Origin: an uncultured SAR86 cluster bacterium
GTDB taxonomy: Bacteria > Pseudomonadota > Gammaproteobacteria > Magnimaribacterales > D2472
Direction of reading: 5' to 3'
DNA length: 64,000 nucleotides
NCBI GenBank assembly: GCA_902591925.1
Contig: CACJCN010000002.1
Location: 1-64,000, forward strand
Shown: positions 1 to 64,000 of the stretch, piece after piece
Numbering within the stretch: the stretch's first letter is position 1
How the letters are laid out: each line of letters starts with the position of its first letter
Notes under the pieces: generated by a model
Seen by the model: the letters and a program-made list of their open reading frames with translations, nothing else
Told to the model about the DNA's origin: nothing
Databases searched by the model: none
Translations under genes and position numbers: made by a program

Positions 1-19
1 TTATTTAGGTATCCTGATT

Positions 20-253
20 ATGAATGTTTTTGAGGAAAATGGTATTACACATTTAGACCTCCATGGAGTGAGGCATTTCGATGTTTCTGATGAGGTAATA
101 GATTTTATTTTTCAATATCAGATTAAGATTCCTCTAATTATTATCTGCGGTAATTCAAATAAAATGCTAGATATTGTGAAGTCATCGTTAACTGCTAAAT
201 CCATTATGTTCTCTATGCCAAGATTTGGTATTATTAGAGTTGAAAAATTATGA
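20..253 (+). CDS. Smr-domain-like small protein (possibly 5'-partial)
   Basis: A 77-residue protein with a DLHG motif near residue 14 and a glycine/asparagine turn (ICGNSNKM) near residue 43 followed by an amphipathic helix. This is the layout of an Smr domain (DLHG then HGxG), a fold of nucleases and ribosome-rescue proteins, but the second motif is degenerate (CGNS). The frame is open from the ATG back to the window edge, so the gene may start outside. Its stop overlaps the next gene's ATG by four bases, indicating translational coupling. The Smr assignment is by motif only. Confidence 0.5.
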
Positions 254-1407
254 GTAATTTAGATATTTTATTATTTGACGATCAGTTATCTGAAGAAGAA
301 CTGATTATTAAAAGTTCTGCCAAAGATTACTGTCAATCTGAATTGATGCCAAGAATATTGGAGGCAAATCGAAAAGAGGTTTTTGATAAATCTGTTTATA
401 AAGAAATGGGGAAGCTTGGTTTCTTAGGTGCTCCAATAAAGGGATATGGGTGTGCAGGTACCAATTATGTTTCCTATGGTCTTATAGCTAGAGAAATTGA
501 GAGAGTTGATTCAAGTTATAGATCAGCATTTAGTGTTCAAACTTCGCTTGCAATGCATGCTATATATAAATTTGGTTCAGAAGAGCAGAAAGATTTTTAT
601 TTACCTCAAATGGCTGAAGGAAGTTTGATTGGCTGTTTTGGTCTAACAGAGTCAGACGCTGGATCAGATCCAGCTTCAATGAAAACAAATGCTATTGAAA
701 AAGATGATGGTTATATTCTTAATGGTTCAAAAACTTGGATAACGAATGCTCCAATTGCAGATTTATTAATCATATGGGCAAAAGATGAGCAGGGCGTTCT
801 TAGAGGCTTCATTGTTGATAGAGATACTAAAGGTCTTACAACACCTGAAATTGAGGGAAAGTTTGCTTTAAGAGCATCAGTTACAGGTCAAATATTTCTT
901 GATAATGTATTTGTTCCTAAGGATAAAATACTCCCTGACGTTCAGAGCTTTCGAGGCCCATTCTCATGTCTCAATATGGCAAGATATGGAATTGCTTGGG
1001 GTGCAATGGGTGCAGCAGAATTTTGCTGGAATGCTGCTCTCGAATATTCTCTTGAAAGAGAACAATTTGGAAAACCACTCGCTTCAAAACAACTTGTTCA
1101 AAATAAATTAGCTGATATGCAAACTGAAATTACTCTCGGCTTGCAGTCTGTTTTGAGACTCGGAAGACTTATCGATGATGGTAAAATGAAACCTGAAATG
1201 ATTTCTTTGCTAAAAAGAAACAATTGTCAAAAGGGACTCGAAATTGCAAGAATTTCAAGAGATATTCATGGAGGCAACGGAATCAGCGATGAATATCATG
1301 TTATTAGACATTGCATGAATCTTGAAGCAGTGAATACCTATGAAGGCACTTATGATATTCATGGACTTATCCTTGGAAAAAGCCAAACTTCAATGGAGGC
1401 TTTCTAG
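250..1407 (+). CDS. gcdH: Glutaryl-CoA dehydrogenase
   Basis: A 385-residue flavoprotein of the acyl-CoA dehydrogenase family. It oxidatively decarboxylates glutaryl-CoA to crotonyl-CoA in lysine/tryptophan catabolism and passes electrons to ETF. Family blocks visible in order: SYRSAFSVQ near residue 96, [13 protein letters not shown] near 132, [12 protein letters not shown] near 160, [12 protein letters not shown] near 205, [12 protein letters not shown] near 247, [14 protein letters not shown] near 340 and [10 protein letters not shown] near 361, where the Glu is the expected catalytic base. The NxPIAD and SYRSA signatures distinguish GcdH from other acyl-CoA dehydrogenases. It overlaps the Smr-like gene by four bases and ends five bases from the convergent peptidase gene. 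Confidence 0.94.
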
Positions 1408-1412
1408 TAAAT

Positions 1413-3476
1413 CTAGTTCTTTAGATGTTTTGCTAGAAATTCCTCAACTTTTCCGAACATATTAAGTGTAGACTGTTCTCCACGAAATCCATGTCCTTCA
1501 TATGGTTCTACATACCATTCGTATTCCTTACCAAGACTATCAAGCCTATCTGCAAGTTTTCTTGCATGAACCAATCTAACATTAGGGTCTTGCGCACCAT
1601 GAATTATCAAAACAGGTGATTTAATTTTGTGAGCCTGTCTTAATGGAGATGTTTCAATAATGTATTCCATATCTTCAGGATCATCTGGATCACCCCATTC
1701 CAACCTAAGTTCATCATAGAAGCCTCCAAACCTTCTTGAATTTCTATTTGAGTCTTCTTGTAGTAACTCTAAATCAACAACACCTACAAAATTAATACCT
1801 GCCGCATATAGGTCAGGTGTAAAGGTAAGACCAGCCATGGTTGCATATCCACCATAACTACCTCCAAAAATTGCAATTCTGTCTGCATCAGCAACACCCT
1901 GATCAATTAAATAGTTCACACCATCAGTGATATCATCTTGCATCGTTTTTCCGAACTGCTTATTAGCTGATATATAGTGATGTGCTCCATATCCTGTTGA
2001 ACCCCTAAAGTTAGGTTGAAAGACAGCATATCCGCGACTTGCTAAAAACTGAACATATGTATCATATCCAATAGTATCTCGGACATTTGGTCCTCCATGG
2101 GGATGAACTACCATTGGTAAATTTTTTCCTGAGGTACCTAATGGTATGGTTAAGTAACCGTGAATTATTAGCCCATCTCTTGCTGTATATTTAATAGGAG
2201 TCTTCTTTGCAAGTTTAGTTCTATCTATCCATGGCGAACTATCCCACAAGAATGTAAGTATCATATTTTCTTTGTCAAAATAATAAAAATCACCTGGATT
2301 AGATGAACTTGATACAGACAAAACAACTTTATTCCTGTCTTTACTCCAAGTAACAGGCCTAACTATTTCACCAGGGAAGGCGGCTTCAAGCATATCATTT
2401 GTCTGTTGCACCTCATCATCAAAAAATAAACGAACAGGCTTCTCTGCATAATAACTTACATAGATTAATTCATTTGTTTTCTCATCAATTGAAGCTCCTC
2501 CAGAAGCTGTTCTACAGCCACCAACAGGACCAGCTACGTCGTAGGTTGGATCTTCATACATTAATTCAAAAGTTCTTTCATTAGGATCATATAAAAATAA
2601 TTTACTCTTATCATTTTCTTCATTAAACGTGTCATATTTTGAAACGTCTTGACCAGCAACCAACCATTTATCATCTAAACCACTTAATGGAAAAAATGTA
2701 GGAGTTTGACATGTATTAGTAAAATGTATTTCCCATTTATCTGTTTCAGGTAAATATCTCCAAATTCTCCATCTATCTTCTACATTTGAAACAGCTGCAA
2801 GTGGAGTGCCATCTGCTTTTTCAACAACTTGTGCTAACCATTCTTCTTTTGATATGTCAGGTCCTGAGGCAACTTTTTTCTTAGCACCTGTAAATATGTT
2901 AAGTTTGTAATAGTCATCCACAGAACCTCGTCTCTCATTAATTTTAACCATAACGTTTTTTGGATCATCAGGAAGAAGGCTAGTAAGTTTTGGTTCAGCA
3001 ATTATTCCTTGAGCTGTTTTAAGCTCATATAACTTTTTCTTCTTTGAACCATCTATATTCATTCCCCATAGCGCATATGCTCCCAAAGACTTTCCAGATG
3101 AATTTGTAGGCTCAGTATTAAAAATTATCCTTTCATCTGAAACCCACCTTACTGCTCCGACGCTACTATTTCCTTTTCCTGATGTCAGCGTTACTGTAGA
3201 ACCATCCTCAGTACTATAAAGAGTTAATCTTCCACCACGATAATCATCCTCTACATATTTTTGAAGGTCAGTCTCTATATCACATTTATTATTTCTAGGT
3301 TGGCTTACAATTGCTATGTAGTCTCCATTTGGAGACATTTGCATGCTGTTGTAATTTGAATAACACGCAAAATACTCAGCGGGAATTGTATTATCTGCAA
3401 TAACTTTGTTATTAAATGAAAGTACTGTCAAAAAAGAAACAGCGAGAAGATTTATTTTATTCATATTTTTTTCCAT
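1413..3476 (-). CDS. Secreted S9-family prolyl oligopeptidase-type peptidase
   Basis: A 687-residue serine peptidase with an N-terminal signal peptide (hydrophobic residues about 8-27), so periplasmic or exported. Residues about 30-430 form the beta-propeller, with WD40-like strands such as DGSKKKKLY. The C-terminal alpha/beta hydrolase domain holds PHGGP near 465, the nucleophile elbow GGSYGGYA near 540, HGAQDPNVR near 628 (acid) and EGHGF near 663 (histidine), completing a Ser-Asp-His triad. The arrangement matches acylaminoacyl-peptidase-like S9 enzymes of marine bacteria that degrade imported oligopeptides. It is divergent from the TonB receptor, so the two share an upstream region. Confidence 0.92.
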   Translation of the reverse strand: MEKNMNKINLLAVSFLTVLSFNNKVIADNTIPAEYFACYSNYNSMQMSPNGDYIAIVSQPRNNKCDIETDLQKYVEDDYRGGRLTLYSTEDGSTVTLTSGKGNSSVGAVRWVSDERIIFNTEPTNSSGKSLGAYALWGMNIDGSKKKKLYELKTAQGIIAEPKLTSLLPDDPKNVMVKINERRGSVDDYYKLNIFTGAKKKVASGPDISKEEWLAQVVEKADGTPLAAVSNVEDRWRIWRYLPETDKWEIHFTNTCQTPTFFPLSGLDDKWLVAGQDVSKYDTFNEENDKSKLFLYDPNERTFELMYEDPTYDVAGPVGGCRTASGGASIDEKTNELIYVSYYAEKPVRLFFDDEVQQTNDMLEAAFPGEIVRPVTWSKDRNKVVLSVSSSSNPGDFYYFDKENMILTFLWDSSPWIDRTKLAKKTPIKYTARDGLIIHGYLTIPLGTSGKNLPMVVHPHGGPNVRDTIGYDTYVQFLASRGYAVFQPNFRGSTGYGAHHYISANKQFGKTMQDDITDGVNYLIDQGVADADRIAIFGGSYGGYATMAGLTFTPDLYAAGINFVGVVDLELLQEDSNRNSRRFGGFYDELRLEWGDPDDPEDMEYIIETSPLRQAHKIKSPVLIIHGAQDPNVRLVHARKLADRLDSLGKEYEWYVEPYEGHGFRGEQSTLNMFGKVEEFLAKHLKN

Positions 3477-3692
3477 AATTTATTAAATAGTTAATGAAAT
3501 TTCAGCAATTATTACAACGTGATACATAAGATACACAAGCTGTAATCAAATTTAAATTAACGAAATGTCGTTATATAAACAATGATAATATATTAATATT
3601 AATTTTTTTATTAAAAAATTCAAAAATACTATGTTTTTTACCTAAAATATAGTACTTTAGTACTTTAATTATCATATTAAGGGGATAATTTT
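3477..3692. promoter_or_regulatory. Divergent promoter region with TAGTACTT tandem repeat
   Basis: A 216-base AT-rich gap between the minus-strand peptidase and the plus-strand TonB receptor, which must carry promoters in both directions. An exact 8-base tandem, TAGTACTT twice, lies at 3650-3665, about 14 bases before the AAGGGG ribosome-binding site (3679-3684) of the receptor. The site is operator-like in position; no known regulator consensus was recognised. Confidence 0.45.
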
Positions 3693-6600
3693 ATGATTAA
3701 TGACATGAAAAACTTTTTTTTACTAACAATTTTTACAATTTCTTTTGTAGTAGTTGCTGATAATCCTGGAGATATTGTCGTTTCCGAAGAGACTGAAGCG
3801 GTTACTGAAGAAGTTGTTGAAGATGCTCCAGTAGAGACTGAATCAGAGTCTTCAGAAGAAGAAGCTCCAGCAGAATCAGAAGATGGAGTTGTAACTCTTG
3901 AAAAGGTTACCGTAACCGGTTCCAGGATTAAGAGAAGCCAAGTTGAAGGTGCTACACCTCTAATCGTTATCACAAAACAAGACATGAAAGATAACGGTTA
4001 TAGAAACCTTACAGAAGCTCTTCAAAGTTTACCAATAGCAAGTGCGCAGACTCAAAACGAAGCTTTAGTAAACACATTTACACCTAACGCTAGCGAATTA
4101 GATTTAAGAAGATTTGGACCTGGTAGAGTACTAGTGCTTGTTAATGGCAGAAGAATGGCTGATTATCCCTTTCCATATAATAATTCATCAAACTTTGTTA
4201 ATACCGGAACTATCCCAGCTGGTTTAATAGATAGAATCGAAGTTGCAACATCTGGTTCATCTGCGATTTATGGTTCTGATGCTGTTACAGGTGTTGTAAA
4301 TATAATTACAACAACAGGTTTAGAATATTCTGAAGTTGATGCATTTGTTGGTCAAACCGACAATGGTGGAGATAACATTCTTGATCTAACTTTTACAACT
4401 GGTGGTTTTTCTGGAAATCATAGTTGGACAGTTGGTGCCAATTTTTATCACATTGATCCAATGTATTATAAAGATAGACCAGGTTTCAGAAGTTGGTCAG
4501 ATAATCCAATTTGGTCTGATCCAAGTGATCCTCAATATAGAAGTACTGCAGTCTTTGCTGATTATCTAGCATCCTTACAAAGTATTTCTGGTAGAGACCA
4601 AACTCCAAGAGGTTACGGAGAGTATGGTTATGATGCCGTGGCTGCTAATGGTTATACATGTGAACAATTCTATCCGACTGGGTTTAGATGGGATAAAGAA
4701 GATTATGGTTACTCATCGCCACCATTCTCTTATCCCGGATCATACTGTGTACAAGATTACCAAGATGACAACCAGACGTTGATTAACGAAAGAGATGAGT
4801 ACACTGTAATGGGAACATATAACTATAACTTTGATAATGGAGTTGTTTTAAGTGCAAGAGCTTTTTACTATGAATCAGAGTCATATATTAATAGTTTCTC
4901 TAGATGGTTTAGATTGTCTAATGTTTGGACACAGACACCTCATACTACTAGACAAGATGCTGGATTTGGTGGACTTATAGGAACAAATGATTTTGGTTTG
5001 TACAGATATACTAGAACTCTTGGTGGACAAATAGGTCCAAATGCAAGAAGAGAGTCTAATTATACTGAAGATACTTTTGACATTTTTGTTGGTTTGAGTG
5101 GAGTTTATGACAACGGCTACGACTGGAATTTTGGTATAAGCACTACTGAATATAATTCATTATATGAATCTGCTCCTCTAACAACAGATGTATATGACTG
5201 GATTACAGGTGCTGATAGAGGCGATACAACAGATATAACTGACTTTTATAAGTGGAGAGGCGATCTTTACTATAATGCAGCTTATGCTTTTGGAGTTGGT
5301 TCATATTTAACTTATGCAAACATTTATTATTCATACATGAATACACCCGCTGCTCAAAATCATCCTTGTGGTGTTGATACGATTGTTGATCCATTATTTG
5401 GAACAACTTATAGTGCTTGTTTAGCATGGGACAGAGCTTTTTCTCCTGTTGCAAATGACCAAATAGGTGCTTTTAACGCTCCTGAGGTAACTGGTGCTGA
5501 AACATCTTCAACTATGATTGATTATCAAGTTTCTGGAGAACTGGACGTTCAGTTACCTGGTGGTCCAATGGCCTTTGCTGCGGTAATTGAATACCATGAG
5601 CAAGATTATTTACTTAAACCAGATCCAAGAAGGGTAGCTTCTGACCTTGGAACTCCTGGCGTACCAATTTTTATTAATGGATCTGCAAGACAAGGTGGTG
5701 GAGACAGAGACAGATTATCTGTTGGTGCAGAGTTTTTATTACCTGTAACGCCTAAGCTTGAGCTTACTGCTGCTATAAGATCTGATGAGTACGATAATAA
5801 ATCAAGTACAGTTGGGCGAAGACAATCAGCAATGATTAATTTTGCTTACAGACCAAATGATAAATTCTTACTAAGAGGTTCCGTTTCTGAGAGTTTTAGA
5901 GCTCCAGATATGCACTATGTTTATGCTGGAAACAGCTCTTACTTTGATTCAGTTACTGATCACAGGGCATGTTTCTTTAGTGGTGTGCCAACTGCTGGAC
6001 AATGTGACGATTCCTATACAATTAGAGGTAAATTTAGAGGAAATCCTCAATTAGATGCTGAATCAGGTGAAAACTTTTCAGTTGGTTTTGTTTGGGACTA
6101 CACAGAAGGTGGCTCTTTCACACTTGATGCATTCCAAGTTATATTGGAAGATGCTGTAACAAATGTTGATGTAACCAATTTAGCTGCTCGTGAAGCATAT
6201 TGTTTTGCAGTAGATGAAGGACGAGGAGATGATTTTGAAAATTATTATAACGACTCTGATTTTTCATCTGTAAATTGTTCGGACGTTTTACCAAACGTTG
6301 TTCGTGGAACAACAACTGAAGAATTTAGTAATACTAATTTACCAAATATTACTGAAATTACTACATTTAATACAAACCAGACTATGCAAGAGTATGTTGG
6401 TATTGATACGACTTTAAGATATTCATTCTCAACAGAATCAGCTGGTGACTTTAGTTTTGTTATATATAATTCAAATATCTTAAGCAGAAACTTTAAAGTC
6501 GATGATATTTCTGAGGAAATAGATTATTTAGATACATATATTTATCAACCAAGATCTCAGCAAAATGCTACAGCGCTTTGGAGGTTTGATGATTGGAGAG

Positions 6601-6848
6601 TATCACTATTCTTAGATAGAACTGGCCATATGGAGCAGTACTATGGTGAAAAAGGCGATCCATTCATCGTAGCTAACCTATCTGTAGGTTACAACTTCTC
6701 AGCAGACTTTGATCTTAGAGCTACAGTCTCTAACCTTGAAGATAAGATGCCAGAGAAAGATAGTGCATATGGTTTCCCATGGTTTAACAGAGGATACTAC
6801 AGCATATTTGGAAGAGCTGTATATGTCAGCGCGACATATAGATTCTAA
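3693..6848 (+). CDS. TonB-dependent outer-membrane receptor
   Basis: A 1051-residue TonB-dependent receptor: signal peptide (about 1-23), an unusual acidic Glu/Val/Ala/Ser-rich stretch (about 25-68), a TonB-box-like segment (LEKVTVTGSRI, about 69-79), the plug domain (TPLIVITKQDM onward, with LVNGRR and SGSSAIYGSDAVTGVVNIIT), and a long 22-strand-type barrel ending in the aromatic terminus SATYRF. It imports a substrate across the outer membrane using the TonB complex encoded just downstream; the substrate is unknown. AAGGGG nine bases upstream supports this start over the ATG four codons in. Large size and many aromatic loops suggest an oligopeptide or glycan ligand rather than a small siderophore (inference). 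Confidence 0.93.
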   Translation: MINDMKNFFLLTIFTISFVVVADNPGDIVVSEETEAVTEEVVEDAPVETESESSEEEAPAESEDGVVTLEKVTVTGSRIKRSQVEGATPLIVITKQDMKDNGYRNLTEALQSLPIASAQTQNEALVNTFTPNASELDLRRFGPGRVLVLVNGRRMADYPFPYNNSSNFVNTGTIPAGLIDRIEVATSGSSAIYGSDAVTGVVNIITTTGLEYSEVDAFVGQTDNGGDNILDLTFTTGGFSGNHSWTVGANFYHIDPMYYKDRPGFRSWSDNPIWSDPSDPQYRSTAVFADYLASLQSISGRDQTPRGYGEYGYDAVAANGYTCEQFYPTGFRWDKEDYGYSSPPFSYPGSYCVQDYQDDNQTLINERDEYTVMGTYNYNFDNGVVLSARAFYYESESYINSFSRWFRLSNVWTQTPHTTRQDAGFGGLIGTNDFGLYRYTRTLGGQIGPNARRESNYTEDTFDIFVGLSGVYDNGYDWNFGISTTEYNSLYESAPLTTDVYDWITGADRGDTTDITDFYKWRGDLYYNAAYAFGVGSYLTYANIYYSYMNTPAAQNHPCGVDTIVDPLFGTTYSACLAWDRAFSPVANDQIGAFNAPEVTGAETSSTMIDYQVSGELDVQLPGGPMAFAAVIEYHEQDYLLKPDPRRVASDLGTPGVPIFINGSARQGGGDRDRLSVGAEFLLPVTPKLELTAAIRSDEYDNKSSTVGRRQSAMINFAYRPNDKFLLRGSVSESFRAPDMHYVYAGNSSYFDSVTDHRACFFSGVPTAGQCDDSYTIRGKFRGNPQLDAESGENFSVGFVWDYTEGGSFTLDAFQVILEDAVTNVDVTNLAAREAYCFAVDEGRGDDFENYYNDSDFSSVNCSDVLPNVVRGTTTEEFSNTNLPNITEITTFNTNQTMQEYVGIDTTLRYSFSTESAGDFSFVIYNSNILSRNFKVDDISEEIDYLDTYIYQPRSQQNATALWRFDDWRVSLFLDRTGHMEQYYGEKGDPFIVANLSVGYNFSADFDLRATVSNLEDKMPEKDSAYGFPWFNRGYYSIFGRAVYVSATYRF

Positions 6849-6884
6849 AAATATATATAAAATATAGTAAAAACTATATAATAT

Positions 6885-6912
6885 CAGGGCCTTAATTAAG
6901 GCCCTGTTTTTT
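6885..6912 (+). terminator. Rho-independent terminator after TonB receptor
   Basis: Perfect 7-bp stem CAGGGCC (6885-6891) / GGCCCTG (6900-6906), palindromic 8-nt loop TTAATTAA, then six T (6907-6912). It ends the receptor transcript, so the downstream TonB-system operon starting at 6918 probably depends on read-through or its own promoter. Confidence 0.9.
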
Positions 6913-6917
6913 AAGTT

Positions 6918-7709
6918 ATGAAAAAAATTTATTCTTTAATATTATCATTGTTTTTTATAAATTCTTTGTCTCAAGAATCAGAAGAACCAGTCATAATTGT
7001 TCCTGAAAATCCTGAGGAGCTAGTTGTTGAATCTATTGATCTTCAGTCTGGAACTATAGAAAGTCTTCAAAAAACTCAAGCACAAATTGATAAATTAGAT
7101 ACCGAATCAAAAAAACTTACAAATGAATACAAGGATACTATTGTTGAGTTCGAAATTCTTAATAAGTATGACAATCAACTTGAAAGGATAACAATCAATC
7201 AAGCTGAAGAAATAGCAAACATAACTAAACAAATAGATGATCTTGATGAAACAAATAAATATGTTCTGCCATTACTTGAAAGAATGGTTATTACTTTAAG
7301 AGAACTTATAGAGATTGATGTTCCTTTCTTAATGGATGAGAGAATATCAAGGCTTGAGGAATTGGAAGATATACTTTTCAAAGCAAATTTTTCTACTGCT
7401 GAAAAATTCAGAAAAATCTACGAGGCTTATCAAATAGAAAATGAATATGGCAGAACTATAGAGGCATACTCAGGATCAATAAATATCGACGGTGTAAACT
7501 TAGGTGCGCAGTTTTTTAGACTAGGTAGATTAAATTTATATTACATGACACCTGATGGTGATGAAACAGGTTATTGGGACAAAAATAAAGGAAGCTGGAA
7601 TCACTTAGGAGGTAAGTATTCTGATGAAATAGATTCTGCTTTAAAAATTGCATTTAAACAAGCTCCGCCTGACTTCATTAATCTCCCCATTCAAGAGGTG
7701 GAGAAATGA
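6918..7709 (+). CDS. DUF3450 family periplasmic coiled-coil protein of TonB system
   Basis: A 263-residue protein with a signal peptide (about 1-18) and a long charged coiled-coil region (about 45-110), then a mixed region with ERISRLEELEDILF, TAEKFRKIYEAYQIENEYGRTIEAY and a C-terminal GYWDKNKGSW segment. This order is typical of DUF3450 proteins, which head ExbB/ExbB/ExbD/TonB/TPR operons in marine Gammaproteobacteria. Its role is unproven; it is probably a periplasmic partner of the enlarged ExbB. It overlaps the next gene by four bases. Confidence 0.82.
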   Translation: MKKIYSLILSLFFINSLSQESEEPVIIVPENPEELVVESIDLQSGTIESLQKTQAQIDKLDTESKKLTNEYKDTIVEFEILNKYDNQLERITINQAEEIANITKQIDDLDETNKYVLPLLERMVITLRELIEIDVPFLMDERISRLEELEDILFKANFSTAEKFRKIYEAYQIENEYGRTIEAYSGSINIDGVNLGAQFFRLGRLNLYYMTPDGDETGYWDKNKGSWNHLGGKYSDEIDSALKIAFKQAPPDFINLPIQEVEK

Positions 7710-9037
7710 AGAATATATTTAACATAACATTCATTATTTTTTTTACCACATTCGTTTTTACTCAAGAAGTTGAAGAAGAAGTAGATCCAAATATTGAGAG
7801 AGTTGAAAAAATTCAAGATTTAATTGATAGAGTCGAACAAAATCGTGCAGAACTTTCCTCATTAGATAAAGCACGTTTAGATGAGTTTATTAAAAAAGTT
7901 GCTGATAGAAGATTTTTATTATCAAAGGCAAAAAAACAATTAGCTGATGAGGAAGCTCGAAATCAAAGGCTGGAAGATTTATTTGAAGCAAATGAAATTA
8001 GACTTTCAGAACTTGAAACTGAGTTAAACATTAAACTTGGTGTTCTTGGTGAATTATTTGGAGTTGCCAGACAGATGGCTGGTGAATTACAGGCTGATTC
8101 TGAATCTGCTTATAATTTTTCTGAATATCCAGAAAGAGCAGATGCTTTGAATGAAATTGGAAAAATTAAAGTTCATAGTCTTGAAAATCTTGAAGATTTA
8201 TGGGTTTTGCACTTAAATGAAATTTCTTCATCTGGTGAAGTAAAAGAGATTAAAGCAAATATAATAAACTCCTCTGGCGACATTGAAGAAACTCAGTTAG
8301 TTAGATATGGGCCATTTAATATGGTTGAAAATAGATCATTTGTGAAAACTGATATTGCAAATAATGCTTTTTCTGTTTTACAGAAACAACCTGATAGATC
8401 GCTAAGGAGAAATTTTAGATCACATTATCGTTCTGATGACTATTCTGTTGCTCCAATTGACCCAACCAGAGGGTTCTTACTCTCACTCTATCTTGACAAA
8501 CCTAGTACTTTTGAGAGAGTTGCTCAAGGAAAGCTAATAGGATTTATTATTGTCATTATTGGAATTTCTGGTCTTATATTTGCAGGTTATAGATACTATT
8601 CTCTTTATCAATATGCAAAAACTATAAGCTCTAAGGATGACAATGATGTCTTCAATAAAATTGAGAATATTTCAAATAATGCAAAAGATGTTGAAGCATT
8701 TGAAAGAGAATGTGACGAAGTCTTATTGGCTGTTAATGGAAATTTAAGCTTTGGTGTTAATTGGATAAAATTTTTAGCAGCAGTAGCTCCATTATTGGGC
8801 CTTCTTGGAACAGTTATTGGTATGATCGAGACCTTCCAAGCAATTACTGTTTTTGGTACAGGTGATCCTAAACAAATGGCTGGTGGAATATCTCAAGCTC
8901 TTGTAACAACAATGTTAGGATTGATATTTGCTGCACCTTTGTTGGCAATGTATACATTGCTCTCTGAAAAAGTATCTGGAATATTACAAGAAATTGAAGA
9001 ATTCGTTGCTGTTAATATCGTTAAAAAAATACAATAA
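7706..9037 (+). CDS. exbB: Large MotA/TolQ/ExbB-type proton channel with periplasmic domain
   Basis: A 443-residue ExbB/TolQ-family protein, about twice normal length. A signal peptide is followed by a coiled-coil periplasmic domain (about 22-270), a first membrane segment near 275-297, a cytoplasmic loop, then the conserved MotA/ExbB core: a helix with APLLGLLGTVIGMIETF (about 365-380) and a third helix with GGISQALVTTMLGLIFAAPLL. The core conducts protons to power TonB. The extended N-terminus probably meets the DUF3450 protein in the periplasm. It overlaps both neighbours, ending one base into the next ATG. Confidence 0.92.
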   Translation: MKNIFNITFIIFFTTFVFTQEVEEEVDPNIERVEKIQDLIDRVEQNRAELSSLDKARLDEFIKKVADRRFLLSKAKKQLADEEARNQRLEDLFEANEIRLSELETELNIKLGVLGELFGVARQMAGELQADSESAYNFSEYPERADALNEIGKIKVHSLENLEDLWVLHLNEISSSGEVKEIKANIINSSGDIEETQLVRYGPFNMVENRSFVKTDIANNAFSVLQKQPDRSLRRNFRSHYRSDDYSVAPIDPTRGFLLSLYLDKPSTFERVAQGKLIGFIIVIIGISGLIFAGYRYYSLYQYAKTISSKDDNDVFNKIENISNNAKDVEAFERECDEVLLAVNGNLSFGVNWIKFLAAVAPLLGLLGTVIGMIETFQAITVFGTGDPKQMAGGISQALVTTMLGLIFAAPLLAMYTLLSEKVSGILQEIEEFVAVNIVKKIQ

Positions 9038-9558
9038 TGATTGGATTATCTGATTTATTTGAAAGAGGCGGACCAGTCCTATATATACTATTTTTGGTAA
9101 CAATAGCCATTTGGTTTATTATTTTTTCTAAATATCTTTCTACCTCTTATAATAATAAAAATTGGATTCATAATAATTTCAACGATTTTTCTAGGGGTCT
9201 GGTAATTAATAATAATAATTTTGATTTGTTTCAAGAATCATTTTTAATTCATGTAAAAAGAAAATCGTCGAAGCAATTAAAAATGCTAGACGGCTTAATT
9301 GGTTTATGCCCAATGCTTGGTTTATTAGGAACTGTATATGGAATGATTGAGGTATTCGAAGTTCTAGCTGTCCTAGGTACCGGAAATCCAAGAGCTATGT
9401 CAACGGGTGTTGCAAAAGCCACTATACCAACTATGGCAGGGATGACAATTGCTCTGAGTGGACTATTCTTTAAATTTGATCTTGCTAATAGGGTTGAAAA
9501 ATTTCAAGAAGAAGCTCGAATATATTTAAAACAACAAATAAAACATGAAGCGATATAA
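9037..9558 (+). CDS. exbB: ExbB/TolQ-family proton channel subunit
   Basis: A 173-residue inner-membrane protein of standard ExbB core type: membrane helix at about 13-33, cytoplasmic loop, then LCPMLGLLGTVYGMIEVFEVLAVLGTGNP (about 88-116) and a third helix with TIPTMAGMTIALSGLFF. With the larger paralogue before it and ExbD after it, it forms the proton-motive-force motor for TonB. Two ExbB-like proteins in a row is the known arrangement for this operon class. It overlaps exbD by 14 bases. Confidence 0.93.
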   Translation: MIGLSDLFERGGPVLYILFLVTIAIWFIIFSKYLSTSYNNKNWIHNNFNDFSRGLVINNNNFDLFQESFLIHVKRKSSKQLKMLDGLIGLCPMLGLLGTVYGMIEVFEVLAVLGTGNPRAMSTGVAKATIPTMAGMTIALSGLFFKFDLANRVEKFQEEARIYLKQQIKHEAI

Positions 9559-9955
9559 CAGAAGAAGACAAGCTCAAGAAGAAGCAGCATTAGATTTAAC
9601 TCCAATGATGGATATTGTCTTTATAATGCTTATTTTTTTTATTGTCACAACATCTTTTGTTAAAGAAACAGGTGTTGAAGTAAATAGACCAAATGCTGAA
9701 ACAGCTGAAAGAGATGAAAAAGGTAATATATTAGTAGCAATTACTGAAAATGATGAAATCTATATAGATAAAAGAAGAATTGATTTAAAAGCAGTAAGAG
9801 CAAATATAGAAAGGCTAAAAATTGAATACCCAGAAGGATCTGTTATTATTCAAGCCGATCAAAGATCTAGATCAGGTTTATTAGTTGAAGCTATGGATCA
9901 GATTAGGCTAGCAGGAGTTACTAATATATCAATTGCTGCCAAAAATGATAATTAG
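9545..9955 (+). CDS. exbD: ExbD/TolR biopolymer transport protein
   Basis: A 136-residue ExbD: short basic cytoplasmic N-terminus, then LDLTPMMDIVFIMLIFFIV (about 17-35), where the membrane-embedded Asp is the proton-carrying residue of the family, followed by a periplasmic domain ending in IRLAGVTNISIAAK. It sits in the ExbB ring and couples proton flow to TonB. The start overlaps the preceding gene and an 11-base overlap leads into tonB. Confidence 0.95.
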   Translation: MKRYNRRRQAQEEAALDLTPMMDIVFIMLIFFIVTTSFVKETGVEVNRPNAETAERDEKGNILVAITENDEIYIDKRRIDLKAVRANIERLKIEYPEGSVIIQADQRSRSGLLVEAMDQIRLAGVTNISIAAKNDN

Positions 9956-10577
9956 TAAATACGAAAAATATTTTCCACATTTCTTGTCGCTCCTAGCGGC
10001 ATTCTTTATCTTTTTGCTTATGCAGTATCTTATTACAACTAATATTTTTGATAAGAGAAATAATGAAGATATTAGTTATCTAGAATTTATCAGGATTAAT
10101 ACTGACGATTCATTGCTAGAAAGAGATAGAAAAATACCTGAGAGACCCAAGCCAGAAAAAAGACCTCCACCACCACCTGATATTGATCTTCAACAAGATA
10201 CAAAGTTAGTCAGACCAGATTTAGATATTGAATTACCAAATTTTTCAGTTCCTGTAGATTTTGGTGGAGCTTTTCTAGGAGATATGAGTGACTTGCAAGG
10301 TACTTCTTCCGCGTTAATTCCTATGGTTAAAGTGCAACCTCAATGTCCAATACAAGCAATTCAAGGTGGAATTGATGGTACTGTTCAAATTTATCTGGTA
10401 GTTGGGCCTAATGGTAGGGTAAAATTAGCCAGAATTGTAAGAGCTACTAATGGAACTCTATTTAATAAAGAGGCTACTAAAGCTATCAGAAGGTGGCAGT
10501 TTAAGCCCAAGGTAATAAATGGAATTCCAGTAGAGCAAGCTGGTGAATTAACTGTGGAGTTTATTTGTAATGCGTAA
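9945..10577 (+). CDS. tonB: TonB energy-transducing protein
   Basis: A protein of about 210 residues with an N-terminal signal anchor (roughly residues 10-30), a short proline-rich periplasmic linker (RPKPEKRPPPPPD) and a C-terminal TonB domain: VQPQCPIQAIQGGIDGTVQI, VGPNGRVK, ATKAIRRWQFKP and the final strand ELTVEF. It transmits force to the TonB boxes of receptors such as those at 3.7 and 33.3 kb. I use the ATG at 9945; an in-frame TTG at 9933 is possible. It overlaps exbD and the following TPR gene. Confidence 0.93.
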   Translation: MIISKYEKYFPHFLSLLAAFFIFLLMQYLITTNIFDKRNNEDISYLEFIRINTDDSLLERDRKIPERPKPEKRPPPPPDIDLQQDTKLVRPDLDIELPNFSVPVDFGGAFLGDMSDLQGTSSALIPMVKVQPQCPIQAIQGGIDGTVQIYLVVGPNGRVKLARIVRATNGTLFNKEATKAIRRWQFKPKVINGIPVEQAGELTVEFICNA

Positions 10578-11766
10578 TTTTTTATTTTTAGTCTTTTTTA
10601 TAACATCTTTTAATATTTCATCTGAAGAAACTATTAGCAGATGGATGTCAGATTATTTCAAAAGAATTCATGGTCATATAGCTGATGAAAATTATGATAA
10701 AGCGCTTGATGAATTAGAACTTGGAGTAACTAACTATTTCAGAAATGGTAGAACCTATGAAGCAGCATTATGTTATCAATTATATGGACAGTATTACGCA
10801 GTTCAAAGTCAATATACAGAAGCCGTACCTTGGTTTGAAAAAGCATTAGCTACTGACAAAATGCCTCGTATAGGCATGCAAGAAGTTAGATTCCAACTTG
10901 CTCAAACATATTTCATGATTGGAAATTACAAAAACGTTATTGCTTTACTGGAGGAGTTTATAAGGGTTGGTGAACGTTATAAGTTCCCTGTATCTGCTCG
11001 AATAAATTTATTAATGGCTTATTCACATGGAAGATTAGATGAGTACGAGCCAGCATATTTTCACATTACGGCTGCCAATAATAAATCTGATAAACCTCAG
11101 ATAGACTGGATTGAGTATGCCTTTAGCCTTGCAATGAAATTAGAAAATTTAGATGATGCAGAAGATCTTGGAACAAGATTATTGTTTTTAGAACCTAATA
11201 AAAAGAAATATTGGAATCAAGTAAGCGCATTATATTTTGCAAAAGATTTTGAGTTAGATTCACTTTCAGCTCTAGAACTAGCATATGAAAACGATACTCT
11301 CAATAAAGAATCTGATTATTTATTATTAGCTAAATACTATTTATATCAAAAATCACCATTGAAAAGTGTACTAGTTTTAAATGATGGCATTGAGAAAGAT
11401 TTTGTGAAAGAGAATGAAGAAAATTTAAAACTACTTTCAAGTTCTTATTTTTATGCAAGAGATTTAAAAAATGGTATCAAGATTTTAGTAAAAGCAGAGA
11501 AAATTTCTGATGATCCAGAATTATCTTATAGATTAGGTACATATGCCTTTGATAGTGAAAATTACAAATTAGCTATTTCTTCATTTGATATAGCTAAGGA
11601 AAGAGGATGGAATAAGATACCAGGCAGAATAGAACTCATTAAAGGCATATCCTTTTTTGAACTTGATGATGTCGAACAAGCTAGATCAAATTTAATCTTA
11701 GCTGCTAATTTTGATGATACAAAAGATACTGCGGAGGGTTGGTTGTCTTACATAGATCAATTCTAA
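10570..11766 (+). CDS. TPR-repeat protein of the TonB system operon
   Basis: A 398-residue exported protein (signal peptide about 1-17) made mostly of helical tetratricopeptide-like repeats, for example DKALDELELGVTNYF, TEAVPWFEKALATD, YKNVIALLEEF, YKLAISSFDIAKERGW and VEQARSNLILAANFD. A TPR protein is the usual last member of DUF3450-ExbB-ExbB-ExbD-TonB operons. It overlaps tonB by eight bases and lies one base before the ABC ATPase gene. It is probably a periplasmic scaffold, but no function is shown. Confidence 0.82.
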   Translation: MRNFLFLVFFITSFNISSEETISRWMSDYFKRIHGHIADENYDKALDELELGVTNYFRNGRTYEAALCYQLYGQYYAVQSQYTEAVPWFEKALATDKMPRIGMQEVRFQLAQTYFMIGNYKNVIALLEEFIRVGERYKFPVSARINLLMAYSHGRLDEYEPAYFHITAANNKSDKPQIDWIEYAFSLAMKLENLDDAEDLGTRLLFLEPNKKKYWNQVSALYFAKDFELDSLSALELAYENDTLNKESDYLLLAKYYLYQKSPLKSVLVLNDGIEKDFVKENEENLKLLSSSYFYARDLKNGIKILVKAEKISDDPELSYRLGTYAFDSENYKLAISSFDIAKERGWNKIPGRIELIKGISFFELDDVEQARSNLILAANFDDTKDTAEGWLSYIDQF

Positions 11767-11767
11767 T

Positions 11768-12445
11768 ATGATTTCTACAGAAAACTTAGAAAAACATTAT
11801 GAAGTAGGTCCTGAAAAAGTTTTTGCATTAAAAGGAATAGATCTATCCATTAAAAAAGGTGAATTTGTATCAATTATGGGTCCTTCGGGATCTGGGAAAA
11901 CAACGCTTATGAATATTATAGGTTGTTTAGATTCCCCCTCAAAAGGTGATTATTTTTTAAATGGTAAGCTTGTAAGTGATCTTAGTGATGATGAGCTTGC
12001 TAAAATAAGAAATCAAGAGATTGGGTTTATTTTTCAATCATTCAATCTTCTTGCAAGAAATTCTGCACTGAGTAATGTTCTATTACCAACTAAGTATGCA
12101 GGCTTAGATGGAAAAAAATCTTTGTCTATTGCAAAAGAGATGCTTGAACTGGTTGGTTTATCTGATAGAACTGATCATACGCCTTCAGAACTTTCAGGTG
12201 GGCAACAACAAAGAGTTGCAATTGCGAGAGCGCTTGTAAACAGACCAAGTATCATTTTTGCTGATGAACCTACTGGAAATCTAGATTCAAAAACAGGACA
12301 AGATGTTATGAATTTACTTAAGGATTTAAATAATAATGGTCAAACAATCATAATTATTACGCATGAAGATAATATCGCAAATCAATCCAATAGAATAATT
12401 AAGATTAAAGATGGTCTTATTGAAGAAGATAACAAAAATGTATAA
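11768..12445 (+). CDS. ABC transporter ATP-binding protein, MacB/LolD type
   Basis: A 225-residue ATPase with Walker A GPSGSGKTT (about 38-46), Q-loop FQSFNLLARNSALSNV, signature LSGGQQQRVAIARAL (about 142-156), Walker B IIFADEPTGNLDS and switch His in ITHE. The closeness to MacB/LolD ATPases and the following adaptor and FtsX-type permease genes indicate a three-gene MacAB-like efflux or export system, with ATPase and permease on separate chains. It overlaps the adaptor gene by eight bases. Confidence 0.92.
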   Translation: MISTENLEKHYEVGPEKVFALKGIDLSIKKGEFVSIMGPSGSGKTTLMNIIGCLDSPSKGDYFLNGKLVSDLSDDELAKIRNQEIGFIFQSFNLLARNSALSNVLLPTKYAGLDGKKSLSIAKEMLELVGLSDRTDHTPSELSGGQQQRVAIARALVNRPSIIFADEPTGNLDSKTGQDVMNLLKDLNNNGQTIIIITHEDNIANQSNRIIKIKDGLIEEDNKNV

Positions 12446-13631
12446 ATTTATATCCTTAGTAGTAATTCTTGCTTTTGTATTATCAGGTTGTGGTGGAAGT
12501 AAAGATAATTCAAAAAACGAATTTTATAAAACGAAGGAAGTCATTCCAAATAATTTAGAAGTTACCGTTGAAGCATCGGGTATGGTAGAAGCTATCTCCT
12601 CTGTTGAGATAAAATCAAAAGCTTCTGGAGAGGTTTTATTTCTTGGTGCTGAAGTAGGAGATTTTGTTGAAAAAGGCTCAATATTGGCTCAGATTGATCA
12701 AAGAACACCAAAAAATATACTTGATCAGTCCAAAAGTGATCTTGAGGCAGCAAAAGTAAGATTATCAAATGCAGAATCACAATATGACAGAGGTAAGGAG
12801 CTCCACTCTCAAAAGAGTATATCTGACCAGGACTTTGAAGATATTCAAGAAAATTATGCACAAGCAAAATCTACACTTGTTCGAAGTGAAGTTTCTTTTG
12901 AAAACGCAAAAATTGCTTTGGATGACACTGTCGTAAGATCTCCAACATCAGGAACAATAGTTTCTAGACCTGTCGAGGCTGGTCAAGTTATCTCGTCTCC
13001 TACATCTGCAGTTGGAGGTGGCACTTTGATTATGACTTTAGCAGATTTAACAAAAGTTAGGGTAAGGGCGTTAGTTGATGAAATTGATGTTGGTAAGGTT
13101 AAAATTGGCCAAAATGTTTCGATTAAGGTCTCAGCCTATAGAGATACAGAATTTTTTGGCGTTGTGTCAAAAATAGAACCTCAAGCATATGTTGTTCAGA
13201 ATGTGACTACATTTCCAGTACTTATAGATATTAATAATGACAAAAATATGCTTCTTTTAGGTATGAATACTGATGTTGAAATAGAAATTCTTAATAAAGA
13301 TGTATCTTTAAGTGCTCCTACAATGTCACTAAGAACTAGGAAGGATATTTATTCAGCAGCATCAATTTTAAATATTGCAAAAAATGAAATCGATTACTTT
13401 TTAAAGGATAAAGTTAAAGGTGAAAATTTCAATAAGTTTATAGTAATTAAAGATACACGAAATGGTCCCAAATTATCATGGGTAGAAATAGGTAAATCTG
13501 ACCTATCAAATGTTGAAGTTACTGAGGGTCTTGAAGCAGGTGACATTGTTTATATCTTACCAAGTAAAGGATTGCTAGATTATCAAGAGCAATTTAGAAA
13601 ACGTGTTGAGGCATCTATCAGTTTAGGATAA
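12438..13631 (+). CDS. MacA-like periplasmic adaptor lipoprotein (RND/HlyD type)
   Basis: A 397-residue membrane-fusion protein. Starting at the ATG at 12438 gives a clean lipoprotein signal with lipobox LSGC (Cys18); an in-frame ATG at 12411 would add nine residues inside the ATPase gene. Then come a lipoyl half (VEIKSKASGEVLFLGAEVGDFVEKG), a coiled-coil hairpin (about 85-150), the second lipoyl half (VVRSPTSGTIVSRPVEAGQVI) and beta-barrel/membrane-proximal domains. It links the inner-membrane ABC proteins to an outer-membrane TolC-type channel not encoded here. It overlaps the permease gene by one base. Confidence 0.9.
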   Translation: MYKFISLVVILAFVLSGCGGSKDNSKNEFYKTKEVIPNNLEVTVEASGMVEAISSVEIKSKASGEVLFLGAEVGDFVEKGSILAQIDQRTPKNILDQSKSDLEAAKVRLSNAESQYDRGKELHSQKSISDQDFEDIQENYAQAKSTLVRSEVSFENAKIALDDTVVRSPTSGTIVSRPVEAGQVISSPTSAVGGGTLIMTLADLTKVRVRALVDEIDVGKVKIGQNVSIKVSAYRDTEFFGVVSKIEPQAYVVQNVTTFPVLIDINNDKNMLLLGMNTDVEIEILNKDVSLSAPTMSLRTRKDIYSAASILNIAKNEIDYFLKDKVKGENFNKFIVIKDTRNGPKLSWVEIGKSDLSNVEVTEGLEAGDIVYILPSKGLLDYQEQFRKRVEASISLG

Positions 13632-14839
13632 TGATTTTAAGAGAATCTTTTGAATCTGCCTTAAACTCTATTAAAGCAAATGCTTTAAGATCTTTTTTAA
13701 CATCATTAGCAATAATCATTGGAACAGCAGCTGTTATTGCGGTTATTGGCATTGGCACAAGTGCTAATAAAGCCTTAGATGCAGAAATTGACGAATTTGG
13801 AGTAAGGAATTTGTCAATATTTGCTGGTCAAAAAAGACGAGGAGGGGTATCTTCGGGAGCAAGTCCATTAACATTAAAAGATGCATACGCACTTGAACGA
13901 GTTACTGAACATGATTGGCTTGTTGCGCCCGGTATTCAAAGAGGTCGCCAAGTTCAATTTGAAAATAACAATATGCAAGCAAGTATTAATGGCTACTCTG
14001 TCAATAACTTTCCTGTGAGGGGATTTAATATTGAATACGGGAGACTTTTCACAGAAAAAGAAAACTTAGCAAGAAAAAAATATGTTGTCATAGGTTCTAA
14101 AGTAGCATCTGAACTAAAAACATTTTCACGAAATCTCCTTAATAAAGATGTTCTTATAGGTGGAGCCTCGTATAAAGTTATTGGAATTTTAAAAGAGGAA
14201 GGCTCAAGTGGATGGCAATCACCTGATGATGAATTTTATATTCCAATTCTTACAGCAACTTCAAGAATTGCTGGAACTGAAGACTTAGGCTGGATCAATG
14301 TTGGAATTCCAAATGATGCAAATGTTGACCTAGTAATGATGAGTATTGAAGAGGTATTAAGAAGACAACATGATATTGGACCTGGAGAGGATAATGATTT
14401 TCGAATAAATGATTGGAGTCAATATGCAGATTTACGCAGACAAGCCACTAATATTTTTGCTTTACTGATTGCAGGAATTGCTGGAATTAGTTTGGTTGTT
14501 GGTGGGATAGGGGTAATGAACATTATGTTAGTTTCCGTTACTGAGAGAACAAGAGAGATAGGGCTAAGAAAAGCTCTTGGAGCAACACCAAAAATCATTC
14601 TCTTTCAGTTTTTAGTAGAGGCAACAATACTTTGTGCTATAGGAGGGATAATCGGTGTTTTTATTGGAACCTTATTGCTTTATGTTTTTGCGTCATTTAA
14701 TGATTGGCCCTTTGCTATGCCTTTTAGCGCTATCTTAGGTTCTATAACTTTTTCGGCTATTGTTGGTCTAATATTTGGTATTTGGCCAGCTCGTAGAGCA
14801 GCAAAATTAGATCCAGCTGTCTCACTCAGATATGAGTAA
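13631..14839 (+). CDS. MacB-like ABC transporter permease (FtsX family)
   Basis: A 402-residue permease with one N-terminal membrane helix (ALRSFLTSLAIIIGTAAVIAVIG, about 17-40), a large periplasmic MacB_PCD domain (to about 275), then three C-terminal helices carrying the FtsX signature GGIGVMNIMLVSVTERTREIGLRKALGA (about 288-315) and a final GIWPARRAAKLDPAVSLRYE. This four-helix mechanotransmission layout is that of MacB without its ATPase, supplied by the gene at 11.8 kb. Likely substrates are macrolide-like compounds, peptides or lipoproteins; none can be chosen from sequence. Confidence 0.92.
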   Translation: MILRESFESALNSIKANALRSFLTSLAIIIGTAAVIAVIGIGTSANKALDAEIDEFGVRNLSIFAGQKRRGGVSSGASPLTLKDAYALERVTEHDWLVAPGIQRGRQVQFENNNMQASINGYSVNNFPVRGFNIEYGRLFTEKENLARKKYVVIGSKVASELKTFSRNLLNKDVLIGGASYKVIGILKEEGSSGWQSPDDEFYIPILTATSRIAGTEDLGWINVGIPNDANVDLVMMSIEEVLRRQHDIGPGEDNDFRINDWSQYADLRRQATNIFALLIAGIAGISLVVGGIGVMNIMLVSVTERTREIGLRKALGATPKIILFQFLVEATILCAIGGIIGVFIGTLLLYVFASFNDWPFAMPFSAILGSITFSAIVGLIFGIWPARRAAKLDPAVSLRYE

Positions 14840-15932
14840 ATTGAAAGTTATTCAATTATTACCTGAACTAAATTTTGGAGGTGTTGAAAGAGGGACGAAA
14901 GACATGTCCAATGCTTTAATATCTGAAGGTCACAAATCTATTGTTATATCAAATGGCGGTATATTTGAAAAAGATATTATAGATAACGGAGCAAAACATA
15001 TTAGTTTGCCAATTCACAAAAAAAGTTTATTTTCATTATTTCTGGCAAAAAGTCTTAGGAGTATATATGAAGATGAAAAACCAGACATTATTCATGTAAG
15101 ATCAAGGATTCCAGCATGGATAAACTTTTTTGCATGTAGAAAATTATTAAAAAAACCAATTTTGATTTCAACTTTTCATGGTCTCTATAGTAAGCCAATA
15201 TATAGTCAAATTATGACTAGAGTAGATCATACAATTGCTATTTCAAAAACTGTTAAAGATTACATTCTTAACACTTATAAATTTCCCGAAAATAGGATTT
15301 CAGTTATCCCAAGAGGTTGTGACATGATTTATTTCAATAAAAATGATGTAAAACCTGAATGGTTAAAAAGATGGTATGAAGAATATCCTCAAACAATGAA
15401 TAAAATTATTTTAACTTTACCAACACGAATTACAAAGTGGAAAGGTGTTGATAATTTTATTGAACTGATCTCAAGACTGGATGGCAATACTTTTCATGGC
15501 TTAATCGTAGGACCTACTTCAAAATCTAAATTAAGATATTTAAAATCACTTAAAAATAAAATTAGAAAACTTGGCATTAATGACAATGTAACTTTTACTG
15601 ATTCAAGGAATGACATAAATAACATTTATAAAATATCAGATATTACTTTTAACCTATCAATCCAACCTGAGCCTTTTGGAAGAACAACTATTGAGGCAAT
15701 TAGTTGCGGATCAAAATTTATTGGCTGGGACCATGGAGGTACTAAAGAAATTCTTGAAGAGCTTTATCCTGATGGCCTTGTCAAATTAGGAGATATTGAC
15801 TCTTTAAAAGAAAAAGTAATTGAAATATCAGATAAAAATTACTTTTCACCGAAAGAAAATATTTTTACTTTAAATAGAATGATTGATGAAACAATTCAAT
15901 TATATGGTCAACTTGTTGATAAAAATTTATAA
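14832..15932 (+). CDS. GT4-family glycosyltransferase
   Basis: A 366-residue GT-B glycosyltransferase. The N-terminal domain begins LKVIQLLPELNFGGVERG (acceptor-binding loop GGVERG) and includes PDIIHVRSRIPAW; the C-terminal nucleotide-sugar domain has RITKWKGVDNFIELIS, then NLSIQPEPFGRTTIEAISCG (about 278-297), the E-x7-E-type motif of GT4 retaining enzymes. It is probably a cell-surface polysaccharide or LPS-core transferase in the cytoplasm. It overlaps the permease gene by eight bases and runs 25 bases into the convergent glycosyltransferase gene. Confidence 0.88.
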   Translation: MSKLKVIQLLPELNFGGVERGTKDMSNALISEGHKSIVISNGGIFEKDIIDNGAKHISLPIHKKSLFSLFLAKSLRSIYEDEKPDIIHVRSRIPAWINFFACRKLLKKPILISTFHGLYSKPIYSQIMTRVDHTIAISKTVKDYILNTYKFPENRISVIPRGCDMIYFNKNDVKPEWLKRWYEEYPQTMNKIILTLPTRITKWKGVDNFIELISRLDGNTFHGLIVGPTSKSKLRYLKSLKNKIRKLGINDNVTFTDSRNDINNIYKISDITFNLSIQPEPFGRTTIEAISCGSKFIGWDHGGTKEILEELYPDGLVKLGDIDSLKEKVIEISDKNYFSPKENIFTLNRMIDETIQLYGQLVDKNL

Positions 15933-16879
15933 ATTTCTTTAATTTCATTTATTTTATTTGTTATTGAGTATTCATCTGTTACAAATTCAAAAATAGCTTC
16001 TTGATTTAGAAGTTTTATATTATCAACATATTTCTCTAGAAGATCTTTTAATGATTGTTGATCATTTTTTTTAGCAAGAAGCTCTTTTGGAAGAATTTCA
16101 TCCATATGTCCAACATTTGTTGAAAGCACAGGTATTTCCAGATGAAGAGCTTCTAAGGCAACTCTAGGACCTCCTTCATATCTTGATGATATGATTAGTA
16201 GAGCAGCATCTCGATATATTTCATAGAGATCATCTCTATTTACATTATCAATGATTTTAATTTTCTTTGTTAGGTTGTTATTTTTAATAAGAGATAAAAG
16301 TTTATTTTTTTCCTTACCTGATCCAACTATTAAAAGTTTTTTATTAATCATTTTCCATGCTGGAATCAGCAAATCAAAACCCTTTACATGCTCTAATCTT
16401 CCTATCGCCAGAGCATATTTATTATTCTTATCTTTAAATTTTTGTAAATTAGGATGCCACCAATTTGAAATGACCTTTGATTTATTATTAATTCCATTAA
16501 TTACTGCATCACTAACACCAATTATAAAGTCTGGCTTTTCAAATATTTTCGTGTTTTTTTTCACTCCGTGAACTGTTGCTACATGTTTAAAATCATTTTT
16601 ATTAATTCTTGATATTATTGCAGTTGTTTTAGCTCCATGAGTATGAACAATATCTGGATTAATTCTTTTTAATAATTTTTTTATTTGATATTTACCTAAT
16701 AGAGATTTTCTTCCATAATTTTTTATTTTAAAAATTTCAATATTCTGACTAAAGTTAAGCGCAATGGACTCATTACATATAAGAATTGGATTATCTAAAA
16801 GATGATTTGATAAAAGCTCGTCTACATGCTGCTCAATTCCAGCAAAAGTATCACTCATAACAAAATGAACTATGTTCAT
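15908..16879 (-). CDS. GT4-family glycosyltransferase
   Basis: A 323-residue GT-B enzyme starting MNIVHFVMSDTFAGIEQHV, with PDIVHTHGAKT near 95, AIGRLEHVKGFDLLIPAW near 163, and SSRYEGGPRVALEALHLEIPVLSTNVG (about 231-257), the EGGPRVALEAL block being the donor-phosphate motif of GT4. It probably acts on surface glycans. Its start overlaps the stop of the ELM1-like gene upstream, making a two-gene minus operon, and its end overlaps the convergent glycosyltransferase by 25 bases. Confidence 0.87.
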   Translation of the reverse strand: MNIVHFVMSDTFAGIEQHVDELLSNHLLDNPILICNESIALNFSQNIEIFKIKNYGRKSLLGKYQIKKLLKRINPDIVHTHGAKTTAIISRINKNDFKHVATVHGVKKNTKIFEKPDFIIGVSDAVINGINNKSKVISNWWHPNLQKFKDKNNKYALAIGRLEHVKGFDLLIPAWKMINKKLLIVGSGKEKNKLLSLIKNNNLTKKIKIIDNVNRDDLYEIYRDAALLIISSRYEGGPRVALEALHLEIPVLSTNVGHMDEILPKELLAKKNDQQSLKDLLEKYVDNIKLLNQEAIFEFVTDEYSITNKINEIKEIYKFLSTS

Positions 16880-17790
16880 ATTAGTTGTAATAATTTATAT
16901 GAAATTTTTTCAACTTCAGCATAAATTTCATTATGAATATTTTGTTTCTGAAGTTTCATTTTAGAAATGTCATCTGTGATATTACTACAATCAATAAAAC
17001 CAATTTTTTTATTTTCAATAAGACTATCAATAACTTTTACTACCTTATTTGAGCTCCTAATTTTTTTCATATCCATTAGGTATGTTTTACCTTTGCAAGA
17101 GAGACTTTCAAAAACCATATTAACGCTATCCCTGGTTATCAATTTAGAGGATGCATTTTTTAAAGTTTTTTCAAAATCACTTGAGCCATGATTGAAATCA
17201 AAAAACTTAATATTATTGTGTATATCTAGTAATGACTTTAATTTTTCATTTGTAGAGGGGGGCGTTCTTCTTGAATTATAAATATAACAATTTTTATTTG
17301 GGTGAACAGAAATAAAATAATTAATTTGAGCAATGATATAGTCTTCATCAAAATAGTAATGTTTATTTTTACCACCAACCGCAATTAAAATTGTATTTTC
17401 ATCAGTTTCACTATCTGACACTTTTGCAATTGATCCTTCAAAGAAAATAACATTATCAGTTTTTTTAAATTTATCTCTATCATGCATGGGAGCACAAATA
17501 AGATCAAACTTATCTTTATTGAAAGTGGGAGAAAGAATAGCTACTGATTTTGTATCACTTTTTTGATTCTTTTTAGTATTTAATATTAATGAGTAAGTTT
17601 TGTGACCAGCTCCAATTATTAGATCATATTTTTTTTCTTCAATATTTTCTAAATATGTGAAAAAGGGAAAAAATCCTTTTACAAGCCTCTCATCAATATT
17701 TAGATCAATCTTCTTGGAAATTTCATCAAGCAGATTTTTTACTTGCTTTTCATGCCCAATATTATTGTCCTTAACCCACAAAATGTTCAT
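16876..17790 (-). CDS. ELM1/GtrOC1-type (DUF1022) glycosyltransferase-like protein
   Basis: A 304-residue protein with the pattern of the mitochondrial-fission ELM1 family: an N-terminal GHEKQVKNLLDEI (about 13-25), DLIIGAGHKTYSLIL near 55-69, FDLICAPMHDRDKF near 95-108, a VGGKNKHYYFDED loop near 137-149, NSRRTP near 170 and ITRDSVNMVFESLSCKGKTYL (about 217-237). Bacterial members are GT-B-like and occur in LPS or polysaccharide loci, which fits the two glycosyltransferase genes next door. It is coupled by overlap to the GT4 gene downstream. The exact reaction is unknown. Confidence 0.82.
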   Translation of the reverse strand: MNILWVKDNNIGHEKQVKNLLDEISKKIDLNIDERLVKGFFPFFTYLENIEEKKYDLIIGAGHKTYSLILNTKKNQKSDTKSVAILSPTFNKDKFDLICAPMHDRDKFKKTDNVIFFEGSIAKVSDSETDENTILIAVGGKNKHYYFDEDYIIAQINYFISVHPNKNCYIYNSRRTPPSTNEKLKSLLDIHNNIKFFDFNHGSSDFEKTLKNASSKLITRDSVNMVFESLSCKGKTYLMDMKKIRSSNKVVKVIDSLIENKKIGFIDCSNITDDISKMKLQKQNIHNEIYAEVEKISYKLLQLI

Positions 17791-17842
17791 TTAAGTTAAT
17801 TATACATTGGATAAAGTGCTCAATATTGGTTAACCTAAAAAT

Positions 17843-18034
17843 ATGGATGAAAAGAAAACTATTAAATCAATAGCAACAGCGCTAGTATCCCAATACGGGG
17901 ATGATGCTCAAACTGTTGCTATGTTAAGGGCTGCAGAATTCGCAGCAGAACTTAAAAATGATGAATGGGCAAAGTGGGAAAAGGTCATCATAGAAATTGA
18001 AGGATTAGATAATCAATCAATTTTAGATGGATGA
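17843..18034 (+). CDS. Small conserved-type helical protein, unknown function
   Basis: A 63-residue soluble protein, Ala/Glu/Trp-rich and probably two or three helices: YGDDAQTVAMLRAAEFAAELKNDEWAKWEKVIIEIEGL. The helix pattern resembles small uncharacterised proteobacterial proteins with a D-x-W-x-x-W/I-x-x-I pattern, but I cannot name a family. No Cys, no signal peptide. It is divergent from the ELM1-like gene and 36 bases upstream of the HPP gene. Confidence 0.6.
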   Translation: MDEKKTIKSIATALVSQYGDDAQTVAMLRAAEFAAELKNDEWAKWEKVIIEIEGLDNQSILDG

Positions 18035-18070
18035 ATTATCTTTATATAAAAAGTAGGTAATTTAAAAAAT

Positions 18071-18529
18071 ATGAAATTTAAAAATTTTTTTAGAGATAAT
18101 ACAAATATTTTAATATCTTGTCTGGGTGCTTTTTTATGTATTTTTTTTATATCCTACTTTAACTCTATTGATGAAACAAATGTTTGGTTGATACCCCCAT
18201 TTGGAGCAAGTTTGGTATTGGTTATGGCTGTGCACGATAGCCCATTAGCCCAGCCAAGAAATGTCTTTTTTGGTCATATTCTTTCAGCTTCATCTGGTGT
18301 TTTAGTGTTTTATCTTTTGGGTAATTCGCCTATTTCAATATCATTAGCGTTATCTTTTGCAATATTTCTGATGATAATTACTAAAACTATTCACCCACCA
18401 GCAGGCGCTAATCCTATAATTGCAATTTTGGGAGCAAAAACTATTGAATTCGTTATAATGCCCGTTGCTACAGGAGCTTTATTTATAATTATTTTTGCTT
18501 TTGCATATAACAAAATTTTGAAGAGGTAG
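18071..18529 (+). CDS. HPP family integral membrane protein
   Basis: A 152-residue membrane protein with about four helices. It carries the HPP family marks WLIPPFGASLVLVMA (about 42-56), SPLAQPRNVFFGH (about 60-72) and the name-giving TIHPPAGANPIIAIL (about 113-127). Family members have been linked to nitrite or anion transport in plants and cyanobacteria; substrate here is unknown. Shorter than HPP-CBS fusions, having no C-terminal CBS domains. Confidence 0.88.
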   Translation: MKFKNFFRDNTNILISCLGAFLCIFFISYFNSIDETNVWLIPPFGASLVLVMAVHDSPLAQPRNVFFGHILSASSGVLVFYLLGNSPISISLALSFAIFLMIITKTIHPPAGANPIIAILGAKTIEFVIMPVATGALFIIIFAFAYNKILKR

Positions 18530-18553
18530 CTAATCATTATTCATTAATGCAAC

Positions 18554-18859
18554 ATGGGAAACATTGAAAATACTATTAAAAATGTTTTAATTGATGAGTT
18601 CAATCCATCAATTTTATCAATAACTAATGAGAGCTATATGCATAATGTCCCTGAAGGCTCCGAAAGTCACTTCAAAGTAATTCTTGTTAGCGATTCATTT
18701 AAAGATGTTCCAAAAATTAAACAACATCAAACAATTTATAAAGCTTTAGGTAATATTATGAACCAAATTCATGCGCTATCTATTCATTCTTTTGATAAGG
18801 AAGAGTATAAAAATAATCCAATGATTATTGATTCGCCAAACTGTGTTAACAAGAAATGA
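18554..18859 (+). CDS. BolA/IbaG family protein
   Basis: A 101-residue BolA-fold protein: HNVPEGSESHFKVILVSDSFKDVPKIKQHQTIYKALGNIM contains the glycine-x-SHF motif and the helix-turn-like segment with the conserved RHQ-like site (here KQHQ), followed by IHALSIHSFDKEEY with the conserved His. BolA proteins bind [2Fe-2S] clusters with monothiol CGFS glutaredoxins; such a glutaredoxin is encoded at 46.1 kb. It overlaps the MMPL gene by four bases. Confidence 0.92.
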   Translation: MGNIENTIKNVLIDEFNPSILSITNESYMHNVPEGSESHFKVILVSDSFKDVPKIKQHQTIYKALGNIMNQIHALSIHSFDKEEYKNNPMIIDSPNCVNKK

Positions 18860-21321
18860 GAATAGATTTAAAAAATATTGCTTCCGTTCTAATCGATAAG
18901 CAAATAATTATTTTATTTTTTATTTTTGCCTTAACTGTCTTATCTGGACTTGGGCTGAGTAATTTTAAACTTGATGCATCTTCAGATGCTCTGGTTTTAG
19001 AAAATGATGAATCTTTAAAAACATATAGAGAAGCTGAGGATGAGTTTGGTGACTCAAGTTTTTTGATTGTTACATATGAACCTTATAAAGAACTTTTTTC
19101 TGATTATTCCATTAATAGGATTGCAAACTTAGAAAATGATTTAAAAAATATTGATGGCGTTGATTCTGTTTTATCACTCCTCGATGCACCTATTTTTTTC
19201 CAACCAAAAGTTGGTTTAACAGAAGTAGCTGATAATTTAAAAGATATAACTTTTGAAGATATAGACTTAGATCTAGCTAAAGAAGAGATTATTAATAATC
19301 CTATATATAAAGAGTTAATTATCAGTAAAGATGGAAAAGTTACAGCTATGCAGGTTGTACTTAAGGGTAACAATGAATATAACAATCTTATTACTAAAAG
19401 ATATTCGATTCTTGAGAAACTTGATTCAAAAGAAGTTTTTACGAGCAAAAGCCGACTAGATCTTCAAAATGATCTAAATAATATTAATTCAAGAATAAGT
19501 AAGATTAATGATTCAGAATCAGAATTTAACAAGATTCTTATAAATAACATAAGAAATACTCTTGATAAATATAGAGATGATGCAACCATTTATCTTGGTG
19601 GTCCATCAATGATAGCAACTGATATGATGGAATATATTGAGTCTGATCTAACTATATTTGGTGCGGCAGTAGCAATAATTTTTGCAGTAATGCTTTACCT
19701 CTTTTTTGGGTCAATTTGGCTTGTGATTCTTCCATTAATGAACGCTTTTTTAGCAACATTTATAACGGCTGGTTTTCTTGGATTCATGGACTGGAAAATC
19801 AGTGTAGTATCCTCAAATTTTATCGCTCTGTTATTAATTTTGACAATCTCATTAACAGTTCACTTGCTAGTTAAGATAAATGAGTTAAAAGAAAAACATG
19901 ATTTTAGAACTGCTATATTGAAAGGTTATGAGCAAATGTTTGCACCATGTTTTTTTGCTGCATTAACAACTGCTGTTGCATTTTTATCACTTACTTTTGG
20001 AGAAATAAAACCAGTAATTGAATTTGGTAAAATGATGGCATTTGGGATCTCAATAGCATTTATTTTAACGTTTACATTTTTGCCTTGTTTAATATATATA
20101 TTAACAACCAACCAAGCAAAAGATTATTTATCAATTCATAAAGTAACAAAATCATTATTAAAATATTCTCAGAAAAATGTTCGCTTTGTTTCATTCGCTT
20201 TTGGTATTTCATTTTTACTTTTATGTTTTGGAATTTCGAAGCTAGAAGTAGAAAACAGATTTATTGATTACTTTGATCCCGATACAGAAATATATAAAGG
20301 AATGTATGAAATTGATTCTAAGCTAGGTGGCACTGCAACTCTTGATATTATTATTACTCAACCAGAAGATTCATTTGAATCTATTGAGATTGAGGATGAA
20401 TTCTTTGATGATGATTTATTTGAGGATGAGTCAAGCTCTGCAGCTGGTTATTGGTGGAATATATATTCTTTAAATGAACTTGAAAAAATTCATGATTATC
20501 TAGATTCAATTCCTGAAATTGGTAAAGTATTAAGTGTTGCAAGTGGGGTAAAGCTAGCAAGACAGATTAATGATGGTGAGGATTTAAATGATCTTGAATT
20601 GGCTTTGCTTAGATCTGTTTTACCAGAGGATATCAGAGAAACTCTCTTATATTCCTATATTAATAAAGATGACTCAGTAGTAAGAATATCTACAAGAGTA
20701 AATGAATCTGCATCAAGTTTAAATAGAGATGCTTTGCTTAAAAAAATTAATAATGATCTTCAAAATAAATTTAATTTAGAAGAATCTCAATATGAGATTA
20801 CTGGCTTGGCGGTCTTATATAACAATATGCTTCAGTCATTATTTCAATCTCAAATAGGTTCACTGATTATTGTCTTTGCTGTAATCTCTTTAATGTTATT
20901 TTTAATTTTTAGATCTATAAAAGTAGTTTTAATAGGGCTAATACCAAACATCTTCGTTGCATCTTCGGTAATGGGTTTATTAGGATTATTTAATATTCCT
21001 TTGGATATAATGACAATTACTGTTGCTGCAATAAGTGTGGGTATGGCGGTTGATAACACTATTCATTATATTTATAGATATAAAAAAGAACTTAAAAAAA
21101 ATAATTCTGATCAAGCTTTAAAAAATGCACATGGCACAACAGGAAGGGCAATATTTTATACTGCTACAACAATTTCAGCTGGTTTTTGTATTCTCATACT
21201 TTCCAACTTTTTTCCAACAATTTTATTTGGACTTTTCACATCTATAGCTATGATTTTAGCTTTTATAAGTTCGTTAACTTTATTACCAAATCTATTAGTA
21301 AAATACAAAGTTTTTCAATAG
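18856..21321 (+). CDS. MMPL/RND-family exporter, sterol-sensing-domain type
   Basis: An 821-residue transporter with twelve predicted membrane helices in two repeats: one helix (about 12-32), a periplasmic domain (about 33-260), five helices (about 265-425), another single helix, a second periplasmic domain (about 465-670) and five last helices (about 675-815). The second repeat shows ITVAAISVGMAVDNTIHYIYRYKKEL, with the family's GxxxD-like site. The second periplasmic domain holds a strongly acidic loop (EIEDEFFDDDLFEDE, about 509-523). Homologues move lipids, hopanoids or fatty acids. Translation is coupled to the bolA-like gene by overlap. Confidence 0.88.
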   Translation: MRIDLKNIASVLIDKQIIILFFIFALTVLSGLGLSNFKLDASSDALVLENDESLKTYREAEDEFGDSSFLIVTYEPYKELFSDYSINRIANLENDLKNIDGVDSVLSLLDAPIFFQPKVGLTEVADNLKDITFEDIDLDLAKEEIINNPIYKELIISKDGKVTAMQVVLKGNNEYNNLITKRYSILEKLDSKEVFTSKSRLDLQNDLNNINSRISKINDSESEFNKILINNIRNTLDKYRDDATIYLGGPSMIATDMMEYIESDLTIFGAAVAIIFAVMLYLFFGSIWLVILPLMNAFLATFITAGFLGFMDWKISVVSSNFIALLLILTISLTVHLLVKINELKEKHDFRTAILKGYEQMFAPCFFAALTTAVAFLSLTFGEIKPVIEFGKMMAFGISIAFILTFTFLPCLIYILTTNQAKDYLSIHKVTKSLLKYSQKNVRFVSFAFGISFLLLCFGISKLEVENRFIDYFDPDTEIYKGMYEIDSKLGGTATLDIIITQPEDSFESIEIEDEFFDDDLFEDESSSAAGYWWNIYSLNELEKIHDYLDSIPEIGKVLSVASGVKLARQINDGEDLNDLELALLRSVLPEDIRETLLYSYINKDDSVVRISTRVNESASSLNRDALLKKINNDLQNKFNLEESQYEITGLAVLYNNMLQSLFQSQIGSLIIVFAVISLMLFLIFRSIKVVLIGLIPNIFVASSVMGLLGLFNIPLDIMTITVAAISVGMAVDNTIHYIYRYKKELKKNNSDQALKNAHGTTGRAIFYTATTISAGFCILILSNFFPTILFGLFTSIAMILAFISSLTLLPNLLVKYKVFQ

Positions 21322-21330
21322 TATTAACTT

Positions 21331-22431
21331 ATGGGACCTTTAAAAGATATTACAGTTATAGAGTTTTCAGGTATTGGCCCAGGTCCGTATTGTGGAATGT
21401 TATTGGCGGATTTAGGAGCTGATGTAATAAGGGTAAGTAGAAATGGTGCTGAAGGATTAGAAAATAAGTACGATATTCACAATCGATCCAAGCGAAGCAT
21501 AACAGCAGATTTGAAAAATAAAGAATCAGTTGCTGAATTGCTCAAACTTATCGCTCAAGTTGATGTAGTTTTTGAGGGATTTAGACCTGGTGTTATGGAA
21601 AAATTAGGTATTGGGCCTGATGATTGTTTAAAGGTAAATCCTAAACTAGTATACGGCCGCATGACAGGTTGGGGTCAAGAGGGACCACTGTCAAAATTGG
21701 CAGGTCATGATATTAATTATATTAGCCTCTCTGGTGCTCTAAATTCTATTGGGAGAAAGGACTGTAATCCAAGTCCGCCATTGAATTTAATTGGTGATTA
21801 TGGGGGTGGTGGAATGCATTTAGCTTTTGGGATTGTTTCTGGATTGATACATGCTTTAAAAACTGGGGAAGGACAAGTAGTTGACTCTGCAATGGTAGAC
21901 GGATCACTTTCATTAATGTCATTCTTTTATTCACTAAAAGAAATGGGTCACTGGGAAGACAAAAGAGAATCAAATCTTTTAGACGGTTTTGCACATTTTT
22001 ATGATACTTATGAATGCTCAGATAACAAATTCATAGCAGTAGGTTCCATAGAACCTCAATTTTATTCTGAACTTTTAGACAAACTTGAAATAGATGATAA
22101 AAGATTTCAAGACCAACATAATAAAGACTTATGGCCTGAACTAAAAGAAATCATGACGTTAAAAATTAAATCCAAATCTAGATCTGAATGGGTTGATATA
22201 TTTTCTGATAGTGATGCTTGTGTTTCACCAGTTCTAAGTATGGATGAGGCTCAACAGCATCCACATAACCTAGAAAGAGAAGCCTTCATCAATATTGATG
22301 GGTTTAATCAACCAAATGCATCTCCAAGATATTCTAAAACTACACCGGAAATTAAACACAATGCCAAGGAGGTAGGAGCTGATCTTGATGATGTCTGTAG
22401 AGAATTTAACCTATGTAAAGATGTATTTTAA
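21331..22431 (+). CDS. Alpha-methylacyl-CoA racemase (CaiB/BaiF family III)
   Basis: A 366-residue family III CoA-transferase-fold protein. It begins with EFSGIGPGPYCGMLLADLGADVIRV, then NRSKRSITADLK, EGFRPGVMEKLGIGPD, and GRMTGWGQEGPLSKLAGHDINY. His126 (AGHD) and Asp156 (IGDYGGGG) fall at the positions used as catalytic acid/base in characterised methylacyl-CoA racemases, so racemisation of 2-methyl-branched acyl-CoA thioesters is the best call. This fits branched-chain lipid catabolism with the acyl-CoA dehydrogenase at 0.25 kb. It follows the MMPL gene by nine bases. Confidence 0.9.
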   Translation: MGPLKDITVIEFSGIGPGPYCGMLLADLGADVIRVSRNGAEGLENKYDIHNRSKRSITADLKNKESVAELLKLIAQVDVVFEGFRPGVMEKLGIGPDDCLKVNPKLVYGRMTGWGQEGPLSKLAGHDINYISLSGALNSIGRKDCNPSPPLNLIGDYGGGGMHLAFGIVSGLIHALKTGEGQVVDSAMVDGSLSLMSFFYSLKEMGHWEDKRESNLLDGFAHFYDTYECSDNKFIAVGSIEPQFYSELLDKLEIDDKRFQDQHNKDLWPELKEIMTLKIKSKSRSEWVDIFSDSDACVSPVLSMDEAQQHPHNLEREAFINIDGFNQPNASPRYSKTTPEIKHNAKEVGADLDDVCREFNLCKDVF

Positions 22432-22437
22432 AACTTT

Positions 22438-23226
22438 TTAACTTTGAAAAAATGAAAGACTAGTTTTATAAGTTTTCTCTCTAATATCATTTATATCTTT
22501 TTTCATTAGTGTAGCAACTTCATTAGCAATATGATTTAAGTAAGTAGGTTCATTCCTATTGTTTTTAGGCTTTTCTTCAAGATTTTTTGGAATCAGATAG
22601 GGACAGTCGGTTTCAATCATTAATCTTTCTAAAGGAATATTTTTAATGGTTTTGCGAAGTTCAACATTTCTTTTTGCATCGCATATCCACCCAGTAACTC
22701 CTATATAACAATCTAGCTCTAAATAATCATTTAATTGTTCTTTAGTTCCTGTAAAACAATGAACAACTGACTTATTAATATCAGATGAATATTTTCTTAA
22801 AATCTTAATAAAATCATCATGCGAATCTCTTTGATGAAGAAAAAGAGGTTTATTTGTATCAATTGCTATCTTGATCTGTTCTTCAAATGCAAATATTTGT
22901 TCTTCATAGGTAGATAGATTTCTAAAGAAATCCAAACCAGTTTCACCAATAGCATGAGGGTTATTATTGTTTATTACTTCTTTTAGCTTTTTTAAATATT
23001 CTTCATTGATTTCGTTTGCGTGATGGGGGTGTACTCCAATAGTGAAGAACATATCTTTAGAATATCGATTATATATCTCTAGTAATTTATCTATGTCACT
23101 TAATCTACTGCAGATAAGTCCAAATTTAGTAATATTATTAACAATCGCTTGATTAATAACTTCATCTAGATCGTTATCAAATCTATCACTTGTAAAATTA
23201 CAGGCTATGTCGGCAATTTCATGCAT
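22438..23226 (-). CDS. tatD: TatD-family metal-dependent deoxyribonuclease
   Basis: A 262-residue TIM-barrel hydrolase matching TatD proper rather than YcfH/YjjV. The N-terminus has DIACNFTSDRF in place of the DxHxH motif, as in Escherichia coli TatD, followed by IGVHPHHANEI (about 62-72), IGETGLDFFRN (about 93-103), FLHQRDSHDDF (about 128-138), VHCFTGT, GVTGWICD and IETDCPYLIP with the catalytic Asp near 206. It is a 3'-5' DNase with roles in DNA repair and turnover. It is convergent with the racemase gene and divergent from the thioesterase-like gene. Confidence 0.94.
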   Translation of the reverse strand: MHEIADIACNFTSDRFDNDLDEVINQAIVNNITKFGLICSRLSDIDKLLEIYNRYSKDMFFTIGVHPHHANEINEEYLKKLKEVINNNNPHAIGETGLDFFRNLSTYEEQIFAFEEQIKIAIDTNKPLFLHQRDSHDDFIKILRKYSSDINKSVVHCFTGTKEQLNDYLELDCYIGVTGWICDAKRNVELRKTIKNIPLERLMIETDCPYLIPKNLEEKPKNNRNEPTYLNHIANEVATLMKKDINDIREKTYKTSLSFFQS

Positions 23227-23280
23227 ATCGGTCTATATTAATTTCTAATAATATAAATTATGAACTAAAATTAACTCATC

Positions 23281-24123
23281 ATGAATCAATTTAAAAGATT
23301 TCAAGATGCTCTTAATCTAGAAAATATTGAAGATAATAAGTTTTTAGTAAACCCAAATACTAATTATTTTGTTGGTAATACACCTCATGGAGGATATTTA
23401 ATGGCAGTGATGCACAAAGCATTAACAAGTATATTGCCACATTCAACAGCAATAAGCTCATCAGTTCAGTATTTAGATAGAATTGATGCTACTCCTTTTG
23501 AGCTAGAAGTGGAAACTTTTAAAATTAGCAGAGGTAGCTCATCAGGAATTGTTAAGTTGAAGCAAAATAGTAAAACTTGTACTACTTTTACTGGAACTTG
23601 TTCTGATTTTGAATTTATGAAGGGATATGATGGTTTGTCAAAGCCTTTACCTGAAATATTTAAAGACAAAGATAAAAAAGATTATGTAAAAATGAATTAC
23701 GATAAAATTTCAAAAGGTTTTACACCCGCATTTATCCAACAATTGGAATGTTTAGTCCATCCAGATCATGCTTGGTGGAATAGAGAGTCAGATAACAATA
23801 AAGATAATGAAGCAAGATGCTCCGCTTTCCTTGAAATGGAAGGTGGAATACCTGATCAATTCTGCTTGTCTTTTTATTCAGATATTCTTCCACCTGTGGT
23901 GTCAAATAAATATGGACCTCTGGGATGGATTCCAACTATTACATTAACAACCCATATAAGACAATTACCGTTAACACCAGTGGTTTATGCTGACTTTAGA
24001 GCTACTGATATTAATAAAGGATATTTTGAACAAGATTGTAATATATGGGATTTAAATGGAAATTTAGTTGCTTCGAGCCGACAACTCACTAGAATACTAA
24101 AATCAGAAGAAAAATTATCATAA
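23281..24123 (+). CDS. Double-hotdog acyl-CoA thioesterase-like protein
   Basis: A 280-residue protein with two hotdog halves. The first has NYFVGNTPHGGYLMAVMHKAL (about 22-42), the HGGY helix typical of 4HBT_3/TesB-type thioesterases; the second has DQFCLSFYSDILPP, LTTHIRQLPLTPVVYADFRATDINKGYFEQDCNIWDLNGNLVASSRQL. It probably hydrolyses acyl-CoA, in keeping with the nearby acyl-CoA enzymes. The catalytic Asp/Gln/Thr set of TesB cannot be confirmed by eye. No clear Shine-Dalgarno precedes the ATG. Confidence 0.78.
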   Translation: MNQFKRFQDALNLENIEDNKFLVNPNTNYFVGNTPHGGYLMAVMHKALTSILPHSTAISSSVQYLDRIDATPFELEVETFKISRGSSSGIVKLKQNSKTCTTFTGTCSDFEFMKGYDGLSKPLPEIFKDKDKKDYVKMNYDKISKGFTPAFIQQLECLVHPDHAWWNRESDNNKDNEARCSAFLEMEGGIPDQFCLSFYSDILPPVVSNKYGPLGWIPTITLTTHIRQLPLTPVVYADFRATDINKGYFEQDCNIWDLNGNLVASSRQLTRILKSEEKLS

Positions 24124-24146
24124 AATACTAATCAAAAGGATATCTT

Positions 24147-24998
24147 ATGCAATTTAAAGGTACAAAGAACTATATATCTACAGAAGACTTGAGCATGGCT
24201 GTAAACGCTGCTAGAGCTCTTGAGAGACCTCTGTTAGTTAAAGGTGAACCTGGAACAGGCAAAACACTACTCGCAATTGAGGTTGCTAATGCGCTTGGTA
24301 TGGATTTAATAGAGTGGCATATAAAATCAACTACAAAAGCTTCTCAAGGTTTGTACGAATATGATGCAGTTACAAGACTTAGAGATTCACAGTTAGGTGA
24401 CGAAAGAGTAAAAAATATAGCAAACTATATCAAAAAAGGTAAATTATGGGATGCCTTTACATCTGATAAACAAGTGGTTCTATTAATAGATGAAATAGAC
24501 AAAGCAGACATAGAATTTCCGAACGATTTACTTCAAGAATTAGATAGGATGGAATTTTTTTGCTATGAAACTGGTGAAACAATTAAAGCAAAACATCGTC
24601 CATTAATAATCATGACTTCAAATAACGAAAAAGAATTACCAGATGCATTTTTAAGAAGATGCTTTTTTCACTATATTCAATTTCCTGATAGAGAAACCAT
24701 GAACAAAATTGTTTCTGTTCACTATCCTAAAATAAAGAAAAAATTAGTGAGTGAAGCGCTTGAAATATTTTTTGATTTACGCAAAATTCCTGGGCTTAAG
24801 AAGAAACCATCAACCTCTGAATTAATAGATTGGCTTAAATTATTACTTTCAGATGATATGCCAGATGAAATACTAAAGAATGCTGATTCCTCAAAAGCCA
24901 TTCCTCCTTTGTATGGCGCGCTTTTAAAGAATGAACAAGATGTCCAACTTCTTGAAAGACTTGCATTTATGTCAAGAAGAGAATCAAACTCAAAATAG
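24147..24998 (+). CDS. MoxR-family AAA+ ATPase
   Basis: A 283-residue AAA+ protein with Walker A GEPGTGKT (about 33-40), Walker B VLLIDEIDKAD (about 113-123), sensor 1 IIMTSNNEKELPDAFLRRCFFHY with the arginine finger region (about 152-175), and a C-terminal lid. MoxR ATPases act as chaperones with VWA-domain partners, here the very next gene (no gap). A good ribosome-binding site (AAAAGGAT) lies before the ATG. Confidence 0.92.
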   Translation: MQFKGTKNYISTEDLSMAVNAARALERPLLVKGEPGTGKTLLAIEVANALGMDLIEWHIKSTTKASQGLYEYDAVTRLRDSQLGDERVKNIANYIKKGKLWDAFTSDKQVVLLIDEIDKADIEFPNDLLQELDRMEFFCYETGETIKAKHRPLIIMTSNNEKELPDAFLRRCFFHYIQFPDRETMNKIVSVHYPKIKKKLVSEALEIFFDLRKIPGLKKKPSTSELIDWLKLLLSDDMPDEILKNADSSKAIPPLYGALLKNEQDVQLLERLAFMSRRESNSK

Positions 24999-26174
24999 AT
25001 GTTAATTAATTTATTTCAAACTATTAGATCTTCTGGCGTACCTTGTACCGTAAGAGAGCTTTTAGATTTATTAGGAGCCCTTGAAAACCAATTAGTTTAT
25101 GCAAATATTGATGACTTCTACTATCTTTCAAGAGCAACTTTAGTCAAAGATGAAAAATATTACGATAAATTTGATAAAGCTTTTGAAATATATTTTAAAG
25201 GTATAGAGCGTATGGAAGACGTTTTTCAGGCACTCATACCAGAAGATTGGTTAAGAAAAGCATTTGAAAAAGAACTTGATCCAGAAGAATTAAAAAAGAT
25301 TAAGTCTCTTGGCGGTTTAGAAAAGCTATTAGAGGAATTTAAAAAACGCCTCGAGGAGCAAAAGGAGCGACATGAGGGTGGCAATAAGTGGGTTGGAACC
25401 AATGGTACATCCCCATATGGTCATGGGGGTCAAAATCCAGAAGGTATAAGAATTGGTGGTCCTGGAGGACAAAAAAAAGCTGTAAAAATCTGGGAACAAC
25501 GACAATATTCAAATCTTGATGATTCAGTAATTATAGGTACTAGAGATATCAAAATGGCATTAAGACGATTAAGAAAATTTGCTAGACAAGGAAATGATCT
25601 TGAGCTTGATATGGATGATACTATTAAATCAACAGCAAAAAATGCAGGCTATTTAGATATTAAAATGGTTCCTGAGAGACTTAATTCAGTGAAGGTTATC
25701 GTTATGTTTGATGTTGGTGGTTCGATGGATCCTTATGTAAAGCTATGTGAGGAATTATTTTCTGCCATTAAAACTGAATTTAAAAACTTAGAATATTTTT
25801 ATTTTCATAATTCTATATATGAATCTGTTTGGAAAGATAATAGAAGAAGATCACAAGAGCGATTTATGGTGCAAGATATTATCAATAAATTTTCATCAGA
25901 CTATAAAGTCATTGTTGTTGGAGATGCAACAATGGCTCCGTATGAAATAACGAACGCAGGTGGAAGTATTGAACATTGGAATGAAGAGCCTAGTCATGTT
26001 TGGATAAAAAGATTATCTGATCATTTTGAAAATATGGCATGGTTAAATCCTGTTCCCGATGATCACTGGGATTACACATCATCTATATGTATTCTCAGAG
26101 ATTTGTTTGAAAATAGAATGTATCCTTTAACCTTGAAAGGTTTAGAAGAAGGAATGGCGGAGCTGTCAAAGTGA
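24999..26174 (+). CDS. VWA domain-containing protein (CoxE-like partner of MoxR)
   Basis: A 391-residue cytosolic protein with an N-terminal helical region (LINLFQTIRSSGVPCTVRELLDLLGAL), a charged middle part and Gly-rich linker (about 125-165), and a C-terminal von Willebrand A domain (about 228-390). The MIDAS reads FDVGGSMD (about 237-244), one residue off the canonical DxSxS, with GDATMAPYEI later supplying the Thr/Asp. It is the expected adaptor for the MoxR ATPase directly upstream. The stop overlaps the GTG start of the permease. Confidence 0.9.
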   Translation: MLINLFQTIRSSGVPCTVRELLDLLGALENQLVYANIDDFYYLSRATLVKDEKYYDKFDKAFEIYFKGIERMEDVFQALIPEDWLRKAFEKELDPEELKKIKSLGGLEKLLEEFKKRLEEQKERHEGGNKWVGTNGTSPYGHGGQNPEGIRIGGPGGQKKAVKIWEQRQYSNLDDSVIIGTRDIKMALRRLRKFARQGNDLELDMDDTIKSTAKNAGYLDIKMVPERLNSVKVIVMFDVGGSMDPYVKLCEELFSAIKTEFKNLEYFYFHNSIYESVWKDNRRRSQERFMVQDIINKFSSDYKVIVVGDATMAPYEITNAGGSIEHWNEEPSHVWIKRLSDHFENMAWLNPVPDDHWDYTSSICILRDLFENRMYPLTLKGLEEGMAELSK

Positions 26175-27535
26175 ATAATGAATTATCAAAACACAGTGGA
26201 ATTAAATGGGGCCCATTTACACTGAGAATTCCTTTTATACACATGAAGTTTCTTACAGGAGAATTTCTACAGGGTCTCATAATCGCTGGAGCAACTGCAT
26301 TAGCTGGGGCACCAGTAGTAATGGCGCTTGGATTAAGTTTTGAACAGGCTGTTGCATGCTGTTTTATAGCAAGTATTTTGATTACATCTGGCCCAATTAT
26401 ATTTGGTGAACCACTAGCTCCAGGTTGGGTTACTCCAGCATTACCGCTTGTAATTGCCTTCTTCATTTCAAAAGGATATTTCGATGGAGTATATAGGGAA
26501 GAAGCTTTTCATTATATGGCTGCAATGTGTATCGAGTTTACAATCATAATTTTATTTTTAGGTTTAACTGGATTAGGTAGAGTAATTGTTGAAAAAATTC
26601 CTAATGCTTTGAAATCAGGAATCATTTTAGGAGCTGCTCTTGCCGCCTTCTATCAAATTTTTTTTAGTGATTTTGAAAGGTATATTGGAGAAACTCCAGT
26701 AGCTATGTTAACAATATTGATAATTTGTACTATTACTACTTTTTCAGAACCATATAAAAGAATTGCTGAGCATAACAAGATATTAAAGATAATTGGATCT
26801 TTAGGACTACTACCAGGATTTTTAATAGCAGCCTTTGTTGGATATCTTGTTGGAGAAATAAATTTTGATATTCAGTCAGGATTTTTATTGCCACCTATGA
26901 GTGAGGTTTTTGAGTTAACTTCACCATTATCAATTGGAATGCCACCAGTTGATTACTATCTTGAAGTTTTTCCTCTCGTGATAATTGGATATTTATTGTT
27001 ATTCGGAGATTTTGTTACAGGTATTGAAATTATTCATGATGCTCAAAAAAATAGACCTGATGAGCAAATCAACATAGATATTAATAGGGCTCATAATAGT
27101 GTGGGAATTAGAAACTTTATTGGCGCATGTGTAAATCCTTTTTTTCCAACTCAAGGAACTTTGTGGACAGGAATTCATGTAATCATCGTCGAAAGATGGA
27201 AACAAGGCAGAAGTGTTATGAGGTCTCTTTTTGATGGAATTGGTTCATATTATTTAATGGGAATACCATTATTATTTTTTGTGCTTCCCTTTATCACATT
27301 AATGAAACCATTAATGATATTGGCTCTTGGCGTAACATTGGTTCTAACTGGACTTGCGTGTTCTTATGTCGCTATTTCACTGGTTAAAAAAAATAGTGAA
27401 ATTGCAATATCTATAATAACTGCTCTTTTTGTAGCATTCGGAGAATTTAATGGTGTTGCAGCTCCATGGATCGGCTTATTAATTGGACTCTTTCTAAGTT
27501 TAGTACTTGTAGATAATTCGATAAAAGGGAACTAG
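26171..27535 (+). CDS. Multi-pass permease, NCS2/SulP-like
   Basis: A 454-residue inner-membrane protein with about twelve to fourteen hydrophobic segments. It contains PLAPGWVTPALPLVIAFF (about 79-96), ALKSGIILGAALAAFYQI (about 147-164), LLFGDFVTGIEIIHDAQ (about 275-291) and NFIGACVNPFFPTQGTLWTG. The broken-helix proline pattern is of the nucleobase/sulfate transporter (NCS2/SulP) type; the substrate cannot be assigned. It starts with GTG overlapping the VWA gene stop, so it is translationally coupled to the MoxR-VWA pair. Confidence 0.72.
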   Translation: MNNELSKHSGIKWGPFTLRIPFIHMKFLTGEFLQGLIIAGATALAGAPVVMALGLSFEQAVACCFIASILITSGPIIFGEPLAPGWVTPALPLVIAFFISKGYFDGVYREEAFHYMAAMCIEFTIIILFLGLTGLGRVIVEKIPNALKSGIILGAALAAFYQIFFSDFERYIGETPVAMLTILIICTITTFSEPYKRIAEHNKILKIIGSLGLLPGFLIAAFVGYLVGEINFDIQSGFLLPPMSEVFELTSPLSIGMPPVDYYLEVFPLVIIGYLLLFGDFVTGIEIIHDAQKNRPDEQINIDINRAHNSVGIRNFIGACVNPFFPTQGTLWTGIHVIIVERWKQGRSVMRSLFDGIGSYYLMGIPLLFFVLPFITLMKPLMILALGVTLVLTGLACSYVAISLVKKNSEIAISIITALFVAFGEFNGVAAPWIGLLIGLFLSLVLVDNSIKGN

Positions 27536-27536
27536 A

Positions 27537-28451
27537 TTGGATAATTTTGCTTTAGAAATATCAGATTTAAGAAAAGTATATTCTGGAGGTACAGAGGCGC
27601 TAAAAGGCATTTCTCTAAAAGTAAAAGAGGGAGATTTTTATGCATTACTTGGGCCTAATGGTGCAGGAAAGTCTACAACCATAGGCATTATTGGAACTTT
27701 AGTGACAAAAACGAGCGGAACTGTAAAAATATTTAATAATGATATTGATCAAAATGTTTCTATTGCAAAGTCAATCTTGGGAGTTGTATCTCAAGAATTA
27801 AATTTTTCTCAATTTGAAAAAGTAATTGATATTGTCACCACACAAGCTGGATTTTATGGGATACCAAAATCCGTAGCAAAACCAAAAGTAGAAATTATGT
27901 TAAAAAGATTAGGTCTTTGGGATAAGAGAGATGATCAAGCAAGAACTCTATCGGGAGGCTATAAGAGGAGGTTAATGATTGCAAAAGCACTTATTCATGA
28001 ACCTAAATTATTAATTCTTGATGAGCCAACAGCCGGAGTTGATATTGAATTAAGAAGGGAGATGTGGGATTTCTTAAAAGAAATTAATAATAATGGAACG
28101 ACAATAATCTTAACAACTCACTATCTTGAAGAGGCTGAACAATTATGTAGAAATATTGGAATTATTGATTATGGGGAAATAGTTGTTGATACCTCAATGA
28201 AGGATTTATTAAGAAAATTAGATGTTCAAGGGTTTGTTCTTGATCTTGAGGAGCCACTTAAAGAAGCACCAAATATTGATGGATTCGAGATAAGATTAGA
28301 AGACCCACTTACTCTAATTACTGCTGTAAGCAAAAAAAGTTCTATAAATAACTTATTTAGTGAACTTAATAACATTGGTATAAATGTAAAATCTATGCGT
28401 AACGAATCAAATAGGCTTGAAGAATTATTTATTGAAATGATTAAGAAATAA
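27537..28451 (+). CDS. yadG: ABC transporter ATP-binding protein, YadG type
   Basis: A 304-residue ATPase of the ABC-2 exporter class: Walker A GPNGAGKST (about 38-46), signature LSGGYKRRLMIAKAL (about 138-152), Walker B LLILDEPTAGVD, and TTHYLEEAEQLCRNIGIIDYGEIV. The C-terminal tail SMRNESNRLEELFIEMI matches YadG. It pairs with the permease next door. Start is TTG, one base after the preceding stop, with a purine-rich AAAGGGA upstream. Substrate unknown. Confidence 0.92.
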   Translation: MDNFALEISDLRKVYSGGTEALKGISLKVKEGDFYALLGPNGAGKSTTIGIIGTLVTKTSGTVKIFNNDIDQNVSIAKSILGVVSQELNFSQFEKVIDIVTTQAGFYGIPKSVAKPKVEIMLKRLGLWDKRDDQARTLSGGYKRRLMIAKALIHEPKLLILDEPTAGVDIELRREMWDFLKEINNNGTTIILTTHYLEEAEQLCRNIGIIDYGEIVVDTSMKDLLRKLDVQGFVLDLEEPLKEAPNIDGFEIRLEDPLTLITAVSKKSSINNLFSELNNIGINVKSMRNESNRLEELFIEMIKK

Positions 28452-28452
28452 A

Positions 28453-29238
28453 ATGAAAGGTATAAGTAATAAAACAATTTTAATTACATTATGGACTTTG
28501 ACATCAAAGGAAATAAGAAGATTTTTGAGAATATGGATTCAAACACTAGTACCACCTGCTGTAACAATGTCATTATATTTTGTGATTTTTGGCTCCTTGA
28601 TTGGTCCTCGTATTGGTGAAATGGATGGTTTTGATTATGTCCAATTTATGATACCTGGTTTAATTATGATGTCAGTTATTACAAATTCATATGCAAATGT
28701 TGTATCTTCTTTTTATGGAGTTAAGTTCCAAAAATCCATTGAAGAATTATTGATATCACCTATGCCTCACTGGGTTATATTGCTTGGATTCATTTTAGGG
28801 GGAGTGTCTAGAGGAGTCCTTGTAGGAATAATTGTTTTTTGTGTAAGTTTGATATTTTATCCTGAATTTGAAATAGCAAACTTGGGCTTAACCTTATTAG
28901 TGCTGGTATTAACAGCTATTTTGTTCTCATTGATGGGTTTTATAAATGCAGTATTTGCAGACAGTTTTGATGATATATCTGTAATTCCAACTTTTGTTTT
29001 AACACCTTTGATCTATCTGGGAGGTGTTTTTTATTCAATTAATATATTGCCCGAATTATGGAGACAAGTATCAATGGCAAATCCAATGTTATATGTAGTA
29101 AATACTTTTAGAGAAGGAATGTTAGGAATAAGCGATGTTTCAATTTCATTCTCATTAACAATGATTTCTATATTTATATTTATATTTACATCTCTATCTT
29201 TATATTTATTGCATAAAGGCATTGGAATTCGAGAATGA
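28453..29238 (+). CDS. yadH: ABC-2 type transporter permease, YadH type
   Basis: A 261-residue permease with six membrane helices. Blocks IWIQTLVPPAVTMSLYFVIFGSLIG (about 24-48), MIPGLIMMSVITNSYANVVSSFYG (about 66-89), FDDISVIPTFVLTPLIYLGGVFYS and a final GIGIRE match YadH. It forms the exporter with the ATPase upstream. It overlaps queF by four bases. Confidence 0.92.
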   Translation: MKGISNKTILITLWTLTSKEIRRFLRIWIQTLVPPAVTMSLYFVIFGSLIGPRIGEMDGFDYVQFMIPGLIMMSVITNSYANVVSSFYGVKFQKSIEELLISPMPHWVILLGFILGGVSRGVLVGIIVFCVSLIFYPEFEIANLGLTLLVLVLTAILFSLMGFINAVFADSFDDISVIPTFVLTPLIYLGGVFYSINILPELWRQVSMANPMLYVVNTFREGMLGISDVSISFSLTMISIFIFIFTSLSLYLLHKGIGIRE

Positions 29239-29957
29239 AGACTTCATTTCTTGGAAAGAGTTCAAAAAGGATTAAAAAAAGTGGCAGGAATCTTCTTGAT
29301 AGCATTGGCAGAATAAAAGAAGACATAAATTATGGATCAGACATATGGAATGTTTATGATTTTATGTATTTAGATAAAAATAAAATTCCTGCTCTAAATG
29401 TATTAGAAATATCCATACCATCAAAATCTGGTTTAATAATTGAGTCAAAATCTATGAAGTTGTATTTAAATAGTTTTTATAACAAATCTTTCAAATCTAA
29501 GACTGAAATAATTAATAAAATTAAAAAAGATCTTGAAACAAAACTTAAAATAAAGATAAGAATAAAATTTATTAACTCTTTTGATAAAGAACCAAAATGT
29601 ATTGATTTAAATAATCTTAAACTTAAGAAGACACCGGCAAAAAAAATTATTAAATTCAATGGATTTAGATCTATATGTCCTGTAACTTCACAGCCAGACT
29701 TTGCAAATATTTATATTTATTCTGATAAATCTATTGATACCTCATGGTTAAAAAAGTATCTAATATCTTTTGCAAATCATGGTGGATTCCACGAGCAATG
29801 CATTGAACTTATTTTTAAAACTTTAAAAAATGATTTTTCAATTAATCATTTAGAAGTTTGTGGTCGTTTTCAAAGAAGGGGAGGTATTGACATAAATCCA
29901 ATAAGAGGAACACATAATAAAAAATTATTTGTAAATTTTAGAGAATTTAATCAATAA
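29235..29957 (+). CDS. queF: NADPH-dependent 7-cyano-7-deazaguanine reductase
   Basis: A 240-residue QueF of the two-domain type. It reduces preQ0 to preQ1 in queuosine tRNA modification. Visible: the QueF motif ESKSMKLYLNSF (about 74-85), the catalytic Cys in RSICPVTSQPDFANIYI (about 152-168), ANHGGFHEQCIE with the substrate-binding His-Glu pair, and RRGGIDINP near the C-terminus. It is about 40 residues shorter than the Escherichia coli enzyme, missing the N-terminal lead-in and part of the interdomain segment. Its cotranscription with an ABC exporter may be mere packing. Confidence 0.94.
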   Translation: MKTSFLGKSSKRIKKSGRNLLDSIGRIKEDINYGSDIWNVYDFMYLDKNKIPALNVLEISIPSKSGLIIESKSMKLYLNSFYNKSFKSKTEIINKIKKDLETKLKIKIRIKFINSFDKEPKCIDLNNLKLKKTPAKKIIKFNGFRSICPVTSQPDFANIYIYSDKSIDTSWLKKYLISFANHGGFHEQCIELIFKTLKNDFSINHLEVCGRFQRRGGIDINPIRGTHNKKLFVNFREFNQ

Positions 29958-29981
29958 TAACTTATTACATAAGGAGAAATT

Positions 29982-30422
29982 ATGAAAAAAATATTGTTAC
30001 TTGTTATTACGTTTTCAATATCAAATGTATTTGCAGAAATTTGGAAGGACTATGAGCCATCTGAAAGACAAATTCAATTAACTGTTATTGATGTTCAAGC
30101 AAACTATCTTGACAATTATTTAGTCAATTTAAAGAGAACATGGGTAAGATCTGTTGAAGTTCAAAAAGAACTTGGACATATAGTTGATTACGGTGTTTAT
30201 GTCTCTGACGGAGCAAATAGTCCAAATGTTTGGTTAACCATTGAATATGAAAATATGGCTGCAATGGAACAAACCAAAGAAAAATATGATGCAGTTAATG
30301 CTGTGCTTGCTGAAAGATATGGCGATGACGATGAGGAGCTTGATATGATTGCAAAAGGATATGAAGAAATTAGAAGAATGGTAGATAACCAGAGAATTAA
30401 TCAGGTAAATTTTAAAATGTAA
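29982..30422 (+). CDS. Secreted protein of unknown function
   Basis: A 146-residue protein with a signal peptide (about 1-18, cut near VFA-EIW), so periplasmic or secreted. The mature part begins with aromatic and charged residues, has a strand-like IQLTVIDVQANYLDNYLVNLKRTWV, a VWLTIEYENMAAMEQTKEKYDAVNAVL helix and an acidic DDDEELD patch. The alternation recalls a ferredoxin-like alpha+beta barrel, but I recognise no family. A strong AAGGAGAA ribosome-binding site precedes the ATG and a GC hairpin follows the stop, suggesting a well-expressed gene of its own. Confidence 0.7.
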   Translation: MKKILLLVITFSISNVFAEIWKDYEPSERQIQLTVIDVQANYLDNYLVNLKRTWVRSVEVQKELGHIVDYGVYVSDGANSPNVWLTIEYENMAAMEQTKEKYDAVNAVLAERYGDDDEELDMIAKGYEEIRRMVDNQRINQVNFKM

Positions 30423-30428
30423 TTAAGT

Positions 30429-30452
30429 GCCCCCTTTGTAAAATGAGGGGGC
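30429..30452. terminator. GC-rich hairpin between convergent gene and tRNA-Ser
   Basis: Stem GCCCCCT (30429-30435) / AGGGGGC (30446-30452), loop of 10. It lies just after the secreted-protein stop codon and just past the 3' end of the minus-strand tRNA-Ser, so it could serve both convergent transcripts. There is no clean T-run on the plus side, which lowers confidence. Confidence 0.6.
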
Positions 30453-30458
30453 TAACTT

Positions 30459-30543
30459 TGGCGGAAGGTGAGGGACTCGAACCCCCGCGCCGTTACCGAC
30501 GACACCTTTCCAAGGTGCTGCATTACCGCTCTGCCAACCTTCC
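30459..30543 (-). tRNA. tRNA-Ser(GGA)
   Basis: The minus strand folds as a class II tRNA: acceptor stem GGAAGGT/ACCTTCC with discriminator G and encoded CCA, D-arm GGCAGAGCGGTAATGC, anticodon stem-loop CACCT-TGGAAA-GGTG with anticodon GGA, a long serine variable arm (TCGTCGGTAACGGCG), and T-loop GGTTCGAGTCC. It reads UCC/UCU serine codons. Confidence 0.95.
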
Positions 30544-30583
30544 AAATTTTAAAATTATTATACTTGTTTCGCTATATCTTTAA

Positions 30584-30889
30584 ATGTATCATTTCCTGAT
30601 GTCGAGTAAGTACTCCAAAAACCTCATTAGTATCTTAGAAATGTTGTGGAACATTGAGAAAGATTTAAATTTAGTTTCTTACAATGAAACAGAAAAAAAA
30701 ATCTATTATATGATTGCGTGGAAAATTTCTAACTGTGGCAAATGCAATATGACAGATGTTATAAATTTATCTCGATTTTCAAGGTCTACAATTTATAAAA
30801 CTATTAAAAAGTTTGAATCTGATGATCTTGTCTTAATTAAGCAATCACAGGGAGATAAAAGAGAGTTTAATTTAATACTAGCAAATTAA
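30584..30889 (+). CDS. Small winged-helix (MarR-like) DNA-binding protein
   Basis: A 101-residue protein whose C-terminal two thirds look like a MarR-type winged helix: an N-terminal helix, ETEKKIYYMIAWKI, then CGKCNMTDVINLSRFSRSTIYKTIKKFESDDLVLIKQSQGDKREFNLIL, where the recognition helix is SRSTIYKTIKKFE and the wing is QSQGDKREF. It lacks a ligand domain. No Shine-Dalgarno precedes the ATG at 30584 or the alternative ATG at 30599; a TTATACT element just upstream may make it leaderless. It likely regulates itself or the membrane protein gene that follows. Confidence 0.7.
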   Translation: MYHFLMSSKYSKNLISILEMLWNIEKDLNLVSYNETEKKIYYMIAWKISNCGKCNMTDVINLSRFSRSTIYKTIKKFESDDLVLIKQSQGDKREFNLILAN

Positions 30890-30904
30890 ATTCTTATATT
30901 AGTA

Positions 30905-31507
30905 ATGGCTCATTTTATTAAAGTCTCTATAACAGTATATGTATTTTCTATGTTTTGCTATTCAGTTTGGTATTTTCTTCAAGTGCTTGATATTGCTAAC
31001 TTAAACCCAAATGGTGAGTGGCTAGGAAGCTTATGTTATCTCCCTCATGGTTCAAGAGTATTAATGTTTTGTTTTTTTAGATATTACTCTTTACCAGCAT
31101 TATATTTAGCAGAAATCACAGGTCCCTCATTAATTAATCATCAAGATTACATGACTGGTTGGTCTATTGCAGCAATAGCATCATTATTTTCAGTTGTTGC
31201 AGCAGTTGAATTAGTGAAATGGACAAGAGCAACTCCTGGATTTTTTTCATTCTTTAAACAGGTAAACTTTGAAAACTATAAGTTTTTGTATTTGGTGATC
31301 ATTGTTTCATCTTTGATGAATGGATTGTTTGTAAATCTCATTTTATCAATCATTAATTCAATAAATTCTATAAGTGTTATTACTGTATTTAGATTTGCTG
31401 TTGGCGATTTCTTAGGCGCATCAGCAGTTATAGCAGCATTGTGGGTAATCTTCAGAACCCTTAAAGACACACGTTTAATCATAGAACCAAATATAGAAGA
31501 CAAATAA
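30905..31507 (+). CDS. Integral membrane protein, MASE1-like architecture, unknown function
   Basis: A 200-residue protein with about five hydrophobic helices (roughly 6-26, 45-75, 82-103, 125-150, 160-182). LCYLPHGSRVLMFCFFRYYSLPALYLAEI recalls the membrane sensor domains (MASE1 type) that carry an LP-x-G motif after the first helix, but no signalling output domain is attached. It lies 15 bases after the winged-helix gene, suggesting a membrane-sensor/regulator pair. Function not assigned. Confidence 0.6.
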   Translation: MAHFIKVSITVYVFSMFCYSVWYFLQVLDIANLNPNGEWLGSLCYLPHGSRVLMFCFFRYYSLPALYLAEITGPSLINHQDYMTGWSIAAIASLFSVVAAVELVKWTRATPGFFSFFKQVNFENYKFLYLVIIVSSLMNGLFVNLILSIINSINSISVITVFRFAVGDFLGASAVIAALWVIFRTLKDTRLIIEPNIEDK

Positions 31508-31514
31508 TCTTGTA

Positions 31515-31534
31515 TACTGTATAAATATACAGTA
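31515..31534. promoter_or_regulatory. Near-consensus LexA (SOS) box
   Basis: TACTGTATAAATATACAGTA is a palindrome with CTGT (31517-31520), eight AT-only bases, and ACAG (31529-31532), plus the flanking TA/TA seen in the strongest enterobacterial LexA sites (TACTGTATATATATACAGTA). It ends 12 bases before the ATG of the 72-residue ORF at 31547, where a bound repressor would block the promoter. The TATAAT immediately following (31533-31538) overlaps the box edge and could be the -10. Confidence 0.82.
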
Positions 31535-31546
31535 TAATTCGTAATT

Positions 31547-31765
31547 ATGAGCAATTTAATTTATCTAAAAAAAGATCCAATATTAATGGAATTAGACTCA
31601 TCTGTTGACAAAGATTCCACTAAGAAAATGTTGGCTTTCAAATTTTTTAATGGTGATGAAAGACTATTAGATAACTATCTTAAAGAAAATACTCATGAAC
31701 CAGTTAATAACACATACAATAAAGATCTTATTGAACCAAAATCACAACTTGAGTTTTCTTTTTAG
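31547..31765 (+). CDS. Small putative SOS-regulated protein with C-terminal clamp-binding-like tail
   Basis: A 72-residue soluble, charged protein with no recognised domain. It begins MSNLIYLKKDPILMELD, has a central KKMLAFKFFNGDERLLDNYLKEN, and ends PKSQLEFSF. The last six residues, QLEFSF, fit the hexapeptide form (QLxLxL) of the bacterial sliding-clamp binding motif with Phe for Leu, as seen at termini of clamp partners. It sits directly behind a near-perfect LexA box, so induction by DNA damage is likely. The clamp link is inference from six residues. The wide gap from box to ATG suggests a very short or absent leader. Confidence 0.65.
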   Translation: MSNLIYLKKDPILMELDSSVDKDSTKKMLAFKFFNGDERLLDNYLKENTHEPVNNTYNKDLIEPKSQLEFSF

Positions 31766-31800
31766 TAATAAATAAAACTTTATTTACTTATTAATGAGTA

Positions 31801-32019
31801 TATAATTTATGAAGGAGTCTTATTTAGTAATTTTTTAAGGGGATTACTAGATATGTTTATTACTACCCTGAACATGGAGGTGGTCCTATTAGTATTTATT
31901 TAATATCAGGAAACGGAGGATTTGCCTTTTGACAGAGGTAAGTTTTTAGTTTCTGGCTAACAATTGTTGCTAACAAGCGTTAGTTTATAACCCCCATTTA
32001 TTTGGGGGTTTTTATTTTA
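31801..32019 (+). ncRNA. Candidate structured leader/small RNA with terminator, upstream of DMT transporter
   Basis: A gene-free stretch starts with a perfect TATAAT (31801-31806) and ends with a strong terminator. It holds hairpins TAGTAAT/ATTACTA (31825-31831 with 31843-31849), ACTACC/GGTGGT (31862-31867 with 31879-31884, one G-U pair) and CTAAC/GTTAG (31970-31974 with 31979-31983, AAGC loop). The GGGG in the loop of the first (31839-31842) could pair with the terminator's CCCCC (31991-31995), which would be antitermination. The T-run reaches the DMT start codon. Either a cis-acting attenuator/riboswitch or an independent sRNA fits; no known class was recognised. Confidence 0.5.
31989..32019 (+). 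terminator. Rho-independent terminator abutting DMT start codon
   Basis: Stem AACCCCC (31989-31995) / GGGGGTT (32004-32010) with loop ATTTATTT, followed by TTTATTTTAT. It lies entirely between the RNA candidate and the ATG at 32022, leaving no room for a ribosome-binding site. Confidence 0.9.
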
Positions 32020-32021
32020 TT

Positions 32022-32903
32022 ATGGAATTTAAATATTGGTTAATTCTATCTATACTTGGAGCTGTTTGGGGTAGTGCCTTTATATTTATTAAAATTGCTG
32101 CACCTGAGTTTGGTGCAGTTGGACTAGTACAGACAAGGTTATTAATCGCATCATTAGTATTTTTACCAGTCCTTTTTACAAAAAAATATTTCAATCTATT
32201 AAAGCCAGCATGGAAACATTCTCTAGTTTTAGCTGTAACTAACAATGCTATCCCATTCACTCTTTTTTCATTTGGAAGTTTTGGTGCAGACTCAAATATT
32301 CTAGCAATTTTAAATGCAACAACCGCATTTAATACTATGATAATTGCTTTTTTGTGGTTGGGTGAAAAAGTCACAACTAAACAAATATTTGGTCTTATAT
32401 TAGGATTTATTGGAGTAATAATATTAGTGAATCCTGAGTCATCTTCAACTTCAATTTTTTCTGCAATACTTTGCTTAATTGGAGCTGCCTGCTATTCTTT
32501 TTCAACTGTGTTCATACAAAAATATTCAAATAATACAGACAAGTTTGTTTTAATTGGTTGGTCAATTGTATTTAGCTGTATCATCATGATTCCAATCACT
32601 CTTTTAAATTTACCATCAGAAATACCATCATCAAGAGCAATTTTGTCAGCTATATGGCTTGGTTCAATCTCTACAGGATTAGCTTTTTTTGGCTATGTTT
32701 ATCTAATTGAACAGATTGGAGCTGTTAAAACTTCAACTGTTGCTTATTTTCTTCCAATATTTGGAATCATATGGGGTGCAGTCTTTTTAAATGAAATTAT
32801 TACTTTAGGTATTATTTCAGGATGTATTACAATTCTTATTGGAGTATTTTTTGCGACATCTAATAAAAAGAATGACATAAAGGGTGAAATGCATGCTAAC
32901 TAA
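32022..32903 (+). CDS. EamA/DMT-family transporter
   Basis: A 293-residue membrane protein with ten helices in two EamA repeats: LSILGAVWGSAFIFIKIAAPEFG (about 7-29), TLFSFGSFGADSNILAILNATTAFNTMIIAFLWLGEKVT, then the second repeat from about 150 (IGAACYSFSTVFIQKYS) to ISTGLAFFGYVYLIEQIGAVKTSTVAYFLPIFGIIWGAVFLNE. It is a metabolite or amino-acid exporter of the drug/metabolite superfamily. A terminator stands directly before its ATG, so expression is probably controlled by read-through. It overlaps the rhodanese gene. Confidence 0.92.
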   Translation: MEFKYWLILSILGAVWGSAFIFIKIAAPEFGAVGLVQTRLLIASLVFLPVLFTKKYFNLLKPAWKHSLVLAVTNNAIPFTLFSFGSFGADSNILAILNATTAFNTMIIAFLWLGEKVTTKQIFGLILGFIGVIILVNPESSSTSIFSAILCLIGAACYSFSTVFIQKYSNNTDKFVLIGWSIVFSCIIMIPITLLNLPSEIPSSRAILSAIWLGSISTGLAFFGYVYLIEQIGAVKTSTVAYFLPIFGIIWGAVFLNEIITLGIISGCITILIGVFFATSNKKNDIKGEMHAN

Positions 32904-33279
32904 AGACCTCAATACACTGTTAAAAGAAGCAAATGATATTGTTAAAAGACTTTCATATGAAGAATCAAATCTTTTAATAGAAAATCATAAGACAGTCATA
33001 ATTGATGTCAGGGAAGAGTCCGAAGTTTATAGTCAAGGCATTATTAAAAATGCTATTCATATACCCAGAGGTCTCATAGAGTTTCAGCTTAAACCAGATT
33101 CAGATAAAAATCCTGTATCTATAGATAGTGAAACCAATATTCTTGTTTATTGTGCTGGTGGTTATAGATCAGCTTTGGCAGCTAAATCATTAATAGATCT
33201 TGGATTTAAGAATGTTTATAATTTAGGTGGATTTCAAGAATGGGTTGAATCAGGTGGGGAAATTCAGGCAAATATCTAA
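32893..33279 (+). CDS. Single-domain rhodanese
   Basis: A rhodanese-fold sulfurtransferase of about 128 residues: VIIDVREESEVYSQGIIKNAIHIPRG, then active-site loop VYCAGGYRSALAAKSL with the Cys persulfide site (residue about 91) and GYRS loop, ending NLGGFQEWVESGGE. It moves sulfane sulfur; acceptor unknown. I take the ATG at 32893, with AAAGGGTG eight bases upstream, over the GTG at 32884. It overlaps the DMT gene by 11 bases. Confidence 0.93.
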   Translation: MLTKDLNTLLKEANDIVKRLSYEESNLLIENHKTVIIDVREESEVYSQGIIKNAIHIPRGLIEFQLKPDSDKNPVSIDSETNILVYCAGGYRSALAAKSLIDLGFKNVYNLGGFQEWVESGGEIQANI

Positions 33280-33289
33280 ATAATTACTG

Positions 33290-33295
33290 TATAAT
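33290..33295 (+). promoter_or_regulatory. TATAAT -10 element for second TonB receptor
   Basis: Exact TATAAT 30 bases before the receptor ATG, with a GGGGGG run at 33313-33318 as an unusually G-rich ribosome-binding site. The start of transcription would fall near 33302. No convincing -35 was seen. Confidence 0.5.
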
Positions 33296-33324
33296 TACGA
33301 AAAAAAATACTTGGGGGGCAAGTA

Positions 33325-35760
33325 ATGAGATTTTTTACATACGCATTTACATTAAGTTTATTCATTTTCTCTAATTATAGTATCACTCAAGATTCTATTG
33401 ATGTTGAAGAGATAATTGTTACAGCAACTAAAACAGAAAAGACTCTACAAGAAGTTCCTGTTGCTGTGTCTGTAGTTACTGCTGATACAATTGAAAAAGC
33501 TAACATTATTGATATTCTTGACTTAAAAGCAGTTGTTCCTTCACTTGATACAAGACAAAGAACAACATCTACACAATCTACGTTTTTTATTAGGGGTTTT
33601 GGAAATGGTGATTACAATCAGGGTATTGAACCCTCTGTAGCAGTTTTTATCGATGGGATTTATAGATCTAAAATGCAGTCTCAGATTTCAGACTTACCAG
33701 TAGTTGAACGAATAGAAGTATTAAGAGGTCCGCAAAGTACACTGTTTGGTAAGAATGCTACGGCAGGTGTCATTAATGTTGTAACAAAGAAACCATCTTT
33801 TGAAAAATCAGGATTTATCTCAACAACTTTTGGAAACTATAATTCAAAAAGGGTAAAACTATACTCAACTGGTCCTTTAAGTGATACAACAGCATATAGC
33901 TTTTCAGCTGGTTTAAATCAATCTGATGGTTATGCAGATAATATTACTACAGGAAATGATGTTAATAATAGAGATAGATTTAATATTAGAGCTGAGCTTT
34001 TAATTGAGCCTAGTAGTGAGTTGTCAATCAGGCTGACTGCAGACTATGATGAGTATGATGAAACATGCTGTACAGTTGGGAGTACAAGTTATGGCGTTGC
34101 AAATCAGATTGCAGCAGCTCTTGGTGGACAAGTAATTCCAAATGATCCATATACTCAGAAAGTCTTTTTTGATTTTGATCCTGATACATCTGGTGATAAC
34201 TCAGGACTTTCAGCACATGTAAAATATGATTTAGACGATAAAGTATTTGAAAGTATTTCATCTGTAAGAAGTTCATATATGGAAAATGTTCAAGATGTTG
34301 ATTTTGATGGGGCGCCAATTGTTAATCCTAGTCCAATTAAACAAGATCTCGATCAAGTTACTCAAGAATTTAGACTTTATAGTAACAATGATTCAAATTT
34401 TAATTGGTTAATTGGAGCATATTATTTTCAAGAAGACATGGACTATGAAGAATCTATATATTACGGTCCTGCATTTAGACCGTATATGGCGGCCTTTTTA
34501 CCTCCCGGTTCATTTGAAGGTTTAGAGGCGGGATTTGGCCTTCCAATAGGGACTGTTTTCCCAGCTGGAGTTGGGAACACTGAAACCGCAACTCAGGATA
34601 ACTCTAGTACTTCTGTATTTATGCAAGCTGACTTAGATTTATCTGACAAGCTAAATGTTCTTGTTGGCGTAAGTTATATGGAAGATGAAAAAACAGTATC
34701 TTATAATCAAATAAATACCGATTTCTTCTCTCAATTAGATTTTGTTGCTATAACAGCTGCTGGACTAATGCAATTAGGAATTCCAGCATCTCAAGCTTTT
34801 CTTTTAGCATCAGATCCAGTTCAAAATCCATTATTGGCTTTTCAAGCTCTTCAATTATTACCTCAATTTGTGAATTTTCCTAATGCAGTAAATGATGGGA
34901 AAAGTAAGGATAATAATACAGATTACAATTTAAAATTCAGTTACACTTTAAATGATTTTACTTCTATATATGGTGGTGTTTCAACAGGATTTAAAGCTTC
35001 AGCTTGGAATATTTCTAGAGATTCAAGACCAACTACTAGTGAAATTGCAGGTCTAGCAGCAGCTGGAACACCTGTTGGTCCAAATACAACCGTTGGGACT
35101 AGGTATGCCAATCCTGAGAAAGCCGAGGTATTAGAACTTGGTGCCAAAATTGCCTTACCCTCAGGTTATCTAAATATTGCAATTTTTGATCAAGAAATCG
35201 AAGATTTTCAAACTAATACATTTGTTGGAACAGGTTTTGTTCTTGCTAATGCAGGATCTCAATCTGCTGATGGATATGAATTCGATTTAGTCATCTCACC
35301 TACCGAAAATATCGATCTTGCTGTTAGTGGATTATTTATTGATCCAATATATGACTCATATGTTGGTGCAGCACCTGGTGACCTGTCTGGAACTGTTCCA
35401 TCTAATACTCCAGATGATACAATCTCATCTACAATTACTTGGAACTACAATATTAGTGGCTGGGACTCATTCTTAAGAATTTCACATCTTTATTCCAGTA
35501 AAGCAAAGTTACTTGAAAATCCTGTACACCAGGCATTAATTGAAGCTCAAGGTAATGGTTACAGAGAGCAAGATACTCTTAATCTGACTGCCGGTTTTGA
35601 GAAGGACAATTTATCAATAACTTTGTGGGGTAAAAATATAAATGATGATGAATTTTTAACATCTGCATTTATTGGTGTTGCTGATTTATCTGAAACAACA
35701 TTTTTTGGTTACCCTAACAGCTTTAAGAGTTATGGTTTGACTTTAAATTATTCTTTTTAA
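33325..35760 (+). CDS. TonB-dependent outer-membrane receptor
   Basis: An 811-residue receptor with signal peptide (about 1-21), TonB box VEEIIVTATK (about 26-36), plug (VPVAVSVVTADTIEKANI, SQISDLPVVERIEVLRGPQSTLFGKNATAGVINVVTKKP, about 130-170) and barrel ending in a terminal Phe (GLTLNYSF). The LRGPQSTLFGKNATAGVIN motif is typical of the large CirA/FecA-like group common in marine bacteria. Ligand unknown. A strong terminator follows. It would rely on the TonB complex at 9-10.6 kb. Confidence 0.94.
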   Translation: MRFFTYAFTLSLFIFSNYSITQDSIDVEEIIVTATKTEKTLQEVPVAVSVVTADTIEKANIIDILDLKAVVPSLDTRQRTTSTQSTFFIRGFGNGDYNQGIEPSVAVFIDGIYRSKMQSQISDLPVVERIEVLRGPQSTLFGKNATAGVINVVTKKPSFEKSGFISTTFGNYNSKRVKLYSTGPLSDTTAYSFSAGLNQSDGYADNITTGNDVNNRDRFNIRAELLIEPSSELSIRLTADYDEYDETCCTVGSTSYGVANQIAAALGGQVIPNDPYTQKVFFDFDPDTSGDNSGLSAHVKYDLDDKVFESISSVRSSYMENVQDVDFDGAPIVNPSPIKQDLDQVTQEFRLYSNNDSNFNWLIGAYYFQEDMDYEESIYYGPAFRPYMAAFLPPGSFEGLEAGFGLPIGTVFPAGVGNTETATQDNSSTSVFMQADLDLSDKLNVLVGVSYMEDEKTVSYNQINTDFFSQLDFVAITAAGLMQLGIPASQAFLLASDPVQNPLLAFQALQLLPQFVNFPNAVNDGKSKDNNTDYNLKFSYTLNDFTSIYGGVSTGFKASAWNISRDSRPTTSEIAGLAAAGTPVGPNTTVGTRYANPEKAEVLELGAKIALPSGYLNIAIFDQEIEDFQTNTFVGTGFVLANAGSQSADGYEFDLVISPTENIDLAVSGLFIDPIYDSYVGAAPGDLSGTVPSNTPDDTISSTITWNYNISGWDSFLRISHLYSSKAKLLENPVHQALIEAQGNGYREQDTLNLTAGFEKDNLSITLWGKNINDDEFLTSAFIGVADLSETTFFGYPNSFKSYGLTLNYSF

Positions 35761-35775
35761 TATTCAAAATATTAC

Positions 35776-35804
35776 AAAAAAAGGGTTCATTTGAGCCCTT
35801 TTTT
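35776..35804. terminator. Terminator between TonB receptor and tRNA-Arg
   Basis: AAAAAAGGG (35776-35784) faces CCCTTTTTT (35796-35804) with TTCATTTGAG between, giving a long A-T/G-C stem with T-runs on both strands. It can end the receptor transcript on plus and the tRNA-Arg transcript on minus. Confidence 0.88.
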
Positions 35805-35806
35805 AT

Positions 35807-35883
35807 TGGCGCGCCCGGGAAGATTCGAACTCCCGACCCCTTGGTTCGAAGCCAAGTACTCTGTCCAACTGAGCTACAGGCGC
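35807..35883 (-). tRNA. tRNA-Arg(UCG)
   Basis: Cloverleaf on the minus strand: acceptor GCGCCTG/CGGGCGC with encoded GCCA end, D-arm GTAGCTCAGTTGGACAGAG, anticodon stem CTTGG/CCAAG with loop CTTCGAA (anticodon TCG), T-arm GTTCGAATC. Reads CGA arginine codons. Nearly identical in its D, T and anticodon-stem arms to the ACG tRNA at 44.2 kb. Confidence 0.95.
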
Positions 35884-35993
35884 TAGAGAGTAATCTAGAT
35901 TAATTCAAACTGCAGAAAGTAGCAAAATTAATTTTTATAAATCATTGTCATAGAAAGTATCAAATTCTATAATTTCTTACGATTGGGGAAATT

Positions 35994-38141
35994 ATGAAGC
36001 ACGTCAGAAACACATTTTTAGTATTTGTAGGTCTATACATATTAACTTTAATGTTTATATATGTAGATGTTTATGACAGCAGACCACTAATTAGTTTATT
36101 TAAAAAAATTCAATCTAATTCAGCACTTGAAGTCGTAGATTTTTCAGTTAAAAAAAATGAAAGCTTAAAACCTAAACCAAAAGCAAATAAAGATAGGAAT
36201 CCATATTATGGTGACCTTCATGTTCATACAAAGTATTCATTTGATGCTTATGTATTCGGAGTTACAGCATCTCCAGATGATGCCTATAGATATGCTAAAG
36301 GCGAAAGTATTAAACATCCTTTGGGGTATGAAATGAAGTTAAGAGAGCCATTAGATTTTTATGCAGTCACAGATCATGGTTTTTATATGGGAATGATTCA
36401 AGCCTATGCAGATACATCTACAGATATCTCACAAAATGACTTTGCCAAACCTTTTCATAATTTAAATGATTTAGATAATTTAACAGTTGAATCAGCTGCT
36501 GTGCGAACAAATATATTTAGTTCTGTTTTAGGAGCAACAATTATTCAGCCTTATCCTGATTGGCATCCACAGCTTTTAAGAGCATATTTTACACGTAATA
36601 CTCAAACTGCATTGAGATCTTTTGACTATGATATTCATAAATCAGCATGGGCTGATGTAGCAAGATCAGCCAATGAACATAATGATCCAGGACACTTTAC
36701 AACATTTATAGGCTATGAATTTACAACATCTACAGATATTGAAGGCGGAAATCTTCATAGAAATGTGATTTTTAATTCTTCTAAGGCTTCTATTAGACCT
36801 TGGACAAGAATTGATTCAATTAACCCAGAGGATTTATGGACCTGGCAAGATAGATTGAGAGAGAAAGGGGTAGATACTATTGCAATACCACATAATTCTA
36901 ACGGATCAAATGGAGAAATGTTTGAGATGGAAACATTTAAAGGTAATGCAATTAACATAGAATATGCTAAAAAAAGAATGAGAAATGAGCCAATTGTTGA
37001 GATAACTCAAGTAAAAGGAACTAGCGAGACTCATCCTTTGTTATCACCTGATGATGATTGGGCAGACTTTGAAATTATGGACACTAGAGTTGGTAGTATA
37101 CCTCCAACCTATAGCAAGCCATCTGGTTCCTATGTAAGAGAAGCCTATTTAAATGGACTAACTTTAGACTTTACCAGACAAGGTAATCCATATAAATTTG
37201 GTTTAATAGGATCAACCGATACTCATGTTGCAGCTTCATCTCTTGATGAGTCTAATTATTGGTCAAAAGTTGGTCTCCTTGATGGTGACTCTCAAAATAG
37301 GGGTTCTGTTCCTCTTGAAGATGAAAATGTTGAAATTTTGGAAGAATATACTAGAGCATTCAGTCAACCTTTAAGTACAGTTAATTTTAATCAGGGAGAA
37401 TATGCAAACACTGGCTTTACTCAATGGGGAGCATCAGGTCTTGCAGCAGCTTGGGCTGAAGAGAATACAAGAGAATCAATATTTAATGCATTTAGAAGAA
37501 AAGAAACCTTTGCAACCACTGGAACAAGAATTGCAGTCAGATTTTTTGGAGGTTTTAATCTTTCTTCAATAGATATGGATTCAGAATCATTAGTAGCTGA
37601 TGCTTATTCAAAAGGTGTAACAATGGGATCTGATCTTTTAAGTGTAGAAGGACAAACTCCTGAATTTATTGTTTGGGCACAAAAAGATAAAAATGGAGCT
37701 CCTTTACAAAGAGTACAAATTATTAAGGGATGGGTAGATATGGCTAGTGGAAGACCGAAGGAGAAAATTTTTGACGTAGCATGTTCTGATGGTCTTGAAC
37801 CAGATCCCAATACAAATAAATGTCCTGATAATGGAGCTAAGGTGAATATAAATGATTGTTCTATTTCATCAAATGTAGGCTCATCTGAACTTAAAACTAT
37901 CTGGAAAGATCCTGAATTTGTTCCAGAGAACAAATCTTTTTATTATGTTCGTGTTCTTGAAAATCCTACTTGTCGATGGAGTACTTGGGACGCAATTAAA
38001 TCTGGTTATAAACCTCGTGAGGATCTTCATGAAACAATTCAAGAACGAGCTTGGACATCTCCAATTTGGTTCATCCCAGAGGAGTCAAATGTTGAGGTTA
38101 TTCCTCTTGGTGGAACAATTCAACTGAGAAACATCGATTAG
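35994..38141 (+). CDS. DUF3604 family protein (PHP-like metallohydrolase)
   Basis: A 715-residue protein with one N-terminal membrane segment (about 6-25), so anchored facing the periplasm. Metal-site-like motifs are spread as in PHP-type phosphoesterases: GDLHVHTKYSFDAY (about 75-88), DFYAVTDHGFYMGM (about 121-134), AIPHNSNGSNG (about 300-310) and GSTDTHVAASS (about 405-415). These HxH/DH/HN/DxH sites suggest a multi-metal hydrolase of unknown substrate. A Shine-Dalgarno-like GGGGAAA precedes the ATG. It leads a three-gene set with a foldase and a HupE-type permease. Confidence 0.88.
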   Translation: MKHVRNTFLVFVGLYILTLMFIYVDVYDSRPLISLFKKIQSNSALEVVDFSVKKNESLKPKPKANKDRNPYYGDLHVHTKYSFDAYVFGVTASPDDAYRYAKGESIKHPLGYEMKLREPLDFYAVTDHGFYMGMIQAYADTSTDISQNDFAKPFHNLNDLDNLTVESAAVRTNIFSSVLGATIIQPYPDWHPQLLRAYFTRNTQTALRSFDYDIHKSAWADVARSANEHNDPGHFTTFIGYEFTTSTDIEGGNLHRNVIFNSSKASIRPWTRIDSINPEDLWTWQDRLREKGVDTIAIPHNSNGSNGEMFEMETFKGNAINIEYAKKRMRNEPIVEITQVKGTSETHPLLSPDDDWADFEIMDTRVGSIPPTYSKPSGSYVREAYLNGLTLDFTRQGNPYKFGLIGSTDTHVAASSLDESNYWSKVGLLDGDSQNRGSVPLEDENVEILEEYTRAFSQPLSTVNFNQGEYANTGFTQWGASGLAAAWAEENTRESIFNAFRRKETFATTGTRIAVRFFGGFNLSSIDMDSESLVADAYSKGVTMGSDLLSVEGQTPEFIVWAQKDKNGAPLQRVQIIKGWVDMASGRPKEKIFDVACSDGLEPDPNTNKCPDNGAKVNINDCSISSNVGSSELKTIWKDPEFVPENKSFYYVRVLENPTCRWSTWDAIKSGYKPREDLHETIQERAWTSPIWFIPEESNVEVIPLGGTIQLRNID

Positions 38142-38161
38142 TAATTACAAATTAAATCATA

Positions 38162-38956
38162 TTGAAGTATAAAATAACTCTTTTTTTTCTAATCGGAATG
38201 GTGCTGTATTTTATAGATGTCAGCTTAAATTCCTATGACGACAAAGAAATATATATAAGCGATCAAGAGATTCTTAGCTTAGTGAATGCTTGGAAGTCAC
38301 AAGTTGGCAGAAATCCAAATGATGATGAAATAGCCCGTATTATAAATAATCTTGTTGATGAAGAGATATTATATAGAGAAGCATTAGCCCTTGGTTTAGA
38401 AAAGAACGATAGAATAATCAAAAGGAGACTTGCTCAAAAAATATCTTTTTTGAAGGAAGAATCAATTCTTGACTCACCAACTAAAGAAGATCTTTTAAAT
38501 TATTTTGAAAATAATAAAGATAAATATTTCATTAATTCATCATATACTTTTACTCATTATTTTTTTTCGTCAGAAGATAATTCTGAGTTAAGAGCATCAA
38601 AAGCTTTTATTGACATACTTGAGAGTAAAAATATTGATGCTGACCCCTTTTTTTTAGGAAAAAATTTTGTAGATGTTAGTATCAAAAAAATTGAAAGTGA
38701 TTTTGGTAATGACTTTAGCGCAAATTTTAATGATATTGAATTGAATAAATGGAAAGGACCATTCAAATCATCTTACGGCCATCATATCGTACTTGTAAGA
38801 AATTATATTCAAGGTTATTTACCTGATATTACTAGCATCTTAAAACAAGTAGAAGTTGATTACATGCAAAGTAAAAGAGATAAAGCTGTTGATGAATACC
38901 TAAATCAAATAAGATCTGATTATAAAATTTATATAAATCCAAACTTAAAGATTTAA
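38162..38956 (+). CDS. Parvulin-type peptidyl-prolyl isomerase (periplasmic)
   Basis: A 264-residue protein with an N-terminal signal/anchor (about 4-20), a SurA/PpiD-like helical region (NDDEIARIINNLVDEEILYREALALGLEKND, about 57-88) and a C-terminal parvulin-like domain ending WKGPFKSSYGHHIVLVRNY (about 197-215), where the GPFKSSYGHHIV strand is the family hallmark. It helps fold or insert exported proteins, perhaps its DUF3604 neighbour. It starts at TTG and ends one base into the HupE-like ATG. Confidence 0.85.
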   Translation: MKYKITLFFLIGMVLYFIDVSLNSYDDKEIYISDQEILSLVNAWKSQVGRNPNDDEIARIINNLVDEEILYREALALGLEKNDRIIKRRLAQKISFLKEESILDSPTKEDLLNYFENNKDKYFINSSYTFTHYFFSSEDNSELRASKAFIDILESKNIDADPFFLGKNFVDVSIKKIESDFGNDFSANFNDIELNKWKGPFKSSYGHHIVLVRNYIQGYLPDITSILKQVEVDYMQSKRDKAVDEYLNQIRSDYKIYINPNLKI

Positions 38957-39906
38957 TGAAAAATTTTCTCTTGGTATTATTTCTAATTAGCACATTTGAT
39001 ATCAATTCTCATGAATTTAATCCAGCTCATCTTTTTATAGAACAATCAAATAAGAGCGAATACTTATATGAAGCTACATGGATGTATCCTTTTAAAAATA
39101 TTGGCAAGAGAGCTGAAGTTATTTTTCCTAATAAATGTACAACTGAATCAATTGATCTTTTTTATCAAGGTAAGTATTTAAATGAAAAAATAGTGATAGA
39201 TTGTTCAACTTCTTTAAAAGGGCTATCTATTGAAATTAAAGATCTTAGTGTTCTTACAGATGCATTAATAACAATAAATTTTTCTGAGGAGGTATTTGAA
39301 GGTCTTGTAAATGTTCAAAATAACTCTCTAAAAATTCCTGAAGAAATAATTTATTTACCATCAACTTATTTAAGATTAGGCTTTTCTCATTTGTTTGATG
39401 GATGGGATCATATCCTATTTATATTAGGTTTGCTTTTTTGTATTTCTGGAATTTTGAATATCATTAAAACCATAACAGCTTTCACGTTAGCTCACAGTAT
39501 TACATTGGGTCTTACTGTCTTTGAATTAATATCTTTGCCTCAAGGCACAATTGAGGCCTTAATCGCGCTTACAATCATTTTTTTAGCTTTAGAAATTAAT
39601 AAATATAAAACATCCATCAGAACTCCTTGGCTAATGGCATTTGGATTTGGTTTACTGCATGGTCTAGGATTTGCTGGAGCTTTAATGGATATTGGCATAG
39701 CAAATAACAATATGCTTGTATCTTTGTTTTTTTTTAATATTGGTATTGAATTAGCACAAATTATATTAATACCTATTCCAATAATTTTATTATATTTATC
39801 CGATAAGTTAAGAAGCTCAGAATATGTAAAAGTCAGCGCTAGCTTGATAATTGGAGGTGTTGGCTTCTATTGGTTTATAGACCGTGTAATTGGTATTATT
39901 CTATAA
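38956..39906 (+). CDS. HupE/UreJ-2 family membrane protein
   Basis: A 316-residue protein with signal peptide (about 1-18), a periplasmic beta-rich domain (about 20-130) and six or so helices. His-rich membrane motifs FSHLFDGWDHILFILGLL (about 140-157), FTLAHSITLGLTVFE (about 176-190), GFGLLHGLGFAGAL (about 228-241) and FFFNIGIELAQ are typical of HupE/UreJ, whose relatives move nickel or cobalt for metalloenzymes. Here it may supply metal to the DUF3604 hydrolase (inference). It is coupled to the foldase gene by a one-base overlap. Confidence 0.88.
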   Translation: MKNFLLVLFLISTFDINSHEFNPAHLFIEQSNKSEYLYEATWMYPFKNIGKRAEVIFPNKCTTESIDLFYQGKYLNEKIVIDCSTSLKGLSIEIKDLSVLTDALITINFSEEVFEGLVNVQNNSLKIPEEIIYLPSTYLRLGFSHLFDGWDHILFILGLLFCISGILNIIKTITAFTLAHSITLGLTVFELISLPQGTIEALIALTIIFLALEINKYKTSIRTPWLMAFGFGLLHGLGFAGALMDIGIANNNMLVSLFFFNIGIELAQIILIPIPIILLYLSDKLRSSEYVKVSASLIIGGVGFYWFIDRVIGIIL

Positions 39907-39922
39907 CAAATTTTTAAATATA

Positions 39923-41116
39923 ATGTTTTTCAAAAATAAAAATATAGTTATTGGAGTTACCGGCGGTATTGCCGCCTACAAATCTGCTGAAATAATTCGT
40001 CTTTTTAAAAAAGAAGGAGCAGAAGTTAGGATAGTAATGACTGAATCTGCCAAAGAATTTATTACTCCTCTTACTTTGCAAACTGTTTCTGGTAATGAGA
40101 TTCATGATTCTCTTTTAAATGCAAATGCTGAATTAGCAATGAGTCATATTGAATTAGCAAAATGGGCTGACATAATTCTAATTGCGCCTTGCACAGCTGA
40201 GACGATGGCAAAAATAACTCACGGAAGAGCAGAGGATCTAATGGGAGCAATAATATTAGCCTCAAAAGCTAGCATATATATTGCACCTGCAATGAATATG
40301 AATATGTGGTCTGATAAGAGTACTCAAGAAAATTTTAAAACCTTATCCAAAAGAGAAATATCTTTTATTGGTCCTGCTGATGGTGAACAAGCATGTGGCG
40401 ATGTTGGTAAAGGTAGAATGGAAGAGCCAAAGGATATTGTTGAGTTTATAAAAAATGATCATAAAAAAGGACCTTTATCTGGTAAAAAAATTACAATCAC
40501 CGCTGGCCCCACACGAGAACAGATCGATCCTGTAAGATTTATATCGAATAATAGTTCAGGAAAAATGGGTTATGCAATGGCAGAAGCAGCGGTTGAATAT
40601 GGTGCTATTGTTAACTTAGTAAGTGGACCTGTTTCGATTATTCCAAATACGTCAGTAAATTTAATAAAAGTTAACTCAGCTAGTGAAATGTTTAAAAAAG
40701 TTATTAAATATATGGATGATTCGGATATATTTATTGGGTGTGCGGCTGTATCTGATTTCAAGCCTTCTAAGTATTCAGATAAAAAAATAAAAAAAGATGA
40801 TATAAGTAATATCGATCTTGGTCTAAAAAAAAATAAAGATATATTAAGTTTTGTTGCATCAAATTTTATATCAGCTTATGTAGTTGGGTTTGCAGCTGAA
40901 ACTGATAATGTAGATACTAATGCAAAAAAGAAACTTGAAGCAAAAAATTTAGATATGATTGTTTCAAATGATGTATCTGATAAATCTATTGGTTTTGACG
41001 TCGATGACAATGAGGTAAACGTTTATACAAAAAATAATAAATTTTTTCTTAAAAAGGATAAAAAGATTAGAATAGCAAGAGAAGTACTTAAGATAGTTGC
41101 GTCAAATATTAATTAA
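39923..41116 (+). CDS. coaBC: Bifunctional phosphopantothenoylcysteine decarboxylase/synthetase
   Basis: A 397-residue CoaBC (Dfp). The N-terminal flavoprotein CoaC half starts NIVIGVTGGIAAYKSAEIIRLF, has MSHIELAKWADIILIAPCTAETMAKITHG and PAMNMNMW; the CoaB half starts ITITAGPTREQIDPVRFISNNSSGKMGYAMA (about 188-218), with NKDILSFV and VGFAAETDN later. It makes 4'-phosphopantetheine, the CoA precursor. I use the ATG at 39923, which gives the family-standard N-terminus; the in-frame ATG 33 bases upstream lies in hupE. Confidence 0.95.
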   Translation: MFFKNKNIVIGVTGGIAAYKSAEIIRLFKKEGAEVRIVMTESAKEFITPLTLQTVSGNEIHDSLLNANAELAMSHIELAKWADIILIAPCTAETMAKITHGRAEDLMGAIILASKASIYIAPAMNMNMWSDKSTQENFKTLSKREISFIGPADGEQACGDVGKGRMEEPKDIVEFIKNDHKKGPLSGKKITITAGPTREQIDPVRFISNNSSGKMGYAMAEAAVEYGAIVNLVSGPVSIIPNTSVNLIKVNSASEMFKKVIKYMDDSDIFIGCAAVSDFKPSKYSDKKIKKDDISNIDLGLKKNKDILSFVASNFISAYVVGFAAETDNVDTNAKKKLEAKNLDMIVSNDVSDKSIGFDVDDNEVNVYTKNNKFFLKKDKKIRIAREVLKIVASNIN

Positions 41117-41130
41117 TAATTTTGTTAAAT

Positions 41131-41937
41131 ATGTCCCACAAAAAACCAGTTACCATCACGACTTTAAATAAATTTAAAGAAAGCTCTGAAAAATTTACAT
41201 GTTTAACTGCATATGAGTCAACAATGGCTTCTGTAATAAGTCAATCAGGAGTTGATGTTATTCTAGTCGGAGATAGTTTGGGTATGGTTATTCAAGGTCA
41301 TGATAGCACTCTGCCTGTTACTATGGATCAGTTGATATACCATCTTGAATGCGTTGTAAATGGAAATGAAGGTTCTCACATAATGGCTGATATGCCTTTC
41401 ATGAGTTATGCAACTGATGATTTAGGATTAGAGAATGCTAAAAAACTTATGCAAGCTGGGGCAAACTCAGTAAAAATTGAAGGTGGAGAGTGGATCTCAA
41501 AAATGGCTCAAGTTTTATCAGATAGAGGAATTCCAGTTTGTGCTCATATGGGACTAACTCCACAAACAATAAATAGATTAGGAGGTCACAATGTCCAAGG
41601 AAGAGATCCATCTCAAAAAGAAAAAATTATCACTGAAGCATTGGCTTTAGAGAAAGCAGGTGCTTCAATGTTGTTATTGGAATGTGTGCCTGGAGATTTG
41701 GCACAGCACATTACTAAAGAATTAAACATACCTGTAATTGGTATTGGTGCTGGAGTTCATACTGATGGACAGATTATGGTAATACATGATCTATTAGGAA
41801 TATCATGCTTAAAAAAACCACCTAAATTTGTAAAAAACTTTATGAAAGATTCTTCATCGATTCAAGATGCCATAAAAAAATATGTTATGGATGTAAAAAG
41901 TCATAAATATCCGTCCAAAGAACATACATTTAATTAA
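41131..41937 (+). CDS. panB: 3-methyl-2-oxobutanoate hydroxymethyltransferase
   Basis: A 268-residue PanB: ITTLNKFKESSEKFTCLTAYEST, VDVILVGDSLGMVIQGHDSTLPVTMDQLIYH (metal and substrate loop), FMSYATDDLGLENAKKLMQAGANSVKIEGG, VCAHMGLTPQTINRLGGHNVQGR and VIGIGAGVHTDGQIMVIHDLLG. It makes ketopantoate with methylenetetrahydrofolate. Start taken at the ATG at 41131; a TTG at 41122 is in frame. It is followed two bases later by panC. Confidence 0.96.
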   Translation: MSHKKPVTITTLNKFKESSEKFTCLTAYESTMASVISQSGVDVILVGDSLGMVIQGHDSTLPVTMDQLIYHLECVVNGNEGSHIMADMPFMSYATDDLGLENAKKLMQAGANSVKIEGGEWISKMAQVLSDRGIPVCAHMGLTPQTINRLGGHNVQGRDPSQKEKIITEALALEKAGASMLLLECVPGDLAQHITKELNIPVIGIGAGVHTDGQIMVIHDLLGISCLKKPPKFVKNFMKDSSSIQDAIKKYVMDVKSHKYPSKEHTFN

Positions 41938-41939
41938 GT

Positions 41940-42758
41940 TTGAAAATTTTTAAATCAATAGAAGAATTTATTATATCTAAATCTGGATTAGGTAAATTAA
42001 CTTTCATACCAACTATGGGCAATCTTCATAAAGGACATGCCTCTCTAATTGATATTGGAAAAGAATTTAAAAATGATGTCATTAGTACAATTTATGTAAA
42101 TAAGCTTCAATTCAATGATCAAAATGATTATCTTAGATATCCAAAATCACTTGATAATGATATTGAGTTGTTAGAAAGACATGGCTGTAATTATTTACTT
42201 ATTCCAGATGACACCATTTTAGACGAAATAATTTCAGTGAAAGCGCCATCAAAGTTTAACAAGTTATGTGGTAAAAATAGACCAGGACATTTTGATGGAG
42301 TATTAACTATTTTAAATAAAATGTTCAAAATTATTGAACCTGAAATTGCTATTTTTGGTAAAAAAGATTACCAACAATTTGTTCTAGTTAAAGATTTTAT
42401 TAAAGAAAATAACTTGAATATTAAAATTATAGGAGCTGAAACTATCAGAGAGGAATCGGGTTTAGCCTTATCATCGAGAAACAACCTTCTAACAAGAAAT
42501 GAAAAATTAATTGCAAAAAATATTAATAAAGTTTTGATTGATTTAAAAGATAATAAACAAACTATTAGTTTAAATTTTATAAATTCCAAAATAAAATATT
42601 TAGAAAATCTGGGCATAAAAGTTGATTATTTATCATGTTGCGATCCTGAGTCATTTGAAGAGTCGTATAATATTAATGAAAAAGATTTGTTAATTGCAAT
42701 TGCAGCATATGTTGGAAATGTAAGATTAATTGATAATATAAAGTTAACAAAACTTTAA
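41940..42758 (+). CDS. panC: Pantothenate synthetase
   Basis: A 272-residue PanC: FIPTMGNLHKGHASLIDIGKE (ATP-binding HxGH-type, about 23-43), YVNKLQFNDQNDYLRYPKSLDND, CGKNRPGHFDGVLTILNKMFKI, IFGKKDYQQFVLVKDFI and RESGLALSSRNNLLTRNEK (the SSRN motif). It condenses pantoate with beta-alanine. Starts with TTG two bases after panB. Confidence 0.96.
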   Translation: MKIFKSIEEFIISKSGLGKLTFIPTMGNLHKGHASLIDIGKEFKNDVISTIYVNKLQFNDQNDYLRYPKSLDNDIELLERHGCNYLLIPDDTILDEIISVKAPSKFNKLCGKNRPGHFDGVLTILNKMFKIIEPEIAIFGKKDYQQFVLVKDFIKENNLNIKIIGAETIREESGLALSSRNNLLTRNEKLIAKNINKVLIDLKDNKQTISLNFINSKIKYLENLGIKVDYLSCCDPESFEESYNINEKDLLIAIAAYVGNVRLIDNIKLTKL

Positions 42759-42791
42759 TAATTTCTTATATTTAACTATACTTGCGCAGTT

Positions 42792-43181
42792 ATGAATAAA
42801 ACATTACTTAAATCAAAGTTACATCGAATCTCAGTTACTCAAGTAGAACTTGATTACGAAGGTTCTTGTGCAGTAGATAAAGAATTTCTTGATCTAGCAG
42901 GTATGCAAGAATATGAAAAAGTTGATGTATACAATGTAACTAATGGAGAGAGATTTTCAACCTATTTAATCTTAGCTGAGGCTGGGTCTAAAACTTTATC
43001 TGTAAATGGTGCTGCAGCTCATAAAGTTTCAATTAATGATATTGTAATAATCTGCACTTACGGATCATACAATGAATCTGAAGCTGAATTACATGAACCA
43101 ACTTTGGTTTATTTTGATAAAGATAATAATGTAACCAATGTTAAAAACAACATTCCTGAACAACGTCTTAAATCAATATAA
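42792..43181 (+). CDS. panD: Aspartate 1-decarboxylase
   Basis: A 129-residue PanD zymogen. Self-cleavage is expected between Gly24 and Ser25 (YEGSCA), making the pyruvoyl group; the Lys9-containing N-terminus (KSKLHRISVTQVELDY) and YVDVYNVTNGERFSTYLI, NGAAAHKVSINDIVIICTYG, HEPTLVYFD follow family order. Supplies beta-alanine to PanC, so pantothenate synthesis from this locus is complete except PanE-type ketopantoate reduction. Confidence 0.96.
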   Translation: MNKTLLKSKLHRISVTQVELDYEGSCAVDKEFLDLAGMQEYEKVDVYNVTNGERFSTYLILAEAGSKTLSVNGAAAHKVSINDIVIICTYGSYNESEAELHEPTLVYFDKDNNVTNVKNNIPEQRLKSI

Positions 43182-44085
43182 AATTAAACCTTATTTAGTT
43201 TTATTATTTTTAATAATATTTTCTTCAACTACTTTTTCAGAGACTAAATTAGTAATTCTTGGTTCTGGAACACCAAATCCAGATCCTAATAGATTTGGTT
43301 CTGGTTATGCCATTATCGTTAATGAAAAAGCATATATTGTTGATTTTGGTCCAGGTATTGTAAGAAGAATTTCAGCAATGTCACCTTCATGGGGCGGCAA
43401 GTTTTCTGCAATGGAATTAGAAAATATTAATATTGCTTTTTTAACTCATATTCATTCAGACCACAGTGGTGCACTAGCTGACTTAATTCTTACTCCATGG
43501 GTTATGGGAAGGGATGAGCCATTAAAACTATTTGGACCACAAGGTCTAAAAAAAATGGCAAAAAAAATTAGTGAAGCATATGAAGATGATATTAACTATC
43601 GACTTTATGGTTCTCAACCAGCAAATAAGCTGGGATATTTAACAAATGTTAGTGAGATATTTGATGATGGTCTTATTTATAAAGATGATAACGTTGAAGT
43701 AACTGCTTTTAAGAACTCTCATGGTGATCTTGAAGATTCCTTTGGTTATTTATTTGAAACCAATGACAAGAAAATACTATTTTCTGGAGATACAGCTGTT
43801 AGTGAAAATTTGAAAAAATACGGAAAAAATTTAGATATATTAGTCCATGAAGTATTTTCTAGCGAAACTTTTGAAAATAAAACTAAAGAATGGCAAATCT
43901 ACCATAAAGCACATCATACTTCTTCAATTGATCTTGGGAAAATTGCAAATGAATTAAAGCCCAATAAACTTGTTTTATCTCATATATTGTTCTGGGGCGC
44001 ATCTAGTGAATCTCTTTTGAGCGATATTAGTCAAAACTTTGATGGAACAAGCATTATTGCTGAAGATTTATTGGTTATAGATTAA
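43138..44085 (+). CDS. Secreted metallo-beta-lactamase-fold hydrolase
   Basis: A 315-residue MBL-fold protein with a hydrophobic signal segment (about 18-34). Motifs: LGSGTPNPDPNRFGSGYAI, VDFGPGIVRR, metal-binding THIHSDHSGALADLILTPW (about 103-121), NSHGDLEDSFGYLF, ILFSGDTAVSENL (about 218-230), VHEVF and AHHTSSIDLGKIANELKPNKLVLSH. This is the arylsulfatase/RNase-Z-like class; the substrate is unknown. The first Met overlaps panD by 44 bases, so the true start may be later, but a Met inside panD is needed to keep the full signal peptide. Confidence 0.88.
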   Translation: MLKTTFLNNVLNQYKIKPYLVLLFLIIFSSTTFSETKLVILGSGTPNPDPNRFGSGYAIIVNEKAYIVDFGPGIVRRISAMSPSWGGKFSAMELENINIAFLTHIHSDHSGALADLILTPWVMGRDEPLKLFGPQGLKKMAKKISEAYEDDINYRLYGSQPANKLGYLTNVSEIFDDGLIYKDDNVEVTAFKNSHGDLEDSFGYLFETNDKKILFSGDTAVSENLKKYGKNLDILVHEVFSSETFENKTKEWQIYHKAHHTSSIDLGKIANELKPNKLVLSHILFWGASSESLLSDISQNFDGTSIIAEDLLVID

Positions 44086-44185
44086 AGTAAGTATCACCAA
44101 TTAAAAATCCACAAATAAAAAAAGCTGATGCCCACAAAGGTTCCTTAATACAAAAAGATATAAGATTTTCTAGGTAATTTTTCAT
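44075..44185 (-). CDS. Candidate 36-residue small membrane protein
   Basis: On the minus strand an ATG (44185) opens a 36-codon frame starting MKNYLENLISF and ending GDTYFNL. A hydrophobic segment LWASAFFICGFLIG covers residues 17-30, enough for one membrane pass. It is convergent with the MBL gene (11-base overlap) and follows the minus-strand tRNA-Arg and Trm112-like gene. Too short for a confident call without homologues. Confidence 0.4.
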   Translation of the reverse strand: MKNYLENLISFCIKEPLWASAFFICGFLIGDTYFNL

Positions 44186-44235
44186 AAATATATAGATTGA
44201 TATTAATGTTAATGCAATTTACGTACCAACATTAA

Positions 44236-44313
44236 TGGCGCGCCCGGAGAGATTCGAACTCCCGACCTCTTGGTTCGTAGCCAAGCACTCTAATCCAACT
44301 GAGCTACGGGCGC
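44236..44313 (-). tRNA. tRNA-Arg(ACG)
   Basis: Minus-strand cloverleaf: acceptor GCGCCCG/CGGGCGC with discriminator G and encoded CCA, D-arm GTAGCTCAGTTGGATTAGAG, anticodon stem CTTGG/CCAAG, loop CTACGAA (anticodon ACG, expected to be A-to-I edited), T-arm GTTCGAATC. Reads CGU, CGC and CGA. Confidence 0.96.
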
Positions 44314-44318
44314 GATTA

Positions 44319-44489
44319 CTAAACTTTGCGTGCTTCTTCTGGAAGCATTACAGGAATACCGTCTCTTATTGGATAAGCCAAACCAGATTCTTTACAAATT
44401 AATTCATTTGTACTTTCATCATATGACAGTGTTTTTTTTGAAACTGGACAAACTAATATATCTAGTAATGTTTTATCTATGGTTGTCAT
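44319..44489 (-). CDS. Trm112/YcaR-like protein
   Basis: A 56-residue protein: [48 protein letters not shown]. It keeps the [10 protein letters not shown] signature of the YcaR/Trm112 family but the usual CPxC reads CPVS, so only some zinc ligands remain. I place the start at the ATG at 44489 (family-like length); a TTG at 44546 would add 19 residues. Bacterial YcaR-like proteins often sit near lipid A or tRNA genes; here it lies next to tRNA-Arg. Confidence 0.88.
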
Positions 44490-44563
44490 TGCAGGAAAGT
44501 ATACATGATGAATGAATTTTTGTTTATATATGTTATCTTTAACCAAAATATATTCTCAATATT

Positions 44564-45322
44564 ATGAATTCTCTTGAATTATTGGCTTTAAATAATTTTC
44601 CTTTAGTTGAACCAGGTGATGACTTGCCATCAATTATATTTGATTCCATTAAAAACAATAAATTGATAATTAATGACAACGACATTGTTGTTATAGCTCA
44701 AAAAATAGTATCAAAAGCTGAAAATAGATATATAAATTTGAAAACAATAGAAATATCTGAGGAGGCTAAAGATTTATCAAAAAAACTGAATAAAGATCAA
44801 GGATTAGTTCAAGCCATAATAAATGAATCAAATAGAATACTTTCTACAAAAAAAAATGTAATAATTGTTGAGCATAAATTAGGATTTATAAATATTAATG
44901 CAGGCATAGACCTTTCAAATGTTCCTGACGAAAATCTTGGTCTCTTATTACCTAAAAACCCCAAAAAAAGTGCAAAAGATATTCAAAAAAATTTATCAAA
45001 AAAATTAAATAAAAAAATATCAATAATAATTACTGACTCAATGACTAGACCCTATAGATCAGGTGTAATCAATTTTGCATTAGCAAGTCATAACATCCAG
45101 AGTCTTGTCGATCTCAAAGGCAAAAAAGATATTTATGGAAAAAAACTTAGAGGAACTGAAGTAGCTGTTGCTGATGAACTGGCATCTGCAGCAGGTCTAT
45201 TAATGGGCCAAAGTAATGAAAAAAAGCCTGTTGTTTTAATCAAAGGTTTCAAACAAGATAGTTCTGAAACAAACAATGCATTTGATTTGATTGTCACTGA
45301 AAAAGAAGATCTATACAGGTAA
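44564..45322 (+). CDS. cofE: Coenzyme F420-0:L-glutamate ligase
   Basis: A 252-residue CofE/FbiB-N family ligase: DNDIVVIAQKIVSKAENRYINLKTI (about 38-62), KNVIIVEHKLGFININAGIDLSNV (about 97-120), SIIITDSMTRPYRSGVINFALASHNI (about 149-174), YGKKLRGTEVAVADELASAAGLLMGQ (about 188-213) and VVLIKGF. These are the GTP/metal and F420-0 site motifs of CofE. It would add glutamates to F420-0. No cofC, cofD or cofGH/fbiC homologue is in the window, and F420 is unusual in Gammaproteobacteria, so it may act on another substrate or belong to a scattered F420 set. Confidence 0.9.
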   Translation: MNSLELLALNNFPLVEPGDDLPSIIFDSIKNNKLIINDNDIVVIAQKIVSKAENRYINLKTIEISEEAKDLSKKLNKDQGLVQAIINESNRILSTKKNVIIVEHKLGFININAGIDLSNVPDENLGLLLPKNPKKSAKDIQKNLSKKLNKKISIIITDSMTRPYRSGVINFALASHNIQSLVDLKGKKDIYGKKLRGTEVAVADELASAAGLLMGQSNEKKPVVLIKGFKQDSSETNNAFDLIVTEKEDLYR

Positions 45323-45345
45323 TATTTGAAATATATAATTAACAA

Positions 45346-46089
45346 ATGAAATTAAGCGTAAACCTTAATAAAATTGCTCTTCTTAGAAACGCAAGAGGCG
45401 AGAATTATCCTAATATAGAATACTTTGCCAATAAGGCTATTGATCTTGGAGTTGATGGGTTAACACTTCATCCAAGACCTGATCATAGACATGCAACCAG
45501 TGATGATGTCATTAATATTTCTAAATTAACAAAGGCTAGGGGTGTTGAGTTCAATATTGAAGGAAATCCATTTTCAAAACCAAATAAAGAATTCATTGGT
45601 TTTTGTGAATTGACTGAAATCATAAAGCCTGAACAAATAACCTTAGTTCCTGATGCTATTGATCAAATAACTTCTGATCATGGATGGTCTTCTGGTTCAC
45701 ATGATTCAGAATTAAAAAACTTGATACTTTTACTAAAAGAAAACTCAAATGATGCCCAAATTAGTTTATTTATTGATAATATTGAAGGTGTAGACTATGC
45801 GGCTGAAATGGGTGCTAATTTGGTAGAAATTCATACCGGTGCTTTTGCTAAAGCTATAAATGATGAAAATTTATCTATAATAGATGAAATAAAAAAAATT
45901 ATTGATCATGCTATAAGTTTAAATTTAAAAATCAATGCAGGTCATGATTTAAATCTAAATAACTTACATTATTTAGTTGAAATGGGTAATATTAATGAGG
46001 TATCTATAGGACATGCAATTATAGTAGACTCTCTTCATTATGGTTTTGAGGAAACAATATCTAAATATTTAGAAATTATTAGGAAATAA
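45346..46089 (+). CDS. pdxJ: Pyridoxine 5'-phosphate synthase
   Basis: A 247-residue PdxJ: SVNLNKIALLRNARG (about 4-18), VDGLTLHPRPDHRHATSDDV (catalytic His region), EFNIEGNPF, LVPDAIDQITSDHGW, LFIDNIEGVDYAAEMGANLVEIHTGAFAKA and INAGHDLNLNNLHYLVEMGNINEVSIGHAIIVDSLHYG. It closes the pyridoxine ring for vitamin B6. One base separates it from the glutaredoxin gene. Confidence 0.96.
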   Translation: MKLSVNLNKIALLRNARGENYPNIEYFANKAIDLGVDGLTLHPRPDHRHATSDDVINISKLTKARGVEFNIEGNPFSKPNKEFIGFCELTEIIKPEQITLVPDAIDQITSDHGWSSGSHDSELKNLILLLKENSNDAQISLFIDNIEGVDYAAEMGANLVEIHTGAFAKAINDENLSIIDEIKKIIDHAISLNLKINAGHDLNLNNLHYLVEMGNINEVSIGHAIIVDSLHYGFEETISKYLEIIRK

Positions 46090-46090
46090 T

Positions 46091-46405
46091 ATGGATATAG
46101 AAGAAAAACTTAAAGAACAAATTAAAGAGAATGACATATTGATTTATATGAAAGGTACTCCGTATGAACCAAGATGTGGTTTTTCAGCAAGAACTGTTCA
46201 AACATTGATTGAATGCGAATCACAATTTAGTTATGTAGATGTATTAGAAAATGACGATGTCAGAGCAGCATTGCCAAAAGTTTCAGATTGGCCAACCTTC
46301 CCACAGGTATTTATTAAGGGAAATCTTGTAGGAGGTGCTGATATTATTGCTCAAATGCATGAAAATGGTGAGTTAAAAAAACTCATAGATTCAGAAGTGT
46401 CTTAA
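46091..46405 (+). CDS. grxD: Monothiol CGFS glutaredoxin (Grx4)
   Basis: A 104-residue monothiol glutaredoxin with the active site RCGFSART (Cys at about 29), the preceding KGTP motif, WPTFPQVFIKGNLVGGADIIAQM. Carries Fe-S clusters with BolA proteins such as that at 18.5 kb. Overlaps the stop of the convergent rnt gene. Confidence 0.95.
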   Translation: MDIEEKLKEQIKENDILIYMKGTPYEPRCGFSARTVQTLIECESQFSYVDVLENDDVRAALPKVSDWPTFPQVFIKGNLVGGADIIAQMHENGELKKLIDSEVS

Positions 46406-47028
46406 AAATCAAAATTATTAATAATTTTACAGAAAACTTCAGCTGTCACTTTAGTATCATATGCAGCAGAATGAGCTTCATCATTATCGTATTCAATTGA
46501 CAACTTTTCGCATATTCTAGCAAGAACAGTTTGGCCTGTTGCAAGGACACCTAAAGAAACAGTGTCTATTACAGAAAACTTATGAAATGGAGTTTTTTTT
46601 ATGTTATTCCTTATTACAGATGCATCTAGAAAAGATTTGTCAAAATGTGCATTATGACCAACTAATATTGCTCTTGAGCATTCATATTTATTTCTCGCTT
46701 TATTAATAGTTTTAAATAAATCTTGAAGAGCATCTTTTTCAAGAATAGCTTTCCTTAATGGATGATCTAACTTAATTTTTGTAAATTCAAGCGATTCCTT
46801 TTCAACAATAGATCCTTCAAAAGGCTGAATATGATGTCTAAATGTTTCGCCAGGTATAAATTTATTATCTTTTTCCTCAATGAGGGTAATGGCAATCTCT
46901 AAAATTGCATTCATTTCTGGATCAAAACCCCCAGTTTCAATATCTACAACTACAGGAAGATATTTTCTAAATCTATTTTTTAACACCAAGTTTTTCTTGT
47001 AATTTTGAATTTGAAGTTGTGTAACCAA
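46402..47028 (-). CDS. rnt: Ribonuclease T
   Basis: A 3'-5' exonuclease of the DEDD family: VVDIETGGFDPEMNAILEIAITLI (DxE), GHNAHFDKSFLDAS (D), AHSAAYDTKVTAEVF (H-x4-D, about 185-199), with FRHHIQPFEG and PFHKFSVIDTVSLGVLATGQTVLARICE. It trims the 3' ends of tRNAs and rRNAs. The start is uncertain: the ATG at 47028 overlaps the upstream oxidoreductase gene by 56 bases; the GTG at 46986 would overlap by 14 and give a more usual N-terminus. Confidence 0.92.
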   Translation of the reverse strand: MVTQLQIQNYKKNLVLKNRFRKYLPVVVDIETGGFDPEMNAILEIAITLIEEKDNKFIPGETFRHHIQPFEGSIVEKESLEFTKIKLDHPLRKAILEKDALQDLFKTINKARNKYECSRAILVGHNAHFDKSFLDASVIRNNIKKTPFHKFSVIDTVSLGVLATGQTVLARICEKLSIEYDNDEAHSAAYDTKVTAEVFCKIINNFDF

Positions 47029-48010
47029 AAGGGACTCTTTCTCCGGGATAGATCCTTTTGTAGGCTTCTTGAACTGCTAATGTAGTTTCATGAAATCCAG
47101 ATAAAATTAAATCAAGTTTTCCAGGATAGTCATTGATATCTCCAACAGCAAATATTCCTTCTTTTGATGTTTGATAGTTTTCTGTATTTACTTTAATTTT
47201 TTTTCCGTTTAAATCAATATTCCAATCAAGTATTGGACCAAGTTTTTTATTTAGACCAAAAAGAAATAATAATTCATCTGCTTCATAAGACTCAATTTCA
47301 TTAGTTTCAAAGTTTTTTAAAGTTATAGAATCAACTTTTTTATCTCCAATAATTGAATCAATAAGATATGGAGTAAGTAAATTAACTTTATTTTCTTTCA
47401 CTAAATTTCTCATGAGCTCTTCAGTATGTTGTGCTCCTCTAAAAGCATCTCTTCTGTGAACTAGGCATATAGATTTTGCAATCTTAGATAATTCAACTGT
47501 CCAATCAAGTGCTGAATCACCGCCACCAAATATAAAAATATTTTTATCTTTATATTTGTCAACAGACCTAACTGCATATTCAACACCATTTGTAAGAAAC
47601 TTATCTGGATCTTCAATATTTGGAGGTCTCCTTGGCTCAAAAGATCCAGCTCCAGCTGCAATAAAAATATTTTTTGAAAAAAATTCTTTTTCTTCAGTTG
47701 TTTTAACTTTCCAAAAATTATCATCTTCATATTCAATTTCTTCAATTGAATCGACTCTTTCTGAAAGATGTAATTCATAGTCAAAAGGCTTAATTTGTTC
47801 TAAAAGGGCGTCAACATGTTCTTGAGCAGTTTGAAACGGAACACCTGGAATATCGTATATTGGTTTTTCAGGATATAACTCAGCACATTGACCCCCAGGT
47901 TTATCAAGATTATCAATAAGTGTGCAATTTAATCCAAGTAATCCAGCTTCAAAGACTGTAAATAATCCAACTGGACCTGCGCCAATTATAATTATGTCAG
48001 TTTTAACCAT
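46973..48010 (-). CDS. Ferredoxin--NADP+ reductase, thioredoxin-reductase-like (YumC type)
   Basis: A 345-residue flavoprotein: FAD motif IIIGAGPVGLFTVFEAGLLG (about 6-25), NLDKPGGQCAELYPEKPIYDIPG, NADP motif IFGGGDSALDWTVELSK (about 155-171), VHRRDAFRGA and a C-terminal GIFAVGDINDYPGKLDLILSGFHET. It lacks the CxxC of thioredoxin reductase, as expected of YumC-type ferredoxin/flavodoxin reductases. It shares a base with the metG stop, forming a minus operon metG-fnr-rnt. Confidence 0.9.
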   Translation of the reverse strand: MVKTDIIIIGAGPVGLFTVFEAGLLGLNCTLIDNLDKPGGQCAELYPEKPIYDIPGVPFQTAQEHVDALLEQIKPFDYELHLSERVDSIEEIEYEDDNFWKVKTTEEKEFFSKNIFIAAGAGSFEPRRPPNIEDPDKFLTNGVEYAVRSVDKYKDKNIFIFGGGDSALDWTVELSKIAKSICLVHRRDAFRGAQHTEELMRNLVKENKVNLLTPYLIDSIIGDKKVDSITLKNFETNEIESYEADELLFLFGLNKKLGPILDWNIDLNGKKIKVNTENYQTSKEGIFAVGDINDYPGKLDLILSGFHETTLAVQEAYKRIYPGERVPFGYTTSNSKLQEKLGVKK

Positions 48011-49962
48011 TATCTTACCTTCATCCCAGGTTTTGCACCTTCATCTGGTGAAACTAAATAAATACCATCATCATTACTAGAGGCAAGTACCATTCCCTCA
48101 GATATTCCAAATTTCATTTTTCTCGGCTCTAAATTATTGACTAAAACAATATACTTATCAGTAAGATCTTCAGGCTTGTAAGCACTTTTAATTCCAGCAA
48201 ATACATTTCTTGTTCCTAAATCTCCAACATCTAAAGTTAGTTGAAGCAACTTATCAGCTCCTTCAACGTCATCTGCCTTGATAATTTTAGCAACTCTTAA
48301 ATCAACAGCTGAAAATTGATCAATATTAATTAAATTTACATTATCCATATTTTCTTCCTCAGGAATTATTAATTTTTCAAGCCTATTAAGCAATGGTTTG
48401 TAATCATTTATTTTTGTTATTTCATCATCAACATTATTAATTGAAACTTTTTTAATATTTAAGAATTTAAATGCTTCATTGGTAATACTGGGTATGATTG
48501 GATGAAGATATAAAGATAAAATATAAAAAGCTTTTATTGCAGTTGAACTAATATCAACTGCTTCTTCAATTTCTTTTTTCCATGGAGTTTGCTCATTTAT
48601 ATATTTATTAACATCATCAGCCAAATCCATGATATTTCTAACTAATTTTGAGTATTCTCTAGATTCATATAAGGATACAATTTCATCTTTTTTAGACGCT
48701 AAATTATCAAGAATATTGTTATCAATATTTGTTGATAAGATATTATTATTTTTCTTTAAGAATGACGAAGATCTTGATGCAATGTTTAAGTACTTGCCAA
48801 CTAAATCAGAATTAATCCTTTGAACATAATCATCAAAATTTAAATCTATATCCTCAACTTTGTTATTAAGTTTAGCTGCAAAGTAATATCTCAAAGTTTC
48901 AGGATTTGTAATCTCAGCAAATTCTTTTGCTAATATACCTGTACCTTTTGACTTAGACATTTTTTCACCATTTATGGTTAAAAAACCATGAACATTTATT
49001 CCACTTGGTAATTTGAGGTTTGCTGCACTCAATAACGCTGGCCAAAATAATCCATGAAAATAAGCAATATCCTTTCCAATAAAATGATAAATCTCATATT
49101 TGGAATTTTCTGACCACAAATCTTTCATATTCAATTTATTTTTTTCTGCCCAGTTAGAGATTGATGCTAAATAACCTATAGGTGCATCTACCCACACATA
49201 AAAGTATTTATTCTCTTCTCCAGGTATTTCAAAACCAAAATAGGGCGCATCTCTAGAAATATCCCATTTTTTTAAGTCATCATTTAGCCATTCGTTTAAC
49301 TTATTTTTAATTGATTCTTGAAGATCTACATTTTTTAAAAAATCTTTAAGCATTTTATTCTTTTGAGGCAGATCAAAAAATATATGCTCACTTTCTTTCT
49401 TAATTGGAACTGTATTTGAGATAATCGATATTGGTTTTTTAACATCAAGTACATTATATGAAGCTCCACATACACCACAATTGTCACCATTCTGATCTTC
49501 AGCACCACATTTTGGGCATGTTCCTTTAATAAACCTATCGGAAAGAAACATTTCTTCTTTTTCGTCATAGTATTGTTCAATATTTGCTTTAGAAATTAAA
49601 TTATTATTTTTGGCGCATTCATATATATATTCTGAATATTTTCTATTTTCATCACTATGTGTTGAGTAAAAATTTGCAAAATTTATTCCATAAAGTTCAT
49701 ATGAGGATTTATGGTCCTTATAAACATCAGAAATTAATTCTTCTGGTTTTATACCAATTTCATTAGCTTTCAACATAACTGGTGTTCCATGAGTATCATC
49801 AGCACAAAAGAATAGGCATTCGTTACCATTAAAGTTTTGAAATCTAGTCCAAATATCTGTTTGAACAGCTTCAAGAATATGTCCTAAGTGCAGTGGTGCA
49901 TTTGCATAAGGCAAAGCTTGGGTGACAAGTATTTTTCTTTTAGTTTTTTTAGAATTGTCCAT
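48010..49962 (-). CDS. metG: Methionyl-tRNA synthetase
   Basis: A 650-residue class I synthetase: [23 protein letters not shown] (HIGH motif), zinc knuckle [18 protein letters not shown] (about 143-160), KMSKSKGTG (KMSKS, about 337-345), anticodon-binding domain and a C-terminal tRNA-binding OB domain ([31 protein letters not shown], about 550-580). It is divergent from mrp, as in many Gammaproteobacteria. Confidence 0.97.
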
Positions 49963-49998
49963 TTAATAACTGTATTATATGTGAAAAAATTACTTAAT

Positions 49999-50673
49999 AT
50001 GCCTATAAAAAAAATAATTGCATTCGGTTCTGCTAAAGGCGGAGTTGGCAAAAGTTCAATTACAGCATCTCTAGCACTTAGCCTATCTAAGCATAAAAAA
50101 ATAGGTATATTGGATGCAGACGTTTATGGACCTAATCAAAATATATTATTTAATCTGGATACAAAAAACGAAATTGTAGATAAACAAATCATACCGATTA
50201 CAAAGAAAGGTATAAAGATTATATCTATGGGAAATATCATGAATTATGAAGATGCAGCTGTATGGAGAGGTCCTATGTTAAGTGGCGCTATTAAGAAGCT
50301 AGTTCATGATACAAAATGGGGTGAATTGGATTATCTATTGATTGATATGCCTCCTGGCACTGGCGATGTATATCTAACTATTTTTAATGAACTTTCAATA
50401 GATGAATTTATTTTGATTACAACACCTAATATTTTAGCAAATTCAGATCTTCAAAAAACTATCACAATGTTAAAAAAACTAAATATAAAAATTTTTGGAT
50501 ATATTTCTAACAATATTTTTAATGTAAAAGATCAAAATAACAGCATATTAATTTCTGATAACATTAATCATCTTGGTACATATAAATTTGATAAAAACCT
50601 ACATGATTTTAATTTAGATTATAATTCTGAAATAACAGAGGAGATATCTAAAAGAATTTTGTCAGATACATAG
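49999..50673 (+). CDS. mrp: Mrp/ApbC-family P-loop ATPase, without CxxC
   Basis: A 224-residue Mrp/NBP35-type ATPase, an Fe-S scaffold/carrier in the cytoplasm. Walker A AFGSAKGGVGKSS (about 8-20), GILDADVYGPN, IISMGNIMNYEDAAVWRGPML, YLLIDMPPGTGDVYL. It starts straight at the ATPase domain and has no N-terminal MIP18 domain. The CxxC normally used to hold the bridging cluster is absent from the C-terminus, so Fe-S transfer is doubtful. I use the ATG at 49999; longer frames run back into metG. Confidence 0.92.
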   Translation: MPIKKIIAFGSAKGGVGKSSITASLALSLSKHKKIGILDADVYGPNQNILFNLDTKNEIVDKQIIPITKKGIKIISMGNIMNYEDAAVWRGPMLSGAIKKLVHDTKWGELDYLLIDMPPGTGDVYLTIFNELSIDEFILITTPNILANSDLQKTITMLKKLNIKIFGYISNNIFNVKDQNNSILISDNINHLGTYKFDKNLHDFNLDYNSEITEEISKRILSDT

Positions 50674-50679
50674 TTAATT

Positions 50680-51378
50680 GTGAAATATTTATATTTATTT
50701 ACTCTTGTCTTTTCTTTTAATTATTTAATAGCAGATGAGGTAAGAGACCCATATGAAAACTTCAATAGAAAAACTTTTGAATTTAATGAAAAGTTAGATG
50801 AAAATATTTTAAAGCCAGTTGCTAGGACATATTCAAAATTTCCGCCCAAAATTAAGATCGGTGTATCAAATTTTTTCAACAATCTTGAGGATGTTGAAAC
50901 TTCCATTAATCAATTTCTACAAGGCAAACCAAAAAAATCTATAAATGATTTTTCAAGATTTTTAATAAATTCAACAATTGGATTGGGTGGGTTTATTGAC
51001 GTTGCCTCAAAAATTGGACTCGAAAGACATGAAGAAGATTTCGGACAAACTCTAGCTGTATGGGGTGTAGGACAGGGTCCTTACATAATGTTACCTGGAT
51101 TAGGACCATCAACTTTAAGGGATACATTAAGTAGGCCCGTATCATCTTTTTCATCAGTTACATTTCATATGACTGATACCGATGTAAACATTACCCTAAA
51201 AACTATTGATGCAATTGAAACTAGAGAGAGATTGTTGGATGTTGAATCGTTACTGTCTGGTGACAAATATTCATTTGTAAAAGACGCCTATATTCAATCA
51301 ATTAATTATGAAATTGCAGATGGTATTGATGTTCAAGATGATTTTATCGATGATATGGAAGATTTTTTAATAGACTAA
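50680..51378 (+). CDS. mlaA: MlaA/VacJ-family phospholipid transport protein, no lipobox
   Basis: A 232-residue MlaA: DPYENFNRKTFEFNEKLDENILKPVARTY (about 23-51), FFNNLEDVETSINQFLQGKPKKSINDFSRFLINSTIGLGGFIDVASKIGL and DFGQTLAVWGVGQGPYIMLPGLGPSTLRD. MlaA removes phospholipids from the outer leaflet. It has a signal peptide (about 1-18) but no Cys anywhere, so it is not a lipoprotein as in Escherichia coli. Starts with GTG six bases after the mrp stop. Confidence 0.93.
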   Translation: MKYLYLFTLVFSFNYLIADEVRDPYENFNRKTFEFNEKLDENILKPVARTYSKFPPKIKIGVSNFFNNLEDVETSINQFLQGKPKKSINDFSRFLINSTIGLGGFIDVASKIGLERHEEDFGQTLAVWGVGQGPYIMLPGLGPSTLRDTLSRPVSSFSSVTFHMTDTDVNITLKTIDAIETRERLLDVESLLSGDKYSFVKDAYIQSINYEIADGIDVQDDFIDDMEDFLID

Positions 51379-52335
51379 AAGATCTTCAAGTTCATTTTTA
51401 TGATTTTTCAAACTATTATCTCTAATGACTTCCAGAATTTTTACTCTAAAAGACTTAGCATATTTGTCTCCTCTAGATAAACCAAACAAATGCTTCATCA
51501 TCCTGCTTAGATTGTGACCATTTTGAATTTGTTTCTCAACATATTCTAAATATAGATTAAGTACTTCTTTTTTTGAATTTATTGATGAATCAAGTTTATA
51601 AAACCTTGGTTCAATATCTTTTAACATAAATGGATTATCGTATGCGGCTCTTCCAATCATAACTCCATCAACTTTATTTAAATGATGCGAAGAATCATCA
51701 AGATTCTTAATTCCACCATTTATTATTATCTCAAGATCAGGAAAGTCATTTTTTAACCTATAGACATAATCATATTTTAAAGGAGGTATGTTTCTATTTT
51801 GACGTGGGCTAAGTCCTTTTAAAATGCCATTTCTGGCATGTATTATAAAAACTTTAATTCCTGATTGTTTAACGATTGAAACAAAGTTATAAAGAAATTC
51901 ATAATCCTCATTATCATCAATACCAAGCCTACATTTAATAGAAACTGGAATACTTACCGAATTTTGCATATTTGATAAGCATTCAGATACTAAGTCTGGC
52001 TCAAGCATTAAACATGCTCCAAACTTTCCTTTTTGAACTCTATCAGATGGACATCCTACATTAAGATTTATTTCGTCATAACCGAATTGTTCACATTTTT
52101 TTGAGCATTCAATAAGATCTGAAACGTTGGAGCCGCCCAATTGAACACCTACAGGATGTTCTTCTTCATTGAATTTTAACTGATCAAAGCATTTACCATA
52201 TACCAATGAACCTGTTGCAATCATTTCGGTATATAAAAAAACTTTTTTTGATATTAAACGCAATAAAAAACGATCATGCATATCTGTGTATTGCATCATT
52301 GGAGCGACGCAAAACTTTCTATCCAAAGCTTTCAT
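51367..52335 (-). CDS. dusA: tRNA-dihydrouridine(20/20a) synthase
   Basis: A 322-residue DusA: FCVAPMMQYTDMHDRFLLRLI (about 8-28), EMIATGSLVYGK, LQLGGSN-like VGVQLGGSN, INLNVGCPSDRVQKGKFGACLM with catalytic Cys (about 97), FIIHARNGILKGLSPRQNRNIPPLKYDYVY and INGGIKNLDD. The KGLSPRQNRNIPPL block separates DusA from DusB/C. It reduces U20/U20a in tRNA with FMN. Minus operon with nhaB; overlaps mlaA by 12 bases. Confidence 0.95.
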   Translation of the reverse strand: MKALDRKFCVAPMMQYTDMHDRFLLRLISKKVFLYTEMIATGSLVYGKCFDQLKFNEEEHPVGVQLGGSNVSDLIECSKKCEQFGYDEINLNVGCPSDRVQKGKFGACLMLEPDLVSECLSNMQNSVSIPVSIKCRLGIDDNEDYEFLYNFVSIVKQSGIKVFIIHARNGILKGLSPRQNRNIPPLKYDYVYRLKNDFPDLEIIINGGIKNLDDSSHHLNKVDGVMIGRAAYDNPFMLKDIEPRFYKLDSSINSKKEVLNLYLEYVEKQIQNGHNLSRMMKHLFGLSRGDKYAKSFRVKILEVIRDNSLKNHKNELEDLLVY

Positions 52336-53846
52336 TATAGAAATAAATTAATTGCTGTGTACCCGACGATTGATAAAACTATTGTGTATGGTAGTGCCAT
52401 ATATACCATTCTTAAATAGGAGAGATTAATTAGTGGTGCAAGTGAAGATGTTAATAAAAATAAAAAGGCAGCTTGACCATTTGGTGTTGCAACACTTGGA
52501 ATATTTGTACCAGTATTAATTGCAATAGCAAGGTTATTAAACTGTGTTTCAGTAATAACTCCACTATCAAAAGCACTTTTGACTTCATTGATATAAATTG
52601 TTGCAACAAATACATTGTCACTTATTGCAGAAAGAAAACCATTTGCAACAAAGAACAGTGAAGGTTGAGTTGAAGGATCCTGTGATAATACATAATCAAT
52701 TACTGGAGAAAAAAGATGTTGATCATGAATAACACTTACAATTGCAAAAAACACCGCAAGTAATGCTGTAAAAGGTAGGGCCTCGTGAAATGCCTCACCT
52801 AAATGATGTTCTTCCGTGATACCTTTGAATGCAGTTAGCAAAATTATTACACTTAATCCAATTAGACCGACAGCAGCCAAATGTAATCCAAGAGCAATTA
52901 CAAGAAAAACCGCAACCAAAGACTCTACGAGAAGTTCTGCTCTATCTTTAGCTGTGATATTTTCCTCTCTGTATACTGAATAATCATTAAAGATTTCTCT
53001 TATGTTAGGTGGTAGCTGGTTGCCAAAACCAGCGATAGAAAATTTCTCAATGATAAAACATGTAAGAATACCTGCTACAAAAACAGGCATCGTTATCGGA
53101 GCCATTCTTAGGAAGAACTCAACAAACTCCCAACCAGCAATGGTAGCGATCAGTAAATTTTGTGGTTCTCCAACTAATGTACAAACACCACCCAAAGCAG
53201 TTCCAACTGCACCATGCATAACTAGATCTCTAAGAAAAGCTTTGAAGTCCTCTAATTCTTCTAGCTTCAAAGTATTTATTGACGAGTTAGCATGGTAATC
53301 ATGCGATTCATCAGAAAATGAGCCACCTGATGCTACAGCATGATAAATTCTGTAAAAGCCTATAGTTACTCCAATTAATACTGCTGTTACTGTAAGAGCA
53401 TCTAAAAAAGCAGATAAAACTGCAGCAGAAATACAAAATAAAAGCGATAGTAATGTTTTTGAACGAATGCTTAATAACAATTTAGTAAATATTGTTAACA
53501 TTAAGTTCTTCATAAAATAAATACCCGCTACCATGAAAACCAATAGTAGTATTACTTCTAAGTTATTTTCGATTTCATGAAATACAGATTTTGTTGAGGT
53601 TAAACCCATGACAATTGCTTCCAATGCAAGCAGGCCTCCTGGCTGGAGTGGATAACACTTTAAAGCTAAAGCCAATGTAAAGATAAACTGTAATAAAAAA
53701 ACCCATCCAATTATAAAATTTCCATCCAATCCCATAGAATTAAGTATCAATAATAATGGTGGGTTAATTATAAGAAAGGCTATTATGGTAGACTTGTACC
53801 ATCCTGGGGCATTGCCTAGAAATAATTTTTGGACTTCATTGAACAT
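52335..53846 (-). CDS. nhaB: Na+/H+ antiporter NhaB
   Basis: A 503-residue antiporter with about twelve helices. NhaB marks: [26 protein letters not shown] (about 9-34), [39 protein letters not shown] (about 145-164), [19 protein letters not shown], and [14 protein letters not shown] with [26 protein letters not shown] near 430-455. Exports Na+ in exchange for protons, suited to a marine organism. Confidence 0.95.
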
Positions 53847-53870
53847 CAGGGTATTTTAAACTTATTTGTT

Positions 53871-54683
53871 ATGCATTTTAAAAGATTTTTAGAAATAAAT
53901 GATAAAGAAAATAATAAATTTATTATTTTTAAGAATAATAAAATATTTTACGAAACTGAAATAAAAACTTTTTTACTCGATAGCAACTATTTAGATATAG
54001 ATATTGATAATTCTATTGTCATTGGAATAGCTGAATCAGAAAGCAAAATCTATGCTGTTGATATTTCTAATTGTGAAAATGATATAAATATTGGTTATAA
54101 ATCACTTGTTGAATACGATGTTAGACATCTGTTAGCAATTTCTGAACCTGAAGATATTGTTTTAATGGGTAGGGCAAATCAATTATTACACTGGATAAGA
54201 AGTAATAAATATTCAGGCTATTCTGGTGAATTAAATAAATTTGATACAAACGAAGAATCATTAGTTTGTCCAACTACATCTACAATGATATATCCATCAA
54301 TAGCACCATGCGTATTAGCTATGGTAACTAGGGGTGACGAAATCTTATTAGCCAGAAATAATTTATTTCCAGAAGGCCTGTACAGTGTTTTGGCAGGTTT
54401 TGTAGAAGTATCAGAATCTGCGGAAGAAACAGTAAAACGAGAAGTTTTTGAAGAAGTGAATATTAAAGTTAAAAATCTTAAATATTATGGAAGTCAACCA
54501 TGGCCATTTCCCTCTCAATTGATGTTAGGATTTTCTTGTGAATACGATTCTGGTGAAATTAAAGTTGACGAAACTGAGATAGTTGAAGCTAATTGGTATA
54601 AATACAATGATTTGCCTTATGTTCCTCCAACGACGAGTTTATCTGGTTTATTAATTAATTCTTTTGTCGAGGATCATTCTTAG
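53871..54683 (+). CDS. nudC: NAD+/NADH pyrophosphatase NudC, zinc ribbon degenerate
   Basis: About 270 residues. The Nudix box GFVEVSESAEETVKREVFEEVNI (GX5EX7REUXEEXGU form) and SQPWPFPSQLM, the NudC signature, give the function: hydrolysis of NADH and removal of NAD caps from RNA. The zinc-ribbon site that normally reads CGYCG reads SGYSG (about 107-111), and the second CxxC reads CPTT. I use the ATG at 53871, which avoids overlapping the divergent nhaB start; a TTG at 53829 is in frame. Its 3' end overlaps the RNase E gene by 29 bases. Confidence 0.92.
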   Translation: MHFKRFLEINDKENNKFIIFKNNKIFYETEIKTFLLDSNYLDIDIDNSIVIGIAESESKIYAVDISNCENDINIGYKSLVEYDVRHLLAISEPEDIVLMGRANQLLHWIRSNKYSGYSGELNKFDTNEESLVCPTTSTMIYPSIAPCVLAMVTRGDEILLARNNLFPEGLYSVLAGFVEVSESAEETVKREVFEEVNIKVKNLKYYGSQPWPFPSQLMLGFSCEYDSGEIKVDETEIVEANWYKYNDLPYVPPTTSLSGLLINSFVEDHS

Positions 54684-56613
54684 CTCTAAGAGGAATATCT
54701 TTTTTTGGTTTTTTTTCTTTAACGATTTCCTTTATTGCAGGCTCTTTAGTCTTATTTTGTAATTCTTTTTTAGGTTCCTGTTTTTTTGATTCTTTAGATT
54801 TAAAGTTTCTTTTGTCATTATTTTTTTTGTTTGTATTTTTAGTCTTATTAGTAGATGAAGCTTTATTATTTTTATTTACTTTATTACTAGGCTTATTTTT
54901 AAAGCTTTTATTAGATTTACCACGTTGTGTATTATTTTTTCTTCTATATTTTCTTTGTGGTCTTTTCTTCTTTTTGGTCTCTTCAACCTCTATACCAGTT
55001 ATTGACTTTAACCATTTCATTAAGCCAGATTTTCTTGATTTAGGCATCTTCGGTGGTTTAACACCATCAACTAATGGTTTCATTGTTTTTGACTGATTAT
55101 TAGAATCTCTCCAATTAACATCAGGTTCTGGACTATCTGGTGTCAATTTGTAAGAATCTGTATTTTTTACATCTGAGTTTTTTATTCTTACGACTTTGTA
55201 ATATGGCCTTGATTTATATGGATCAGCAATTACTAGAACTTTAACTTTATTTGTTTTTTCGATACTTATAATGTCATATCTTTTTTCATTCAAAAGATAG
55301 CTAGCAACATCTGCTGGAACATAAACATGTATTTCACCAGTATTTTCTTTTGCTGCATCTTCCCCAACAATTCTAAGAATTGAAAGCCCAAGAGATCTTG
55401 GACCTCTTACCAATACGTGTTCAATATCGTAAGATTCATTTAATGAAGGACGCAATCTTTGTCTTGATATCTCTAAAAGACCAAATCTAGATATATTTGA
55501 TACTTGTACTCTGGCCCTATCAGAGAATACAGCCTTTCTAAATGAAGACTCCACTTTATTTTGATTATCTTCATTCATCATGTCTATGAAATCTATTACA
55601 ACTAGACCACCGACATCTCTAAGTCTTAATTGTCTTGCAACTTCTGTTGCTGCTTCTAAATTTGTTCTAAAAGCTGTTTCTTCAATATCTTTACCTTTTG
55701 TAGATCTTGCAGAATTAACGTCAATTGTTGTCATGGCCTCAGTTGGATCAATAACAATGGACCCGCCTGAGTTTAATGATATTTCTCTTTGAAAAGCTAA
55801 CTCAATTTGAGATTCAATCTGATATCTATTGAAAAGAGGTATCTCCTCATCATAAAACTTAACTTTTTCAGCATGATCTGGAATAACAGCTTCAATAAAT
55901 TCTTTAGCTTCATTAAAAATTTCTTTGTCATCAATTAATATTTCTTCAATATCTTCTTTAAAATAATCTCTAACAACTCTTACAATTAATTTATCGTCTC
56001 TGTAAATCAAAGATGGTGATGTTGCATTTGGAATTGTGTTGTTTATTTCATCCCATAAAGCAAGTAGATAGGCTAAATCTAAGCTTAGCTCCTCAACAGA
56101 TCTGCCTAAACCATTTGTCCTAACAATTGCACTCATGTTCTCAGGAATATTTAACTTATCAAGAATATTTTTTATTTGATCTCTTTCTTCCCCACTAATC
56201 CTTCTAGAAATACCACCAGATCGAGAAGAATTTGGAATTAGTACTAAAAACCTCCCAGCCAAACCAATCTGAGTTGTAAGAGCGGCTCCTTTAGTGCCTC
56301 TTTCTTCTTTTGTTACTTGAACAACAATTTCTTGGCCTTCTTCTAACGTACATATTGATTTACCTTTTTTGTCCTTTTTATAAAATTCACTTGAAAGATC
56401 CTTTAATGGAAGAAATCCATGCCTTTCTGAGCCAAAATTTACAAACGCAGCATCTAAACTAGATTCAATTCTAGATACAGTTGCCTTAAATACACTTCCT
56501 TTGAGAAGTACTTTTTCAGGTGATTCTGTATCAAAGTCGTATAATTTGGCACCATCAACAAGTGCTACTCGTAGTTCATCACCATAGGATGAATTTATTA
56601 ATATTCTTTTCAT
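54655..56613 (-). CDS. rne: Ribonuclease E/G, lacking Zn-link cysteines
   Basis: A 652-residue RNase E. S1 domain with FKATVSRIESSLDAAFVNFGSERHGFL (about 42-68), DNase I-like catalytic site with Asp in ATTIDVNSARSTKG and VVIDFIDMM (metal-binding pair, about 299 and 342), then LRPSLNES and ILRIVGEDAAKENTGEIHVYVP. The CPxC Zn-link that should lie between is missing (SYDIEHVLVRGPRS). The C-terminus (about 505-652) is low-complexity, Lys/Asn/Arg-rich, likely an RNA-binding scaffold, much shorter than in Escherichia coli. Initiates RNA decay and rRNA/tRNA processing at the inner membrane. Confidence 0.95.
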   Translation of the reverse strand: MKRILINSSYGDELRVALVDGAKLYDFDTESPEKVLLKGSVFKATVSRIESSLDAAFVNFGSERHGFLPLKDLSSEFYKKDKKGKSICTLEEGQEIVVQVTKEERGTKGAALTTQIGLAGRFLVLIPNSSRSGGISRRISGEERDQIKNILDKLNIPENMSAIVRTNGLGRSVEELSLDLAYLLALWDEINNTIPNATSPSLIYRDDKLIVRVVRDYFKEDIEEILIDDKEIFNEAKEFIEAVIPDHAEKVKFYDEEIPLFNRYQIESQIELAFQREISLNSGGSIVIDPTEAMTTIDVNSARSTKGKDIEETAFRTNLEAATEVARQLRLRDVGGLVVIDFIDMMNEDNQNKVESSFRKAVFSDRARVQVSNISRFGLLEISRQRLRPSLNESYDIEHVLVRGPRSLGLSILRIVGEDAAKENTGEIHVYVPADVASYLLNEKRYDIISIEKTNKVKVLVIADPYKSRPYYKVVRIKNSDVKNTDSYKLTPDSPEPDVNWRDSNNQSKTMKPLVDGVKPPKMPKSRKSGLMKWLKSITGIEVEETKKKKRPQRKYRRKNNTQRGKSNKSFKNKPSNKVNKNNKASSTNKTKNTNKKNNDKRNFKSKESKKQEPKKELQNKTKEPAIKEIVKEKKPKKDIPLRAKNDPRQKN

Positions 56614-56802
56614 TTTTTCTCCCTGTATAGGAAGATAATTCAGCAGTGTGCTTTTACTAAGCGTGTATCAGTAAGTCTTACTCTTTAGTGCTTACATGAT
56701 CAGCTCTATTAGGAGCTTTTTAATATATAACTGTTGTATTTATCTTTCTTATTAATTTTCTAGGAAAACCTAGTTATTTAAGTGTATATCCTATAGATTT
56801 GT
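56614..56802. promoter_or_regulatory. Divergent region between RNase E and RluC genes
   Basis: 189 bases that must hold the 5' leader of the minus-strand rne and the promoter of plus-strand rluC. An odd palindrome AGTAAG-T-CTTACT (56670-56682) and a hairpin AGCTC/GAGCT followed by T's (56702-56721) are visible. RNase E is autoregulated through structured leaders in Escherichia coli; a like role here is inference. Confidence 0.4.
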
Positions 56803-57687
56803 ATGATGACTGTCAAAAAAATACTAATCAATGAAGATAATGAAGGTAGAAGAATAGATAATTTTTTAATTTCGATATTCAGCACAGTTCCTAAAAGTAA
56901 AATTTATAACATTATAAGAAAGGGTGAAGTTAGGGTTAATTCTTCTAGAAAAAAACCTAACTATAAACTTAAATTAAATGACCTAATTAGAATACCACCT
57001 AATCTTGAAATCTTAGATAAGAAAATAAAGATAATAAAATCAGATCAAATTTTAAAACATACTAAAAATATAATTTATGAGAATGATAATTTTATAGTTG
57101 CTAATAAAAGAAATGATATAGCTGTTCATGGAGGATCAAAGAACTCCTATGGATTGATTGATATATTTAGGAAAAGATATGGAAATAACCTGGATTTATG
57201 TCATAGACTAGATAAGTCAACATCAGGCTGCATTGTCTTTGCAAAAAACAAAAAAGCTGCAAAACACTTTAGCAAATGCTTAAAGAATAAAGACGTTAAG
57301 AAAACATATTCAACAATTCTAAAGGGAAAGATAAAGAAAAATATTACTGTTGATATACCTATATATAAAAATTCTACTTTCAAATCTAAAGCAGCATTTT
57401 CTAAATTTATTTTAAAAAAGAAACTTAAAAATACATCACTTGTAGATGTTGAAATTGATACTGGGAGAACTCATCAAATAAGAATACATGCATCTAAGTT
57501 AAACCATCATATTATTTTTGATAAAAAATATGGTGATAAAGATTTCGATAAATCGCTAAATATTGGAAATCATCAAATAGCACTTCATGCTAAAGAAATT
57601 ATCTTTCCAGATTTAAACAATAAAATGATAAGAGTTAAATCTAAACTTCCAGTGGAATTTAATAATTTGATTTTAAGTCTTGAATAA
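56803..57687 (+). CDS. rluC: 23S rRNA pseudouridine synthase RluC
   Basis: A 294-residue RluA-family synthase with an S4 domain (GRRIDNFLISIFSTVPKSKIYNIIRKGEVRVN, about 16-47), the catalytic HRLDKSTSGCIVFAKN (Asp about 136) and TGRTHQIRIHA. The S4 domain and long linker point to RluC (positions 955/2504/2580) rather than RluA. Divergent from rne, as in Escherichia coli. Confidence 0.92.
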   Translation: MMTVKKILINEDNEGRRIDNFLISIFSTVPKSKIYNIIRKGEVRVNSSRKKPNYKLKLNDLIRIPPNLEILDKKIKIIKSDQILKHTKNIIYENDNFIVANKRNDIAVHGGSKNSYGLIDIFRKRYGNNLDLCHRLDKSTSGCIVFAKNKKAAKHFSKCLKNKDVKKTYSTILKGKIKKNITVDIPIYKNSTFKSKAAFSKFILKKKLKNTSLVDVEIDTGRTHQIRIHASKLNHHIIFDKKYGDKDFDKSLNIGNHQIALHAKEIIFPDLNNKMIRVKSKLPVEFNNLILSLE

Positions 57688-57742
57688 ATTTCCTGTTATT
57701 ATCAATAAAATTTTGTTAGGATAGCGTTTTTTAGGGCATATT

Positions 57743-57952
57743 ATGGCGGTACAAAAAAGCAAAGTTACAAGGTCTAGAAGGGGTCAAAGAAGATCTCATG
57801 ATGCTTTAAACTCTAAAACTTTATCAATTGATCCTGTTTCTGGTGAGAAACATCTTCGTCATCAAATGACGAAAGATGGTTTTTATAAAGGCAGATTGAT
57901 TAAAGATCTAAGAAAACCTATCAAAGAAGAGTCAGAAGAAGTAACATCATAG
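57743..57952 (+). CDS. rpmF: 50S ribosomal protein L32
   Basis: A 69-residue L32: [43 protein letters not shown]. The zinc-free form, as in Escherichia coli, but with a C-terminal acidic tail of about a dozen residues ([14 protein letters not shown]). Leads the fatty-acid gene set. Confidence 0.96.
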
Positions 57953-57954
57953 TT

Positions 57955-58875
57955 ATGCCTAGGCATATAAGTATTCTTTTTCCAGGACAAGGTTCACAGT
58001 CTCTTGGAATGCTCAATCATCATTCAACAGACCTACTTAAGTCATATGAAGAGGAAGTAAAAAATTTACTTGGTTTCAATATCATAGATATTATTAATAA
58101 TGGACCCATTGAAGATTTAAATAAGACATCTATAACTCAACCTGCAATTCTTCTAGCATCAATTTTAGATTTTAAAAATATTTCAAATAAACTAGGATTA
58201 ATTCCTGATATTTTATGTGGACATTCACTTGGAGAATATAGTGCTATGGTTGCAGCAAATGCTATTTCTTTGCAAGAAGGTCTATCACTGGTTCACAAGA
58301 GAGGAAAACTTATGGAAAAGTGTCCAAAGGGATCAATGTGCGCTGTTCTTAATATTGATCTTGATGTGATTAATGAGATATGTTCCAAAGTTGAAGATGA
58401 AATCAAGACAATAGTTACACCAGCAAACCTTAATTCACCTAAACAAATTGTTGTTTCTGGTACCGAAGAAGGAGTTGATGAAGTTATCAATCGTTTAAAG
58501 GATTGTGGCTATAAGAAGTGCATTAAACTTAAAGTAAGTGTTGCTGCTCATTCTAAAGTAATGAGCAATACTCTTGATCAATTTGAAAATGAGTTAAATA
58601 AAATTAATTTTTCTTTACCAGAGTATTCAATAATTCAAAATGTAAATAATAAAATTCCAAATAATATTGATAATCTAAAGGAAAATTTATTAAGTCAATT
58701 AGTCATGCCTGTTCAGTGGATTAATACCATGAAACAGATTAAAGAATATGATGGTATTGTTATCGAATGTGGTCCGAATAAGGTTTTATCTGGTTTAGCT
58801 AAAGCTAATGGTATTGAAAATGTGTACTCGACTTCATCTGAAGATTTTTTTGATAAAATTAAGGAAGAACTATGA
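57955..58875 (+). CDS. fabD: Malonyl-CoA:ACP transacylase
   Basis: A 306-residue FabD: LFPGQGSQSLGM (about 8-19), the nucleophile elbow GHSLGEYSAM (Ser about 91), VAAHSKVM with catalytic His (about 198) and VIECGPNKVLSGLAKA. Loads malonyl groups on ACP. Two bases after rpmF and overlapping fabG by four. Confidence 0.96.
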   Translation: MPRHISILFPGQGSQSLGMLNHHSTDLLKSYEEEVKNLLGFNIIDIINNGPIEDLNKTSITQPAILLASILDFKNISNKLGLIPDILCGHSLGEYSAMVAANAISLQEGLSLVHKRGKLMEKCPKGSMCAVLNIDLDVINEICSKVEDEIKTIVTPANLNSPKQIVVSGTEEGVDEVINRLKDCGYKKCIKLKVSVAAHSKVMSNTLDQFENELNKINFSLPEYSIIQNVNNKIPNNIDNLKENLLSQLVMPVQWINTMKQIKEYDGIVIECGPNKVLSGLAKANGIENVYSTSSEDFFDKIKEEL

Positions 58876-59588
58876 GTAATGGTAATGTTTTTATTTCTGG
58901 CGCATCAAGAGGAATTGGTAATTCAATTGCTTATCATTTTGCCGAAAATGATTATGTAGTTCTTGGAACATCCAGAAATGAATTCGAGTTTGATAAAAAA
59001 ATTAAAAATCTTATTCCTTTGAAACTTGATGTTACCTCTAGAGAAGATATTCAAAATTGTTTTAATGATTTGAAAACAAAGAATTTGCTACCAGACATTC
59101 TTATCAATAATGCTGGTATTACCTCAGATCAGATTTTTTTAAGAATGAAAGATGAAGAATGGGATAAAGTTATTGATACCAATCTTAATGGAGTTTTTAA
59201 CCTTTCAAAGATTTTTGTAAAAAATATGATCAAAAATAAAAAAGGTAGAATAATAAACATATCATCTATTTCTGGATTAATGGGCAATCCTGGACAAGTC
59301 AATTATTCTTCATCAAAGTCTGCACTTAATGGTTTTACTAAGTCACTTGCAAAGGAATTGGGTTCTAGAAACATAACTGTAAACTGCGTTGCTCCAGGAT
59401 ATATAGATACAGATATGACATCTTTTTTAGATGAAGATTCAAAAAAACAAATAGAAAAATCTATTCCTCTTGGTCGTTTGGGTAGCGGTGAAGATATATC
59501 TAAATTGGTAGCATTTCTAGCTTCTGATGAGGCCTCATATATTACAGGTCAAACCATATCAATTGATGGTGGTTTGCTTATGTACTAA
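58872..59588 (+). CDS. fabG: 3-oxoacyl-[ACP] reductase FabG
   Basis: A 238-residue SDR: NVFISGASRGIGNSIA (about 4-19), NNAGIT, NISSISGLMG with catalytic Ser, VNYSSSKSALNGFTKSLAKEL (Tyr/Lys near 144/148), and GQTISIDGGLLMY C-terminus. Reduces 3-oxoacyl-ACP with NADPH. Confidence 0.96.
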   Translation: MSNGNVFISGASRGIGNSIAYHFAENDYVVLGTSRNEFEFDKKIKNLIPLKLDVTSREDIQNCFNDLKTKNLLPDILINNAGITSDQIFLRMKDEEWDKVIDTNLNGVFNLSKIFVKNMIKNKKGRIINISSISGLMGNPGQVNYSSSKSALNGFTKSLAKELGSRNITVNCVAPGYIDTDMTSFLDEDSKKQIEKSIPLGRLGSGEDISKLVAFLASDEASYITGQTISIDGGLLMY

Positions 59589-59658
59589 TAAAAATGTGCA
59601 ACTTTGAACTATTACATGTAAAATGTGTCAAATTTCAATATAGGGTAATGGAGATATT

Positions 59659-59889
59659 ATGAGTGTTGAAGATAGAGTCAAAAAAATTGTAAGTGATCAA
59701 TTAGGTAAATCTGTTGAAGAAATTCAAAGTGATTCATCCTTCGTTGATGATCTTGGAGCTGATTCATTAGATACTGTTGAGCTTGTAATGGCGCTTGAAG
59801 AAGAATTTGATCTTGAAATTGCTGACGAAGACGCTGAAAAAATTTCTACAGTAAATGAAGCTGTTGAATATATAAATTCAAATTCATAA
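59659..59889 (+). CDS. acpP: Acyl carrier protein
   Basis: A 76-residue ACP with phosphopantetheine-bearing Ser36 in [19 protein letters not shown]. Acidic, helical. A GGAGAT ribosome-binding site and 70-base gap suggest its own strong promoter. Confidence 0.97.
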
Positions 59890-59951
59890 AAATTTAATTT
59901 TTTAAATCTTTTTAAATGTTTACAATAACAGTTGTTATTTAATCATTTATT

Positions 59952-60908
59952 ATGCATTTAATAAGATCCCTAATAATTTGTAGCTTACTAATATCATTAT
60001 CAATATATGCTCCTTACAAAGCATTTTTTGATCAGGTTCCTCAAAATAAAAACTTAGTTATAAATATTGAAAGGGGCGATACTATTTATGAAGTTTTTTC
60101 ATTATTTTTACCAATAAATTTTGCTAATAAGCTTTTTTTAAAGATTTATTCTCTAAGAAATGATATTAATTTAATACAATACGGCGAATATCAAATTGGT
60201 AATAAATCTATTTTAGATATTATTAACTTAATAAAATCAGGCGAAACAATTACCCATAAATTAAAAATTAATGAGGGATTGAATATTTATGATATAGAAA
60301 ATTTAATTAATGATTCATACTTAATAAATGACTGTAGTTTTCTAAAATGTATCAACACCAATCTATCATTTAGAGAGGGCATTCTTTATCCTGATACTTA
60401 TTTTTATAAAAAAGGTATGAGTGCGTCTGAAATATTAAACGAAAGTCACACAAGATTAGAAAACTATTTAAATAATAAATTAAAAAATAAAAGTACTTAT
60501 ACCTCATTGAATAAAGAAGAAGTTTTAATTCTTGCATCAATCATTGAGAAAGAAGCTGGTAATGATGACGAGAAAAGTAAAATTGCTAGTGTTTTTCTAA
60601 AAAGATTATCTATAGGCATGAGACTTCAAGCTGACCCAACAATCATTTATGGTTTATTACCAAATTTTGATGGAGACATAAAAAAATCTGATATTCTAGA
60701 TAAAAATAATAAATATAATACATATATGATTAATGGCTTACCTCCAACTCCTATTTCAATATCTTCTATATCATCTATAAATGCATCAATTGATTCACTT
60801 CCAGGAGACTATTTATTTTTTGTTGCTGATTCAAAAACTTCACATTATTTTTCAAAGACTTATGAAGAACATCTTAATAAAATTAATGAGTTAGGACTTA
60901 ATAAATGA
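59952..60908 (+). CDS. mltG: Endolytic murein transglycosylase MltG
   Basis: A 318-residue protein with one N-terminal membrane helix (about 5-22), a LysM-like segment (INIERGDTIYEVFSLF) and the YceG domain: ILASIIEKEAGNDDEKSKIASVFLKRLSIGMRLQADPTIIYGL, the Glu of EKEAG being catalytic (about 201), and YNTYMINGLPPTPISI. Ends glycan strands during elongation. Overlaps tmk by four bases. Confidence 0.95.
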   Translation: MHLIRSLIICSLLISLSIYAPYKAFFDQVPQNKNLVINIERGDTIYEVFSLFLPINFANKLFLKIYSLRNDINLIQYGEYQIGNKSILDIINLIKSGETITHKLKINEGLNIYDIENLINDSYLINDCSFLKCINTNLSFREGILYPDTYFYKKGMSASEILNESHTRLENYLNNKLKNKSTYTSLNKEEVLILASIIEKEAGNDDEKSKIASVFLKRLSIGMRLQADPTIIYGLLPNFDGDIKKSDILDKNNKYNTYMINGLPPTPISISSISSINASIDSLPGDYLFFVADSKTSHYFSKTYEEHLNKINELGLNK

Positions 60909-61495
60909 AAATAATATCATTTGAGGGAATTGAGGGTGTTGGTAAATCTACTCAGTTAAGACTTCTAAAAGATTATCTTGAATCAAAAAATTTTTTAGTA
61001 GATGTATATAGAGAACCTGGATCAACAAATACTGGTGAAAAAATAAGAGATATTCTTCTAAATTCATCAAATGAATTATCAAATGAAGCTGAACTTCTTT
61101 TAATGTTTGCATCAAGATCTGAGCTTATAAAACACAAGATAAATAAATGTAAATCTGACTATTTACTATTAGATAGATTCTATGATGCCTCTATTGCATA
61201 TCAAGGTTATGGCAGAAAGCTTTCTATTCCTTTAATTGAATCTCTTATAACTTTTATAAATTGTCCAGTACCTAATTATAGTATTTTGCTTGATATCCCA
61301 GTTGATGAGGGTTTTGCACGCAAAACTAATGATGATATTGATAGAATTGAATCATCAAGCAAAGCATTTTTTGAAAGAGTAAGAAAAGGTTACATTAAGA
61401 TTGCAAAAGATAATAAGGATAGATTTATAAAAATTAATGCCTCTTTGGATATTGATCAAATTCATCAAAAAATAATTAAACATATCGGGTTATAA
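60905..61495 (+). CDS. tmk: Thymidylate kinase
   Basis: A 196-residue Tmk: P-loop FEGIEGVGKSTQL (about 5-17), YREPGSTNTGEKIRDILL, LLDRFYDASIAYQGYGRKL and lid DRIESSSKAFFERVRKGY. Makes dTDP. Followed two bases later by holB. Confidence 0.96.
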   Translation: MKIISFEGIEGVGKSTQLRLLKDYLESKNFLVDVYREPGSTNTGEKIRDILLNSSNELSNEAELLLMFASRSELIKHKINKCKSDYLLLDRFYDASIAYQGYGRKLSIPLIESLITFINCPVPNYSILLDIPVDEGFARKTNDDIDRIESSSKAFFERVRKGYIKIAKDNKDRFIKINASLDIDQIHQKIIKHIGL

Positions 61496-61497
61496 AG

Positions 61498-62463
61498 TTG
61501 AGTATTGATAACTATGATTGGTTAAAAGAAATTTATAAAAATATTGATTTTGACAAGTTGCCACATGGAATAATAATTTCTGGGTCTAAAGGTCTTGGTA
61601 AAAGACTTCTTGCAAATGAGATTGGTACAAAAATTCTTTCAAAGAAATTAGATTCAAATGAACTAGCACTTATTAAGTCTAATAACCATCCTGATTTTTT
61701 TAAACTAGATAAAGAAAAAATACTTCTCCACCATATCACTTATAGAAAAGATAAATGGGATGATGAAAAGGGCCAAAGAAATGTTAATGATTTTTTATCA
61801 GTAACTCCGTCAATTTCAAATAATAAGGTAGCTTTAATATTGAATGCTCAAACTATGAATGCCGAATGTCAAAATGCATTATTAAAATCTCTTGAGGAAC
61901 CAGCTAAAAATACTTTCATTATTATCGTTACTGATAGAAACAAATCATTACTCGATACAATATATAGTAGGTGTCAAATTATTAATGTACCTAATTTAAA
62001 TGAATCAACTATTAATGATTGGCTAAGCAAAAATGGTATATCAGATATTAACTCTACATATTTCCCAAGCTTTATATCTCCATTAGAAATTATTGAAGAT
62101 ATTCAAAACAATAAACATTTAAATTTTAGGGAGTTCCTTGAAATTATTTCTGACTTTATAGAAAATAAAATTGATGCTAATTCAGCCTTAAAAAATGTTG
62201 CAAATCTAGAAATTGATTTAATTACTAAGACAAATTATTTAATTGAATTTCTTAAGATACTCTTAAAATCAAGGTTATTATCTGAAGAATTATCGGGTTC
62301 TTATGTAAAATTTAATACATTTAAATTTAACAATTTAAAGATTTCAAATCTTATAAATGATTTAAATGATTTTCGATATGATTATTTTAAAGTCCCACAA
62401 ATCAATGAAACACATGTTTTAAACTATTTTTTTAGCGAATTAAAAAATTCTATCAAGATATAG
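61498..62463 (+). CDS. holB: DNA polymerase III delta-prime subunit, no zinc cysteines
   Basis: A 321-residue clamp-loader subunit: HGIIISGSKGLGKRLLANEI (degenerate P-loop, about 22-41), NNHPDFFKL, VALILNAQTMNAECQNALLKSLEEPAKNTFIIIVTDRNKSLLDTIYSRCQII (SRC motif, about 112-163). The four-Cys zinc module expected between the P-loop and the HPD motif has no Cys. Starts with TTG; overlaps the convergent SDR gene by 11 bases. Confidence 0.93.
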   Translation: MSIDNYDWLKEIYKNIDFDKLPHGIIISGSKGLGKRLLANEIGTKILSKKLDSNELALIKSNNHPDFFKLDKEKILLHHITYRKDKWDDEKGQRNVNDFLSVTPSISNNKVALILNAQTMNAECQNALLKSLEEPAKNTFIIIVTDRNKSLLDTIYSRCQIINVPNLNESTINDWLSKNGISDINSTYFPSFISPLEIIEDIQNNKHLNFREFLEIISDFIENKIDANSALKNVANLEIDLITKTNYLIEFLKILLKSRLLSEELSGSYVKFNTFKFNNLKISNLINDLNDFRYDYFKVPQINETHVLNYFFSELKNSIKI

Positions 62464-63220
62464 TTGTACCACCATCAACAACTATTGTTTGTCCGTTAAT
62501 ATAATTACCAGCATCAGAAGCAAGCATAATAGCAACACCAGCAATTTCATCTGGCTCACCGATCCTTCTCATAGGTGTTGAAGATAACACTGAATTTAAA
62601 ATATCAGGATTTTCCCATAATGCCTTCGCAAAATCTGTTTTTATAAGACCTGGTGCAATTGAATTTGCTCTAATATTTTTATGACCAAATTCAGCAGCTA
62701 TATTTTTAACAATCATAACATCGGCAGCTTTACTTATATTATAAGCACCAAGTATTGGGCTACCTTTAATAGCAGCGATACTAGATATAATAATAATTGA
62801 ACCATCCTCACGATCAATCATATCTGGTAATACTAAGTTGCATAAAATTTGATTAGACTTAATATTATTATTCATAACCTTGTCAAACTTTTCTGATGGC
62901 ATATCAAGCATTGACCCCATAAATGGATTTGTTGCAGCATTGCAAATGAGGGTATCAATTCTTCCTAGTTTTTCTTTAGTTAATGATACTAAATCATTTA
63001 GTTGATTTTCATCACTGATATTTGCTGGAATAGGGAAGGCAACTTCCGTACCAACAGCTTTATTAATTTCACTAGCAGTAGCTTTACATGCATCAAGTTT
63101 CCTACTAGAGATAATGACCTTGGCACCATGTAAAGCACAATGATGTGCAATACTTTTTCCTATACCCCTTGAAGATCCTGTAATTAAAATTGATTTATCT
63201 TTTAGGTTAAATAATGACAT
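62453..63220 (-). CDS. SDR-family NAD(P)-dependent oxidoreductase
   Basis: A 255-residue short-chain dehydrogenase: ILITGSSRGIGKSIAHHC (about 11-28), ICNAATNP, IIISSIAAIKGSPILGAYNISKAADVMIVKNIAAEFG (Ser, Tyr and Lys triad near 146/158/162) and GQTIVVDGGTTIS. Resembles DHRS4-like carbonyl/alcohol reductases; substrate unknown. Divergent from grxC by about 20 bases. Confidence 0.92.
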   Translation of the reverse strand: MSLFNLKDKSILITGSSRGIGKSIAHHCALHGAKVIISSRKLDACKATASEINKAVGTEVAFPIPANISDENQLNDLVSLTKEKLGRIDTLICNAATNPFMGSMLDMPSEKFDKVMNNNIKSNQILCNLVLPDMIDREDGSIIIISSIAAIKGSPILGAYNISKAADVMIVKNIAAEFGHKNIRANSIAPGLIKTDFAKALWENPDILNSVLSSTPMRRIGEPDEIAGVAIMLASDAGNYINGQTIVVDGGTTIS

Positions 63221-63240
63221 ATTTTCATTATAATGAAATT

Positions 63241-63474
63241 ATGACTAAAAAAGTTGAAATATATTCCAGGTCAAATTGCTCGTACTGCGTTATGGCAATG
63301 AACTTCTTTGATTCAAAAGGAATAAAATATGATGTCTATAGTGCTGATGATCCAAAAGTTTTTGAAGAGATGTTAGAGCGAAATCCTCAAGCTAGAACAG
63401 TTCCCCAAATTTTTATAGATGATGAGTTAATTGGTGGATATACTGATTTAGTCGAAAATTATTCGGAACAATAA
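63241..63474 (+). CDS. grxC: Glutaredoxin 3
   Basis: A 77-residue dithiol glutaredoxin: [25 protein letters not shown] with active site CSYC (about 12-15), [19 protein letters not shown] with cis-Pro TVP. Start set at the ATG at 63241; an in-frame ATG at 63214 overlaps the divergent SDR gene. Confidence 0.94.
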
Positions 63475-63475
63475 T

Positions 63476-64000
63476 ATGGAACAATTTAATGCTTTTTTGG
63501 TATTACTTGATAGTAATTTAAGTGGATCTTGGTGGTTTCCAGCTTTATTAATTGGAACGGGTATATTTTTTACTATTTATCTAGGATTTCCACAATTTAA
63601 GTATTTCAATAGCGCATTCAAAATAGTATCTGGAAAGACAAAAAACTCTGAATCAAATGGAGAAACAACTGGATTTCAAGCGCTTACAACAGCTATGTCT
63701 GGCGCTGTGGGTACAGGAAATATTGGTGGTGTTGCTTTAGCAATTTGGACAGGTGGGCCTGCAGCAATATTTTGGATGTGGATTACAGCAATTTTTGGTA
63801 TGACAACAAAATATGTTGAAGTAACTTTAGGCCATAAATACAGAACAACTCTAAGCGACGGCTCAATATCTGGTGGACCAATGTATTACATTGAACAAGG
63901 TTTAAATATGAAATGGGTTGCTATTCTATTTGCATTCTTAATGATGATTACAGCTATTGGTTCTGGAAATATGCCTCAAATTAATAATATCGCTTTGGTA
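63476..64000 (+). CDS. Alanine/glycine:cation symporter family protein (3'-partial)
   Basis: The first 175 codons of an AGCS-type symporter, cut by the window end. Visible: [23 protein letters not shown] (helix 1, about 19-41), [45 protein letters not shown] (about 63-107; TA-SG-VGTGNI-GVA is the family signature), [10 protein letters not shown] near 137. Imports alanine or glycine with Na+. The ATG is two bases after the grxC stop. Confidence 0.92.

Follow-up and report, generated by a model that had tools for sequence, protein, structure and literature searches.

What is encoded in the roughly 200 bases that separate a TATAAT box from the start codon of an EamA/DMT transporter gene in an uncultured bacterium of SAR86, a group that ranks with the most abundant uncultured bacteria of ocean surface water? 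The window, that is, the whole stretch of 64,000 nucleotides analysed here, belongs to a genome of 1.2 Mb (the SAR86 relatives examined range from 0.9 to 1.8 Mb), and the initial annotation of these bases was that of a ligand-sensing attenuator controlling the exporter and the rhodanese gene that lies behind it. The TATAAT at 31801-31806 is present as annotated, and so is the terminator, with a stem at 31989-32010 and a T-rich tail reaching the ATG at 32022. The bases were also described as a gene-free stretch with hairpins, which holds for the folding; the absence of genes is doubtful, since a 14-codon frame at 31888-31932 recurs in all 118 readable loci. The features of the locus are given below, with f1 to f4 as labels for SAR86 families.

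31801-31806, + strand: -10 box (TATAAT), read from the sequence; a TATATAAT-like box stands at the same position in most f1 relatives printed
31814-32019, + strand: structured RNA with an inferred start; fold z-score of -4.61, one match in its own genome, covariance-model matches
31821-31853, + strand: hairpin P1, with arms 31821-31831 and 31843-31853; 99.0% of cells paired and 8 of 11 pairs changed on both sides (n = 18)
31838-31869, + strand: pseudoknot of AGGG (31838-31841) with CCCU (31866-31869); pair variants across families
31876-31886, + strand: extended Shine-Dalgarno sequence GGAGGUGGUCC, 11 bp with the 3' end of the genome's own 16S rRNA (tail GGCTGGATCACCTCCTTA), including one G-U
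31888-31932, + strand: 14-codon frame AUU...UUU UGA (ISIYLISGNGGFAF, first residue presumably fMet); length constancy and stop avoidance
31909-31954, + strand: hairpin P3, 31909-31914 with 31949-31954 and 31921-31926 with 31937-31942; 97.2% and 84.1% of cells paired, respectively
31957-31983, + strand: hairpin P4 (CUAAC/GUUAG), from the fold; a variable hairpin stands at the same position in relatives, by eye
31989-32019, + strand: intrinsic terminator with its T-rich tail, from the terminator search
32022-32903, + strand: EamA/DMT transporter gene (PF00892, E = 9.8e-36), the downstream neighbour in f1 and f4

The promoter call rests on the recurrence of the -10 box in f1 relatives, because the promoter scan of the region reported no -35/-10 pair for the TATAAT at 31801. 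At the other end, one terminator-like site was found in the region, compared with a mean of 0.1 in shuffled sequences. The stretch between them folds at -63.6 kcal/mol, against -44.2 +/- 4.2 kcal/mol in dinucleotide shuffles, none of which (0/200) equalled it. Among 18 f1 sequences, none of 500 shuffles matched the whole structure in paired cells, double changes or covariation score, and the number of further pair types was equalled by 7 of 500; these shuffle tests ignore the relatedness of the sequences. Since such kinship inflates them, the weight is carried by the double changes and by a control in which the partner strand was slid by one to three columns, which lowered the paired cells in the same sequences from 95.5% to at most 51.3%. 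Compensatory changes, whose absence from alignments had been named as the observation that would speak against a structured element, are found in 8 of the 11 pairs of helix 1. The UGA stop of the 14-codon frame sits in the apical loop of P3, and GGA motifs, which in loops are the sites that CsrA binds in Csr/Rsm sponge RNAs, are visible by eye in the RNA.

The pseudoknot had been drawn between a GGGG in the loop of the first hairpin and the CCCCC of the terminator stem. Its partner is the CCCU at 31866-31869, directly after hairpin 1; among the loci where a terminator arm was found, 34 of 62 in f1 and 5 of 5 in f4 have no CCCC in it. Within the 18 near relatives the AGGG/CCCU pair is invariant and therefore uninformative. 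Across families it appears as CAGGG/CCCUG, GAGGG/CCCUC and AAGGG/CCCUU, with GAGA/UCUC in f4. The strands are AGGG/CCCU in 110 of 128 anchored members, UGGG in 12, where the A-U pair is lost unless the register shifts, and AGAGA in six, all with f4-type loops; the regular expression missed two of 130 members (L063 and L070), both AAGGGG/CCCTT by eye. The outer pair forms in 72 of the 110 AGGG/CCCU members, a number that none of 2000 shuffles of the partners reached (43.1 +/- 4.4), and fails in the other 38, with A-G in 37 and C-T in one. A crude automatic finder of P1 and the pseudoknot placed P1 wrongly in many members, and no counts were taken from it. The minimum free energy fold includes a pairing of CCCU with the Shine-Dalgarno sequence; as the basis of a switch, this pairing is, by eye, not kept in f4.

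At the gathering score, the Rfam covariance models give three tRNAs in the window and nothing at the RNA, in agreement with the earlier remark that it fits no recognised riboswitch class, and a scan of eleven distant loci also gave nothing at the RNA. Under lax settings the matches were all below threshold, the best being rnk_pseudo with 25.6 bits against 55; SAM-II reached 16.8 bits on the opposite strand (gathering score 44) and nothing on the RNA's own strand, and neither the strict nor the lax matches of the window include tmRNA, 6S RNA, SRP RNA or RNase P RNA. Literature searches on SAR86 riboswitches and small RNAs, anti-Shine-Dalgarno RNAs, marine psRNAs, and AUU starts with Shine-Dalgarno sequences or IF3 returned no description of this RNA, and a search on a 14-residue frame with a pseudoknot found no paper; in the accessible part of PMC5069720, SAR86 has 0 occurrences. 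As far as these literature and Rfam searches go, the conserved RNA appears to be undescribed.

A single match is found in the genome itself, and BLAST with the 227-nt stretch gave matches in 75 of 150 relatives. In two of those 75 the matched place (L062, L069) lacks the layout, and the covariance model places a genuine copy at another position in each of the two genomes (G105 and G101). A first covariance model, built on 18 near relatives, matched 61 of 75 genomes of the SAR86 order, with matches in each of the four families seen and in 17 of 18 genera, and a second one, built on 30 members, matched 35 of the 40 genomes at least 90% complete and 15 of 15 genera, the genomes without a match being G002, G030, G052, G092 and G095. 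These matches point to one genuine copy per genome, order-wide in SAR86.

In a class-wide sample, the first model matched 3 of 370 genomes, all of the SAR86 order, and the second matched 11 of 369 at E values up to 0.1: three of SAR86, G431, G200, and six weak matches (L243 and L245-L249) that were dropped by eye, the layout of Shine-Dalgarno sequence and frame being absent from them. Members outside the order were added from further genome sets, namely G362 (3 of 321 genomes with the pattern), G547 (3 of 96), G572 and G568 (4 of 95), and G251 (20 of 351). The 20 genomes matched in the set of 351 gave 21 places, against eight control matches among the rows shown; G091, G094, G200, G251, G362 and G431 were judged genuine, and the remaining places were dropped as chance, most of them judged from the printed match alone. 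Neither G567, where the terminator part alone matched, nor a second place in G431 (L271), which did not have the layout, was counted. Beyond the SAR86 order, relatives of the RNA accordingly occur in three families of Gammaproteobacteria (f52, f62 and f103), with a patchy distribution. BLAST with the window RNA gave no match in a phage collection, and BLAST with an outside homologue (L244) gave none in E. coli genomes and plasmids.

What is conserved at the core of this layout, initially read as that of an attenuator, is the extended Shine-Dalgarno sequence together with the 14-codon frame. In 130 members, collected by a search that presupposes a nine-base Shine-Dalgarno core and AUU/AUC/AUA or AUG-UC starts, the duplex with the 16S rRNA spans 11-15 nt with G-U pairs allowed, compared with at most 9 before 57 ATG-started open reading frames of the window. 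All 119 loci that BLAST or the covariance model had located carry a ten-base core, GGAGG-YG-R-TC. The distance from GGAGG to the start codon is 7-9 nt, and the pseudoknot lies upstream, about 9-10 nt from the extended Shine-Dalgarno sequence. The locus thus combines both features of a non-canonical start backed by an extended Shine-Dalgarno sequence: AUU or AUC at Shine-Dalgarno spacing, and a duplex longer than usual.

A pattern search of the genome contigs gave 115 matches, of which the 80 listed include a chance match in another organism (L185), and these can test neither the AUU nor the TGAC, since both are built into the pattern. A recount was therefore made without that requirement on the 119 loci found by BLAST or covariance model, of which one (L030) is cut off and several are the same place fetched twice. 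In all 118 readable loci the frame has 14 codons and a UGA-C stop, with 109 AUU and nine AUC starts, the script picking the AUN start that gives the length nearest to 14. The frame also has 14 codons in 128 of the 130 members. Two outside members have 11. Five of 135 regions had been dropped from that set (L062, L123, L124, L125 and L185, with frames of 3 to 30 or more codons), together with members carrying an N near the core; the rows dropped before counting were L001 (duplicate), L062 and L069 (without the layout), and L030, L035 and L056 (incomplete).

Counted as distinct frames, SAR86 has 67 AUU and five AUC starts (72 in total), and the outside members have AUG in five distinct 14-codon frames. 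The stop codon of the 77 distinct frames is UGA in 76 and UAA in one, and the other two reading frames are interrupted by stops in 53 and 75 of them. With families assigned by peptide pattern and not by taxonomy, column shuffling predicts 6.8 in-frame stops for the 44 distinct frames of f1 and 3.2 for the 13 of f2, and none is observed in either; stop-free shuffles were 0/500 in both. The same test is uninformative in f3, f4 and the outside members (0.41, 0.28 and 0 stops expected), as these are too uniform or too few. Diversity by codon position averages 0.34/0.40/0.35, so that classical coding selection, which would leave a third-position excess, is not seen. In SAR86, codons 4-7 and 12 vary freely, Gly8 and Gly11 are widely kept, and the f1-f3 peptides listed have no cysteine. 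From these comparisons the frame looks protected, and the SAR86 peptide much less so.

Outside SAR86, the 14-codon peptides are MSNECINGASGGTC, MSNDSMCAASGATC, MSNRCIIGAPGGTC, MSNGCINGASEGAC and MSNRCMYRTSGGTC, the first of which has S2, G8, G11, G12 and C14 in common, by eye, with ISIKTNSGLLGGNC of f4. In family f103 (L284 and L285), the frame has 11 codons, MSDGCIEVLTG or MSNGCIEVLTG, with a UAG stop, and both the pseudoknot strands and the Shine-Dalgarno sequence are present. As in small mRNAs or dual-function RNAs, the sequence offers a conserved open frame with a ribosome-binding site. The alignments spoke against a leader peptide that would start at the ATG at 31874 (MEVVLLVFI), and this reading was rejected: several f1 relatives lack the ATG, some f1 members having ACAAAGGAGG or TACGAAGGAGG instead, and the peptide would be read in another frame than the conserved one.

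Non-canonical starts seem to be used elsewhere in this genome. In its own infC (L299), AUG, GUG and UUG are all absent from the stretch that runs from the upstream in-frame stop to a PINEKI motif, which we take to resemble the N-terminus of IF3, and AUC and AUA are the only candidates there; the gene likely starts at one of these two codons. In E. coli, infC starts at AUU, and autoregulation by IF3 through this non-canonical start is established. The accessible part of PMC13009471 gives AUA as the start of S. aureus infC, and describes conserved AUU (cvfC1, 61 aa) and AUA (ccpN) starts with extended Shine-Dalgarno motifs in staphylococci. Given the E. coli and S. aureus precedents, an AUU-type start with an extended Shine-Dalgarno sequence is known in principle. 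What would be new here is this pairing in a 14-codon frame of a stand-alone structured RNA, for which the literature searches above returned no prior description.

We consider it probable, with moderate confidence, that the locus is an autonomous gene for a structured RNA, either a small mRNA or a dual-function one, in which the extended Shine-Dalgarno sequence and an AUU/AUC start that IF3 should disfavour would gate translation. The RNA would be transcribed as its own unit of about 200 nt, from its -10 box to its terminator, and would present an H-type pseudoknot, made of P1 and the pairing of AGGG in its loop with CCCU, upstream of the extended Shine-Dalgarno sequence, followed by the 14-codon frame, the hairpins and the terminator. 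A 30S subunit would bind through the duplex of 11-15 bp, and the discrimination of IF3 against AUU or AUC would make initiation slow and responsive to IF3 or to initiation capacity. Translation of the 14 codons would then open P3 during elongation, and termination at UGA-C would be slow, so that the RNA may report or buffer initiation capacity; in f1 and f4, leaky termination may additionally feed EamA. As the frame is kept and most of its residues are not, what counts in SAR86 is probably that ribosomes translate or occupy the RNA, more than which peptide they make. The bolder claim of a new RNA class that reads translation-initiation capacity, with a near-maximal Shine-Dalgarno sequence, a start rejected by IF3, 14 codons and a weak UGA-C stop, is put forward only tentatively; there, a 30S complex framed by the pseudoknot would sit or proceed depending on IF3, release factor or subunit supply, and the signal would be the translation event, not the peptide.

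The initially proposed cis attenuator or riboswitch of the EamA exporter, in which a ligand on the pseudoknot domain would shift terminator read-through, now appears quite unlikely, even though its structural part stands: the RNA is structured, absent from Rfam, and carries a pseudoknot and a terminator. With families again assigned by peptide pattern, and six loci with short downstream sequence left out, tblastn with two EamA queries finds the gene directly downstream in 66 of 66 f1 and 6 of 6 f4 usable loci, but in none of the 19 f2, 27 f3 and six outside loci (52 in total). The gene to be regulated does not, then, always follow the RNA; moreover, the partner of the pseudoknot is not the terminator, Rfam recognises no aptamer, and the distance from the AUU to the EamA start varies between 121 and 224 nt in f1 and f4. 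No conserved antiterminator was noticed, and the one initially proposed, loop GGGG with the terminator CCCC, cannot form in the f1 and f4 arms without CCCC. Since EamA was found behind it in two SAR86 families only, the RNA is better taken as a gene of its own, and it has what such a gene would have as far as sequence can tell, namely its own -10 box, its own terminator, and a unit kept while the neighbours change. What favours the attenuator is the constancy of the link where it exists, and the arrangement in the window, where the EamA start lies a few bases past the T-rich tail with no visible Shine-Dalgarno sequence between, so that its expression may depend on read-through or on a leaderless start. 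The link may also have arisen twice, as two EamA proteins of f4 (L107 and L118) are merely 28 and 31% identical to that of the window, compared with 50-82% in the eight f1 proteins tested. A cis role is thus possible in f1 and f4, as a secondary read-through function of the RNA for EamA.

The two other alternatives turn on what is made of the frame. One is a non-coding RNA, a decoy or a ribosome-associated RNA, whose 11-15-nt complement would bind 30S subunits or the free 3' end of 16S rRNA, and whose frame would be an untranslated spacer of fixed length. It would suit the extreme and conserved complementarity to 16S rRNA, the use of AUU or AUC and never AUG in all 72 distinct SAR86 frames, and the poorly conserved amino acids; with no third-position excess, the frame could be a rigid spacer. 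We regard it as rather unlikely, because stops are avoided in f1 and f2, because the 14 codons stay constant though the spacer between the Shine-Dalgarno sequence and the AUU, the linkers and the loops all vary, and because the outside members have an AUG at the same place and residues in common. A functional peptide of 14 residues (a signal, modified or leader peptide), whose translation the RNA merely controls, is likewise given a small probability: the outside peptides are alike (MSN...C at the end) and Gly8 and Gly11 are widely kept, but the free variation of codons 4-7 and 12 in SAR86, the f1-f3 peptides listed without cysteine, and the lack of a conserved neighbour for modification or export among the loci listed argue against it. 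Stop avoidance and the AUG-type relatives are the sole results that separate the small mRNA reading from these two.

Several known systems resemble parts of this RNA. SgrS/SgrT and Spot 42/SpfP are dual-function small RNAs, each an independent gene with a short open reading frame and an intrinsic terminator; the SAR86 RNA appears to share this organization, and differs from them in its AUU start, extended Shine-Dalgarno sequence and pseudoknot. The S15-type pseudoknot operator of rpsO traps the 30S subunit on the start site, and in both RNAs a pseudoknot adjoins the ribosome-binding site. In SAR86, however, the pseudoknot lies upstream of the Shine-Dalgarno sequence and not over it, and no ribosomal protein gene was seen behind the RNA. 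SAM-II and preQ1 are H-type pseudoknot riboswitches, with which the SAR86 RNA shares a compact stem-loop and a downstream pairing strand near the Shine-Dalgarno sequence; unlike them, it has no match to their covariance models on its own strand and is not tied to one pathway gene. Finally, the staphylococcal cvfC1, ccpN and infC (PMC13009471, as far as accessible), and infC of E. coli, have an AUU-type start and an extended Shine-Dalgarno sequence conserved within a lineage, as in the SAR86 RNA. The staphylococcal starts in the accessible part of that source begin ordinary proteins (cvfC1, 61 aa), whereas the SAR86 frame has 14 codons and belongs to a stand-alone RNA with an upstream pseudoknot.

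If the small mRNA reading is true, this RNA would be one of nature's clearest examples of a very short open reading frame that begins with a non-canonical start codon. Gene callers that expect AUG, GUG or UUG and longer frames would miss its 14 codons. The RNA is a natural one and can be transferred to E. coli, where IF3-dependent start selection and the use of an extended Shine-Dalgarno sequence would then become open to test.

Regarding the neighbourhood, f4 and the window have perhaps recruited different EamA paralogues to one and the same RNA. The f3 loci read have a transporter-like gene on one side of the RNA and, in most cases, an SDR-like gene in convergent orientation on the other; in one f2 genome, panB-like and panC-like genes follow the RNA (all names by eye). 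Upstream, a 200-aa open reading frame at 30905-31507 is membrane-like by eye and has no Pfam match; many f1 loci have a similar frame ahead of the RNA. Between this frame and the RNA, a palindrome TACTGTATAAATATACAGTA at 31515-31534 precedes a 72-aa open reading frame at 31547-31765 that has no Pfam match and ends in SQLEFSF. We take the palindrome to be LexA/SOS-box-like, and the ending to resemble a beta-clamp binding motif; judging from the sequence, the frame possibly encodes an SOS-induced small protein of SAR86. Of the 60 loci printed, which exclude loci with neither box nor small open reading frame, 50 have a CTGT-N8-ACAG box ahead of the RNA, nearly always together with a similar small open reading frame.
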